DNA from: Drechmeria coniospora
Lineage: Eukaryota; Ascomycota; Sordariomycetes; Hypocreales; Ophiocordycipitaceae
Length of the DNA: 64,000 nt
Direction of reading: 5' to 3'
Assembly: GCF_001625195.1 (NCBI RefSeq)
Contig: NC_054390.1
Span: 2,132,027-2,196,026 of the forward strand
Shown here: positions 1 to 64,000 of the stretch, piece after piece
Position numbering within the stretch: position 1 is the first letter of the stretch
Layout of the letters: each line of letters starts with the position of its first letter
Program-made: the position numbers and the translations under genes
Notes under the pieces: model-generated
What the model saw: the letters and a program-made list of their open reading frames with translations, nothing else
Database searches by the model: none
What the model was told of the DNA's origin: nothing

Positions 1-929
1 AAAAGAAAAGGGGAAATACCTCTTGGAATAAAGGGGTAAAATAGGAAGGGTATACAATAGAAGTTCAGTTGCACGGACTATCCAAAATGGATATCAATCG
101 AGGCTGTTAGTAACAGCAGGAAGTGCACCAGTTAGTAACTAGGTAGGGAATATAGATTTAAATAAGTCAAATAGTAGTACTAAGGGACAATTTAGAAAAG
201 AAAGACTGTTGTATTTCTTGTGTTTGCTTACGCGCGTGCTTGTATTGTATATTTATAGCGTATATATCTGTTCCTAACTATCTAAGAGTATAGGAAAGGG
301 AGGACTATTTTATACCTAAGAGGTAGTACCTTAATTAGTGCAATATATACGTATTGGAATTCTGTCTAATTCCATACAATGCATCTCCGAACAATCTGCT
401 TGCATTTAATACAGCTCTAAATACTCTAGTTAAGTCATACTACCAATTGGTTGCAACTAGCAGGGTTGATTAGTATTAGGGTTCGGTTGCAACAGTACAG
501 CAGCAGTACTACAGTAGTCGAGCGGGCCAGTAGTAGTACTACTGGCAAGCAACTGCTAGTTGTAGTTAGGTAGGTCCTTCCGCGCAACAGTAGTACTATT
601 AGCGGGCAACTACTAGTAGTAGTTAGGAGCGCGTTAATTGGCGGCCCGATCAATAATCTTGCTTAGTCGACCAAGTACCACTTTGCACGTAACGTGCAAC
701 AGTAGTAAATTGGCTGAGCAGTAGTACTGCCATTAATTATACTAAGTCGAAGCGAGGAGAATTTACATAGCAAGTGCAATTCGTCAACTCAATATACTAC
801 CTATACGTACAGTACAGTAGTAGTATATAGGCAAGCAGTAGTACTGCTGCCCGGTATTGTAAATAGCAACACATAGGATAGTATCCTATTTAGGTAGTCT
901 TACTAGTATAAATACCAGTAATTTTAACA
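1..929 (-). repeat. Inverted LTR of a copia-related family
   Basis: Read on the minus strand, the segment begins at 929 with TGTTAAAATTACTGGTATTT, nearly identical to the first bases of the copia LTR at 4363. It continues with homology through the TAGGATACTATCCTA palindrome. Its far end (window positions about 1-150) still resembles the end of that LTR: a stretch like GTTACTAACT followed by a TAGTCCGTGC-like stretch. The middle is different and rich in AGTAGTACT. A TATA-like TATAAATATA lies near 245-255. It is therefore an LTR of a related but distinct Ty1/copia family in opposite orientation, and its outer end may lie off the window. Homology to chromovirus A resumes at 930, so it sits inside that element. 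Confidence 0.75.
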
Positions 930-1059
930 ATAAGTTATATTTTTCTTTTTTCCTCCTTTATAATTACTACTTCCTTTAATACTATTATTAAAATTTCTTA
1001 CTTCCTCCTATACTCCTACCTTCCTTACTATACATACTATACTAGGGTTCCTACTACTA

Positions 1060-2190
1060 CTTATTACTAACTATTTATATTAGTTAATTACTTACTTTCT
1101 TATTATTATACTATTATATCTATTACTACTAATACTCCTCCTCCCCCTTTTAATAATAATAATAGCCTTAGTTATAGCTATACCTTAGATAAGTTATTGG
1201 CCGTTTAGTTAATAGGTAGCTTTACTATTTAGGGAAACTCCTTAGATAAGGAGTATAACGTTCCTATTGTTAAGGCTTAAATATACTTACCTTATATTAA
1301 ACGTTTAGTCCGTATTGGTACTGCCTACTGTAAATATAGTAGCGGTAATAGCTATACTACTTATACCTTAGCCTAATATAGGTATAAATAAATTCTATAC
1401 CTACTAATACTATATTTATACCTTTACTATATTGTTTATAAGCTTATTCTTACTACTACTAAAGGTAGCTATATTATTTCAGCTGCTTATACTAAGACGG
1501 CTAAATTACCTAGCTATTATATTTACCTTTCCGCCCTATTTTACTAGCTTAGGAATACTTAGTATAAGCTCTATAATACTACTAGAATAACTCCTATTAA
1601 TATTGTTCCTATTACTCCCCTTACCCCTACCGGTAGTACTACCTATAGTACTACTGCTATAGCGTTACCCTTAACTTCCGGTAACCCTATAGGTACCCTA
1701 GTACTGGCCTTACAGGCCCTAATACTATTATATAGTAGTAGTATATAGTATTAGTAGCTATAGATACTAGTATATAGTTTTACTAATACTATATAAGGCC
1801 TGCGTAACTATTAGGGCGCATAGGACGCTTGGTTTAATAGCTTTAAGCTAGTATAATAATAGTAGTTAGGCCTTATAGCTACAATCTATAAGGAGCTAGT
1901 TACTGCTTATTATATCTATAAGGTAAGTATACTTTATTTACCTTACTCCCCTCGTTAGGAACTATAGTCCCCCTCCTCCCCCTATTGTCCTATTATTAAT
2001 TACTTTAGTCTGTATTACCTTACTACTACCTTACCTTTTACTACCCTTAGTAGAAGTTATATTTATTGCATTTTATTTATAAATAGCCTCCTAGTATTAG
2101 TTTAGCCCCTTTACTTTTTGTCCTTAGTTAAGGATAACTTAAGTAAGCTATTACTTCCCCCTAGCTATTAAGGGCCTAATACTTATATGC
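1060..2190 (+). pseudogene. RIPed copy of the chromovirus antisense accessory ORF
   Basis: Plus-strand sequence here aligns base for base with the antisense ORF of family A at 33301-34395. Examples are the AATAATAATAGCC run near 1155, the GATAAGGAGTATAACGTTCC stretch near 1245, and the TACTGTAAATATAGTAGCGG stretch near 1325, which corresponds to the cysteine cluster. CpG in the GC-rich copy is almost always TpA here. It is destroyed by stops and is not expressible. It matters because it shows the ORF belongs to the element and is not a private insertion in one copy. Confidence 0.7.
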
Positions 2191-4362
2191 TATAGCGCTA
2201 AAACTTTATCTTACTTATAGTACCCTAATTAGGGCTAGGAATTCTTTAGGGCTAACTTAGGTCCTTTATTTTAAGATATTTTAATTTAGAACGGAGGAGT
2301 TATTTATACCCCTTTCGGACTAGTTAAATATAAGCTATACTAATACTATTATTATAAGGAGATTAGTCTATTGTAAGTAAGTATACTACCTTATTTTTAC
2401 TTATAGTCTATTAATACTTTAGTTTTCTATAGATTTTCTAGTAGTTCCTATATAGGTTAATTATACCTAGCCTATTTAACTATAATATTATAGTACTTAC
2501 TTTACCCTTTTATATTCTTTATAGCTAAGATTTCCTTTATAATATACTCTTCCTATAGTATATTATTTTTATTCTTTACTAAGAGCGGCTCTAGCTTAGT
2601 ATTTATTAAGGCTTAATTAGGTAGTAGATCTATTGTAACCCGCTCTATTAGGTCTATATAAAAGGTAGGGTATATACCTTAGGGAACGTTTAGTATAATA
2701 GTTAGGGGGGTTAGTATAGCTATAACTATATACTTAGCTATTACTTAGTCTAGCTTTTTGGATAAGCGTAAAGACTTTATATAGTATAGACTTAGCTATA
2801 CCTTATCCCCTACCTAAAACCGCTTTACTAGGTATTAGTAGGAATTTAATTCTTCCTTTAAGTATTACTATATAAATATAATTACTACTTAGGCTAGCTT
2901 AGTACCTTTATATAGGTACTATATAAATACTACTATTTGCCCCTTACCTATAGTTATACTTAGGGTAGAAGCTTTTACTTATTGTACTATATTAACCTTA
3001 TATCCTAATAGGAGATTATTTAGGCTTATACTAGTAATAGAAGAGTCCCTACTATTTAGTACTAATTAGTATACTACTAAATAGTCCGGTTAGTTAAATT
3101 AGTTAAATACTATAAAGGTATATAGGATTACTTAAACTTTTTAGTTTATTTATTCTATACCCCTATCTAACTATAGGTAGTATACTATAGATAGCTATTG
3201 TTTAATCCTAATAATATAGTATAATATTGCCTAAAACTAACTGACCTAATTTAATTCTTAGTTAAATATAATATATTCTAGGAACCTATAGAAATACTAT
3301 TAGTACTCCTTAAACTATTTAGTATATACTTTTATTATTATAGATATTATAGCTTTTAGCTATATATACTTAAATAGTCTATCTATAAGTACTATTATAT
3401 ATTATAGTACTTATTTATCTTATATAGGTAGCTTTATTATAAAGTCTATAGAGATTTATTTCTAATATTTATTTAGTAGCTCTATTAGCTATAGTAGGCC
3501 CTAATAGTACTACTTACTCTTATAGCTATAGTAATAGTAGTAGTTCTATATAAATTACCCTACTACTACTAATATATAATCTTAGTAGTAATTCCTCTTT
3601 AGTACTGTAAATATAGTATTACGTCCTAGGTACTCTAAGATAAAGGAGTTATAGACTTAGTAAATAATATATATAGTTAGCGGTTCTTATAATAGTAGCT
3701 ATAGGTACCCTTAGAACTATAGTATACTATATATATTAATAGTATAGTTAGCTACTTAATCCTATATATTTACTTTATCCGGGAACTTATAGTTTCTATA
3801 ACGTATAGTATTTAGGTATACTATATATATTTAGTCCTTAATAACTACCTAGTCCTATAGCTCCTGTAAGCTAGGGTTATAAAATAGCTATAATTCTAAT
3901 AGTAAGTTACTAGGTAGTTACTCTATAAGTATACTATTGGTACTTAGTAAACTTCTAAAACTACTAATTAATATAGGTTATAATACTTATATAGTTTAAG
4001 ATTAGTACTTTACGTCCTACTGCCTATATAATAGTATATCCAGCCGTTGCGCTTAAGATCTAGGTTTATACTATAAATAAAAGTTAAAGTATAAGAGCTT
4101 TTTAGCCTACTATACCTAATGCTTTAAGATTTCCTATAGTTAGGTAAAGTATTTTAGGTTCTTATAGTTAGTTAGGACCGTAAATAGTATAGATATACCT
4201 TATAGGTCTACTTACTATACCTTAAGGCAGTATACTATTACTAAGAGCTCCTTATTATAGATTATATAATTATACTTTATAGTTATTAATTTTACTAAAT
4301 AGTATATAACTAGGCGTAGGATACTTTTCTTATCTACCTATAATAGGTATCCTCCTAGAGCT

Positions 4363-5099
4363 TGTTAAAATACTGGTATTTATACTAGTAAGACTACCTA
4401 AATAGGATACTATCCTATTAGTATTAGTACTAGTACTACTAGTACGGATGCTATACTATACTGCGAGTATTAGTAAGTATATTGAGTTAACTAATAGTAT
4501 ACAACATACTACTTCTCTAAACTATAACTCGGAGCGACGTACGGTAGTACTACTACCGACCAACTCACTACTGCAATGTAACCTATATATATAGTAGCCA
4601 GTCGACTACTGGAGCCAATTAATCGGTACGACAATTGCTGCTCTCCTAATCGCTACCAGCGCTTGCCAGCCCACAATACTAACTTAGGCCGGACCACTTA
4701 TTTATTATATAATGGAATTAGCTAAGCTAATAACTGAAACAATCCATCTAACCTTATAACGGAAGCAGTTAACTAACAAGTAACTAGAACAGTTATCTAA
4801 CTGTATAATAGTTTTAGCTATTTAAGCCATAGTACGATAGCGCCTTTAATCTACAATAGAATCTCCGATAAAGCCGTTATTGGGGATTATTCTATAGATA
4901 TAAATAGCTGCTCTTTTCCTGTACTATAGCTAGAAGAAAAAATTGCATTTGTTTGTATAATTTGGTACTACCAATTGTGTACTCTTGCCCAGTTACTAAC
5001 TAGTACTTCCCTTATTGCTATTACTAATAGTATAATTAATTTACTAGTCCGTGCGATATACTTCTACTATCCCCTCCTCTTGCGCATTAATTACAAAGA
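4363..5099 (+). repeat. 5' LTR of the copia element
   Basis: Starts TGTTAAAATACTGG and ends ACAAAGA at 5099. It is 737 bp, the same length as the 3' copy at 10313-11049. It contains dispersed TAGTACTACTA motifs. The internal sequence begins with GGTTATAAGCCCGG, a plausible primer-binding region, although the tRNA cannot be named with confidence. Confidence 0.92.
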
Positions 5100-5165
5100 G
5101 GTTATAAGCCCGGAAGGACTACAATTAATCCCCCAGAATTGATCTATGCGACTTACTAAGTCACC

Positions 5166-5340
5166 TACTAGTACTACTAGTAATTCTTAGTCGAACTCTG
5201 TAACCTACTAAGTCACCTACTAGTACTACTAGTAACGCTTGGTTATCTCTAAGCTACGGTTCTTATTTCTACTAGTACTACTAGTAACGCTTAGTTGTCT
5301 TTAAGCTACGGCTCCTCTTCCTACTAGTACTACTAGTAGG
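5166..5340 (+). repeat. 52-bp tandem repeats in the copia leader
   Basis: The core CTACTAGTACTACTAGTA recurs at about 5166, 5218, 5270 and 5321, a regular 52-bp period. Units 2 to 3 and 3 to 4 are close copies; unit 1 is more diverged. The array lies between the 5' LTR and the gag start codon, where packaging or translation signals of LTR elements usually sit. The core is itself palindromic (CTAGTACTACTAG). Confidence 0.8.
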
Positions 5341-5408
5341 AGACCTAACTGCTAGTATTACTAGCTAGGTAAGTAAAGTAAGACTGGAATCTAGTTACTA
5401 ACTAGAAA

Positions 5409-6500
5409 ATGGATCCTAACAACTAAGGTTAGAATACTAACTTGTTGGAAATTAAAAAATATCTTCGGGAACAACAAATGCAAATCGACAAACTACTATA
5501 GCAACTTAATACTATAGTCCCAAGGATATAAGAACGACTAGATTTAATAGAGTCTACCCTTAGTACTAGTACTACTAGTAACAATAGGGTAGAGGATTCC
5601 TATACTAATTATATATTAAATAAAAAGGCATTTAACTTCCCTGAATATGCAAAACTTAAAGGTACTAAAAACTACAAGCTATAGGAGCAATTCCTAGCAA
5701 TATAACTTTAAGCTCTTAATCTGGAAGGCTTTCTGGACAAGCCCTTAATTGCATTAAGCTTTTTAGGTAGGAATTAGGCCAATTTACTTATACTACTATA
5801 GGATAGTTATTCGAAAGAAATCTTAGCATTAACTGTATATATTAAAAATCCAACCTAAATTTATCTACTACTAAAGAAGTATTACTACAAAGGACATAAA
5901 AATAAACGTTCCAACCTATATAAGGCCTACTATAACCTTATATTTAAGGGGTATAAAGGAATACTTAACGTATTTAAATACTAAATTTAATAGTCGACTT
6001 CCTAGGCTACTGCTAGCCAGTACAATAATTGATCTATTAGACTAAACCAGTTATTATCTTGCAACAGTTAAACCTGTATTTCTACAATAGGTAGCTATTT
6101 AGGAAAATAACCTTATATCTTCTAGAGCCCTAGGACTTAAATCGGATATCTTTAACCTATAATACCTTATAGCTAACTTACTGAAAGAAAATCGAAACTC
6201 CAGTACTACTAAAACGAATACATTTAGTTACTAAATATCTTAAGGACCTAAGAAAAAGAAGAAGGGAAATAAGTTTAATAAATCTAACCAATCGAGTTAA
6301 CCTAATAAATCAATTCAATCCAAGAAACCAAATAAATCCAACCAATTAACTAAGCAACCAGAGGATACTACTAGTTTCCTAGTTAGTAACTATAGCCTAA
6401 CTGTTGGCTGTATGGACTTACCTGATTCCTACTAAGAATTAGATACTAATTCCACATAAGAATTAGAGATATTACCTAACTTAAAAAATATCGGTATACT
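5409..6500 (+). pseudogene. copia gag remnant
   Basis: From ATG 5409 the frame reads MDPNN, then an amphipathic segment with coiled-coil character and a gag-like globular region (for example LNKKAFNFPEYAKLKG near 5617). In-frame TAG/TAA codons fall where Gln is expected, for example in the helical stretch near 5500. A Lys-rich stretch (PKKKKKGN, about 6247) and a Ser/Asn/Lys repeat region (6275-6360) lie near the end. No zinc knuckle is clearly visible. The boundary with pol is approximate. Confidence 0.7.
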
Positions 6501-9500
6501 ATATAGTATTACTAATACTAATGTATACAATTAGGGCCTAATCTACAATACTGGCTCGACCTACCATTTAGTAAACAATCGGTCTAAGTTTTTAAATTTC
6601 CAACCAATTGCAAAATCCCAGTTAAAACCAATTACAACTAAAGGTAGTCCTATCTACCCTAGTGGAATTAGGAATACAGAATTTACAGTATTAATTAATA
6701 CTAACCTACTAACCTATAGTATACTTATACTAAAGGAGGCACTATATGTTCCGAAGCTGGAAGTTAATATTATTAGTGGGATATATTACTACAGATTAGG
6801 GGGAATACTTATTAAGGAATCCCTATATAACTCAAACCGAAAAGTATACAGCCTACTAAACTTCCAAAGGTACGGCTTCTTCCTACAATAAGAAGGTCTA
6901 GATATACCTACCTTAAATAAGTTGGATTCAGCCTACTTCTGCTACTATAGCAGCTACGGAATTATAGTAGAAATTCCTATGCAATAACCTTCCTGGGCTA
7001 ACGAGGCAGAAGACTATACGACACCTAGATCGGTGCCTAGGTCGGCACCTAGATCGGTACCTAGGTCGGTACCTAGATTGGTGCCTAGGTCGGCACCTAG
7101 ATTGGTGCCTAAGTCGGTACCTAGTCCTGTACCAAGACCGGGACCTAGACCAAGACCAGGTCCTAGCCCAACTATTAGTTCGGCTAGTATAAGGGACCTT
7201 ACTAAGGCTACCTTATATAAAGACCCTATAGAGGACCCAGTCCCTATAGAGGCAATAGACCTACTAGTAGCCCTAACTACTAGTACTAAGGAACAGGCTA
7301 TTCCGACTACCAGTACGGAATCTAGCAACTAGTCTTACCAAAGACTATTGCAACAAGCAGGCATTTAGTACATACGACTAGGACATATTAGTTTGCTACT
7401 TTTGAAAAAGACTAGTAAAATTACTAGTAGGCTACCTGACTTTATATCTATTAAGGTTACCGACTTCCAATATATTGCCTTGCCTGTATACGGGCAAAAT
7501 CCATAAGACGCCAGTTAAGGGAACCAATTGAGGACCTAGACTGTATACTTAACTCAATCGAAGGGGATACATTTGGGATTAAACCTATATCCTATAATCG
7601 AAAATCTATTGGATTAATACTAATTGATCGAAAATCCTAATTCCGTTGGGTATATATCCTACCCAATAAGGAAGGACTAATAATTCTTTAGGCTATAAAG
7701 AACTTCTTTTAAAGCCTAAAAATACACTATAGCCGTTACCCAAAAAGGCTATTCTATAATAGAGGACCTAAAATCAATATATTGTTACAGGACTAGTTGG
7801 GTACTAAAGGAATACTAGTCGATACGTCTTGCCCGTATACCCCCGAACAAAACGGACTTACCGAACGGTCTATACGAGTTATCCTAGACCGGCTATAAGT
7901 AACTATAATTTGGGCTAGCCTCCTACTTTTCCTCTAGTCTACTATACTTCCTACTATAGTCAACCTAGTTAACTATACTACAATTACCAATAGGGACCTA
8001 AGCCCCTATTAATTGCTTAAGCAGGAACTATAAGGGCTAAAAATACTACTAAACCTTACAGCCTATAAGGCTATTAGTGCCTACTGCGAAGTCCTAATCC
8101 CTTATCAGAAACGGATTTAAAGTGCTAAATTAGTATAACGCACAGAACCAGCAAGGCTACTAGCAACGCTAGGTTTAAAAATATACCTTGTATATATACC
8201 TTCCAGAAGGGCAGTTACAAAAACTACCTTCCTAAAAATCCTAGAGGGTATTGGCCCTATCTCCTAAGGACTTTAATAACTACTAAGTCCTAGTCCCTAA
8301 GGACTAAAGTTAGAGGGGGAAATTAAGATAGAAGATTATATCTTACAAACTACCTCTAGTCCCCAAACACCTAGGGAGACAAAGGGGGTTAATGGACCTA
8401 CTAGTCCTACTGGGACCAGTAGACCTACTAGACCTACTAGGACCAGTAGGCTGCAAGAAGCCAACGGACTAACTAGTCCTACTAGGACTAGTACAACAGA
8501 GGGAGTCCTAGCCCAGCCAACAGAGGATCTACTAGATACCTCCCTTCCAGATGCACTAGAACTAAAAGACAACCCTAACCTAATGGATCTTAACCTAACG
8601 TATTGGATCCAGGACCTATACTACTAAGCTAAAGCAAAGCAAATACTAGTTAGCAGTAAGCCTACTAGCTGGAAGCAGGTACTTAAGTTAGACAACAAAG
8701 ACCAGTGGATAAGTACTATATTCTTAGAATTCCAGCAACTTATCCAGGCAGGGGTATTCTACTTTATTCCTCTTAAAGAAATACCAACTGGTCGGAGACT
8801 TCTGAAAAGTAGACTTATACTATAAGTTAAAAAGGATTAGTAGAATAACCCCGTTAAATTTAAGGTACAACTAGTAGCTAAGGGATTTATACAAATTGAA
8901 GGCCTTAACTATATAGAGACTTTTGCAACTACTAGTATTCTACCTACATAGAGGATACTATTAGCCCTAGCTGCCTAGAATAACTAGTACGTTAAGTAAA
9001 TTAACTTTATTAGTGCCTTCCTAAACAGTAAGCTACCTAAAGTTAATTATCTTAAAATTCCCGAGGGACTGGAAGTATTTATTAGTCTTAATAAGAATAA
9101 TAACTTAGCTAAGCTACTAGCTAAGCTAGGCTATAACCCAGTAGTTAAATAAGGTATCCTTTTAAAAAGGGCACTCTACGGTCTAAAACAAGGACCTAAA
9201 GAGTAGCAGGAGGTACTAGCCAAACTACTATAACAATACGGATATAGCCCTCTTATATCTAACCCGGCTATCTACTATAATAATACTACTAGTACTTATA
9301 TAATTAGCCATATCGACGATTGCCTACTTATTGGACCAGACCTTATATATATTAACCAGCTAAAACAGTAACTATACAAGGTTTACCTAATTGAAGACCG
9401 CGGGTAGGCTGCTTTCTTCCTAGGCGTATAGATTAGTCGAACAACTAAGGGAATTACTCTTAGTCAAAAAGGGTATATCGAGAAAGCCCTATCCCGATTT

Positions 9501-10283
9501 GGGCTAACGGAGGCCAAGGCAGTAGTAATCCTACTACAGCCAGGGGTACTTAAACAGGCTATTACTATACCCCTTCCTCCCTTATCTGCTACCGACCAAC
9601 TAGTATACCAACAAATAGTAGGGACCCTAATGTACCTTATGCTATTAACCCGACCAGATATAGCCTTTGCAATATAATAGCTATCTCGGTATATGCATTA
9701 GGCTACTAGCCTATAGCTGTTAGCTAGCAAGAACCTTCTTCGATATTTAAAAGGAACTATAGACCTAGCTATTTGCTATTAGTCTAGGTCTAAGTCTCCA
9801 GTACCCAATTTATCTAGATTTTCTGATAGCAATTTTGCAGGTAACTTAGATTCCTCTAAGTTAACCTATAGGTACCTCTTTACCTTAGCAGGCGGACCTA
9901 TCTGCTAGAAATCAAAAAGGGCTAGTACTATTGCTCTTTCTACCGTAGAGGCAGAATCAAATGCCCTATTGGAAGCTATTCGGGAACTTAAATAGCTAGA
10001 TGGTCTATTTACTAAAATAGGTAAAGGTCTCCAAACACCTATTCTACTACTATATAACAATAATGGATCTATCTCTAATGCTAATAACCCTAATCAGTAT
10101 AACCGAACAAAGTATATATTGCTAAAGTTCCAGTATATATAGCAAGAGGCAACTAACGAACTAGCCAAAATCAGCTACCTGAATACTAAGTCTATGCCTA
10201 CCAATGGCCTTACTAAGGCTCTTACTGCTGATCTCTTCCAACGCTACCTTAGCCTACTAGGTCTCCAAGGAATCCCCATTTAG
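6500..10283 (+). pseudogene. copia pol remnant (protease, integrase, RT, RNase H)
   Basis: Recognisable landmarks are an aspartic-protease-like stretch near 6550 (IYNTGSTYHLV); a pre-integrase motif near 7376 (IRLGHISLLLLK); the integrase core with PYTPEQNGLTERS near 7840-7880; the reverse transcriptase with ALYGLKQGP (about 9175) and HIDDCLLIGP in place of the usual YVDD (about 9313); and RNase H with STIALSTVEAESNALLEA (about 9928). The terminal stop is TAG 10281-10283. Multiple TAG/TAA interruptions and at least one frame change between the gag start and the integrase make it a pseudogene. Domain order proves Ty1/copia affiliation. Confidence 0.92.
7019..7170 (+). repeat. 12-bp coding minisatellite in copia pol
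   Basis: About ten copies of a 12-bp unit like CCTAGRTCGGYR run from 7019, then degenerate into CCTAGACCAAGACCAGG. In the pol frame it encodes a PRSx repeat (PRSV, PRSA, PRLV, PKSV) passing into PxPRPGPRP. The array stays open in this frame for 100 codons (7033-7332). It lies between the protease region and the integrase, probably as a flexible linker. The minus-strand ORF across it is only a mirror of the repeat. Confidence 0.85.
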
Positions 10284-10312
10284 CAGTAGTTATACTAGCT
10301 AAATAGAGGGAG

Positions 10313-11049
10313 TATTAAAATACTAGTATTTATACTAGTAAGACTACCTAAATAGGATACTATCCTATTAGTATTAGTACTAGTACTACTAGTACGGATG
10401 CTATACTATACTGTAAGTATTAGTAAGCATATTGAGTTAACTAATAGTATACAATATACTACTTCTCCGAACTATAACTCGGAGCAACGTACGGTAGTAC
10501 TACTACCGACCAACTTACTACTGCAATATGACTTATATATGTAGTAGCCAGTCGACTACTAGAGCCAATTAATCGGTACGATAATTGCTGCTCTCCCAAT
10601 TGCTACTAGCGCTTGCTAGCCTATAATACTAACTTGGGCCGGACCACTTATTTATTATATAATAGAATCAGCTAAGCTAATGACTAAAACAATCCATCTA
10701 ACCTTATAACGGAAGCAGTTAACTAACAAGTAACTAAAATAGTTATCTAACTGTATAATAGTTTTAGCTATTTAAGCTATAGTACGATAGCGCCTTTAAT
10801 CTACAATAGAATCTCCAATAAAGCCGTTATTAGGGATTGTTCTATAGATATAAATAGCCGCTCTTTTCCTATACTATAGCTAGAAGAAAAAATCGCATTC
10901 GTTTGTATAATTTAGTACTACTAATTGTGCACTCTTACCTAGTTACTAACTAGTACTTCCCTTATTGCTGTTACTAACAGTATAATTAATTTACTAGTCC
11001 GTACGATATACTTCTACTATCCCCTCCTCTTGCGCATTAATTACAAAGA
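10313..11049 (+). repeat. 3' LTR of the copia element
   Basis: 737 bp, beginning TATTAAAATACTAG (the terminal TG is mutated to TA by a G-to-A change) and ending ACAAAGA. It is followed by the target duplication GAGCT. It matches the LTR at 4363-5099 along its length with transition differences. Confidence 0.92.
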
Positions 11050-11160
11050 GAGCTATACTAAAATAATCTACCTTTATAAACGTTAGTCTTTCTATATTCT
11101 ATTATACTAAAATTAGGTATAATATAAATAGTTATTTTAGTTCTTTAAGTATATTATTCT

Positions 11161-11898
11161 TGTTAAAATACTAGTATTTATACTAGTAAGACTACCCTAA
11201 TAGGATACTATCCTATTAGTACTAGTAGTAGTACTACTAGTACGGATGCTATACTATACTGCAATTTTTGGTAAGTATATTGAGTTAACTAATAGTATAT
11301 AATATACTACTTCTCCGAACTATAACTTGGAGTAATATACAGTAGTACTACTACTAACTAACTTACTACTGTAATGTAACCTATATAGGTAGTAGCCAGT
11401 CGACCTTTAGAGCTAATTGATCGGAACGATAATTATAGCTCTCCTAATTGCTACTAGTACTTACTAGCCTACAATACTAACTTAGGCCGGACTACCTATT
11501 TATTATGTAATGGAATTAGCTAAGCTAATAACTAAAATAATCTATCTAACCTTATAACAGAAGTAGTTAACTAAAGTATAACTAAAACAGTTATCCAACT
11601 ATATAATAGTTTTAGCTATTAAGCTATAGTACGATAGTGCCTTTAATCTATAATGGAATCTCCAATTAAGCTGTTATTAGAGATTATTCTATAGATATAA
11701 ATAGTTACTCTTTTCTTGTACTATAGCTAGAAGAAAAATAATTGCATTCGTTTGTATAATTTAGTACTACTAATTGTATACTCTTGCCTAGTTACTAACT
11801 AGTACTCCTCTTATTGCTGTTACTAATAGTATAATTAATTTACTAGTCCGTATAATATACTTTTACTAATCCCTCCTCTAATGTATTAATTGCAAAGA
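11161..11898 (+). repeat. Solo LTR of the copia family
   Basis: Starts TGTTAAAATACTAGT and ends TTGCAAAGA. It is one base longer than the LTRs of the full copia element. A 5-bp duplication ATTCT flanks it (11156-11160 and 11899-11903), and chromovirus A sequence is continuous across it. This is the product of LTR-LTR recombination, 106 bp from the right end of the full-length copia insertion. Confidence 0.9.
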
Positions 11899-14686
11899 AT
11901 TCTTATTGATTATTTAGTAAAATAGCTACCCCTTATAAGTAAGCTAGGATAGGGGTACTATTAATTCTATAAACTAGGGAATAAATTCTTAGTAAAAGTT
12001 AGTAAACCCTAGGAAGCTATATACTCCTTGGATAGTTCTTAGTACCTTTTAGTTACGGATAGTAGCTATCTTTACTAAGTTAGTTTAGATTTTTACTCTT
12101 ACCTAAATAATATAGCCTAAATACTTAACTTCCTTAACTATAAAGGTATACTTATTTAGGTCTAAGTATAGACCTATTTTATATAATTATTAAAGTACCC
12201 CTTTTACCTTCTAAATATAGTCTGCCTTAAAGCTACTTATATATACTAAGATATTATTTAGGAAGGCTATTATAAAATTACCTAGGTTAGTCCTAAGTAC
12301 CTTATTAATATAATACTAAAATATTATAGAAGCACCTATAAGTCCGAATAGGTAGACTAGCTATTTAAATAAGCTAAAGTAGGTACAGAATACTATAAGG
12401 TACTTACTACTAGGTATAATATAAATCTTATAGAAAGCCGCCTATATATTAAGTTTTATAAACTAATAGGATCCTAATAGGAAGTATAATATTTCTTTTA
12501 TTAGTAATAGGAGATACCTATCCTATATTATAATCTTATTTAGTATACGGTAGTCTATATAGAAATACTACCCCCCCCTTAGTTTCTTAGTTAAAAGGAT
12601 TAGTACTACTATTGCTAAGGAGCTAGTATATATCTACCCTTTATCTAATAATTTAGTAATTTACTATTATACCTTTAATAACTAGTCCTATAGTATACTA
12701 TATAATAGTCCCTATAGTAGCTCTAGGGGTTCCTTATTGGGCTTAGTTTATAGCTTAATATAGTAGTCCCTTAGTCCCTAGTATAGGGGGAGGCTAAAGG
12801 CCTATACCTTATTAAATAAGTTAGTAAACTCCTTTAGGTAGGTAAGTAGGTATCCCTCCGTCCTACTAGGCTTAGTACTTAGTACTGCTTAGTAAAGTAC
12901 TACTAAAATCTTTATTAAGTTAGTAACTACTATTTAGCTCTTTAGTTCGGCTATAATAGATAAAATAGTTATAATCTTTAGGTTATAGCTACTATATTAT
13001 AGGTATATATCTACTGCTTATACTACCTAGCCTCCTATTACTCTAATTATAAGGCAGTATTTAGCTATATATAGGTTAGTACTATAGTATTCTATCTATA
13101 GTAGGCCTAGTATTATATTTTGGCTAAGGCCTAGTACTATGTATAGTACTGCTAGAGACTCTTAGCTGTCTATATTAAGTATAACTTATACTATATATAA
13201 GATATATAGGTATACTTTCGTTAGGCTACCTTAGTAGTATATTACTACTACGGCTATCTTTAACTAGTACTATACTAGTAGTAGAATAAGCTTAAGGTAT
13301 AGACTTTAGGCTATACGTTTACTAATTATACTATAATAGTTATACTTATAATTAATTTAAACGTTTAAGAAATAGGTAGAATTTATAAGTATTAGGATAA
13401 GGAATAGTAGCCTATCTAACTATACCTTAATATCTTAAAATTACTCCCTCTAATGCTTAGTCCTTCTGCCTTAATCCTTATGTATACCGTTTTGCTCTTA
13501 TATAAGACTTAGCTTAAGGGCGCTTTATTTTCTAAGAACTAGTCTAAGGATTCCTCCTATATATTCTCCCTCTCTATATCTACCTAATATATAGATAGAT
13601 TTTATACTAGTTATACTATAGGCTATATCTTATAGTCCTTAATAAAGTACTACTTAGATTTATAGTATAAATAAGTACCCTCCTCCTTATATATATTAAT
13701 TATACTATAGGAGACCTAAGTTATATACTAACTTAAAGACTACCTTAGGCTAGTCCTTATTTCTTAGGTTACTAGGCAATAGTACCCTATAGTTATTATA
13801 TTAATACCTATTATCTATATATTACTATCCTTATCTACTATAGGTTTTATTAGGGCTATTGTATAGCTATAGTAATTCCTATATTTCTCTTCTAAGCAGT
13901 ATAATTTAATATTTACTATAATACTATAGTAAACATTAACAATTGCTTTATAACTATTTTGTAGGATATTGTACCTAATATTACTATTTTATATAGTCTT
14001 ATTAAGTATGTAATATAGCTTAATAAGTTTAATTTTATTAGGCTAATTTATTCCCCTAGCTAATACTAACTTTTATTTAAAGTATATATAGAATAAGGTA
14101 AATGCCTTATTGCTTACTTACTTTAGTTATTTAAGCTCGGTCTGTACTATCTCCGTTTAATAAGGGTCGGTAAAGATAGATTTAAGGTAAGCTAAGAATT
14201 ATAACGGGTTATACTAGTATAATAGCCTTACTTTAAAGAAGGCTATAATATAGGACTAAATCTTAGGCGCTAAGTACTGCTAGATAAATATCTACTAGTC
14301 CTTATTAGTACCAATAAACTTACAGTCGGTAACTAGCTTATAGGCTATAAGTATCTTTTAGGCTATAAATATAGTTTTATCTTTATTGTATAGTACCCCT
14401 ATTGGTATTGGTTCTCGTTAGACTTAGGGAAGTATTGCTAGGCTATTAATAGTTAAGGGGGTCCATACCGATCCCGGCGTAGTACCGGACTATACCTCTC
14501 GGGACGCTTAGTACTATATTACCGTAGCAATTTACTAGTATAACTATTGGATTTCTATAAACTAGTCGGGTGGTAGTTAACTAGCGGTAGTATTTTGTTC
14601 GCTAAGTAGTATATTATTGTCCTATTAATCTATTATTCAATAGTCTGCGGCCTACTGCTTACCGTAACGAAGGGAGATTTCTTAAA

Positions 14687-14887
14687 TATTATAGAGTTAT
14701 TAGTACTACTAGTATTTAGTAGTCGGAAATAGTTATTAAGAAATCTACGGAACACTAACTTAAGGTACTAGGTATTGGAGTACTTATACTCTAATACCTA
14801 CTTAGTTATAGGATATAAGTTACGTACCACTGTACGTAACTCTATCTTAGGACATAGCTCTATTAGGCAAAGCCTAATATTATAATA
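14687..14887 (-). repeat. LTR of chromovirus A copy 1 (its 5' LTR)
   Basis: 201 bp, the same length as both LTRs of the GC-rich copy (32647-32847 and 39476-39676). It aligns throughout: starts TATTATAGAG (for TGTTATGGAG) and ends CCTAATATTATAATA. The terminal CA is lost to a transition. Confidence 0.9.
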
Positions 14888-16022
14888 TTTTTCTTAATAA
14901 ACCTTAATAAGATTCGTAAAAAGGCTACCTAGTAGTTCTATAATAAGTTTTTTATAAAAACCCTTATTTAATAAGCTCAAAGTACTTACAATAACTATAC
15001 TAGAGATTCATACTATTAATATATATTTTTAATATATATAATAAATATAATATTGGATTTATTTAAGAAAAATCAGAAAATATCTATAATAAGAAAGTTA
15101 AGCAACGCCGTTCTTCCCTATATAAGTAATACATATATAGCTTATTAAGATACTTTAATGCTGTAATTTGCTTAGAGTATTATTTAGTATAAGTTTAATA
15201 TTATGAATAATATTACGAGACAAGTTATGGAATCAAAGCAATTATTAATTAATTAAGATTATATTATAAGTTCTGGAATAAAAATAAAATGTAGGATATT
15301 TACGTCTCTAGTAACATTAAGTTTCCCTACTGTTAGTTCATAACACTAAGTACATATTATTAATAATATTACCAGTACTAATAACTTTATCTGAGGCTTC
15401 TACGGATTGTTTTACTGTACATTTAGCCATTGATCCAGCAGTGAGCATGGCAACACTTGCATCTTGGTCGACGAGGTAGGTGCCTAAACAGGGATGTACA
15501 CATATGTATACCTTGTTGCGAATTCGTAGCATCATCTTACCTCGCTGCTTTTGCACATTACCTCACTCATCCCACAATCGATATCTCCCATAACCTGTCG
15601 CAGGCCTTTCTGCCAACTCAACGGTGGCTGCCCTTGACAATCAGTCCAATCCGCCATCATCTTTAACTATGAGCATGTAGACGGCTTGCAGGCAACACCG
15701 TCGTCACGTTTCATTCCGCCTCGGAATTTGAGTCGGTCAGCCGTCCTGGTACGGCAATCGCCCTCCATATCTGTCCGAGCATCCACATCACACTCGCCCA
15801 GACGTCGTAATCAAAGTCCAGTTAGGTGCGACACAGCATTGGAAGTGTTCCCACCGCGGCATTCGCAACTCCGAATATCGCGACCTGTTTGGATTGTCCC
15901 CTCCTGTTACCAAGGCCCGGTGACGCCGGCTGCCCGAGCCTCGCTTTGCGCTCGTCCCTCCCTGCCATCCGGCAACCGCACACGTTATCATCCTTTCTCC
16001 CTCTGGACTTCCCGCCGCCGCT
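14888..16022. other. Intergenic region upstream of YAK1
   Basis: Positions 14888-15300 are AT-rich, repeat-derived looking and without recognisable coding sequence. From about 15400 base composition becomes normal, and the last 350 bases are pyrimidine-rich (CCCTCCCTGCCATCC, TCCTTTCTCCCTC), as expected of a fungal promoter and 5' leader. Short ORFs at 15457-16054 have no recognisable domain and overlap the leader, so I do not call them genes. No RNA gene was seen. Confidence 0.5.
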
Positions 16023-18893
16023 ATGGATCCAAGCTGGCAGCAATCATATCCTGACTCGACAGGCGCCCCGCGACGACACAATGGCGGCACCCAAATGCCG
16101 CGAGACTTCGCCGGACAGCCACCACCACCAGGTGCATCAGCCTTCGGCTATGCCCACGGCCAGTACCAAGGCGGTGCTCCTGTCCACGGCATCAACCCTG
16201 CCGCATCTGTATCAATGGGAACGACTTCTGTCATCCGCGACGGCAACGGCGACATTCCCATGCATGATGCCCACGACGCCCATGCTGGTGTGAAGTATCC
16301 CGTGAGATCCCATCACCAGTCTCACCTGACTGGCGGTCGACCAGCGAATCCCCACTCATCGCATGAGCAGCAACCGTCTTCGGCAGCTCAGCGGTTCTCA
16401 CCTATGGACACCTTGTCGCCTACCTCTCCCTATACCCCGACAACTAGTCAATTTTCGAACCCGCCACCTCAGGCCCGTTCCCCAACCGGTCAGGGTGACA
16501 ATCCATACTATGCCGGGCGTCAGTGTGACCAGAAAATGCCGGCTATTGCGCCCTTCGCACCCTCACATGATGGCTATATTTCATCTGCCATTTCGAATCT
16601 GGATAGCAGCCTCGCAAATGATCCCAAGTCCCCTCGACGTCAGAACTTGCCCACGTTAACACCAGTACCAGAATTCAGGAGGGTAAGAGCACCTTCTGAT
16701 TTACATCCCAAGAACACTCGTCAGCCACCCTTTCGACGCGCGAATCCCGAGGGTGGTTTCATAAGTGTAAATGTCCCCTACCATGTATGGCATTGAATTA
16801 CACCCTAACTGCCGCGTCTAGCCGCTACAAGCGTTGACGTGCCATCTACCTGCGACATATCGCATTTGCAACCCGAGCTTCAAGTACGAGACGTCTCGAA
16901 ATCCCCGCCGAGTATTGACAAAACCCAGCAAAGGGGTCAAGAACGATGGCTACGACAACGAGGATAGTGACTATATCCTCTATGTGAATGATATTCTGGG
17001 ATCGGAAGAAGCGGGCCACAAGTCTGTTCTCCTCCTTCCCACACCGGCATATCGTCTGGGATATATTGGGCTGATTTGCCAGGAACCGCTATCTCATACT
17101 CGATGTGCTCGGGCAGGGCACTTTCGGCCAAGTTGTCAAATGCCAAAACCTCAAGACACAGGAAGTAGTTGCGGTTAAAGTTATCAAGAACCGCACCGCA
17201 TATTTTAACCAGAGCATGATGGAGGTTTCCGTCCTCGATCTGGTAGGCCTCACTACCAACCAGAACACTAGGGCTTAACGACTGACGGCAGAGTTACAGC
17301 TCAACACCAAGCTCGACAAAAATGACGACCACCATCTGTTGCGCCTCAAGGACACCTTCATTCATCGCCAACATCTCTGCCTTGTATTTGAACTTCTCAG
17401 TGTCAATCTCTATGAGCTTATCAAACAGAACCAGTTTCGTGGGCTCAGTACCACCCTCGTCCGAGTGTTCGCTCAGCAGCTGCTCAACGGGCTTGCCCTT
17501 CTCAACAAGGCTCGACTGATACACTGCGACTTGAAGCCCGAGAACATTCTGTTGAAGAATTTAGAGAGCCCGATTATCAAAATCATCGATTTCGGCTCGG
17601 CCTGCGATGAGCGCCAGACTGTCTACACCTACATTCAATCACGATTTTACCGCTCACCCGAAGTGTTACTTGGTCTTCCATACTCCTCTGCTATTGACAT
17701 GTGGTCATTGGGCTGCATCGTTGTCGAACTGTTCCTTGGGCTACCTCTTTTTCCTGGGTCGTCCGAGTATAACCAAGTGTCTCGCATTGTGGAAATGCTA
17801 GGCAATCCACAGAACTGGATGATCGAGATGGGCAAACAGGCCGGAGAGTTCTTTGAGAAGAGCCAGGACGAATTCGGCCGGCGAACGTATCATATCAAGG
17901 GCATGGAACAGTATGCCCGGGAACACAACACCAAGGAACAGCCCAGCAAAAAGTATTTCCAAGCTAGCACCTTGCCAGAGATTATCAAGTCGTATCCCAT
18001 GCCCCGAAAAAACATGAAACAGAGCGAGGTTGATCGAGGTAAGCCAATAATTGCCCATTCAACTGCCGTGCGACCCGACATTGGCTAATCTCTTGGAAGA
18101 AATGAATAATCGGATTGCCTTCATTGACTTCGTTCGAGGCTTGCTCACCATCAATCCGCTGGAAAGATGGTCTCCTCAGCAAGCGAAGCTTCATCCCTTC
18201 ATTACCCAGCAGAAGTACACTGGGCCTTTCGTCCCCCCGATGAACCTCAAGTCAAGCTCTCTGAACCGATCGCCAGCGCCGGGCACGCAGCAGCAGCAGC
18301 AGGCCGAAGCCCTAAGCAAGCAGCGAGCCCAGGTGGCACAGGCTCAAGCAAACTCTGCGGCTCAAGGCGCGTACGTCAATATGACATCTGGGCAGTACCC
18401 TCATTCTGGACACCCACCGAACCCAGTGTACGGAAACAATGCCGCGTACAATGCCGCGCTGAATCATGGGACCATGGCCCCTCCCTATGGATCCCAGGCC
18501 AGTCAGTATGGGCAAATGGTCCTGCACCCACAGCAACCGATGCCTGCAGGGCAGTATGGAGCCTCTCAACAGAACGTGTACCAACCAGGTGGCACGCGAT
18601 CGAACAGGCAGAGGGCTTCGACCATGGAACAACAACAAAGCGGCATCCCCGCCGCTATACAACGTGTAGCCAGCCATCTTGATCCCAACCAGCCTATTCG
18701 ACTGCAGCCGAGCCCAGCGTATTATCCACCTTCGGGCGATGGCATACCAGGTGTCGGCAACACCCCTGGTCGGGCTGGTAGACGAGGAAGTAGGGCTCAG
18801 CAAGGCGGCCGAGGGGACCGAGACTTCATTCGAAACCTCGAGGAGAGAACACTCGAAGAGGGCTTCATGGGCAATCAGAACCCTTGGCATTGA
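16023..18893 (+). CDS. YAK1: DYRK-family protein kinase YAK1
   Basis: Serine/threonine kinase of the DYRK/YAK1 group, which in fungi acts downstream of PKA/TOR nutrient signalling to restrain growth and promote stress responses. Exons: 16023-16766, 16822-17021, 17083-17242, 17300-18038, 18100-18893. The joined length is 879 codons (878 aa) with all phases consistent. Residues 1-250 form a low-complexity Pro/Ser/His-rich tail. The kinase domain spans about 318-690: glycine loop GQGTFG 325-330, Lys347 in AVKVIK, catalytic HCDLKPEN with Asp445, DFG 465-467, and activation-loop VYTYIQSRFYRSPE with the DYRK-type tyrosine pair 477/479. The C-terminal 190 residues are Gln/Gly/Tyr/Pro-rich, with a short Gln run near 18289. 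The start is the first ATG of the frame, giving the MDPSWQ opening. Introns carry GTAAAT, GTCTGT, GTAGGC and GTAAGC donors. All key kinase residues are intact. Confidence 0.96.
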
Positions 18894-20140
18894 GAGGCCG
18901 CTGAAACTCCATCGTCTGGAAGCCATCCAAGTTCACATCCGCGCGGTATCGTAAGGCGATCGCACGCGCACTTTCCGAGGTTCTGCCTGGTTCCTCCTGA
19001 ACTACACACCGCCTAATCATCTCTGACCAACGGCCTTCATCAAATTGCTACGTAATTCTCCATATATAATCTCGTTAGCAAGCCACTTATGGCACATTGT
19101 CGTTGCACCGTTAGCAAGCGATTGTGATCACTGACAGCAGGAGACAGAAAGGATATGGGTGGGAATGGAGCATTGATTCTGGGATATTGACATGTTTGTT
19201 TGGAGTGAGTGACAGATTTGAAACCGCCAACATACTCATTCCAGCAGAACCGACCTTATTTTACTCTCCTTCGACGTGTCGCTGCTATCACCGACCTGCC
19301 ATGCCGACCTTCTGACCATCTCATCTTACTCTCGAAGTACTTGACGTGCCTGACTCTCCTCGGCCAATGGCCAAGAAATTACAGTGGTGTGAGCTACACC
19401 TTGGAGGAAAAGTCTCCTGAATGCTGGCTTAGGTCTGTCGGAAACCACCGCGTGCGCGTGTGGGGGGGGGTGGGGGGGGGGGGGGGGGGGTAGGCTTCCT
19501 GGACATCGAACAAAGTCGTGATGCTGCTGGTTGTGCTTGTGCGGTCATTCCTATCTCGTGGACGAGGTGGCCGTGGAGAGGATGAGAGCTGTTTATGTTT
19601 GCATGGCAGGCAGGACGCCTCATCGAATAGAGGAAGTGTGAGCTGCTTTATGTCACGTTGCATGATAGATATTGGCGTGACTTCGGCAGCTAGCTCTTGG
19701 CATCGTGTCTAGCGGCAAGGAATAGCGGTTGCTTTCTACCATGCCATAGTAATAATGTGTATGAAGCTTGAGTGACTTTCACGTCCAAGCCTGTGGCGGT
19801 GATGCTTCTACTTCAAGTTCTGTTGTAGTGCGATTGTGCTTCTCAGGTGCGAATACGAGTGGTATATGCAGTTCAACCTTACCGGAAGCTGCAAAGGCTG
19901 CGAAATCGTGTCCCAACCATGGTGTTCCTGTGGCTCTAATAGTAGTCTGGCCAGTACAGGTGAGAACTGGACGTACAGCACCAAATACACATTACCAGGT
20001 GTGCCATGGAACTCTCTACGTTGTCAAACTCTGCCCAGCTCGCGCCTCTCTACCTTGTTTCCGGTCCTCGCAATATCGACTCCGCCCATGAAATCGACAG
20101 GGGCGTTAGAGGATAACATGAGCGTCAGATATGATACCCC
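18894..20140. other. Convergent intergenic region between YAK1 and the RRM gene
   Basis: Non-coding region between two convergent genes, presumably holding both 3' UTRs. It contains a long G tract at 19462-19490 (listed separately). ORFs of about 100 codons here have no recognisable domain and overlap in several frames, so none is called. Confidence 0.5.
19462..19490. repeat. Poly-G tract (G9-T-G19)
   Basis: A run of nine G, one T, then nineteen G on the plus strand, preceded by CGTGCGCGTGT. It could form a G-quadruplex on the plus strand. The exact length may be unreliable in raw assemblies. Confidence 0.9.
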
Positions 20141-21281
20141 TTATCTGGTACCCCCTCCCCTCCGCCAATTCCCGGCAACCATCTTATCGCCGTGTAGTCG
20201 ACTGGGGGTATGGGGTGCGATATCTGAACCCCTCAAATCTTCAGAAAATCCCATGCGGCCGTCGACCAAGTAGTCGCGAGTATTGTCCCTGCCTCTAGTT
20301 GTCCGAGTGCTAATGGGTTCATGAGTAGATGTGGAGGAGGTATGGCTAGAGGCGGAAGCCTGGTGGTGGTTACCGGTTTTGGAATACACTTTGAGAATTC
20401 TACCGTCGGCCTGCCGACATGCCCTTGGCATAAGTAAGCGGACGAGTGGTATTCAGATGGAGACTTACCGTCTTGTTGTCAAATGTGTCAATCACCCGCT
20501 GGCCGCCCTCACGGGACGCAAATAGCATTTCGGCCACAAGAAATGGTCTCGTCTTGGTAATCTTGCAGCTTACCATATCGCCACCAATGGGGGCCATGGC
20601 ACTCTCAATATCAGCTGCCGTGGTGCCCGGCGCAAAGTTCTGGCCTATGACAGCGAAGGGGCCGGCTAGTCCACGGATCGATATGCCGATGCTGTCTCGT
20701 GGCGAGCTGCCGTCGTCATGATCGTGGTCCGGGTCGAGATCCATCGCATGGGCGACAGGCGCCCGTAGTGAGGCGCGCGGCCCGCCGCCAGAGGCCATGT
20801 TCTTGGTCGCAACCTGGGGTTTGGTGTCGGGAAGTCTCGCGCGCGAGCTGAGCGGCAAGGGGCTGGAGTTTATCGAATCGTGGAGATCGTGCGTCCACTC
20901 GCGGTTGACATTACCCTGCCGGGAACCGCTTGTCTTGCGCACAACGGTGTCCGAGGTCCGATGCTAAGGGGTAACCAGTTTATAATCAGACAGTTTTCCA
21001 ACTTGATATGACCGACCTGGATAAGGAGTGGGTACCTTCTTCACACCAACACGACTGGCTAACGAGCCACTGGGCGCAGCCTTCAAGCTCGGTAGCGAGC
21101 TCCGGTTGCGATACCGGGAGAATATTCGAGCTGCAAGGGCTTCATTTCTCTTGCGCTCACGGGCTGGGTTTTGAGAAGAGGCACCGTCAGCAAACGGGAA
21201 CTCTGCTGAGGAATCTGGCTGTTTCTTGGTCGCACCATCAGATATTATCTTTTGGAAGTCGAGGGCATCAGCTGCCGCCAT
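20141..21281 (-). CDS. RRM-domain protein, function unassigned
   Basis: Three exons on the minus strand: 21281-21036, 20963-20469, 20410-20141 (stop TAA), giving 336 aa with all introns phase 0. The donors are GTACCC and GTAAGT, and the acceptors CCTTAG and GGCAG. The start is the ATG in CCACCATGG, a near-perfect initiation context. Residues 1-170 are basic and low-complexity (RKRNEALAARIFSRYR, SLASRVGVKK) with an acidic Asp/His patch (DPDHDHDD). A single RNA-recognition motif spans about 173-256: first strand ISIRGLA, and the second half reading LVAEMLFASREGGQRVIDTFDNKT joined across the intron to ADGRILKVY. The C-terminal tail is Gly/Arg/Ser/Thr-rich. The RNP aromatic residues are weak, so RNA binding may be atypical. 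It is probably nuclear and RNA-associated; the layout loosely recalls ALY/REF-type adaptors, but I would not assign it to them. Confidence 0.8.
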
Positions 21282-21919
21282 GGTGGCGAGGGAGAGTATG
21301 GGGGCAGATGGCTCGTTGCAATTTTTGGGAGTAGGAGAGAAGTCCTCGAGTCGGTTAATGTGAATCCCAGGGCCAGTGCAACCGTCAGCTCGCAAGCATA
21401 CTCCGTACTGCTTGTCTAAATAAAGCTTCAATTAGTTGTGCCAGATTGCGGAGTACCAACATGGGTACGTTGCCAGGTCCGTACTTGCCTGCACCTAGGA
21501 CAAATTCGAACATGATTATCTGACTGCTTAATGGTCCATGAATGCCTGGCCCACATTGCATAATAATGGTATGCTTATCAAAATTCAACAATTATTATTA
21601 TTAACTCGAAAATATTAAATAAAATAAAAAAAACCATATTGTTCTAACTACTACGTACTAACTATAGACTTTTAACTATGATTTTAAAACTTATTAAGAG
21701 ATATAGTATTAAAACTATAAAGTTAACTTTAAATAATACAGAAAATAATAGTATAGCATATAATTTATATTTAATTATCCTATTTTAATAGCTTATTTAG
21801 TTATTATAATACTCTAACTTAATATACTTATAAACTCAAAACTAATTGTATAATAGTATTAAAAAGGGAAAATAATAAATTATAAGCTTTTAATTTATAT
21901 TTAATAAAAGATTTATTAC
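21282..21919. other. Intergenic region upstream of the RRM gene
   Basis: The promoter side of the RRM gene (21282-21590) has normal composition, with TACTCCGTACT near 21401 and GCGGAGTACC near 21450. From 21590 the sequence becomes very AT-rich with homopolymer A/T runs and no recognisable gene. It abuts the degraded chromovirus fragment. Confidence 0.45.
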
Positions 21920-23558
21920 TATTATAGAGTTACTAAGTAACTACTTTGGGGCTTTTAATAATATTTATTAAAAGACTTAAAGAAAGAAAAACTACTTAGT
22001 AACTAGGGGTTTTAGTTATATATATTCTTTTTAGTAAGTCCCTTAGTTTTCTTTATTCTCCTATATTAAGCTAAGCCTAATACTATAATATACTATCTTA
22101 CTTTACCTATTTAAAGTAAAATCTATTTATAGCTATAGCTAAACTACCCTTCCTTAAGTTAGCCTTCCCTATATTATAGCTTTTAATTTTTAATTGTTTT
22201 ATTTAGATTTTTTAGGTATTTATTAAGCGCTTAATATATATAGTTATCTTTTTACTTTATTCTTTTCTTAAGAATTTACTAATTACCTAAGGTAATTAGC
22301 TTTACTTTACTTTAGCCCCTCCTTAGGTATTTACTAAATACTTAAAGTAACTAACTCTACCTTACTTTATTCCCTCCTTAAGTATTTACTAAGTACCTAA
22401 AGTATTTAGTCTTACTTTACTTTTTCCTTTTATTATTCTTTTTATATTAATCTTTTTATTTCCTTTTTATTATACTTTATTATTTCTTTTTCCTTTAATT
22501 ATTATACCTATTTATCTTTTAGTTCCTTACTATATAATTTTTATTATTAACTTTTTATTACTTCCTATTATACTTATTTTATTATTATTATTATTCCTTT
22601 CCTATAAAGTAAGTTATTCCTTTTTTATTAGGGTTATTTTATATATTCTTTAGGCTATTAGCTAATAGATTAATATTAATAAGAATTATTAATTTCCCTT
22701 TTATTATTATTATTCCTTTCTTATAGAATAAGTTATTATTTCTTACTGTATGTATTATATCCTATATAAAAAGTATTATTAATATTTTTAGCTTTCTTAT
22801 TAGGAATTTATTTACCTTTTTTACTATTACTATTATTATATTTACTACTATAAGTACTACCCCCTCCCCCCTTTAGATATAGTTCGGGCCTTTATTATAA
22901 GTATTATACTAATAAGTTAAACTATTATTATACTTTAAGTAAAATTTTAGTAAAAAGTAATTCCTTTAATAAAAAGTTTACTTTTTTAAAAAAGAATATA
23001 AGAAATATACCTTCCTTATATTAATTACCTTATTATTAATAGCTATAATAACTATATATTAGGCTATAGTACTAATTACTGTATATATATATACTAAATA
23101 TATTTAGGTACTATATTTATTTATTATATACCTTTAGCTATATTATACTTTATATAACCTTTATATTTATACTTAATATAATATTTATATTTTAGTTAAG
23201 AACTACCTTAAGGTTAGATTTATACTAAATACTTATATTATTTTTTGCCTTAAATTTCTAGCCTTAAGCTAAGTTTAAGCTTATACTTTAATTTTAATTA
23301 AAATAAAGCTTACTTTTATATATTTTACTTATACCTTTACCTTTATACTAAGTATTATTTCCTTTCTTACTACTTTTAATAATAATAATAACTTAAACTA
23401 TACCCTTATCCTTACTATTAATACTTTAACTTTATTTTAGGCTAATAGCTATTTTAATACTATACTAAGTATATAGCTTAATATATTTACTTAAGGTATA
23501 GTCTAAGCTCTAATAAGTATTTAAAGTAATATATATAGCCTTACTTAGTATTAATAAG
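21920..23558 (-). mobile_element. Truncated, RIPed chromovirus B fragment
   Basis: Positions 21920-22090 are a 171-bp family-B LTR (starts TATTATAGAG, ends CTATAATA) aligning with 40323-40493. The rest aligns with the adjacent internal sequence of element B (40494 to about 41850), including the antisense ORF region near 22840-23550. Only the 3' end of the element (minus orientation) is present. It stops abruptly at 23558, where another LTR-like sequence begins. Mutation is extreme: CpG and CpA are nearly all TpA. Confidence 0.85.
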
Positions 23559-23947
23559 TGTAACACATATGGGGAGGTGTGCCCATATGGACAATAGACC
23601 AGTTAACCGTTCGACCAAATGGCCAAACTGTCAAAAGATCCGCCAGTATCCGCACTTAGTGCGGGTACTGCACCTCACATTCGCTTATAAGGCCTACACG
23701 CCTGTAGCGCGCCTTACAGTAACTCTATCCTAAGATATTGTTACGGAGTCGCTAGGCGACTGCTCTAGGACTCTCAATGATGTTTATTAAAAGACTTGAA
23801 GGATAGGAAAACTACTTGGCAACTAGGGCTTCTAGTTGTGTGCGTTCTTCCTAGTGGATCCCTTGGTTCCCTCCGTTCTCCTATATCGGACTAAGCCCGA
23901 TACCATAACAGATATAGCTCTATTAGGCAAAGCCTAATATTATAATA
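23559..23947 (-). repeat. LTR-like sequence of a third family, interrupted
   Basis: Begins TGTAACACATATGG and ends TAGGCAAAGCCTAATATTATAATA, the last 40 bases being nearly identical to the end of the family-A LTR. The front half differs from family A. It is interrupted by the family-B solo LTR at 23739-23910. I see no convincing target duplication, so it may be a truncated copy. Orientation is inferred from family A. Confidence 0.5.
23739..23910 (-). repeat. Solo LTR, chromovirus family B
   Basis: Starts TGTTACGGAGTCGC and ends GATACCATAACA. It is 172 bp and GC-rich, so little mutated. It has a perfect 5-bp target duplication GATAT (23734-23738 and 23911-23915). It is inserted in the TCTATCCTAAGATATAGCTC segment of the surrounding LTR-like sequence. 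Confidence 0.92.
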
Positions 23948-25799
23948 CAACTAACTATATGCGCATTAAACGTAGTAATAACAATGCCTCAAAGCAGCCG
24001 TATAATGCCCTGAGGCAAGGAATTATTGCAGTAAATGCAATTACGGATTTACAAGCTATTACCTCTCGACGGACAAGTCGATAGATTCATTATCTTCGAG
24101 ATTTAGAAGCTGATTAATACAATGCCCCATTGCGTTGAGGCTATTATTATTGCAGTAGCGGGGTAGTAGACGAAATATGTATTGTTATAATACTAACAAG
24201 ATAGATTAGGTTTGACTGGACTAAGGATGCGCTACCTAAGAACGGGCAAATACTTTTTGCCCCCCACTGTAGTTGTACATGCATGTACTGTATGGTACAG
24301 CCTTGCAGGACGCGTATACGTACATCACCCATATGTACTTGAGTACTAAGTAATTAATACGGAGTGAGAGGGATTCACAACCACTCCAATACTCCACATG
24401 TCAGCACGGAGTACATGTAATACTGCACAGTACTTTTACAACCAAGTGCACCAGGGAAGGAGATCTCTCGATCCAGCACCTCATCTCGGTGGCGGAACAG
24501 TTTCTACAAGCGGGGAAATTCTCTGTGTCGCATTCATATTCGGCCCCAATCGAGTGCTCATTCTACCCTAGTTTCAGAGCGCATGAATGGAAGAAACAAG
24601 CAAAGCGACTGCTGGGATAACCTATGGTCCTAGGCGTGTGGTATATGAAGCAGTGGCTGTAACTTCGGTAGGGCCATGAGGTCCTTCGAGCTCTGACGGC
24701 GGATGGAGTTTGCGGTGCCTTCCGCGCCGGCAATTACTAGTACGTTGCTTCATCTCCATCGCGGGCGTCCTCCGCTCCCATCGCTCGTCCTTGCACCCAT
24801 CTGGCTCTCATCGTCAGACTTGTTCTTGTCCGTCGTCAGTGAGTGCCTTTCGATTTTTTTGTTTTCTGCATGGTGTGGGTGGAATGCCCGGTAGCGTGTG
24901 TAAGGCTGACCATTCCTTAAAAGTTACACACCATACCAGTCGCTTGTTTTCCTCCACGATTCAGTCCGGGGGGGGTCTGTTTGCAGGTATCCTTGAATTT
25001 ATGTCACTGTAATGGTCATTCATGGAGAGAGTACAGCATGATGTGAACGAGAGCATGACGCTTCCTACTCGGTAGAATCCGTGCTCCAACTATCGTTTCC
25101 ACCTCCATTTTTTTTAATGTTTTTCATGTATTCGTTTGCTATGGGCACGTATTATCAACCTAAGCTTGTCCTTGACCGGCTCCCGGATATATAAATTCAC
25201 GGGCAGTTATGCTCGGGGGGGTACAGTAATTAAGGTGTGTCGAGTGCACGGCTGAGCGGACGGCCAGGGAGGGTCATTGGCATGAGATGAGATGGGGGAG
25301 TTCCGTTTGCACATACGGATTTGAAATATATCAATGAGCCACGGGCATACGATCCTACGCCAAGGATCTTCATGGGTGGCCCAAGGTGGTGTCATGTTTC
25401 CCCCTACTTGCATTTTCCGCTTGGTACCTCTTCGGGCACGGATATGGGCAACTTGCGATCTCAAGAGACAAGATAGTCAAATAATCTACCAAGGCCCATT
25501 CTATCGATTGGGGGTTTCCCAATACGGTGCCATAATACACTCCTATCTACCTGCAGGTCGTACATCCTGAACAGCTACATGCAGCGAGGCGAGTACAGGT
25601 TGGCTTGTTTGACGCAGGTAGGCATAGTGTGCAGCCCAGGTTCCCATTTAGGCCTAACACGGCGAACACGTGTGATGGCTCGCCGTGGATGTAATCCGTG
25701 CCCGACGATGAAATACGGTGTCCGACCATGGGGAGCGGGTAATCATTCCGAAACTGGTGACCACACATGGAGGACGGTGACCGCACGGAGTGGGGGATG
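23948..25799. other. Gene-free region
   Basis: About 1.85 kb of mixed composition. A short ATG-initiated frame at 23959-24084 (MRIKRSNNNAS...) is Lys/Arg/Asn-rich and too short to assign. TACGGAGT motifs occur near 24359 and 24404. Nothing with a recognisable domain was found on either strand. Confidence 0.4.
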
Positions 25800-26382
25800 A
25801 CCATCCATGGAAAGCGGTGAGCATGCACTTGTAAGACTTTCATGACCGGCGTGGTGACATTGATCACGTACTCAAAAGCTTCCAAGCTTCTACGCGCAAG
25901 CGATTCCAGTGTGGCTGCTCTGGCGCCAGACACTATCAGCAAGGAGCATTGAGATAAAGCTATGTCGACAAACGTCCATACCAACTGTTGCTACTTGGGG
26001 CAGCAGCCTTGATTAACAGGGGCAGACTACTGGCCAGCATCGATTGTCCGACGTCGTACGCTCTTATTGCATCCCTCAAGTTCAGGTTAGACTCGAGTAG
26101 AGGGCTTGATTCGGATGCAGCTGATGCACGATGTTGGCGGTTGTAGTGCGCGGTAAGCATGCATCCTTGAGCCCACGTTGGCACTGGCATTACTGTGACA
26201 GTCGTGGATGACAATGAAACATGCCTGAAAATCGCGAAGTGGAGCTGCACCACCAAATCCCACCTGATGTGGCGGAAGTCACCTTCAAAATCAGTAGCAT
26301 TGCTCGATGATACAGACTGTTCTAATAGTCGCTCCTGAGCCGAAAGAAAGAGCGAAGGACCAAGACAAATCCCAATGGCCAT
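25800..26382 (-). pseudogene. Frameshifted relic, C-terminal part of a fungal regulator-like protein
   Basis: The minus strand holds two overlapping frames that read as one protein: 26382-25960 (IRWDLVVQLHFAIF, WAQGCMLTAHYNRQHR, NLRDAIRAYDVGQSML, ending WYGRLST) and then 25984 to about 25815 (ALSQCSLLIVSGARAATL, SLEAFEYVINVTTPVMK). At the junction the first frame hits TAG right after GTCGACA. A loss of one CGAC copy would explain the shift. The helical, Cys-poor character and phrases are reminiscent of the C-terminal region of fungal Zn2Cys6 / AflR-like transcription factors. No DNA-binding domain was found upstream. The family call is an impression, not a search result. Confidence 0.4.
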
Positions 26383-26579
26383 TACTCCCCTCCTTGCGGA
26401 GTACTGTTAGGAAGGTTGCAAGTAGTAACACCAATATTAACATTTTTAGGACATGACAGAAAAGGCACATGATAATACAGGGTAGGCCGGCCGAGAGCTT
26501 GGGCTTTACGCCCAGGCTCATGCAGTATAATACAGAACGCTTGCTGTATACGGAGTAGGCAATATTGTAAACTGACCAA

Positions 26580-27343
26580 GCACATAATCATCAGGATGAC
26601 CTAGTTCCCATTCTGACCTACAACTTACTGCACACAAGCAGCCCCTACTCCATAGATAGCACTGTACTTACGCATGCATGTTCTCCGTACAGTCGCCTTC
26701 ACTGCCTGCACTACCTGCCATTAGTACCTATACACTTACACTACTTGCACTGACTGCACTGACTGTACTGACCGAACTGCCTCCACCGCCCGTGTTGCCC
26801 TTTGAAGTAGATCATGCTGTCAAATCGAAAACCCGAACTTCCCGAGATGGATTTGCATTACCTCTGGCGTAGAGTGCATGTGCAGCAACTGCATGGTCAA
26901 GGGGTGAACGCAAGAAGCATACCATCGTACTGCTAGCACTGCACTAAACAGGCTAAACAAGGTGTGCAGCATACAGCGATTCCCTTCCTACATTTCGCCT
27001 CAGACACATTTCGCCTGAAACTCTATACAATTAGAACTACTGAAAAAAAGAGTAGAAAAGCCTTGGAATATCAGGGTGGGTAGTGTTGGCAGTGTACTGT
27101 AGATAGAAAGTGTCGACTTCGTGTTGCTTGTAGAGGATATGCGTTGCTAAAACGTACTCGCGATGCAGAAATCATGCAGTTCGGTTATTATCGGTCAAGT
27201 TTATGGATGGGGGTACTTGGATCTACTGATAGATTTGCCGAGACTACGGAGTACGGAGTATAAGTGCGGAGTACCGCAATTCGCTTTACCAAATTGGGTC
27301 ATGACACCGTGGGACGATCGCCAAGAAACCGTCGGATTAGGGT
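26580..27343. mobile_element. Non-autonomous TIR element, copy 1
   Basis: Collinear with the neighbouring copy 27370-28084 at an offset of about 745-770 bp. Shared blocks are the CAAGAAGC region (26909 against 27709), ACAGCGATT..CCC (26976 against 27744), TTATTATCGGT (27185 against 27945) and the right arm (27288-27343). The right arm contains ACCAAATTGGGTCATGACAC. The left arm near 26580-26620 is decayed. There is no coding capacity. Confidence 0.6.
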
Positions 27344-27369
27344 GGCCGCCTATGCGTGGGCTATCCTGA

Positions 27370-28084
27370 TCCCACAATGTCTCGGCGGCGATTATGCCAC
27401 GGTGTCATGACTCAATTCGGTAGTCCGCCTATGTACTTAGCGTTTCATCAAGCAGTCAATTCCCGCCCCCAACTATTACCTGTAGTCAGTACTAAAGTAT
27501 ACAATTACCTTCACTGCCCTGCGTTGCCTATGCATTGCCCGAACTGCCGCCTGCACTGTCTGCACTGCCTGCGCTGGATGCCCCCCCCCGGCTTCCTTTA
27601 AAAAAAAAGGTTGTCAATTGGAAAAGCCATAACCTTCCCAATTGGATTTTGCCACAACTGTAATAGCACAGAATGCACATGCAGTAACTGTAGTCACGGA
27701 CTGAATGCAAGAAGCGTATTATCATAGCAGTACTGGACTATACAGCGATTTCCCTCCTCTATGTAGCATTGTCCTTTACTGCAGGATAATTGCAACTACC
27801 GCAAAAATGGCAAAAAAGCTGTAGAACACCAGGTTGGATAGTGCTTTATGTGTACATAAAGAGCGTTGACTGTTATTACTTGTAGAGAATTTGTATTGGA
27901 AAACGAAGACTCCTAAGAATTACTTGTATATAGTGTGGTTATTATCGGTATAGTCAATAACAGATAGATGGGAGGTGTCTGTATATACTAATGAATTTCC
28001 TCAGAATACAGTACAATTAACTCATGTTCCTCATGCCAAATTAGGTCATGACAACGCGTAATAATTACCGAGACACTATGGGGT
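27370..28084. mobile_element. Non-autonomous TIR element, copy 2
   Basis: Arms of about 54 bp in inverted orientation: the left arm 27370-27423 contains TGTCTCGGCGGCGATTAT and GGTGTCATGACTCAATTCGG; the right arm 28033-28084 contains CCAAATTAGGTCATGACAAC and ACCGAGACACTATGGGG. The arms may extend some 15-20 bp further. There is no ORF of note between them. Long arms and a short non-coding body fit a MITE or MULE-type non-autonomous element. I cannot define a target duplication. Confidence 0.6.
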
Positions 28085-28590
28085 GAGGGAGATCATCCCT
28101 GTATGCGCAAACAGTAGGTGGTACCTGCACACATAACAGCAGCATTAGTCCCTCCTGGGCCGACTCGCCTCTAAATATTACAGCAAGAAGGTAAATATAC
28201 AAAAACTCATTTAGAGAAACCTCAGAAATTCCATAGAAAGTTATATAAGAAGAAGTCGTAACATAATACTCATATACTACACAGGATTTTAAGCAGAGTT
28301 CCTTATTGTACCTAGAAATCAATACTATTATTTTCACTCCACTACGTGCCTGCTCTTCAGCTAATTAGTACTTGTCAGGAGGCACCATGTACAGAGAGGC
28401 GTTATGTGATTAGAGATAGTGTTAAGGAAGGGAGCTTTTTATATAAGTAGCAAAACCTATTCGTTTTAGTAAGGTTAGAATTCGAAGCTACTCCTACATA
28501 CAATATGCTACGTATGCCACTGGTGTTCCTTGGCTCTCTACATGCATATAAAAAAAATCCATGATGCTGATGTGTACCTTTTGCTCCCTA
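28085..28590. other. Gene-free region downstream of the SKT5-like gene
   Basis: AT-rich spacer that likely includes the 3' UTR of the minus-strand SKT5-like gene. No ORF with a recognisable domain or RNA gene was seen. Confidence 0.4.
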
Positions 28591-31583
28591 TCACATAACA
28601 ACCTATAGTAATAATAAATCAGCATTGCTTGCTCAGTAAGCCAAGCAGGATACAAAAACGTAAACCGATAGTTACGAAAATGGGTCAAGCACTCACACAA
28701 TCGCCATCCTGCTTCCCTTGGGGAATGCCCATGTCCTCAAATGTCGCCGGTCCCTTGCCCGCTTTTGCTGGCGAAGTTACCGAACTATGTAATCCAGGTT
28801 TTGGTAGGCTGTGACCACCAGGAGATGCACTGCTGGCTCTGCCGGCAGTCTGTCCGGGCGAACCCCCCCCCCCATGACTCAAACCTGTGGGAGCTCTCGG
28901 TGGCCGCTGCACGTCCTGATTCAGCGGACCTAACCGTACCGGCCGGCCAGCGGCACCAGAAATGCCCGAGGAACTCTCGTGGCCCTGAGAGGTTGCGGGA
29001 GAGTTTTGCTGGAGAGGAGCGTCCGACATTGGGCGCGACGATGTTCTCGGGCCGTATTCGCTTCTTAGATCTGTACCAGACGGTGGGTAGGGAGGAGGCG
29101 TCTCCTGTAAGATCCCGTGCTGCGGCCGTGGTGGCGGCTTCTGCAACCTACTGGGCTCCCGAAAGCTAGAGGGGTAAGGCTGGGAAGCGGCGTGCATTTC
29201 CTGACCATCATCTGGAGGGTATGGGTTATGGGCTAGATTGGCTGGGCCTGGACTCGGTTGTCGATGGCCACCAGGACCTTGGCTGTCGTAGCCAACAGAT
29301 GACACCCTGCCCCGGAAAGCAAGTGGTTGCGATGATGGCTGCAAGCTCCCTACGCTTTGGGATGTCGGCATGGGTCTCGGTCCCGTGGCCTGACCCTTGA
29401 TGCCGAAGGTACCAATAGGCCGGTCAAAGTTCGATCCCTGGAACATGTGCTGATGAGATTCATAGCTTGAACTGAGCGGCTCTCGAATTTCGTCCTCTGG
29501 ATACGGTGCCGTAGATCGAGGGCGGCTCGTGTTGAGTGGCGGCGGCTGGTCATCTTCAGGATAGGGGGCCGCTGAGTGAGACCGGATTGGTTGCGTGCCG
29601 CCCGTGTCGAGCATGATGTTGAATGCCGGCTGGCGATCTGGACCGCCCCCGAGACCTATGACCGATGCTCTCGAGGGGTCTGGGAATGTTGCATGGTCAG
29701 ACACTATCGTTGGTTTTGCCCCGGGCGACGGGTGAGGTGAGATGCGGGGCGGCGTTGTTGCCGTCAACGATCTTCCTGACCCTCCCTGGAGATGGCCTAC
29801 AACACCATCGGCGGGAGTGGGAGGGTTGCTTCCCTCATTCACCGTGGGCATGTTCTGAAACTTCTTGAAGCGATCGGGCCGCCGGCCTCGCTGAGACCCG
29901 TGTTGCGATTTGATTCGCGTGAGGGTTGTCGTCTCGTGATCGGACTTGGACAGGCTCTTGTCCTGGTTTAACGATTCCAGGCGGGATTTGGCGTCCTTGT
30001 TGCCATGATCAGCGGCAAGCTGATACCAGCGGCGCGCGTCAGAGATGCTTTTGTCGACATGTATACCAATTTCATGATAATAGCCCATAGCAAATTCCCC
30101 GGTTGGCAGCTTGGCCGCCGCAGCCTCGTGGGCATATGCGAAGGCCAGCTCTTCATTTTTCTCAAAGACGCCTTCATAGCCAAAGAGAAACCAACGGCTC
30201 ACACCCAACGCCGCCTCGGGAAGGCCCTGCCTAGCTGCCAGACCATAGTAATGAAGTGAATAGGAAGGATGGAATTCGCACCCAAGCTGGCAGAGTTCGT
30301 ACGCTTGGCCTATCTTAAGCTGCGCCTTGGCGAACCCGAGGTATGCCGCCTTCTCAATATAGGACCTGGCAGTCTCGAGGCTGTACGGCAATAGCTCCTC
30401 GGGGATGGTGATGTCTGGGAGCTCCCGGCCGGCAAGCATGCCGTAAACGAAAGATCCTTGCGGGGCATCCTCGTCGGCACCATCGGCAGCGGCTCGAATT
30501 CGCTCCAGTCCCCTTGGATAATCCTTTGCCTCGCCATGCTGACCCAAGAGGCTCATCATTCCCATGCGGTATAAAGAAGCAGAGTCCTGCATGCTCATGC
30601 CCTGGTAGTAGTGTTCCTTTGCCTTGGACATGTCGTTGGACTGTTCGAATAGCATGCCCATGCGGTATTCGGAGCGCCCGTTGCCCAGATCTGCCGCTCG
30701 CCTGTAGCCATTAAAAGCCTCGCGCTTATCCGCCCGGCTGCCAAATTTTCCGAACTCGAGCCATTTGGATCGAAGGTAGAGGGCGTCTGGATGATCTTGA
30801 CGTGCCAGGTACGTGATGATGTTCAAGGCATCTACACGAAGCTCATGTTCGATACGAGGGGTTGACGATCTTGCTTTATCGGGTGATTCGCGGGCCGCCG
30901 CGTCCATGGCAATTTCAGCCCAAGTGAGAACGTCGCGTGCCCAGCTGATTTGCATCGTTACATTGAGGGAGTGTAGGACATGCTTGCGGGCATTCCAGAG
31001 GATCTCCTCCTTGGCATCATCGGCTGGCGGGATATTGTCCCCTGTGACCTTGGGGAAGGGGGAGAAGGAAGGCGCGTCCCAGTTCATGTTGTCAAGTGCC
31101 GTCGCTCGGCTATCGTTGCTCTCGTATGCGGCGATGTCGGCGTCGGGAGCATCGCCAGAGTGAAATGGGAAAGATTCGGCTACTCGGCTGCTCCTGGAAG
31201 CGGCATATGAGGATGAGAAAGACTCCCGATCATTTCCGGGCGCAAACTCTGGGCCGGATCGCTGTTCCGTGTTGCGGCCTTCCAACTCCATCCGCTGGAC
31301 GTCGTCTTGCATGCTCTGGGGCACCTGAGGATTTACTCTGCCGGAGGCGAAAAATGTCGTCAGCACACAGCCCCGCAGAAAAAAAGCATGCATCCGAAAT
31401 TAAACCCACTCTCCACATTCTGATCGTGCTTGCAACCAAATGGTCGATAGAATAGGTCTTGGGAGAACGCAGCAGCACGAAAGAAATACGCGAGACTGAC
31501 CTTTGCGGGGAAGGAGCTACAACCTCGGGTAGGTGGTAATCATCCATGCCTCCGGGGACAAATGTTGCGCCAAGCTGAGCCAT
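28591..31583 (-). CDS. SEL1-repeat chitin synthase activator (SKT5/CHS4 family)
   Basis: Regulatory subunit that in yeast (Skt5/Chs4) activates the class IV chitin synthase Chs3 at the bud neck and is lipid-anchored. Exons on the minus strand: 31583-31501, 31337-28697, 28602-28591; the sum is 912 codons (911 aa), phases consistent. The start is ATG at 31583 (MAQLGATFVPGG). Residues about 110-480 hold tandem SEL1 repeats, for example DHPDALYLRSKWLEFG, LGNGRSEYRMGMLFEQ, AYLGFAKAQLKIGQAYE and ARRWYQLAADHGNKDAKSRLE. Then follow a basic linker (GSQRGRRPDRFKKF) and about 380 residues of Pro/Ser/Gly-rich disorder. The large ORF read straight through would end CVSA, but TGT is followed by a GTGAGT donor. 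A branch-like GCTGATTTAT and the acceptor TACTATAG lead to GTT GTT ATG TGA, making the C-terminus Cys-Val-Val-Met, a canonical farnesylation CaaX box. Confidence 0.92.
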
Positions 31584-32600
31584 GTTATCCGATGCTAGAG
31601 CTGTCAGTCAGCTGAAGAAGATGGATGGTTCTTCACCAGCTTGTACTGGGCGAGTGAAATCCGGCCAGGTTAGGCTCGAGGAATATCCAGCCGCTTTTGC
31701 GACCTGCGCAGGGTGGAGAATATATCAAGATCAGCACGCAAATGTACTTGAATAAGGCGACCTCTTCCTACTCGGCCGATGAAACGAACAATCTCGATGC
31801 CGTCAAGGAAGAAGGGAGTTGACGTGAGCTGTTCTGAAGGCTTGAGGCACCAACGAACGAAAGATGCATCTGCACAGTGCGGGGGAGGGGTAAGGGGGGG
31901 GAACAGTACAGTATCCCATCACAAGTCACTTTTGCTACAGTTTATGTGCGTGAGTACACAGACTGCGATAAAGACATATTGCGTATTTCCACTTCCATGG
32001 ACGGAGTACTCCGTACTGTTCATGCAAGTAAGTACTGTGGGGCGGGGACAGTCTTCTCAACCTGCACCCAGCTTACCTACTTACGGTACAGTATTACTTG
32101 TACTTCGTGCAAGTACTTAGAGTACTTAGGCTGCAGACGTAGGCAGACATTCTTACTCTCCACCAGTGCGTGTATTATGAGCTAATGATCAGGATCTAAA
32201 TGAAACGAGGGTACATTAACAAAGCTTCTCTACATCGTAAAATGGTTAGAAAACACATGGACGTGGAAGAGCAAAATGCAATAATAACTATACTGTAGTA
32301 ACTATACTCCTATGTGTAAGCCAGTCTCTCCTGGCACTTGAGCCGTTACTAGTACAAAGTGCTAATACAATATATAACATATATCAATAATGCAGTACAG
32401 TTCATAGTATATATTAATAAGAAACTATATATATTTATAAAAAACATTTATGTTTATTTTTATAAATGTTAGACGTAATGTGTTTACTATAAATAAAATA
32501 AGAGGTCTAGTAACTAAAAGGCTAGTAATAAGTAGCTAGTTGTAAGTATGAAAATGAAATGAATTGAATTAATTCTTAAAGAGCCTCCTCTTATTGTATT
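31584..32600. other. Intergenic region upstream of the SKT5-like gene
   Basis: The first several hundred bases are probably promoter and 5' leader. A dense cluster of GTACGGAGTAC-type palindromes lies at 31990-32120 (for example ACGGAGTACTCCGTACTG near 32005). From about 32200 it becomes AT-rich and leads into the LTR at 32601. No gene was seen. Confidence 0.45.
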
Positions 32601-32646
32601 TGTTAAGGAGTCACTAGGTAATTGCTCTAGGGCTCTCAATGATGTT

Positions 32647-32847
32647 TGTTATGGAGTCACTAGTACTACCAGTATCTAGTGGTCGGAAATAGTTATTAAG
32701 AAACCTACGGAACACTAACTTAAGGTACGAGGCATTGGAGTACTTATACTCCAATGCCTGCTTAGTCATAGGATACGAGTTACGTACGGTAGCGCGTAGC
32801 TCTATCCTAGGATATAGCTCTATTAGGCAAAGCCTAATATCATAACA
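32647..32847 (-). repeat. 3' LTR of chromovirus A copy 2
   Basis: 201 bp, reading TGTTATGGAGTCAC to CCTAATATCATAACA on the plus strand. Termini are inverted TGTTAT/ATAACA. The few differences from the right LTR are transitions. Confidence 0.95.
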
Positions 32848-32876
32848 TATCCCCCTCCTTCCCTAATTCCTCCAGT
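32848..32876 (-). other. Polypurine tract of chromovirus A
   Basis: The plus strand reads TATCCCCCTCCTTCCCTAAT directly inside the left LTR. On the element's strand this is a purine-rich stretch, the expected plus-strand primer site. It independently supports the minus orientation. Confidence 0.75.
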
Positions 32877-32895
32877 AGTCCTCAATTAATCCAAT

Positions 32896-32898
<3 letters not shown>

Positions 32899-32928
<30 letters not shown>
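32899..32928. repeat. Poly-T tract (30 T)
   Basis: Thirty consecutive T between the polypurine tract and the tandem repeats of the element. It is a poly-A run on the element's strand. A similar but shorter T run lies near 40595 in element B. The length may be assembly-sensitive. Confidence 0.9.
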
Positions 32929-32930
<2 letters not shown>

Positions 32931-33128
32931 CTCTGTCCTGTTCGCGGGTGGTTGCCGGGCGCGTGTATTGATGCTTCTGTAGCTAAGGTTCCGTTGCGGC
33001 CCCGTTGCGCTGCCCCTTTGTCCTGTTCGCGGGTGGTTGCCTCTGTCCTGTTCGCGGGTAGTTGCCGGGCGCATATATTAATACTTCTGTAGCTAAGGTT
33101 CCGTTGCGGCCCTGTCGCGCTGCCCCTC
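32929..33128. repeat. 110-bp tandem duplication in the chromovirus A 3' region
   Basis: GCCTCTGTCCTGTTCGCGGG starts both units, at 32929 and 33039. The units share GTTGCCGGGCGC, CTTCTGTAGCTAAGG and CGCTGCCCC. Unit 2 shows several transitions (GCATATATTAATACTTC against GCGTGTATTGATGCTTC). An extra copy of the GTCCTGTTCGCGGGTGGTTG sub-motif ends unit 1. Confidence 0.85.
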
Positions 33129-33300
33129 CGTATTTCTTATGTGTTCGTTGCGGGTAAGTTGCGTGTTTCCTCTTTCCTCCTTTGTAATTGCCGCTTCCTT
33201 TAACGCTGCCGTTACAATTTCTTGCTTCCTCCCGCTCTCCCGCCTTCCTTACGGTACGTACCGTACCGGGGTTCTTGCTGCCGCTTGTCGCTAACTGCTT

Positions 33301-34395
33301 GTGTTAGTCGATTACTTACTTTCCCGTCGCCGTACCGCTATATCTGCCGCCGCCGATACTCCTCCTCCTCCTCCCAACAATAATAATAGCCCTATTCGTA
33401 GCTACACCTCGGACAAGGCATCGGCCGTTCGGTCGATAGGCGGCTTTACCGTCCAGGGAGACTCCTCGGACGAGGAGTATAACGTCCCCGCCGCCGAGGC
33501 TTAGATATGTTTGCCCTGCATCGAACGTCTAGTCCGCACCGGCGCCGCCTACTGCGAACGTAGTGGCGGCAATGGCTGTACCACTTGCGCCTCGGCTCGG
33601 CGTAGGTGCGAATAGATTCCGCACCTGCTAACGCCGTATCCGCGCCTCCGCCGCATCGTTTGCGAGCTCGTTCTTGCTGCCGCCGAAGGCGACTATATTG
33701 TTTCGGCTGCCCGTACCAAGACGGCTGAATTGCCCGGCCGCCGCGTTCGCCTCTCCGCCCCGTTTCGCTAGCTTGGCGATACCTGGCGTAAGCTCTATAA
33801 TACCGCCAGGACGACTCCCGCCGACGTTATCCCCGCCACTCCCCTTACCCCCGCCGGCGGTACTGCCCGTAGTACCGCCGCTGCGGCGCTGCCCTCGACT
33901 CCCGGCGACCCTATAGGTGCCCTGGTGCTGGCCTCGCAGGCCCTAACGCCGTCGCACAGCAGTAGTGTGCAGTAGCAGCAGCTGCAGATGCTAGTGCGCG
34001 GTTTTGCTGGCGCCATGCAAGGCCTGCGCGACCATCAGGGCGCGCAGGACGCCCAGCTCAACAGCTTTAAGCTAGTGCAATAGCAGCAGTCGGGCCTTAT
34101 GGCCGCGATCCACGAGGAGCTAGTTGCTGCCCGCCGTACCCGCAAGGCGGGTACGCCTTGTTCGCCCCGCCCCCCCCGTTGGGGACTACGGTCCCCCTCC
34201 TCCCCCCGTCGCGCTACCGCCGACCGCTCCGGCCCGTCTCGTCTTGCCGCCGCCTCGCCCTCTACCGCCCCCGGTAGAAGTTGCGCCCGCTGCGTCCTGT
34301 TTGCGGACGGCCTCCTAGCGCCGGCCCCGCCCCTTTACCTTTCGTCCTTAGTCGAGGATAACTCGAGCGAGTTACCGCCTCCCCCCGGCCGTTAA
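33301..34395 (+). pseudogene. Antisense accessory ORF of chromovirus A, six-cysteine protein
   Basis: A single plus-strand frame of 365 codons, opposite to gag-pol and outside pol. It is interrupted by five stops, all TAG (33502, 33613, 33769, 33973, 34081), two of them flanked by Gln codons, so CAG-to-TAG mutation explains them. The frame ends at TAA 34393. Order of parts: a Pro/Asn-rich leader (PPPPPNNNNSPI); an acidic motif VQGDSSDEEYNVP; a cysteine cluster at 33508-33609 with spacing CX2CX11CX7CX2CX6C, similar to a fungal Zn2Cys6 domain, including the basic CASARRRC; a middle region; a Gln-rich, probably helical C-terminal region (LVRGFAGAMQGLRDHQGAQD); and a Pro/Arg-rich tail. No ATG is visible at the start. 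The homologous ORF in element B shares frame, order and cysteine spacing. Function unknown. Confidence 0.6.
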
Positions 34396-34599
34396 GGGCC
34401 TAACGTTTGTGCGCTACGGCGCTGAGACTTCGTCTTGCTTGTAGCGCCCCGATTGGGGCTGGGAATTCTTCGGGGCCGACCTGGGTCCTTCGTTTTGAGA
34501 CGTTCCGGTTTGGGACGGAGGAGTTATTTGCGCCCCTTTCGGGCTGGTTGAATGCAAGCCGCGCCGACGCTATTGTTGCAAGGAGACTAGTCCGTCGTA

Positions 34600-36110
34600 A
34601 GTAAGTACGCTACCCCATTTTTGCTCGTAGTCTGCTAGTGCTTTGGTCTCCTGTAGATTTTCCAGCGGTTCCTACGTAGGTTGGTTATGCCCGGCCTATT
34701 TGACTAGGATATTGTAGCGCTTACCTTACCCTCTTGCGTTCTTTGCGGCTAAGATTTCCTCTACAATATACTCTTCCTGCGGTATGCCGTCCTCGTCCTC
34801 TACCAAGAGCGGCCCTAGCTCTGTATTCGTTAAGGCTTGACTAGGTAGCGGATCCGTTGCGGCCCGCTCTACTAGGTCTACGTAAAAGGTAGGGTGCGTG
34901 CCTCGGGGGACATCTAGCGTAACAGTTAGGGGGGTCGGTACGGCTACGACCGTATACTTAGCTGTTACCTAGTCTAGCTTCTTGGATAGGCGTAGAGACT
35001 TTATATAGCATAGACTTAGCTATACCTTATCCCCTACCTGGAAACGCTCCGCTGGGCGCCGGTGGGAGTTTGATTCTTCCTCTAAGCGTTGCTATGCAAA
35101 TATAATTGCCGCCTGGGCCAGCTCGGTGCCTTCGCGCAGGCACTGTGCGAACGCTACTGCTTGCCCTTTACCCGTAGTTGCGCTTAGGGTGGGAGCTTCC
35201 ACCCGTTGTACTGCATTAACTTCGTATCCTAATAGGAGACTGTTCGGGCTTATGCCGGTAACGGAAGAGTCCCTACCATTTAGCGCTAGCTAGCATACCG
35301 CTAGATAGTCCGGCCAGTTAAATTGGTCGAACGCTATAAAGGTGCGTAGGATTGCTTGAACTTCTTGGTTCGCTCGTTCCGTGCCTCCGTCTGACTGCGG
35401 GTGATATGCTGTAGACAGCCGCTGTTCGATCCCGACAATACGGTATAACGTTGCCCAGAACTGGCCGACCCAGTCTGATCCTCGGTCGGATATAATGTAT
35501 TCCGGGAACCTACGGAAACGCTACTAGTACTCCTTGAACCGTTCGGCATACGCTTCTGCCGTTATAGACGTTATAGCTTCCAGCTGTACGTACTTGGACA
35601 GCCTGTCTGTAAGTACCATTATGTACTGTAGCGCTTGTTCGTCTTGTGCGGGTAGCTCCGTTATAAAGTCTACGGAGATCTGTTTCCAATATCTATCCGG
35701 CGGCTTAATTTGCCGCAGTAGGCCCTGGCGGTGCTGCCTACTCTTGTAGCTGCGGTAGCAGTAGTAGTTCCGTATAAATCGCCCTACCGCTGCCGATATG
35801 TAATCCCAGTAGTAATTCCTCTTTAGCGCTGCGAATGTAGTATTTCGTCCTGGGTGCCCCGAGATAGGGGAGTTATGGACTTGGTAGATAACGCGTGTAG
35901 TTAGCGGTTCCTACGATAGTAGCCACAGGCGCCCTCGGAACTATAGCGCACCGTGCGCGTTAATAGTGCAGTCGGCTACCTGTTCCCGCGTATCTGCTTC
36001 GTCCGGGAACTTGCGGTCTCCGCAACGTATAGTATCTAGGCGTACTGTATACGTCTAGTCCTTAATGACTGCCTGGTCCTATAGCTCCTGCAAGCTAGTA
36101 TCGTGGAATA
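34600..36110 (-). pseudogene. Integrase with C-terminal chromodomain (chromovirus A)
   Basis: The minus strand reads an integrase zinc-binding region (about 35690-35900, with ISGHPGRNTTFAALK), the catalytic core (KQISVDFITELP near 35670; AYHPQSDGGTERANQE near 35400) and a C-terminal domain. The end is a chromodomain at 34624-34790: EYIVEEILAAKNARG, then a KYxVKWxGY-like strand read here as RYNILVK, then NQPTWEPLENLQ (some Trp/Gln codons now stops). Chromodomains of this type bind modified histone H3 and steer insertion to heterochromatin (established for MAGGY and other chromoviruses). Several TAG/TGA codons interrupt the frame. Confidence 0.88.
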
Positions 36111-36199
36111 GCCGTAATCCTAGTAGTAGGTTGCTAGGCGGTTGCTCTACGGGCGCGCTGCGGGTGCTCGGCGAACTTCCGAAATTGCTGATTGATACA

Positions 36200-37660
36200 G
36201 GTTGTAATACTTATATAGTTCGGGGTTAGTGCTCTACGTCCTGCTGCCTGCGTAATAGTGCATCTGGCCGTTGCGCTTGAGATCCCGGCCTGTACTGTAA
36301 ATAAAAGTTAAACTGCAAGAGCTTCTCAGCCTACCGTACCTAGCGCTCCGAGATTTCCCGCGGTCGGGTAAAGTATTTTAGGTTCTTGTAGTCGGTTAGA
36401 ACCGTAAACGGTGCGGATACCCCTTGCAGGTCTGCCTGCTATGCCTTAAGGCAGCGCACTACTGCCAAGAGCTCCTTATTGTGGATTGTATAATTGCGCT
36501 CTACGGCCGTTAATTTTGCCGAATAGTATGCGACCGGGCGCAGGATGCCTTTCTCGTCTACCTATAATAGGTATCCTCCTAAAGCCGTACCGGAACAATC
36601 TGCCTCTACAAACGTTGGTCTCTCTGCATCCTATTGTGCCAGGATCGGGTGCGATATAAATAGTCGCTTTAGTTCTTCGAACGCATTATCCTCGTCGGTA
36701 GTCCAGCGGAACGGCTACCCCTTGCAAGTAAGCTGGGATAGGGGCGCTATTAATTCCGCGAACTAGGGGATAAATTCCCGGTAGAAGTTAGTAAACCCCA
36801 AGAAACTATATACCCCTCGGATAGTCCTTAGTGCCTCCCAGTTGCGGATAGCGGCTATCTTTGCCGGGTCGGTCCGGATTTCTACTCCTGCCTGAATAAT
36901 ATAGCCCAGGTACTTAACTTCCTTAACTGCAAAGGCGCACTTATCTAGGTCCAAGTATAGACCTGCTTTACGTAGGCGTTAAAGTACCCCTTTTACCTTC
37001 CGAATATAGTCCGCCTTGGAGCCGCTTGTGTACACTAAGATATCGTCCAGAAAGGCCGTTACGAAGTTACTTAAATTAGTTCCGAGTACCCCGTTGATAT
37101 AACGCTAGAATGTTGCGGGAGCGCCTGTAAGTCCGAACGGGCAGACCAGCTATTCAAATAAGCCGAAGCGGGTGCGGAATACCGTAAGGTGCTCGCTACC
37201 GGGCGCAATACGGATCTTATGGAAGGCCGCCCGTATATTGAGTTTCGTAAACCAGCGGGATCCTGATAGGGAGCGCAACGTTTCCTTTATTAGCGGTAGG
37301 GGATACCTATCCTGTATTGTAATCTTATTTAGTGCGCGGTAATTTACGCAAAGGCGCTAACCCCCCCCCGGTTTCTTGGTTAGGAGGATCGGTACCGCTA
37401 CCGCTAAGGAGCTAGTACGTATCTACCCTTTGTCCAACAATTCGGTAATCTGCTGTCGTACCTCTAACAACTGGTCCTGTAGTATATTGTACAATAGTCC
37501 CTACGGCAGCTCTGGGGGTTCCCCGTTGGGCCCGGTTCGCAGCTTAATGTGGTGGTCCCTTAGTCCCCGGTGTGGAGGAAGGCCGGAGGCCTACGCCTTA
37601 TCGAATAAGTCGGCAAACTCCTTTAGGTAGGCGGGCAGGTGTCCCTCCGTCCCGCTGGGC
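36200..37660 (-). pseudogene. Reverse transcriptase / RNase H (chromovirus A)
   Basis: The catalytic LDDILVYT is encoded at 37027-37050 on the minus strand, followed by the connection stretch DLDKCAFAVKEVKYLGYI and FLGFTNFYREFIP (36954-36763 is fully open). RNase H-like sequence follows to about 36.2 kb. The frame is in phase with the upstream protease (38208 and 36954 differ by 418 codons). Stops are mainly TAG. The catalytic Asp pair is intact. Confidence 0.9.
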
Positions 37661-37677
37661 TTGGGGCTCGGTACTAC

Positions 37678-38208
37678 TTAGCGGAGTGCTGCCGAGATCT
37701 CTATTAAGTTGGTAACTACCGCTTGGCTCTTCGGTTCGGCCATAACAGACGAAACAGTTGCAATCTCGAGGTTGTAGCTGCCGCGCTGCGGCCGCGCATC
37801 TGCTGCTTGTACCACCTGGCCCCCTGCCGCTCTAATTGTAAGGCGGCGTTCGGCTGCGTGCAGGTCGATACCGCGGTGTTCCATCCACAGTAGGCCCAGT
37901 ATTGCATCTCGGCTAAGGCCTGGCACTACGTATAGTACCGCTGGAGACTCCCAGCCGTCTATATCGAGCGCAACTCGTACTATATGCGAGATATATAGAT
38001 GTACCTCCGTTGGGCCGCCCCGGCGGCGTATTACTGCTACGGCTGTCTTTAACCGGCGCCGTACCGGTAGTGGAATAAGCTTAAGGCGCAGACTTTGGGC
38101 CGTACGTTCGCTGATTGCGCTATAACAATCGCAACCGCAATCGATTTGAACGTCTAAGAAACGGGTAGAATTTACAAGCGTTGGGATAAGGAATGGCGGC
38201 CTGTCCAA
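37678..38208 (-). pseudogene. Retroviral-type aspartic protease domain (chromovirus A)
   Basis: Open frame of 176 codons with the active-site loop VQIDCGCDCYSAIS (Asp-Cys-Gly in place of Asp-Ser/Thr-Gly) and a second conserved segment VPGLSRDAILGLLWMEHRGI. It lies between gag and reverse transcriptase, as in Ty3/gypsy elements. The frame differs from gag, so a ribosomal frameshift was probably used to make Gag-Pol. It is part of the interrupted pol, so marked as pseudogene although this domain is itself unbroken. Confidence 0.85.
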
Positions 38209-38289
38209 TTGCGCCTCGATATCCTAAAATTGCTTCCTCTAACGCTTAGTCCTCCCGCTTTGGTCCTTGTCTATACTGTCTTACCCCTG

Positions 38290-39422
38290 CGCGAGACTTA
38301 GCTCGGGGGCGCTTCGTTTTCCGAGAACTGGTCTAAGGATTCCTCCTGTACGTTCTCCCTCTCTGTATTTACCCGATAAATAGATAGATTTTGTACCGGT
38401 CGCGCCGCGGGCCGCATTTTGCAGTCTTTAATAAAGTGCTGCTTGGATCCGCAGCGTAAATAAGCGCCCTCCTCCTTACGCGCATCAATTGTACTGCGGG
38501 GGACCTAAGTTGCACGCTAGCTTAACGACTGCCCTAGGCTGGTCCTTGTTCCTTGGGTTACTGGGCGACGGCGCCCTACAGTTGCTGCGTTAATGCCCGT
38601 TATCCGTACGTTACCGTCCTCGTCCGTTATGGGTTTTGTCGGGGCTATTGCGCGGCCGTAGCGGTTCCGGTATTTCTCCTCCAAGCGGTACGATTCAATG
38701 TCTACCGCAATGCTACGGTAAATATTAACGGCCGCCTTGTAACTATCTCGTGGGATATTGCGCCCAATACTGCTATCCCGTATGGTCTTATTGAGCGCGC
38801 GACGCAGCTTAACGAGTTTAATTTCGTCGGGCCAATTTATTCCCCCAGCTAATGCTAGCTTTTGTTCGAAGCGTACGTAGAATGAGGTAAATGCCTTATT
38901 GCTTGCTTGCTCTAGTTGTTCGAGCTCGGTCTGCGCTATCTCTATCCGATGAGGGTTGGCGAAAACGGATTCGAGGTAAGCCAAGAATTGTAACGGGTTG
39001 TACTGGTACGACGGCCCTGCTTCGAAGAAGGCTGTAACGCGGGACTGAATCTTAGGCGCTAAGCACTGCCAGACGAACATCCACTGGTCCTTGTCGGTAC
39101 CGATAAACTTACGGTCGGTAACTAGCTTGTGGGCCATAAGTATCTTCCAGGCTGTAAACGTAGTCTTATCTCCATCGTATGGTGCCCCTGTTGGTATTGG
39201 TTTACGTCGGACTTAGGGAAGTATTGCTGGGCCATTAACAGTTAAGGGGGTCCGTACCGATCCCGACGTAGTACCGGGCTGCGCCTCCCGGGACGCTTGG
39301 TGCTGCATTACCGTAGCGATTTGCTGGCGTAACTGCTGGATTTCTGTAAACCAGTCGGGTGGTAGTTGGCTAGCGGTAGCATTTTGTTCGCTAGGTAGTG
39401 CGTTGTTGTCCTGTTGATCCAT
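38290..39422 (-). pseudogene. gag (chromovirus A)
   Basis: Starts at ATG 39422 (MDQQDNNALPSEQN), passes a coiled-coil-like segment (IQQLRQQIATVMQHQ), one in-frame TAA at 39213-39215 (former CAA), then a capsid-like region open to 38517 (KLVTDRKFIGTDKDQWMFVW onwards). After a TAG at 38517 the same frame continues into a zinc knuckle read YLRCGSKQHFIKDC near 38440-38465. The first Cys of a CCHC knuckle appears replaced by Tyr, a TGT-to-TAT transition. Confidence 0.85.
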
Positions 39423-39475
39423 TGTTCAATAGTCTGCGGCCTACTGCTTGCCGTAACGAAGGGAGGTTTCTTAAA

Positions 39476-39676
39476 TGTTATGGAGTTACTAGTACTACCA
39501 GTATCTAGTGGTCGGAAATAGTTGTTAAGAAACCTACGGAACACTAACTTAAGGTACGAGGCATTGGAGTACTTATACTCCAATGCCTGCTTAGTTATAG
39601 GATACAAGTTACGTGCGGTAGCGCGTGGCTCTATCCTAGGACATAGCTCTATTAGGCAAAGCCTAATATTATAACA
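39476..39676 (-). repeat. 5' LTR of chromovirus A copy 2
   Basis: 201 bp, TGTTATGGAGTTAC to CCTAATATTATAACA on the plus strand. It is the element's 5' LTR because gag begins 54 bp inside it on the minus strand. Confidence 0.95.
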
Positions 39677-39806
39677 ATGTTTATTAAAAGACTTGAAGGA
39701 GGGAAAACTACTTAATAACTAGGGCTTCTAGTTGTGTGCGTTCCTCCTAGTGGGTCCCTTAGTTCTCTCCGTTCTCCTATATTGGGCTAAGCCCGATACT
39801 ATAACA

Positions 39807-40322
39807 GTATTTAAGAAAGCTCTCTTAGTTTAATTATATAGTCCCTTTTATACTCTAGTAGTCTTGTGCCTTGTTACGAAAACTACACTCTCTATAATAG
39901 GCGGGCTAGTTCGAAGACAGTTAGGTACCTAGGTAAGTAAGTAAGCCTTCTTTTAGAAATCGAGTAGTATTTAAGGCTAAAGCTCGACTCCTTTTAAGCT
40001 TTCGTGCTTACACTCCATTTGTAGCCGGGACGTACCCTACTCCTAGGGCTACCCCACCTTCCTATCTACCCGAGCTTTACCCGTACGCCTAGCCTTATAC
40101 TCCCAGTACTATACTAGTCTTCTAATAGTAACACTCTGAGTATAATAAGAGAAAATAATAAACAAAAAGAAAAGAACTAAAAAGAAAAAAAATCAAATGA
40201 TTAATTAATATACTAAGTTAGCTCTTAAAGAATTAAAGCAGTAGTTATTTTAAGTAAGCCTTAGCCAATAAACGTAACTGCTTGTATTTATAATACTAGC
40301 TACTTGAAACTTATTGAGCTAT
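39807..40322. other. Spacer between two chromovirus insertions
   Basis: About 500 bp of moderately AT-rich sequence without an ORF of note. It begins with the GTATT duplication of the interrupted solo LTR and ends with GCTAT, the duplication of element B. It may be older repeat sequence; I recognise nothing in it. Confidence 0.4.
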
Positions 40323-40493
40323 TGTTACGGAGTCGCTAGGCAACTGCTCTAGGACTCTTAATGATATTTATTAAAAGACTTAAAGGAGGGAAAACTACCT
40401 AACAACTAGGGCTTTTAGTTATATACGTTCCTCTTAGTGGGTCCCTTAGTTCCCTTTGTTCTCCTATATTGGGCTAAGCCCAATACTATAATA
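40323..40493 (-). repeat. 3' LTR of chromovirus B
   Basis: 171 bp from TGTTACGGAGTCGC to CAATACTATAATA; the terminal CA has become TA. It aligns with the right LTR with transition differences. Confidence 0.92.
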
Positions 40494-41049
40494 TACCGTC
40501 TCGCTCTACTTATTCAAAGTAAAGTCTAGCTATAGCCGTAGCTAAACCGCCCTTCCTAAGGCTAGTTTTCCCAATCCGTAGCTCCCCCGAATTTTTTTTT
40601 TTTTTTTTTCGGGTATTCGTTGGGTACTTAGCGTATGCAGTCTCCTCCCTATATCGTCCCCTATTTAGGGTTTACTAGTTACCTAGGGTAACTAATTCTA
40701 CCCCGTTCTATCCCCTCCTTAGGTATTTACTGGGTACTTGCCGGGTACCTAAAGCGCCTAGCGTTACCTTACTTTTCCCCCTTACTACTCCCTCTATATT
40801 GCCTTTTCCGTTCCCGTTTTATTACGCTTTTTGTTCCTTTTTCCTTTAACTATTATACCTACTTATTTTTTAGCTTCTTACCGTACGATTGTTATTAACT
40901 CCTTTACTACTTTCTGTTGCACTTGCTCCCCTATTGCTATTGTTCCTCCCCTGTAAGGTAGGTTACTGCTTTCTTGTTGGGGCCGTTCCGTATATCCTTC
41001 GGGCCGTTAGCTAATAAGCTAGTAACAATAGGAACTATTAATCTTACTC

Positions 41050-42063
41050 TTGCTACTGTTGCTCCTCCCTTATAGAGGACTTATTTACCTTTTTGTTACT
41101 GCTGCTGCTGCTATTATATCTACTGCTATAGGTACTCCTCCCCCCCCTCCCGGATGCGGTTCGGGCCCTTATTATAGCTACTATACCGATAAGTCGGACT
41201 ACCGTTACGCCCTAGGCAAATACCTAGTAGAGGGTAACTCCTCCGATAAGGAGTTCGTACCTCTAGAGGAGGTATATAGAATGTACCTCCCTTGCGTTAA
41301 TTGCCTTATTACTAGCGGCCGTAACAACTACGTACCGGGCCGTAGTACTAGCTACCGTATATACGTATACGCGTATGCTAAATGCGTTTAGGTACTGTAT
41401 TTGTTTACCGCGCGCCCTTAACTGTATTGCGCCCTGCGCGACCTTTGTGCTTGCGCTTAGCGTAACGTTTATATCCTGGTCGAGGCCCGCCCTAAGGTCG
41501 GGGCCGTACCGGGCGCTTGCGCCGTCCTATCGCTTGAGTTTCTGGCCCTAGGCCGGGTTTAGGCTTGCACCCTAGCTCTGGCCGAGATAGAGCCTGCTCC
41601 CGTACGCCCCGCCTATACCCTTGCCCCCGTACCGGGTATTATCTCTCCCCCCGCCGCCGCTAATAACAATAACGACCCGAACCGTACCCTTATCCTTACC
41701 GCTAATGCCTTAACCCCAACTCAAGCGGGTAGCCGTTCTAGCGCTATACTAAGTATATAGCTTAGCGTATTTGCCTAGGGTATAGCTTGGGCCCTAACGG
41801 GCATCTAGAGTAACGTACGCGGCCTTACCCGCTGTTAGTAGGCGCAGGAGGGCGTTAGTACTAAGTTAGTAGCTACTTTGGCCGAGATGCGCTGTAATAT
41901 TTGTAAGTTGCGTAAGTCTTGCGCTAGTAGTTCCCCCTTAGTGCGTTATTCTGCCCCCTCTACTCCCTGCGTTACCTATAATTGCAGTAGGTTGCGCTTA
42001 TCCCGCATAGCCGACGCAACTCTATTATACCGCCCTATTGCCTCCGCCCCTTATATCGCCTAA
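41050..42063 (+). pseudogene. Antisense accessory ORF of chromovirus B
   Basis: One plus-strand frame (338 codons) with all interruptions TAG or TAA, open for 113 codons at the start and 61 at the end. It is homologous in order to 33301-34395 of family A: a hydrophobic/Ala leader, a Pro run (PPPPPGCGSG), YYTDKSDYRYALGKYLVEGN leading to SSDKEFVP, then a cysteine cluster at 41293-41385. Spacing there is CX2CX8(C)X7(C)X2(C)X6C if three Tyr codons (TAC) are read as mutated TGC, the same lattice as family A. A helical C-terminal region (STKLVATLAEMRCNICKLRK) follows. The function is not recognised. Confidence 0.55.
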
Positions 42064-42349
42064 GTCGCCTAGCGCCTTTGTTTTATACCCCTGCCCCCGC
42101 CCCCCTTAGTTACGTCCTACCCCCGCCTAAGTACTACAATAGATAGTTTCGAGACCCTCCCTAAGGAGGATACCAAGGAGGATAAGAGTAAGGAGGATAC
42201 AGAGACTAATAAGTCTAAGTAGTACGGCTAGCGTATATCCGTAGTAGTAGTATTAGGTCGGGCCCTTATTGGGGGCGCTCTAGGGCCGATTTTTTCCTTC
42301 GGTATAGTTAAAATTTTATATTTCGTTTTGCGGCTTACCCGCGCTCCGC

Positions 42350-44100
42350 CGTTCGTATAGAGATCTCCCTATTACTATATAAATTCCTCTAGGGCTTCCG
42401 TTTATACTAAAGCCTCTATTAGTTCCTAGGTTAGTTATTCGTAACCTAGCTATTTTATAAGGGTATTGCATTATCCCCCTTAGCCTTAGGCCCCCCTTGT
42501 AGTAAGGATGCGTTTAACTTAGTATTCCTTTTGTAAGGTACTGTCCTTGTCTTAGATTAGTAGTAGGCCTAGCTCCGAATTCTATACTACCTAACTAGGC
42601 AAGGGGTCGTTTACTACCCTTTCGATAAGGTCTATATAGAAGGTAGGGTATAAGCCCTAAGGAATATTTAGTATTACTATAAGTAGTATTAGTACTACTA
42701 GTACCGTAAACTTAGAAGCAACCTAGTCTAGCTTTCTGTATAGCCTATTGGTTTTAATATATCTAAGGCTAAGCTAGACCTTATTACTTACCTAGAACTT
42801 TTCTGCTAGGCGACCTAAAACTACTACCGACTTATATAAGCGTTGTTATATAAAGGCAATAGCTGCTTATATAATTTCTATTCCTTCCCTTAAGTATTAT
42901 AGGAAAGTAATAGCCCTCCCTTTTGGTATTATTACGCTTACCTAGTTGTCCTTTACCCTTAGTATTATACCGATTTTATAGCCTAACAATAGCTTGTTTG
43001 GGCTAACTCCTATAACTAAAGACTCCTTATTATTTAGGGCCAGCTAGTAGGCAGCTAGGTAGGCTGGCTAGTCGAACTGCTTAAACGAGATTAGGATCCT
43101 TAGGGTAGCTTAAATTTCCTAATTTACCCTTTTAGTACCCCTATCCGTCTAGGGGTAGTATAAAGTTAATAGGAGTTACTTTATACTAATAAGGGAGTAT
43201 AGGGATGTCTAGAACTTACTAAGCTAGTTTAATCCCCAATCTATTATAATCTAGGCGGGAAAACCCCTAAATTGCTACTAATAGGTCTTAAACCGTTCCG
43301 TATAAGCCTTTGCGCTTATTGTAATTATTGCCTTAAGTTGGATAAATTTAGAGAGGCGGTCTATAATAACTATTAAGAATTAGGGGTCCTTATTGTTCTA
43401 TACTAGTAGGTTGGTTATAAAGTCGATCGATATCTACTTCCAGTAACGGTCTAGCGGGGGGATTAGCTATAGGAGTCCCTATCTCTATAGACGGCTCTTA
43501 TAGCTCCAGTAGTAGTAGTAATTCCGAATATACTATACTATATCCTATAATATACTATCCTAGTAGAAGTCCCGCTAAAGTACGCGGAATATTCCGTTAT
43601 AACTAGGGTAGCCCGATATAGGTAATTCGTATACCTATTGTATTATTTGCATTATTAGTAGTTCCCAGGCAGGTACCTATAGGCGTCCCCTATAGTATAT
43701 TGCGCTATAGGTACTAATAGTATAATTAGCCGTTTATTCTTTTATCTTTGCTTCTACTAGGAATTTCTACGCGCCTATTGCTACTGCTTATTGTTAAGCT
43801 TTATATATTGTATTGTTTTATAACGCTTAGTCCTATAATTCCTATAGGTAGGGTTCCGGGAAGAGCAGTTAGCCGGCTAGTATATCCTATAGAAATAGTA
43901 TCTCCCTCCCTATTGGTCCCTATACTACTAGGAGCAGTCCCTATACTGCTAGGAGCAGTTAGGATATATCGATAGCTCCCTATCCCCCTTCTATCTCTAG
44001 ACGGGCCCGGTCCGCCCCCGTATTTATAGCTATTATATCTTAGGCACTTAGTACTTTATAGCTAGCCCGAGCCCGGTCTATCCCTATATTCGCCCAATCT
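42350..44100 (-). pseudogene. Integrase with chromodomain (chromovirus B)
   Basis: The minus strand reads YLIKxLGYExPTxELIEALV with stops at former Trp/Gln codons near 42400-42470, a chromodomain. Upstream lies the integrase core with ISIDFITNLL (about 43430) and IVIIDRLSKFIQLKAI (about 43340-43390). Stops are many. Boundaries are approximate. Confidence 0.75.
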
Positions 44101-44199
44101 ATACCTATATTTATAATTACTGTATCCTAGGTGTCCTAGGCGTTAGGACCTTCTTATGCGGGTTAGCCTTTAGGCGCCTCCTGTAGTATAGAGATTAAT

Positions 44200-45600
44200 A
44201 TCGGCTAAAGTATTTATCCTAGGCGTAGTGTGTCCTCCTTGTCCTATTCCTAATGCAAGAGCGCATCCGGCCGTTGTACTTATAAGCCCGGTCTATACTA
44301 TAGCGAGTAATTAAAGTTTGTAAGGACTTTCGCCTATCGTACCTATCGTTCCGATATCTCCCGTAGTTTAGTAAAGTATTTAAGGTTCTTATAGTCCGTT
44401 AGAATAATAAATAGTTCTATAATGCCTTATAGGTCTACCGACTACGCCTTAAGATAGCTAATAATTACTAGAAGTTCCTTATTGTAAATTGTATAATTCC
44501 TTTCTACTAGTGTAAGTTTAGCTAAGTAGTAGGCTACTGGTCGTAGGACCCCCTTACTATTAATTTGCAAGAGGTATCTGCCTAGTACCTTACTTAAGCA
44601 ATTGGTCTTAATAAGAGTCTTCCTATCTAGGTCCTATTATACTAGGATTGGGTATAACGAAAAGGTACGCTTAAGGGATTAGAAGGCTATATTTTCTTCG
44701 GGTCCCTAGCGAAATAGTATACCCCTCCCTATAAGGGCTATAAGTAGTTTTGTAAGGCTTGCAAAATTAAGAATAAATTTACAGTAAAAGTTCGTAAAGC
44801 CTAGGAAGCTCCTAATCCCCCTTACCTTAGTAGGTAGTTGCTATTCTTAAATTACAGCAATTTTCGCTAGGTTAGGCCTAACCTTAATGCCTGCTTAAAT
44901 AATAAACCTAAGGTATTTAACTTTTGTTATTACGAATGTATATTTATTGAGATTTAGGTAAAGACCGGCTGCCCGGAGCCGCTTAAGGATTTCCCTAACC
45001 TTAGTAATATAGTCGGCCTTCGATCCGGAGGTATAGATTAGGATATTGTCTAAATAGGCTATAACTTACTCCCCTAATTTATCCTATAATACCCTGTTAA
45101 TATATCTTTAGAATAAAGCTAGTACTCCGGCTAGGCCGAAGGGACAGACTAACTATTCGAATAGACTAAATTGTATATAGAATACCGTAAGTAGTTTATC
45201 TCCTAGCGCTATATATAACTTATAGAATACTGCTTATATATTTAGTTTAGTAAACTAGCGTACCCCTAAGAGTAAGTAGAGTATTTCTTTAACTAATAGG
45301 AGTAGGTAACGGTCCTATTATATAATCTTATTTAGGGCCCGGTAGTCTATATATAGCCTTTATCCTTTGTTTTCTTTCTTAGTAAGTAGTATTAGTACTA
45401 CTACTACTAACGAGCTTACCTATATCTATTCCTTATCTAGTAGGTCTATAATCTGCTTACGGACTTTAAGTAGTTAGTCTTATAGTATATTATATAGTAG
45501 ACCCTAGGGTAGCTATAGTGTTTCTCCCTTATTGTTTTATTATAGTTGGATATAGTAGTCTTAGGAGCCCCGGTATAGTAGTAGGCCTAAGGCCTATTCC
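44200..45600 (-). pseudogene. Reverse transcriptase / RNase H (chromovirus B)
   Basis: The minus strand encodes LDNILIYTSGSKADYITKV near 45010-45065, where the second catalytic Asp of LDD is now Asn (G-to-A), followed by KYLRFIIQAGIKV and RSFLGFTNFYCKFI (about 44770-44930). The catalytic substitution alone would inactivate it. Confidence 0.8.
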
Positions 45601-45749
45601 TTATCGAAAAGGTTAGTATAGTCCTAAAGGGCTACTAAAAGAGTAGGTAGGGCTATTATTATTATATTTATGCTTTTAGGTACTTATAGCGCTATTTCTT
45701 ATAGTTTTATTACTATTTCTTATAAGCTTATTACTACTAGTACTCCCTA

Positions 45750-46200
45750 TTGTTTCCGTAAAAAGGTTTATATTAGTATAAGGTATACCTCTTGGGATCT
45801 GTTGGGAGGGCGGATATTGTTTGCTTATACGATTTAGTTACCTACTGCTCCAATTGTAAGAGTTCGATCTATTGCGTTTAGGGTTACCTATCGGTATTCT
45901 ATCTATAGTAGGCTTAGTATAGTATCTCGACTTAGGCCTAGGATAACGTATAGTAGTACTAGGCTCTCCTAGCTATCTATATCGATTATCGTACGGACTA
46001 TATTAGTTATTGTAGGGTAGGTAAGGGTATTACCTATATTCCGCCGAGATATTATAATAGCCGTTTAGAGTAGCCGTTTTGTTAGGAGAGGGATAAGCTT
46101 AAGTTACAGGCGTTAGGCTATTCTTTCGCTAATAGCCCTATAGTAGTTATAGCCGCTATTAATTTAAATATTAAGGAACCTTATAGAATTTATAAGTATA
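45750..46200 (-). pseudogene. Aspartic protease domain (chromovirus B)
   Basis: GLSRDTILSLLWIEYR (about 45890-45945) matches the family-A GLSRDAILGLLWMEHR. The active-site loop near 46150-46175 reads INSGYNYYRAIS, so the catalytic Asp is now Asn by a single G-to-A change. Confidence 0.75.
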
Positions 46201-46399
46201 GCAATAAGAAAGGGTAGTTTATCTATCCTTAGTATAATCTTTTTAAACTTAGTCTCTTAATTCCCCTAGTTCCTTATAGTCTGCTTACCTATAAACCCTT
46301 AGTACCTTTAAGCGAGACTTAGCTCGAAGGCGCTTTATTTCCCTCCTCTTCCTTAGTCTTTAATTCCTTATAAATATATTCTTCCCCCTAAGCGGCCTA

Positions 46400-47530
46400 A
46401 ATACTTATCCCTAGGGTATATAGGATTACGGCTTGTTATAGGTATTGTTAAATATAGTAGCCTCCCTCCCTATAGCGGATATATATACCGGCTGCCCTAT
46501 GCCTGTCTCTCTCTTCCTATATAACCTATTTCGCCCGCTATTGGGGCCTGCTTTGGCCTTGGTTTGTTTTTGTTGTCGGTCTAGTTATAACCGCCTTAGG
46601 CCCGGCTGTAGCCCTAGAGCCTACCGTATTGACCCCTAATATTAGAGTATTACTGTCCTTATTGGGTTAGGGGGTTGCCCTAGCCGTCCCTTAGCCGGGC
46701 CCGCCCTAGTCCTTAATTTTATCCTCTATATATTGCAATTCTATTTCGGATGCAATTCGTTTATATATATCGACCGCCTTATTATAGTTATCTATTGTAG
46801 TCCCTCGCTAGAGGATATAGTCCCTTATTCTCTTAGTTAGCCCAATATAGAGCTTTATAAGTTTTACCTCGCTAGGCTAATATATCCCTCCTACTAGTAT
46901 AAGCTTCTCTTCGAAGCGTATAAGGAACGCTAGGAACGACTCTAACGTCCCTTACCTAATATCCTCTAGTTCAATAACCGCTAGTTACTAGCAGTAAGGG
47001 TCGCTGTAAGCCGATTCGAGGTACGTTAGGAATTAGAACGGGTCGTAACCGATACGGGAGCCTTCTTCGAAGTATATTGTAACTCGTTACTAGACTTTGG
47101 CTAAAAGGTTTTACTAAATAAAGATCTATTGGTCCTAGGCGGACCCAATAAAGTCCTTATCCACTCGGAGCTTACGGTCTATGCAGAACTTCTAGGCTGC
47201 AAAGGTACCCTTATTACCGTTATACGGGTCCCTAACCGAAATCGGTTTGCGTTTAATACAGGCCTATAGTATACCCGACTTATCCCTGGTCCGCTCCTGC
47301 TAGGGGTCGATTGTTAAGGTATCTATTGGCTAGGCCGATAAATGCCCTAAGTCCTACTATACCTATTGCTACCTATTCTTCTGTAGAGCTAAGATTTATA
47401 TAGAGTACGTTTCTATTTAGGCGTATATTCGGCCAAACTCTGTATAGACTTTTGCTATAAAGTCCTCTATAACTTACTGAAGGTTAATTTCTTTGGGCTT
47501 TCCCTTATCTATTTTAACTTATAATAGTTA
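46400..47530 (-). pseudogene. gag remnant (chromovirus B)
   Basis: Assigned mainly by position between protease and 5' LTR and by partial similarity to the family-A gag (for example the stretch near 47140-47240 encoding the KDFIGSA-like and gag N-terminal segments). It is strongly interrupted and limits are approximate. Confidence 0.55.
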
Positions 47531-47573
47531 GGCTTTTCCTTCCTCCTAACCGGTATAAGTAAAGTCTTTTAAA

Positions 47574-47744
47574 TATTACGGAGTCGCTAGGCGACTGCTC
47601 TAGGACTCTCAATAATATTTATTAAAAGACTTAAAGGAGGGAAAACTACCTAACAACTAGGGCTTCTAGTTGTATGCGTTCCTCCTAGTGGGTCCCTTGG
47701 TTCCCTTTGTTCTCCTATATCGGGCTAAGCCCAATACCATAACA
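47574..47744 (-). repeat. 5' LTR of chromovirus B
   Basis: 171 bp from TATTACGGAGTCGC (TG mutated to TA) to CCCAATACCATAACA. Confidence 0.92.
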
Positions 47745-47990
47745 GCTGTATATAAATACTTAGGTATATATTTTATTACTTTAATAAAAATAATTAAGAG
47801 ATAAAGCTATTGATATTTACTAACGGCTTATAATACTGCGTCTTTAATAGGGAGAAGCTTCTTAACTAAGAAATTTCTTAAATCTAGTAGTAAGGTTTTT
47901 TACTATATTGAAAAGTACTCTTAGAATTTATTAGGAACTTCTTTTCTAACTCAAAATGACTACTATCCTAGGAATTTTATAGGGATTTAT

Positions 47991-48167
47991 TGTTACGGTG
48001 TTACTAGGTAGCTGCTCTAAGAATCTTAATAAAGGTTATTAGAAGACTTGAAGAGAGAAAAGAACTGCCTGTCCGTTAGGGCTTCCTTTCTATGTGTACC
48101 CTTTGGGTGGGTCTGTAGTCCCCCTTGTCTTATATTACCCAATCGGGCGTAGCCCGATACTATAACA
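47991..48167 (-). repeat. Solo LTR of a family-B relative
   Basis: 177 bp, starting TGTTACGGTGTTAC and ending CCCGATACTATAACA, with a perfect 5-bp target duplication TTTAT (47986-47990 and 48168-48172). It shares the family-B framework (GAAGACTTGAAG, GGGCTTC, GTGGGTC) but with an altered middle, so it is probably a sister family. Confidence 0.9.
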
Positions 48168-49788
48168 TTTATTGGTAGACTTACTAGCTAGAAGTAAAGT
48201 AAAGAATGGGCTAAGGTATTTCCTTTACAGGTAAATTCCCTAGATGAGTCCGTACCTTCGTTGCTTTGTGTAATGTTTAGGCTCGAGTTCATAATAATAT
48301 ATTTCTTAAAGAGTTTTTAAGAATTGTGTATAGTCCTTATGATAATAATATCAAAGTATCTTTAATAATTTCCTAACGCGACACTCTAGATATGGCCTAG
48401 AAAACCCTAGAACCTCCTTATAATTTTATAAGTAATATCCTGAATAAATTCTACAGGATTTCCTAAATAGTTACTTTTTTCTTTTGGATTATATAACAAC
48501 CAGTAGTTAGACGTGTTCTTAATAACATCTTTATTATAATACAATGCTTAATATATTTGTCTAGCGTACTAAATTAATATCAAACTAGCACATTACAATA
48601 TGAAATTACAGAACTTGAAATTTACTGGAATAACTTATCTCATTTCTTCAAGCAAAAAAAATATGATATGAGAGGTCTTAATATAATAATATTTAAAATA
48701 CTAATTAATTGATTTTTTTTTAAGTCGAACAAGTAGTATATGTATAATATTAAGAACAATTGCAATTTATCCAATGCTTCAATTATGCATATTTCAAACT
48801 AGAATGTAAGTGAAAGATACTTGTCCGTAGCCTAACTGTTAAAATTATCTGTTGCTAGAAGATTAATCTGTGTGAATACGGCAGATGATTTCATTTGAGC
48901 CCAAAATCAGGTTGGCGACATTACGGGTGCTCGCACGGGGCAGAAAGACTTTTACCAAGGTCATACTGCAAATGTCCGTGCTGTACTGTACCTACTCTGT
49001 ATGAGTAAAGAGCTATTTGTAGTGTGCAGGATTGTGACTGACCACGATGTAGCGCAACCTATCTTTCAAGTCGAGCACTGTGTGCACGGGCGATTGTGTG
49101 GCTTAAATGCCGTGCGTCAATGCGTACGCGACACTGTATGATGCGTCCCTCAGCAAAACCAGTTAGTAATGCAAGCTTCCGAGCAATCAGTGGGTGCAAG
49201 TTTCACTGGACCAGGGGCTAGGCGCCCTCGCACCCCGGCTGGCCCTTGCCCCTTCCACTCATGACCTGCAGCCCAAATTTTTCTGGCGAAACTTCCTCCC
49301 AAATCCTCTCCATCACCAATCAACACCTCGTGGTCCGGTGGAAGTTTCTCGCCAGGCCCCTTCAACCTCCATCGGCATTAGAATTTTCTTCTGCGTCTAC
49401 AGCACGAGAAGAATCTCTGCCCCTCTAATCTTCTCTCGCCCGTCTGCCGCAACGCAACGGTCGCTACCTGTCTCCACGGTTTGCAATCTTGCTCTCGGCC
49501 GACACCATCACTCCTTGATCAATAGGAATTGCCAGGTTGATTCCTCCTACGTTGAGGCCTATATCGAGTGTCGATCGCCCTCTGTCGCGTATTCCTGGTC
49601 CTCTCCTGAGAAGTTTCTGACACAATACCTGTGTTCGCTTTCCCCTTTGCCAGAGGAAGAATTGATGCCATTCGGTCTGAAGTTCTTTTTCCGACCGAGT
49701 TCCCCATCTACTGCCATTCACTACCCCCCCCCACTACAACGCAAACACCGCCGAAATCACGTTCGCATTGCGAAAGCCTTCTCCCTTA
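48168..49788. other. AT-rich spacer and eIF4G promoter / leader
   Basis: Positions 48168-48860 are AT-rich without recognisable content. From about 48900 composition is normal, and 49200-49788 is a C/T-rich stretch typical of a long fungal promoter and 5' leader. An overlapping ORF at 49194-49805 lacks any domain and is treated as leader. Confidence 0.5.
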
Positions 49789-52700
49789 ATGACTTCACCT
49801 GCTAATCAGCAGAACCCCATCCCGGCGACCAACACCTCTGCGACAACGGCGACTTCATATGCTTCCGCTGCAGGTGCGCCCAAGAAGCCCACTGTCCAGG
49901 CGCCCTTAGTCGCTGCCAGTAATCAACCTCCCGCTTTGGTTGGTGCTACATCTGAACGCTCGGCGCAGAATGCCAAGGCCGCTTTGCCATCACCCGTGAA
50001 CGGCAAGATAGCCGATAACTCTGCAACTCCCGCTGTTGCCCGTGGCACCTCTGTCGCCAACGGTTCCGTTTCGGGCCACCCCAGAAAGAGCTCCTTGACA
50101 ATGGCTGCCACCGGCCCCAATAGTTATGTTGCCAACGGTGGCTCAATCAGCGGTGCTAAATCAGGCATTCAGTTCGGCTTCGACTCGCCCGCCATGGTCC
50201 ACAGCACACCACAGACCGGCGGCTCTGCCCCTATCCCCATCCCTGGAGGGAACCCGCGCGTTACATCCCCAGAACACTCTCCGTCGCCCATCCCTCAGCC
50301 CTCGGCCAGTGGCGGTCGTCCCCCCTCCGGCCTCCAACAACCCAGCGGTCAAATGACTTTCGGAAGCCTCAGTAGTGATGGCGAAGTAAGTACTCATGAT
50401 GTATCTCGTTCGGAGCCCCCATCCGATTCGACTCTTCATCAGGCCCGCGATCAACGATTGCAAGATGCTAATGCCAACCCACAGCGCCATATCAGACAAG
50501 GCTCCGCCCCACAGAATGTTAACGCCGCCGGGACACACTCCGGTACTCATTTCCGACGTGAATCGAGCCACTCCGTTCAGAGCGACAATCCCGGTGGGCC
50601 TAGCAGGGTCAACTTTCCTCCCCAGGGCGGTCGTGGTCGAGGCGGGTTCAATCCTCATGGAAGCTCCTACAGCAACCAGATGGGTTACCCCCCCAACAAT
50701 CAGTTCCGCAATGGTCCCGGCCAAGGCCGTGGCATGCCTCCGTCCTTCCAACCGCAGTCTCGAACCATGCCTTATCCGAATTCGCCCCAGCCAAACCGAA
50801 GTCCGGCACTTGTGCCATCAATGCCGAACACCCCCAACATGGCACAGGCCAACATGCAGCCCAACATGTCGATACAGACACCCCCACAATACCATTACCC
50901 GCCGCCTATGGCGACTCAGCATCAAGTACATCTCCCCTTCCCAGTTGCCTGTTCCAGCAAGATGCATTTCAAACCCCCAAAAAGGAACAAGGGACGTCGC
51001 GAGCAAGAAAAGTTTCAGCCTGGACGTCGGCCGGAATATATGCGTGAGCTTCATGAGAGCGACGTCGGCCAGTATCCGCGCCGTTTTGGTCAACATGACG
51101 ATCAAGTGTCTCGCGATCGGAATAATAGTGGCACGCACGTGATATACGATTATTCCTCAAAATCAACCTCGCAAGCACCAAAACCCCAACCTCTCCTCAT
51201 CGTCCCTAGCAAGAGCAAACCCCCATCCCTTGATTTGTCTCCAGAGAATGGAGGATTTGAACTTTGGCTGACCTTGAAAAACCAGAACTTTGGATATCCT
51301 CCTCAGCAGATGGATCAATATGGCCGACCCATCTCTATGCCTTATGGTTATAACGGCATGCCATACATGGGTCCACCCCAGACTAATTCTCCTGGTTACG
51401 GTCAGCAGTATGCTCCGTCTCCCTATCACTCGCAGAGCCACAACATGTCGCGAAGCCCTTCGCTACCTGAACGACCATCGAGCGCCAACCACCAGAACCA
51501 GCAAGTGATTGTTTCATCGACCCCACAGGCCCACGGTGCACAACCCAACCCGGCGGCGAAGAATTTCGTGAAGCCTGGAAGGAAGAGCGCCGCAATTCAG
51601 ATCAAGAATGCAGCTGGGGAGGTCGTTGACACATCCGCATTCAAGCAGCCCGCCTCGCCTGCGCCGAGTGTTCCATTATCCAAAACCCCCCCTGTTGTGG
51701 CTTCAACAGCGCCCACTCCACCCCCCAAGTCTTGTACACCCGCGCAAGGTCGATCAGAGAGCCGCGCTCTACCGAAGACGACGAAGGAGATTCAAGATGA
51801 GTTGAAGGAGAAAATAAAGCAGGCTACGTTGGCTTCTGCTGTGGAGAACAAGGTTCAGGAAGAAAAGCAAGCTCTTCACGATGAAAAGCTGGTCACGCCC
51901 GAGGCGAAGCCAAGTCCTGCCAAGCCAAGTGCCGCAGACAACGCACTCGCCACTCCTACCTTCAATGTCACATCCGAAGAGCCACTGGACGAGCCAAGGA
52001 AAACCAAAGATGCCAAGCAAGCCGAACCTGTCAAAACCGAAGAGCCTGAGGAGGACGATATTGAGCGAATGATTCGCGAGATGGAAGAGGCTGACGCAAA
52101 ACGCGAGGAGGAGGAGAAGGTGCACCAGAAACGACGGGAGGCTGAGAAGGCCGAGGCTAAGAAGAAGGAGGCAGAGCAGAGCAAGATCAACGCGGCGGAG
52201 GAAGACCGTAAGCTCCGAGAGCAGGAACGGGAAATGGAACGATTGGAAGAAGAGAAGGAGAACAGGCGAAAGGACGCAGAGGCCTCTGGTAAGGGGTTGT
52301 CGGTTGCCGACGCCCTCGCACAATTCCGAACCGGCAAAGAATCCGAACCGGCCGGCATGGATAGCATTGCCGACAAGCTTGCCGACATGAAGATTGACGG
52401 CGAGAGGCAACCATCTCCAGGGGACCCTGCTGGGCAGAAGTCTGGCGCGGGCGAAAAGCGTAGCTCCAAGCCGGCTGCTTTGAATCTTGCGCCACTGAAC
52501 ACAAAGGCAATCGAGCCGCCACAGCCAAGTGCGGCTCTGCAGTCTCTCAAATCGGCGCGATTTCTGCAAATCATGGAGCAGGATATCTATCCCGAAGGTA
52601 TCCATTCCCCTAACCCAGCGTTGAACGCTGCTGTTGCGAAGAAGGGAAAGACCTTCAAGTACGATGCCACCTTTCTGCTGCAGTTTCAGAAGGTCTTTAC

Positions 52701-54605
52701 CGAGCAGCCCTCTCTCGAATTCCACCAGCAGGTCAAGTCTCTCATTAGCGACACAGATGGTCGCTCTGGCTCCCGAACACAGGCTCCGGGTTCTGCAAGA
52801 CAAGGCTCTCGCGGCGGCGGCGGCGGCGGCGGCTTCTCAATGGGCGCGTTCAATGCGCCTCCCCCGGGGCGCACTCTGCCTCCAGGAACGACATCGTCCG
52901 ACCGATTAGCTATGGCCAGCGGCACAATGCCCCGGCCACCGGTTCACTCGATGGGCTCGTTTCCAGCACGATCAAGCGCCTTCCCAACTGCCATGTCACG
53001 CACATCGTCGCAATCTAATGTGCGGAACATGCCCAACTCTCCCCGCCAGTCTAGCCGCTCTACTCGTGGAAGCCGACGGAACGACCACGGTGCCGCCAAT
53101 AGTGCGCAGGCTGCTAAGACCATGCCTTTGACTGCTGGGATGGAGATTAAGCCTATTCAGATATCATCTTCTGGTTGGAAGCCTACTAGTATTGGCAAAG
53201 CCGTTGCTGTTGCGGCCCCCAGCGGCTACCTGGACCCTGAACTGGTTCAGAGAAAGGTCAAGGCTGCACTCAACAAGATGACCCCTGAAAAGTTTGATCG
53301 AATTGCAGAACAAATACTCGAAATTGCTTCTCAGTCAAAGGACGAGTCAGATGGCAGGACCCTGCGCCAAGTTATTCAGCTCACGTTCGAAAAGGCCACG
53401 GACGAAGCCCATTGGGCATCGATGTATGCAAAGTTTTGCAAGCGCATGCTGGAGACTATGAGTCCCGAAATCCGCGACGAGCGCATCAAGGACAAAAACG
53501 GCAACGTTGTGAGCGGTGGCGCACTCTTTCGCAAGTACCTCCTCAACAGGTGCCAGGAAGAGTTTGAGCGTGGTTGGTCTATCAACTTACCTGAGGAGGA
53601 TACCGCCGACAAGAAGTCAGGTGAGGCAGCGCTGCTGTCTGACGAGTATTACATTGCGGCGGCCGCCAAGCGGCGTGGCCTCGGTCTGGTTCAATTCATT
53701 GGCGAACTCTACAAGCTTGGGATGCTGACGGAGCGCATCATGCATGAGTGCGTGCACAAGCTTGTCGACTATAAAGGCATTCCTGATGAGGCCGAGATTG
53801 AGTCATTGAGCAAGCTGCTTCGCACCATTGGCGCCAACCTGGACCAGACGGAGAAGGGTCGCCCCATGATGGATGCCTACTTCCAACGGATTCACACGAT
53901 GATAGAGCTTCCAGAACTCCCGAGCCGGTTGAAATTCATGCTTCTAGACGTGCTGGACCTTCGAAAGGCGAACTGGGTTTCCAAGGAGGCCAACAAGGGG
54001 CCCAAGACGCTAGAGGAGGTTCGTGTAGAGGTAAGCTTTATCAACATGAGCACAGAGTAACGAGAGTCATGCTGACCTGCAATCGTATCAGGCCGAAGCT
54101 GCGCAGGCAGCCAAAGCCCAAGAGGCGGCAAGGAGCAACCAAAGAGGAGGTAGCCGTCCAGCTGGGCGTGGGGATGCCCGCAACTTTTCCGCCGGTTACG
54201 CCCAGCAGACGAGCAATCAGGTCGCCATGGACGATCTGAGGCGCCTGAAGGGGTCAGCCAGCAGGATATCCAGCCAGAATGTAACCCTAGGCCCTACTTC
54301 CATGTTCGCTTCGCGTAGCAACAGTGGCAGGCGTCTCGGACCAGGTGGCTCACTTGGCCGTCCCGGCGACGACTCTGCTGCCTCGTCTCGCACGGGAACC
54401 CCCCCAAATCGCGATAGCAACTCCAACTCGAACGCATTTAGGTAATTGCTCACCGTTTCCTCGTCGAGTTCTAGCTTGGACGTGAAAACTAACGCCACGC
54501 AGCTTGCTTGCGACCATGGAAACAGAACACCCAGCCTCCCCCCCTTCTGCTGGGCCCTCCCCTTCACTGACAAAGGCCATTCCCGACAGCGGCAAGAAGG
54601 AATGA
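49789..54605 (+). CDS. Translation initiation factor eIF4G
   Basis: Scaffold of the cap-binding complex eIF4F, joining eIF4E, eIF4A and the poly(A)-binding protein in the cytoplasm. Proposed exons: 49789-50385, 50485-50925, 51286-54030, 54092-54441, 54503-54605; the joined length is 1412 codons (1411 aa), all phases consistent. The start is ATG 49789 (MTSPANQQN); the frame upstream has only a TTG. The N-terminal 600 residues are Pro/Gln/Ser/Asn-rich. A charged coiled-coil region (EEDDIERMIREMEEADAK onwards) follows. The eIF4E-binding motif YDATFLL fits YxxxxL-hydrophobic (about 52660). The MIF4G domain begins near GYLDPELVQRKVKAALNKM (about 53225) and runs to about 54000. The first two introns are multiples of three and stop-free. 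The last intron joins NAF to SLLATMETEHPASPPS, ending GKKE. Reading straight to 54060 would give a false NMSTE end. Confidence 0.93.
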
Positions 54606-55704
54606 GATATTCACATTCAGCCTCATTCGTTTCGGATGATAGACTAAGTTTGGTGGGATTTGTGGTTTGACTTGTGTGTTTTTGCGTTTACAGGCTTTGG
54701 TGCAATGCATCCCCGAAAGTTACCGGCACATTTCAATTGATGACGCATCACTTCATTCACTACTTACCTAGCAGAAAGCGGAGAGTGAAGAGACAGTCGT
54801 TGATGAAAGGTCCCTATATTCAGCGTGTTAGTTTATTCAATCGACCGTCGCTGGTCTGGTTAGTGCCTTTATCCGAATTGAAGAATCGCGGATGATAATC
54901 AGCAAGTCCATTGGCTCGTTGCGCACAAGGTAGCGCCGGATCGAATGATGGGAAGCGCATGCGGACCATTGAGTGTTCTCACTAATACTACGCGGTATCG
55001 AGACCATCAAGACAGCGGCACTGTATGGGAAAGCCTGCGGATGTGTACTTCGACGCCCAAGATGTGAGGAGGACTGGAGACGCAAGGAAATGTTGATTTG
55101 GGACTCAGGACCCAAAAGTCGGGGATGACAAAGCAATCAAGACTTCTACGACTTTGTCAAGTCGATTCCCAACCCAGTACATTCGTTGGAGACGGTTGTA
55201 GTGCAAGAATACCGCCGGTCTACTGGAGGTCCTCGGTTCTATAGTTGCAGGATGGGAAAAGACCAAATGGAACGAGGTGCTTCTGTTGCGGTCTTGCTAT
55301 TTTTACTGTACATCTAATTTTGAGGTAGCCATTGGCTGGCCGATGAATTGACGGAAATATACACTAACGTACGTACACTTGCCCTGGGAGGGCGTGATCG
55401 AGATATGCTATGTCAGCGTGAGGCAATCAATTACTTGGGGGAAAGAATTATCGACGACGATTCTTGATCATGACCGCGACTACAGCAACAAGCCAAGCAG
55501 CAGATCCTCAAATATGCAGAGGATCCATGATAAGACCCAACGCCGCAGAGCTATTCCTTCTCTTCTTGATGAAAACATCAGCAAGCAATGCATAGAGACG
55601 AGCGTATGCTATGCAACCCTCTCGATTCGCCTTGAATCAACCACCATCCCCCCATGTCCGGAGATATCATTAGTTGGTCCTACTGGCCAACCGACTGCAG
55701 CCGA
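54606..55704. other. Convergent intergenic region between eIF4G and POL1
   Basis: About 1.1 kb between two convergent genes, holding both 3' UTRs. Short ORFs have no recognisable domains. No repeat or RNA gene was seen. Confidence 0.45.
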
Positions 55705-58700
55705 CTACTGATTGCAGCCTAGCTTAGCGAATAAAGTATCCATGGCAACCCACTGCCGTCCGCACTTGTCCAGGTACTTGTCTATCACGCCCTTGACTGT
55801 TTCAAAGCGGACACGATTATGCTCCGCCAAGGCTAGGATCACGTCACGGTCTCCCACTGACGAATCACCGTTGACATTAGAAGCTTTGGAGCGCGCTTTG
55901 TCGACGTCCCATATACTGGCAAAGTAGACGAGCTGGTTGTAAATGGCCTTCTCGGTGTATTCGTATCGCATATGTCCAAGGCAGTCATGTGCCAGCCCCC
56001 TCGGACCGAGACACCGGGTGCCATAGACGCTTATCTGGCGGGTGCGGTTGGCGCACTGGGAGTCGTCACAGACGAGCCAGCCCTCGTAGTATCGGGAGGT
56101 CTGCGCACGAACTGCGTGCTCAACCTGGGCGACGATAGAGTGGAGAGGCAAAACTGCTCGGCAGCCGCTGCAGAGGACGCCTAAAGCGGAGGTGTAGTCC
56201 AGGGATGCGGTGAGACCTTCGAAGACCGTGCTAGCCTTGCATTTGCGGCATTGGAGAGAGAGCCTCGCACATTCACGAAATCTTATTTCATCCGAAATCT
56301 GAGAGTCAAGTGGATGAATCTCGAGTTCGTCGGAAATGTTGCTCGGCTGCCGCGTCTCGTGCGAGCCGTACCGTCGAATATCCAACCCCAGCTGCTCGGC
56401 AAGCTGGGACGCGGATGTGCCGACGATGTTGGCACATAATCTTTCGACAGGGGGGAATATTTGTTTGCTCAAGTAGTACTCAACATCTGGCTGCAGACTG
56501 GAGTCCGCCTTGAGATCTGCCGGTGAGAAAGCCCTCTTCGGCGCGGGATCCGAGCTCTTGCCATCACCGGTGACAATGTACGAAACGACATCGCCCTTCC
56601 GTACCGGCTTGCCACGGGCAATATCGCGGAGAGCGACCTGGACCTGCGGCATGGAGTCGGCATTGGGATACTCTTTTGGAGCCTTACCAAGCTGGGTGTA
56701 GATGATGTACTTTGCTGTTGGGATGGCCTGTTCACGCATCTTGTGCGCAATGTCGCGTAAATATTCGTGGATAGAGGCAACAGCAAGCTCGGTTTCGTCT
56801 CCAGATAGGATCTCGTCGAGCAAGTGCTTGGAGATTTCCTTGGACAGGGCGCAGTATTCCCGGCGCTTCATATCCAGGCCCTTGACTTCCATTTCTTCAA
56901 CAAATTTGCCGTCCTTCTCGACGAGGTTGATGGCGGCATATTTCTTCTTGGCCTGAAGAAGGATACGACGAAAGACATTGTCGATGTCGATCTCTAGTAG
57001 CCTATATTGATCGTTGACAGCCTTCTTAAACTCATTGCCGACCTTGAAAGCATCCGCGACCGAGTTCACATTGGCATTGATCATGACTGAGTCCGTATCG
57101 CCGTAAATGACCTGAAGCGATTTGCCCTCTGCCAGTTCTTTGGTGCTCCTAAGAATCTCACGGCCTTTGAATGTCGTCAACATGGCCAATGGTCGAGCGT
57201 AGAAGCGAGATTTTGTATAGCCCAAGCAGCCATACATGGAGTTTGCCGTGAGCTTCAGGGCAAACTGTTTGATATCCCACGTCGCAAGCTGCTGAGGAGT
57301 GGCGCTCTTGTCCTTCATCAGAGACTTTACTTGGCGACGGCGACTGACAAGTGTAGCGATGAGCCTTGGCAGGATGCCTTGGTCTTGGTTGGCGGGGATT
57401 TCGGGAACTGTATCATCATCAACCTGCACATATGGTGGTCAGCTGAAGCCGTGGGCTTGTAGAAAGAATGAGAACGGTGGGGATAGGAGGGCAGGTGGCT
57501 TTACCAAACTCGCTCTCTCCACCGTGGTAAAGCAAATGTTGAATTCCTGAATGATCGACGGGTACAAAGAGTTGAAATCCATGACAAGCACAAACTTGTC
57601 GTAGAGGCCCTTTTCAGGCTCGAAGACGAGGCCACCCTTGTACTTATCCTTCCTCTTCCCTCCACTTTGATCTTCTTCCTCAGCCTTTTGGCGACCGCGA
57701 AAACCTTGCTTGTCAGGGCAGATGTATTTATTGCGGTGAAATTCGTGCAGCAGAATAAACTCATTTCGTTCGGCACGGGTACCTGTCAAGGTGCGGGCCC
57801 ACGAATTGCCAGCCAGGTTGGTGAGAACTTTGGTTAGCGGAAGGAGTTGAACCCCGAGAGCCAGGGCGGCGATGTAGTGAGTGTCTGCCTCCAGATGCGT
57901 AATGTAGTCCATCAAGCCTTGCTTTTCCCTGGCCCAGCCATTCAGGGCAGCCTCGTTATCGATATCCCGCCGGCGATTGTCTCCAGAAAGGTAGAGGCTG
58001 CACATCTCCGTCAAACTCCAGGACTGGCACTTGAACATTGTGGATTTTCCAGCATCGTTCGCGATATCGCAGAGTAAACGCCCAGCTATGATCTGACGCT
58101 CGGCAAAGACGTTGCCACCCACTTTCCCAATGGAAGCAGGCCATTGTGCTCGTCGTAGCCGCCCAAGCCTTGACCAGTGATGTATCTTTTTCTCATGTAG
58201 GCGGTTCAGCACGACGCTATAGTCCACACCCTCCAACTGATGACCTAGAATGACGTCGGGATCAACGACGTCTATCTGAGCCAAGAAGAAACTCAGAAGC
58301 TCCGACTCGGACTTCTTGAGGACGATGAGACCCCTGTTCCTCTGCCTCACCAGTTGGTCAAAGCCAAGGGGAAACACTTGTCCATGAGGTCTAATAATTG
58401 TGAAAGTTCGGCACGGCATCTTTTCCGCAGGCGTGGTGTCGCCGAGAAACACTCTGTCGTAAATTCGAGCGCTGATGGCGAGTATCTCCTGCTTGTTCTC
58501 CCGAGCATTGAAGGCCGTTCGGAGCGCGATACTCATGAGGGTCAAGGGGGGTGCGTCAAGACCATCAGACTCGCTCATCGTCGACACCATGTCAGGATGC
58601 TCGGCTAATACCTCAAGCCTGCAGTGGGATGCGTTTTTGATTGTGCCAAAGTCGGCATCCCGGATTTTGAGCCAACAAGGGCCCATGATGTTCTTCCAGA

Positions 58701-60340
58701 GGACGAACTGTTCGAAGAGCGCAGTGTTGGTACCAAACACATGGGAAAATGTTTCCCCAGTTGCGCTTGCATCAATGGGAGGTTCTGCAACGAGAGTTAG
58801 CGATGCCTCTATGGACAGGGGCAAAGGGATGTGATTACTTGTGTACGGGTAGAATAGCTTCAAATACTGCGTTTCTCTCGGTATGCCGGCAAGTTCAAAG
58901 GCATACTTGCGGGTGCACGCTTTGATCTTGTACATGCCAATATTCATCTTGGTCATCAACTCGTCCACTTCCTCATAAACGTCCACCATCTTGACGTCGT
59001 CACACGTGTCCTCGCCATCGCGAACACGCTGCTGGCGAGGCAGGAAATACAACTTCCTCAGAATGTTGTCGACCTTGACGAAGCAACTCGTGTACGACTT
59101 GTTCTTCTTGTTCAACACCTTGCCGAACAGACAAAGACTTCCGTTCACTTCGGCATAGTCTATCCAAAAAAAGTTAAGACTGCCATCGGCCTCGAGGGCA
59201 TCATTGTGGTCGATCTTGCCGATTCCTCTCGTTTCCGATGGGTGGGGATGATCGACGACATTGAGCTTCTTCGTGAGGTCGTTCCAGGATGATGAATCGA
59301 CAGTGTTTGCAGCGATAGTGTTGGCAGGGGATGAGCTGGCCGGGGAGGGGTGAGGATCTGGCTTGAGCAGCTTCTTGACTGGTCGAGCCGCTGACAAATT
59401 GACGCTTGCCGTCTTCACCGCGCCTGCATGGGCAACCTCCATCATGTCTTCGTCCTCATCGCCTTGCAGCTCCTGCTTTAGCTGAGCCTTCCGCTCCGCA
59501 ACCTTGGCGGCCGGAGAAGAAGGCGCGGGGCCGTCGCTCATGAGTTGATCCTCTGCTCCGAATGGCCCATCGCCGACTGGAGGTAGGAAATTGTCGTCAC
59601 CCAACATGCCGGCTGGCGCGCAAGGGGACGACAGATGGGAACCGTCACGCTTTTGCCTCTTGGGGGCGGGTGCGGGTGCGGGTGAGGGGGGTCTGGCCTT
59701 GCTGCGGCCTGCTGGGCTATCCAGCTTCGTGTCCCTGGCTGCGGACGAAGGAATGCCAGAGTCGACTTCGTCCAGGAGATTCGCCATAAATTCGTCATCC
59801 CCCTTTGTCTGATTTACCTGGAAAACATGGAATTAGTACGTGGAAGGGGTGTGGTTTCTCCTCGTTTTGCTTGTGATACCTTCGGTCTGGGTTGAACCTT
59901 GCCAGCGCCCTTGTTGAAATAATCGCTGATGTGACGGTCGCTGTCGTCCCTCTTGACCTGTCTGTCGTCAACGTTCTTCGTGGCTAGCATCAGTCAGACA
60001 TGAACAATGGCCAGTGACAGAGACTGTTGCAGGGTGAGAACAAACCCGCTTTGCTACGGCGGCCTTGACGGTGTGTTCTATCGTCATCGCTGTCCGATTC
60101 AGATTGTCGGACACGATCCCACTCTTCACGACCGTCGTCGGCGTATCCCTCGCCATTGTCGTCGACTACAAAGTCATCCTCGTTGAGACGATCACGGACG
60201 ATCTTCTTGTAGCCATCTTCGTCCACCTCGTCGTAGAGATTGTCTGCATCGTCAACGCGGTAGCGGTCAAAGGCTTTCTTGCCTGACTGGCGCAACGCCC
60301 TGAGCTCCGCGAGCTTGGCTCGGTGATCAACCTTTGGCAT
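55705..60340 (-). CDS. POL1: DNA polymerase alpha catalytic subunit
   Basis: B-family replicative polymerase that extends RNA primers made by primase. Minus-strand exons: 60340-60046, 59983-59880, 59817-58839, 58784-57505, 57423-55705; 1459 codons (1458 aa), phases consistent. The start is MPKVDHRAKLAELRALR. The N-terminus is acidic with a KNVDDRQVKRDDSDRHISDYF segment. The palm motifs are complete: motif A DFNSLYPSII (Asp862), motif B KLTANSMYG (943-951), motif C YGDTDS (Asp995, Asp997). The C-terminal cysteine modules are present: CRKCKAS...CSGC and CDDSQCANRTRQ...CLGPRG...CLGH. A 54-nt intron at 58785-58838 (donor GTAATC, branch GCTAAC) is in frame and stop-free. Removing it gives YPYTKPPIDASATGETFSHVFG in place of an 18-residue insertion. 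The gene is the expected length for the family and looks fully functional. Confidence 0.97.
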
Positions 60341-61801
60341 TGTGGGCTGCCTGATAATCGGAGGTCATGGGCGGAAACAGGGCAGGGCATCCAGAGCCGA
60401 TGGGATGTTGGTGATTGAGGAAGGATGCAATACGGTGGGTGCCAGACGTGCTGCGGATGCGTCTCCAAGCGGCCCAAGGACTTCACTTCATGTGGTACCT
60501 AGTGCTGGATCACCAGCGCGAATAACGGCAAGTGCACCAGGGCCTAGGCACTGTACACGTTCAGCATCTGCAAGTACCTACTAATAATACAGTGTAGGGA
60601 GTACTTACGGCCTCGACTAGAGAGTACTTAAAAGAGTGTCGCGCGATTGAACTGTGCGCGTCGCGCCACCGTGTCGCGTTTTAATGGGCCCATTTATCAT
60701 AGACGAAGTATTCAGTGTGGTGAGTGACAACGCACTGTGCTTTCAGCTATTATCAGTGTGCAGTACATGCACTCCGTACTTCCCGTACGAGTACTGCACT
60801 GTCTAATTACTAGGTACAGCACAGTACAGTAAGTATGCGCTGGAGTAGTATCCACCTCAACAATGCTACCGCCGAGTTAGACGGAGTCTAGCATAGTGCA
60901 GCACGTCCTTTAGTACCTAGTACTCAACTGGGACGAACATTGGCTTGCTGCTGTGTAATTTTGGAGCAAGGCAGCACCCGGCAGCTTTGAAAGGAACCCA
61001 GGAAGTACAGTACAAACTGATGCCAACCTCCCCCCCCCGTGTGATGATTCCAAGGTATCTACAAGCTAAAACATCGCATCTCCTCCACTGACCTTGATGG
61101 CCATACGGATGGAGTGCCCGAGCGGCTTTCGAAGACAGCAGTGTCAGAGAAGCCGCGGGATGGCGTTGTATGCTTACGGAACCTCTCCTTGGGCATCCCT
61201 CCCTGCATCTGATGACCAAACCTGGTAATTACCGCCCACCGCACATTGTGCTTGTAATATATCATGTGACCGACTTACACCAAAAGCCTTAATCATGGGT
61301 TGGTGATTACCCAAGGTCGCGAGAGTGAGGAGCAACCTTTTGCCTGATGAAATGTGTAGAGGATGATCCGACGGACGAGCTTAACGGTCATTAGTATTCC
61401 GGAAGATTTTATAGTAGCCTGTGTTGCACTGGCCGACCCAGAATGCGTTCGTATGAATGGCCGAAGGACGAACAGCCTTGGAACGACTTGATATTTCTGG
61501 CCGGTGCGAATTCAGAGGATTGCCCGAGTAATACATTGCATCGCGGGTACGCGGTCTTGTATGGGCCTTTCGGCCCTCAGTGGTCGCTCACGTTCAAACC
61601 GGGAAGACCTTGCCGTGCAACGCAGGGAATGAAGGAGGGCGTAGGAAACCAGAAGCCTCCCCTCCAACGAGCTCATGATCGAGCCCGCGGGCAGCACAGC
61701 TAAACTCGCAGCCTGCGCTATTTCGCGTGGTACTTGTGCCAATCGCATCCGCATGCTCGTAGACATGAAACTTATACAGCCAACTGGGTGCATCACCATC
61801 A
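60341..61801. other. Intergenic region between POL1 and the PPR gene
   Basis: Upstream region of POL1 and 3' region of the PPR gene, 1.46 kb. It contains the CGCG cluster listed separately. A dense field of short palindromes (AGTACT, GTAC, TACTCCGTACT) lies at 60570-60930. Small ORFs are not supported. Confidence 0.45.
60637..60680. promoter_or_regulatory. CGCG cluster upstream of POL1, possible MBF-type sites
   Basis: Within 44 bp, about 300 bp upstream of the POL1 start, are GTGTCGCGCG, GCGCGTCGCGCC and GTGTCGCGTT. Read on the minus strand these include ACGCGA and ACGCGC cores, variants of the MluI cell-cycle box (ACGCGN) bound by MBF, which drives DNA polymerase alpha in budding and fission yeast. 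The surrounding spacer is otherwise CpG-poor. Binding is inferred only. Confidence 0.4.
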
Positions 61802-63847
61802 TCAACCTTTGGCGGTGCTGCTACCAGCTCCCAAGTGGTTTCCAGTAGTGCGTGGGCTCGTACGAGGAGGGCCACGGGAGGTGCCCCACACAAAGTCACC
61901 ACCGGGCCTGAACTGGAATTTCTCAGCGTCGTCGTGTTCTTCCTCCATCGCTTCTGATGAGTGCCCCTCCTTGGACGTTGCGCACAGCTTGGGTTCCGTT
62001 TCCTCACGGTTGGAGTAGAAACGTTGGATCTCCCGATTGATCTTGGCCCCGATGGGCCGCAGCTCACGAAGGTTTTTTTCCGGCAGCATGCGTTCATTGA
62101 TGACCTTATTGAAGGCGCTGAACATCAGGCGCGCAATGGAAACCACTTCTCGCTTGCAGTTGTACAGAGCGCGATCCTCCTTCGCATCGGATGGTCGGGG
62201 CGTGGCCTTGAAGTAGTGGTAGTGGACCTTCTTGTAGGGCTCCCAGAGACGCGCGAGGGCTGTCGTGATCTGGATGCCGTACTCCCGTTTGGCGGCAACC
62301 TCGTCACCATTCTTAGATTTGGCGCGGAGGTGGAAGTGGCTGACAAGAGCGACGCGCAGGAAGAGGCGGAGGGCGTGTACGTCAGGCACAGGGAGGCGAT
62401 TCATCATAGAGTCGAGAATAGCGGCCGAGTTTTGTATCGCGTTCGGGTTGATGTTGTCACGGACGCAAGTCTCCATGGCGATGCCATACGACTTGGCGTC
62501 GACGTACTCGTCAGGCATGATGTCAAGGATCGCGGCGGCGTGCGCGCTCGCCTTGGCACACTTGAGCATCCCCAACATGCGGAGCCAATTATCCTGATCG
62601 GGGACAATGCCGTAATTGCGGACCAAGAGGTTCCAATACTTGATGCCGATGGTGGTGAGCCTGGCCGAGGCCAGGGTGGTGAGAACCAGCGCGAGGGTAT
62701 TTCGACCGGGGACGGCGTTCGAACCCTTGGAGCCCGGGGCAGCAATGGTGCGTGTGTCTTCCTCTTGAGCCATGTTCGAACCGAGCGTCTTGGTCAGATT
62801 TGGGATGCCCATTGTCTGCTGCAACAAATCCAACACCTCGCGCTTGCCCTGGCGCGTGGAGGGCAGCAGTAGCACGCGGCCCATGGAGCAAACGAGCTCC
62901 TCATCAATCGTCAGGCGGCCACGTCCCCATTTGTCGACAACTTCGGCCCACAATCCCTTGGCACGACTAACAGTCTTTTCCACATTGGCGGCCTGCTGCT
63001 CAGAAGTCAGGTCTTTTATTTCCTTCAGCATGCTGTGGCGCAGAGCGTTGAGGATGGTCGTATAAGTATAAGAGGTTGGCGCGCGCGTCGAATCGTTTAC
63101 GCTATCAGCAATTAGAAACATGGAGTCTAGGTCACCCGCCCTGGCGCAGACGTTGAGCACGGCGTTCAGGTGAATCGAGTTCGGCTGCAGGCGTTTGTCG
63201 GCCATGAGCATGTTGTAGTGCTTCACAGCTTCGGCGACGGCGGCTTTGGGATGCTGCGATCTCGCACAACCGCGGAATATAATGGTAAAGGTCTGCATGT
63301 TTGGTAGCTGGCCGCGTTTCTTCATCTGTTGGTGTGTCAGCGGCAGGCACGTTCGCGGCCAAAAGCCGAGGAGGGGGACGAGGTTTGCTGAGCTCACATC
63401 GTTGAAAAGTTTTATGCCCCCTTTCAGTTGCTGCTTGCCAAACTGGTAGCCGATCAGGTGGTTCCAAGCGACTTCTACCTGTCGATCCCTGCTGGCTTGT
63501 TGCGTTAGGAGCAAAGCCTCGTCGAAGCGGTCCTTCTGTAGGGTTTGTTCGACATGGTGGGCTATCTTCCACGGGTCGTCCATGTAGGTGAGGTGCTTGT
63601 TCACTATCCGCTGAAGCTTTGCCTTTTCTCTCCTATCCGTTGCTTTAAAGCCGGCCAGCTCAACCTGCAAGCTTTGCGGCACATCCAGTGGTTCTGCGGC
63701 CGATGAGGTCGTATGCCTTCGGCTGCCCAATGCCCAAGAGGCGGAAGCGCTGCGCACAGTCGAGCTCTCGATAGTGACCTGTCCGCGCCCGGTGGCACGG
63801 ATAGCCCAGCGCAAACACGCACAACCATTCAGAGAGCGACTTGGCAT
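61802..63847 (-). CDS. Pentatricopeptide-repeat protein, probably mitochondrial
   Basis: Two minus-strand exons, 63847-63398 and 63325-61802, 657 aa. The 72-nt intron (donor GTGAGC, branch CGCTGAC, acceptor CAACAG) is in frame and open, but its translation breaks a repeat: splicing restores KLFND joined to MKKRGQLPNMQTFTIIF. The N-terminus (MPSRSLNGCACLRWAIRATG) is Arg-rich and lacks acidic residues, as in a mitochondrial presequence. PPR-like helix pairs follow: EVAWNHLIGYQFGKQQLKG, PNMQTFTIIFRGCARS, PNSIHLNAVLNVCARAGD and APTSYTYTTILNALRHSM, and in the second half a run of less regular helices (GRNTLALVLTTLASARLT, DNWLRMLGMLKCAKASA). The C-terminal 60 residues are acidic and low-complexity. 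Likely role: binding and processing or translation of mitochondrial RNA. I cannot choose a specific ortholog. Confidence 0.88.
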   Translation of the reverse strand: MPSRSLNGCACLRWAIRATGRGQVTIESSTVRSASASWALGSRRHTTSSAAEPLDVPQSLQVELAGFKATDRREKAKLQRIVNKHLTYMDDPWKIAHHVEQTLQKDRFDEALLLTQQASRDRQVEVAWNHLIGYQFGKQQLKGGIKLFNDVSSANLVPLLGFWPRTCLPLTHQQMKKRGQLPNMQTFTIIFRGCARSQHPKAAVAEAVKHYNMLMADKRLQPNSIHLNAVLNVCARAGDLDSMFLIADSVNDSTRAPTSYTYTTILNALRHSMLKEIKDLTSEQQAANVEKTVSRAKGLWAEVVDKWGRGRLTIDEELVCSMGRVLLLPSTRQGKREVLDLLQQTMGIPNLTKTLGSNMAQEEDTRTIAAPGSKGSNAVPGRNTLALVLTTLASARLTTIGIKYWNLLVRNYGIVPDQDNWLRMLGMLKCAKASAHAAAILDIMPDEYVDAKSYGIAMETCVRDNINPNAIQNSAAILDSMMNRLPVPDVHALRLFLRVALVSHFHLRAKSKNGDEVAAKREYGIQITTALARLWEPYKKVHYHYFKATPRPSDAKEDRALYNCKREVVSIARLMFSAFNKVINERMLPEKNLRELRPIGAKINREIQRFYSNREETEPKLCATSKEGHSSEAMEEEHDDAEKFQFRPGGDFVWGTSRGPPRTSPRTTGNHLGAGSSTAKG

Positions 63848-64000
63848 GGTAGAGCGACTGCCTGATGATGTCTGTCAAGTTATGAGTTGGGTGTTCGAAT
63901 CTGGTCAGAAATCAATGCTGCCGATATCGTCTTATCGATAAGAATTGGTGATTTAAGTACTGTTAAGTACTTAGACCGCTGCAACTCCGTACATGTACTT

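What the first reader, a model, noticed from the sequence alone, without database searches (positions are those of the whole stretch)
33301..34395. Accessory antisense ORF with a six-cysteine cluster in chromovirus A
Downstream of the chromodomain, on the strand opposite gag-pol, one frame runs 365 codons interrupted only by five TAG codons. Because pol ends before it, it is not a shadow of pol. It has an acidic SSDEEY motif and a CX2CX11CX7CX2CX6C cluster with a basic end, resembling a fungal Zn2Cys6 DNA-binding domain, then a Gln-rich helical tail. An antisense-encoded regulator at the 3' end of an LTR element would parallel the antisense proteins of some retroviruses (HBZ of HTLV-1 is the known case). 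In a fungal chromovirus I am not aware of a described counterpart. It is the best candidate here for an undescribed system, for example control of the element's own transcription or targeting.
Basis: partly seen in the sequence, partly recalled or inferred. Interest (0 to 1): 0.85.

Follow-up and report, generated by a model that had tools for sequence, protein, structure and literature searches.

The report
Antisense gene in fungal LTR retrotransposon
A jumping element in a nematode-killing fungus carries an extra gene written backwards next to its end, conserved between related elements and holding a puzzling fixed stop signal in its middle; similar backward genes are already known from other fungal and plant elements.

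Summary
The frame is real: +33301-34395, five TAG and a final TAA. The host is Drechmeria coniospora. The frame lies tail-to-tail with gag-pol in a 7.0-kb chromodomain Ty3 element with a 5-bp target duplication, between pol and the 3' LTR. It is conserved as protein between two element families whose aligned DNA is 51% identical (10 SD above permuted substitutions in this frame), with the same six-cysteine spacing; in the more diverged pairs, transversions are depleted of amino-acid changes. So it is most likely a protein-coding antisense accessory gene.

Two corrections. The kind is known: Boty of Botrytis (gag-pol with CHROMO domain) carries antisense brtn, and plant Grande, RIRE2 and Retand carry comparable genes; the cluster is not Zn2Cys6 by spacing or profile. 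And four of the five TAGs are CAG in other copies (RIP damage), but the TAG just after the sixth cysteine is not: it is a stop in 42 of 42 aligned copies with letters there (45 aligned) and in 89 of 90 genome-wide pattern matches, while conserved protein continues in frame behind it. I read this as a ~91-aa cysteine-cluster protein plus, probably by UAG readthrough, a longer form; expression, readthrough and regulatory function are inferred.

The parts
32642..32646 (.). target-site duplication ATGTT, left copy (right copy 39677-39681)
   Evidence: sequence printed
32647..32847 (-). 3' LTR of element A (TGTTA...TAACA), 201 bp, 96% identical to the other LTR
32848..32863 (-). polypurine tract candidate on the sense strand (pyrimidine-rich on +)
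   Evidence: sequence; function inferred
32899..32928 (+). T30 tract between 3' LTR and antisense gene; T runs of 12 or more upstream in 11 of 14 family A loci checked (of 21 aligned) and 21 of 24 family B loci; possible promoter element
   Evidence: role inferred
32927..33127 (+). two copies (32927-33017, 33037-33127; 92%) of a 91-bp repeat upstream of the antisense gene
33301..34395 (+). antisense frame: five TAG, closing TAA; start codon position 33340-33342 (ATG in lightly mutated copies, ATA here)
33508..33609 (+). six-cysteine cluster CX2CX11CX7CX2CX6C, same spacing in family B
33613..33615 (+). fixed TAG (codon 105), a stop in every aligned copy of both families that has letters there
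33616..34392 (+). conserved downstream frame, in phase with the cluster; helical, Gln-rich
   Evidence: helices only at low confidence
34618..34770 (-). chromodomain at end of pol
   Evidence: PF00385, E 0.032, full profile, below cut-off
35398..35679 (-). integrase core of element A
   Evidence: PF00665, E 8.8e-06, below curated cut-off
36895..37377 (-). reverse transcriptase of element A
   Evidence: PF00078, E 7.6e-30
38790..38975 (-). gag of element A, in another frame than pol
   Evidence: PF03732, E 0.00096, below curated cut-off
39464..39474 (-). 11-nt primer-site candidate beside the 5' LTR, complementary to a stretch inside the LTR (39525-39535): Tf1-like self-priming candidate
   Evidence: mechanism recalled, inferred
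39476..39676 (-). 5' LTR of element A
41113..42219 (+). homologous antisense frame in the second element (LTRs 40325-40491 and 47576-47742), fixed TAG at 41389-41391

Best explanation
The frame is an antisense accessory gene (aORF between pol and 3' LTR) of a Ty3-type chromodomain LTR retrotransposon of Drechmeria coniospora. Shown: protein-level conservation across diverged families, conserved cysteine spacing, the same start region, CAG in other copies at four of the five stops (RIP), and a fixed UAG in the middle. Inferred: it is transcribed against gag-pol from a promoter between the 3' LTR and the gene (T tract, repeats, CT-rich stretch). Its main product is a ~91-aa acidic, cysteine-cluster protein ending at the fixed UAG; a minority of ribosomes read through UAG and add a ~260-residue helical, Gln-rich tail. 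The protein binds metal and nucleic acid or chromatin and tunes the element's own expression or integration.
For: Frame conserved between families A and B, z=10.4 over permuted substitutions; N-part, cluster, and both parts after the stop each z 4.7-5.8. Cluster identical in spacing. Transversions, L058 vs L080: 9 synonymous/8 nonsynonymous before the stop (P 0.005), 21/30 after it (P 0.004), about 77% nonsynonymous expected; L058 vs L082 17/22 (P 0.004); L002 vs L015, after-stop part only, 5/2 (P 0.014). Codons 68, 157, 225, 261 are CAG in some copies; codon 105/120 never: stop in 18 of 18 A and 24 of 24 B loci with letters there (21 and 24 aligned), and in 72 of 72 B plus 17 of 18 A pattern matches, which overlap those loci. 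Located in an element with LTRs, target duplication, gag, RT, IN and chromodomain.
Against: No transcript or protein data. Families A and B are near saturation (pS ~0.6); raw pN/pS is only 0.74-0.75, and 0.88-0.89 in codons 106-185, where the complementary frame scores almost as well (z 4.3 against 4.7). Closer pairs L058/L059 and L058/L063 show no significant depletion (P 0.27-0.57, few events), and L002/L018 has 13 nonsynonymous of 14 transversions. The P values are for chosen pairs, not corrected for number. L080 and L082 also have frameshifting indels. No unusual RNA structure follows the UAG (z 0.3, 0.8, -0.75, -1.2), and its context is not a readthrough motif that I recall. Structure models are of low confidence (mean pLDDT 63 and 46). 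Homologues found only in D. coniospora.
Confidence: 0.6

Rival explanations
1. Spliced gene: an intron ends at the fixed TAG, so the stop is a 3' splice site; retention would give the short cysteine protein and splicing a longer protein without the cluster.
For: By my reading of the protein letters, public gene models P0001, P0003 and P0005 place an intron end exactly at this TAG; family B has a fair donor (GTGCGC in 3, GTACGC in 1 of 4 copies shown) 117 nt upstream. TAG fits a fungal acceptor (recalled).
Against: No CTRAY branch site in the 160 nt before TAG in 9 of 9 copies shown (10 given, L064 was not matched by my script), and that donor is not shared by family A, where GTATGA at -136 is in 3 of 5 copies. 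Gene models place donors differently, and P0006, P0007, P0008, P0009, P0010 and P0012 end the intron elsewhere. The supposed intron is protein-conserved (cluster z=5.0, pN/pS 0.48-0.59).
Confidence: 0.17
2. Two separate products: the 91-aa protein ends at TAG and the downstream frame is translated from its own start or own transcript.
For: TAG behaves like the terminal stop codons; downstream part conserved.
Against: Conservation resumes at the first codons after TAG (I/V-P/L-H-L) and in the same phase, with no ATG near it shared by both families.
Confidence: 0.15
3. Regulatory antisense RNA: antisense transcription feeds dsRNA silencing or interference, and the protein is incidental.
For: Discussed for plant elements in PMC7264820 (passages).
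Against: Does not explain amino-acid conservation and cysteine spacing.
Confidence: 0.08
4. Chance or shadow open frame.
For: GC-rich DNA lowers stop density; the complementary frame also scores z=7.5; in L002 another plus frame has as few stops (4 and 4).
Against: It lies beyond the chromodomain of pol. The wobble-sharing minus frame carries 7, 9, 12 and 10 stops in L005, L002, L058 and L060, against 2, 4, 3 and 3 in this frame, final stop included. Conservation is best in this frame.
Confidence: 0.04

Closest known systems
brtn of Boty-like elements (Botrytis cinerea, Sclerotinia sclerotiorum; Zhao et al. 2011 Virology 417:248; title and descriptions in other papers seen, the paper itself is not held)
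   Same: Fungal LTR element with CHROMO domain in gag-pol and an additional antisense gene between pol and 3' LTR
   Different: No sequence relation shown: no Botrytis or Sclerotinia protein among relatives, but the BRTN sequence was not held for direct comparison; a fixed UAG is not mentioned in what I saw
Plant aORF-3R elements: Grande gene23, RIRE2, Retand ORF4/TRP28 (PMC11963269 abstract, background and discussion; PMC7264820 section 5 and passages)
   Same: Antisense ORF between pol and 3' LTR, tandem repeats there, predicted nucleic-acid binding or nuclear protein, own promoter in Grande
   Different: Retand is non-chromovirus; no TRP28 match here; cysteine cluster and fixed UAG here
HBZ of HTLV-1
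   Same: Antisense-encoded protein of an LTR element
   Different: No sequence relation tested; HBZ is a bZIP protein (recalled)
Fungal Zn2Cys6 (GAL4-type) domain
   Same: Six cysteines with CX2C pairs and basic residues
   Different: Spacing X11 rather than X6 (recalled definition); no Pfam match

Membership tests
Antisense aORF between pol and 3' LTR (aORF-3R) | antisense to gag-pol, between pol end and 3' LTR | tested here: met
   (element A)
Antisense aORF between pol and 3' LTR (aORF-3R) | present and conserved in many copies of the family | tested here: met
   112 match places in the own genome with the family B query, fragments included; 33 DNA match places with family A; conservation. 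Presence in every pol-bearing copy was not counted
Antisense aORF between pol and 3' LTR (aORF-3R) | antisense transcript from own promoter | not testable with these tools
   no transcript data; T tract and repeats only
BRTN protein family | sequence homology to BRTN | tested here: inconclusive
   no Botrytis or Sclerotinia protein; BRTN sequence itself not available
Retand TRP28 (PF04195) | TRP28 domain match | tested here: not met
   Pfam scans at E<=1, 0.1 and 10
Zn2Cys6 (PF00172) | profile match | tested here: not met
   the cluster pieces match only PF17121 (RING type), partly, E 0.026 and 0.0005, below cut-off
Zn2Cys6 (PF00172) | CX2CX6CX5-12CX2CX6-8C spacing (recalled) | tested here: not met
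   CX2CX11CX7CX2CX6C in both families
Chromovirus | chromodomain at C-terminus of pol | tested here: met
   PF00385 full profile, E 0.032, below curated cut-off in a mutated copy; the family B pieces from the window gave no match

The most novel reading that the evidence does not exclude
An antisense accessory gene of a fungal retrotransposon is split by a programmed, evolutionarily fixed UAG that yields a short cysteine-cluster protein and, by readthrough, a long form with a helical tail: recoding used on the antisense strand of an LTR element.
Probability: 0.3. Interest if true: 0.7.

Novelty: new variant of a known kind. Interest (0 to 1): 0.5.

Why it matters
It adds a further fungal lineage (Ophiocordycipitaceae, per PMC4792172) to the known cases of LTR elements with an antisense gene, with a protein that matches neither the plant TRP28 domain nor any protein found outside this species. 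That fits the view that LTR elements gain antisense proteins more than once. The fixed UAG makes a concrete, testable case of recoding or alternative splicing in such a gene, and comparing many copies shows how to tell RIP stops from stops that belong to the element.

Tried and rejected
Zn2Cys6 membership: rejected. Host-gene capture: no relative above cut-off in Pfam, NCBIfam (a library for bacteria and archaea) or, for the 91-aa piece, PDB sequences; 12 proteins found in three searches, named D. coniospora in the listings. These searches need shared 5-letter words, and searches scored only 7995 candidates each, so distant relatives in other fungi can be missed. Intron ending at TAG: disfavoured. 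RNA structure after TAG: nothing unusual. Structure prediction: too weak to use, so no fold search was run. dN/dS inside one family: not usable, because differences are almost all transitions as from RIP; I used transversions instead. One search had minus-strand loci unturned; it was redone and is not used.

Literature: 8 searches in the held library; one search was a term error. None of the 11 titles and abstract starts listed describes this gene in D. coniospora; of those papers I saw only passages of PMC4792172. The recoding terms gave 4 papers, seen as a listing only.

Full report
Where it is. The window is G000:C2:2132027-2196026 of a 32.8-Mb genome. Its large contigs of 12.5, 10.2 and 9.75 Mb, and proteins named Drechmeria coniospora on contigs of 9,751,215 and 10,204,147 bases, match the three chromosomes and active RIP described for this fungus (PMC4792172, passages).

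The element. Element A spans 32647-39676, with 201-bp LTRs 96% alike, TGTTA...TAACA ends and the 5-bp duplication ATGTT on both sides. On the minus strand it has RT and RNase H above Pfam cut-offs, integrase core and gag below them, and a chromodomain at 34618-34770 (below cut-off, full profile). Its right flank resembles the LTR of the second family (39677-39804 against 40364-40491, 90%).

The frame. +33301-34395 has five TAG and a closing TAA; other frames have 10-15 stops. Of the 20 other family A loci aligned, 18 differ from the window copy by transitions and at most 8 transversions; L016 has 19, and L015 103, mostly from a badly aligned part (only 7 in 536 bases where it aligns with L002). 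This is what RIP predicts. Codons 68, 157, 225 and 261 are CAG in 3 of 18, 5 of 18, 6 of 21 and 8 of 21 loci with letters there, plus one CAA at 261. L005 has a single internal stop, codon 105, and ATG at codon 14.

A second family. A protein search of the genome found a diverged set at 27-39% identity; 24 of these loci were aligned. The homologous frame has the same start region, acidic motif and cysteine spacing. In the window it lies at 41113-42219 in the element bounded by LTRs at 40325-40491 and 47576-47742.

Is it coding? Between L005 and L058, aligned DNA is 51% identical, yet the amino-acid score in this frame is 10.4 SD above 300 permutations of the same substitutions; the alignment was made in this frame, which favours it somewhat. 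The complementary frame sharing wobble positions has 7.5, the other four -1.3 to 2.2; in codons 106-185 alone this frame (4.7) hardly exceeds the complementary one (4.3). Raw pN/pS is 0.74 overall, 0.48 in the cluster, 0.89 in codons 106-185 (L060 instead of L058: 0.75, 0.59, 0.88), with pS near saturation. Transversions, which RIP does not make, are depleted of nonsynonymous changes for L058/L080 (30 synonymous, 38 nonsynonymous, P 1e-4) and L058/L082 (17/22, P 0.004), and L002/L015 (5/2, P 0.014). L058/L059 and L058/L063 have too few events to tell. L002/L018 is 1/13, against my reading, though L018 is a heavily mutated copy and decay after insertion would give this. These are chosen pairs, uncorrected.

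The fixed stop. Every internal stop column but one has a sense codon in some copies. The exception, codon 105 in A and 120 in B, is a stop in 18 of 18 and 24 of 24 loci with letters there (21 and 24 aligned), as the terminal codons are (21 of 21, 23 of 24). With the codon left open, RIP-tolerant flanking patterns found 72 family B places, all TAR, and 18 family A places, 17 TAR and one TAT; copies whose flanks do not fit the pattern, L002 among them, are missed. L082, a further diverged copy, has TAG there too. Two of the 72 family B places carry C or G at every RIP-variable position of the pattern and still have TAG, so TAG does not look like RIP of single copies. Protein conservation continues from the next codons, and selection after the stop is seen in L058/L080, both of which have TAG. 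That TAG was already there in their ancestor is parsimony, not proof.

How it may work. A 91-92 aa cysteine-cluster protein ending at UAG is the simplest product. The downstream frame is conserved, so it is probably expressed somehow: readthrough fits best because phase and conservation are continuous; an intron lacks a branch site (9 of 9 copies shown) and a donor shared by both families, although public gene models use one. T runs of 12 or more stand upstream in 11 of 14 A and 21 of 24 B loci checked and could be promoter parts; this is inference.

Compared with the known. [quoted passage not shown] PMC7264820 section 5 and passages) and in fungal Boty, of which one element has a CHROMO domain in gag-pol (PMC4227169 passage). 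So the architecture is known; the protein family, the cysteine cluster and the fixed UAG are what is new here, as far as searches show; the primary brtn paper is not held, so an overlap with it in protein sequence is not excluded.

Noticed in passing
window 39464-39474 with 39525-39535: 11-nt stretch beside the 5' LTR is complementary to a stretch inside the LTR, as in Tf1-type self-priming (recalled); would place the sense start of R in the LTR.
   Followed up: partly
window 32927-33127: 91-bp repeat pair between 3' LTR and the antisense gene, like the repeats in plant Retand elements.
   Followed up: partly
L005-L009: Subfamily A lacks 156 nt (a multiple of three) near codons 277-328 of the antisense frame.
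   Followed up: partly
window 1389-1391 and about 23099-23132: Further heavily mutated copies of the antisense frame with a stop at the fixed position.
   Followed up: no
P0002 (RJ55_01257): Protein from another assembly of the species whose first residues look like an out-of-phase reading of the region around the fixed stop, followed by the antisense frame; its DNA was not seen.
   Followed up: no
window 32642 and 39677: Element A seems inserted in an LTR-like copy of the second family, which would order the two insertions.
   Followed up: partly
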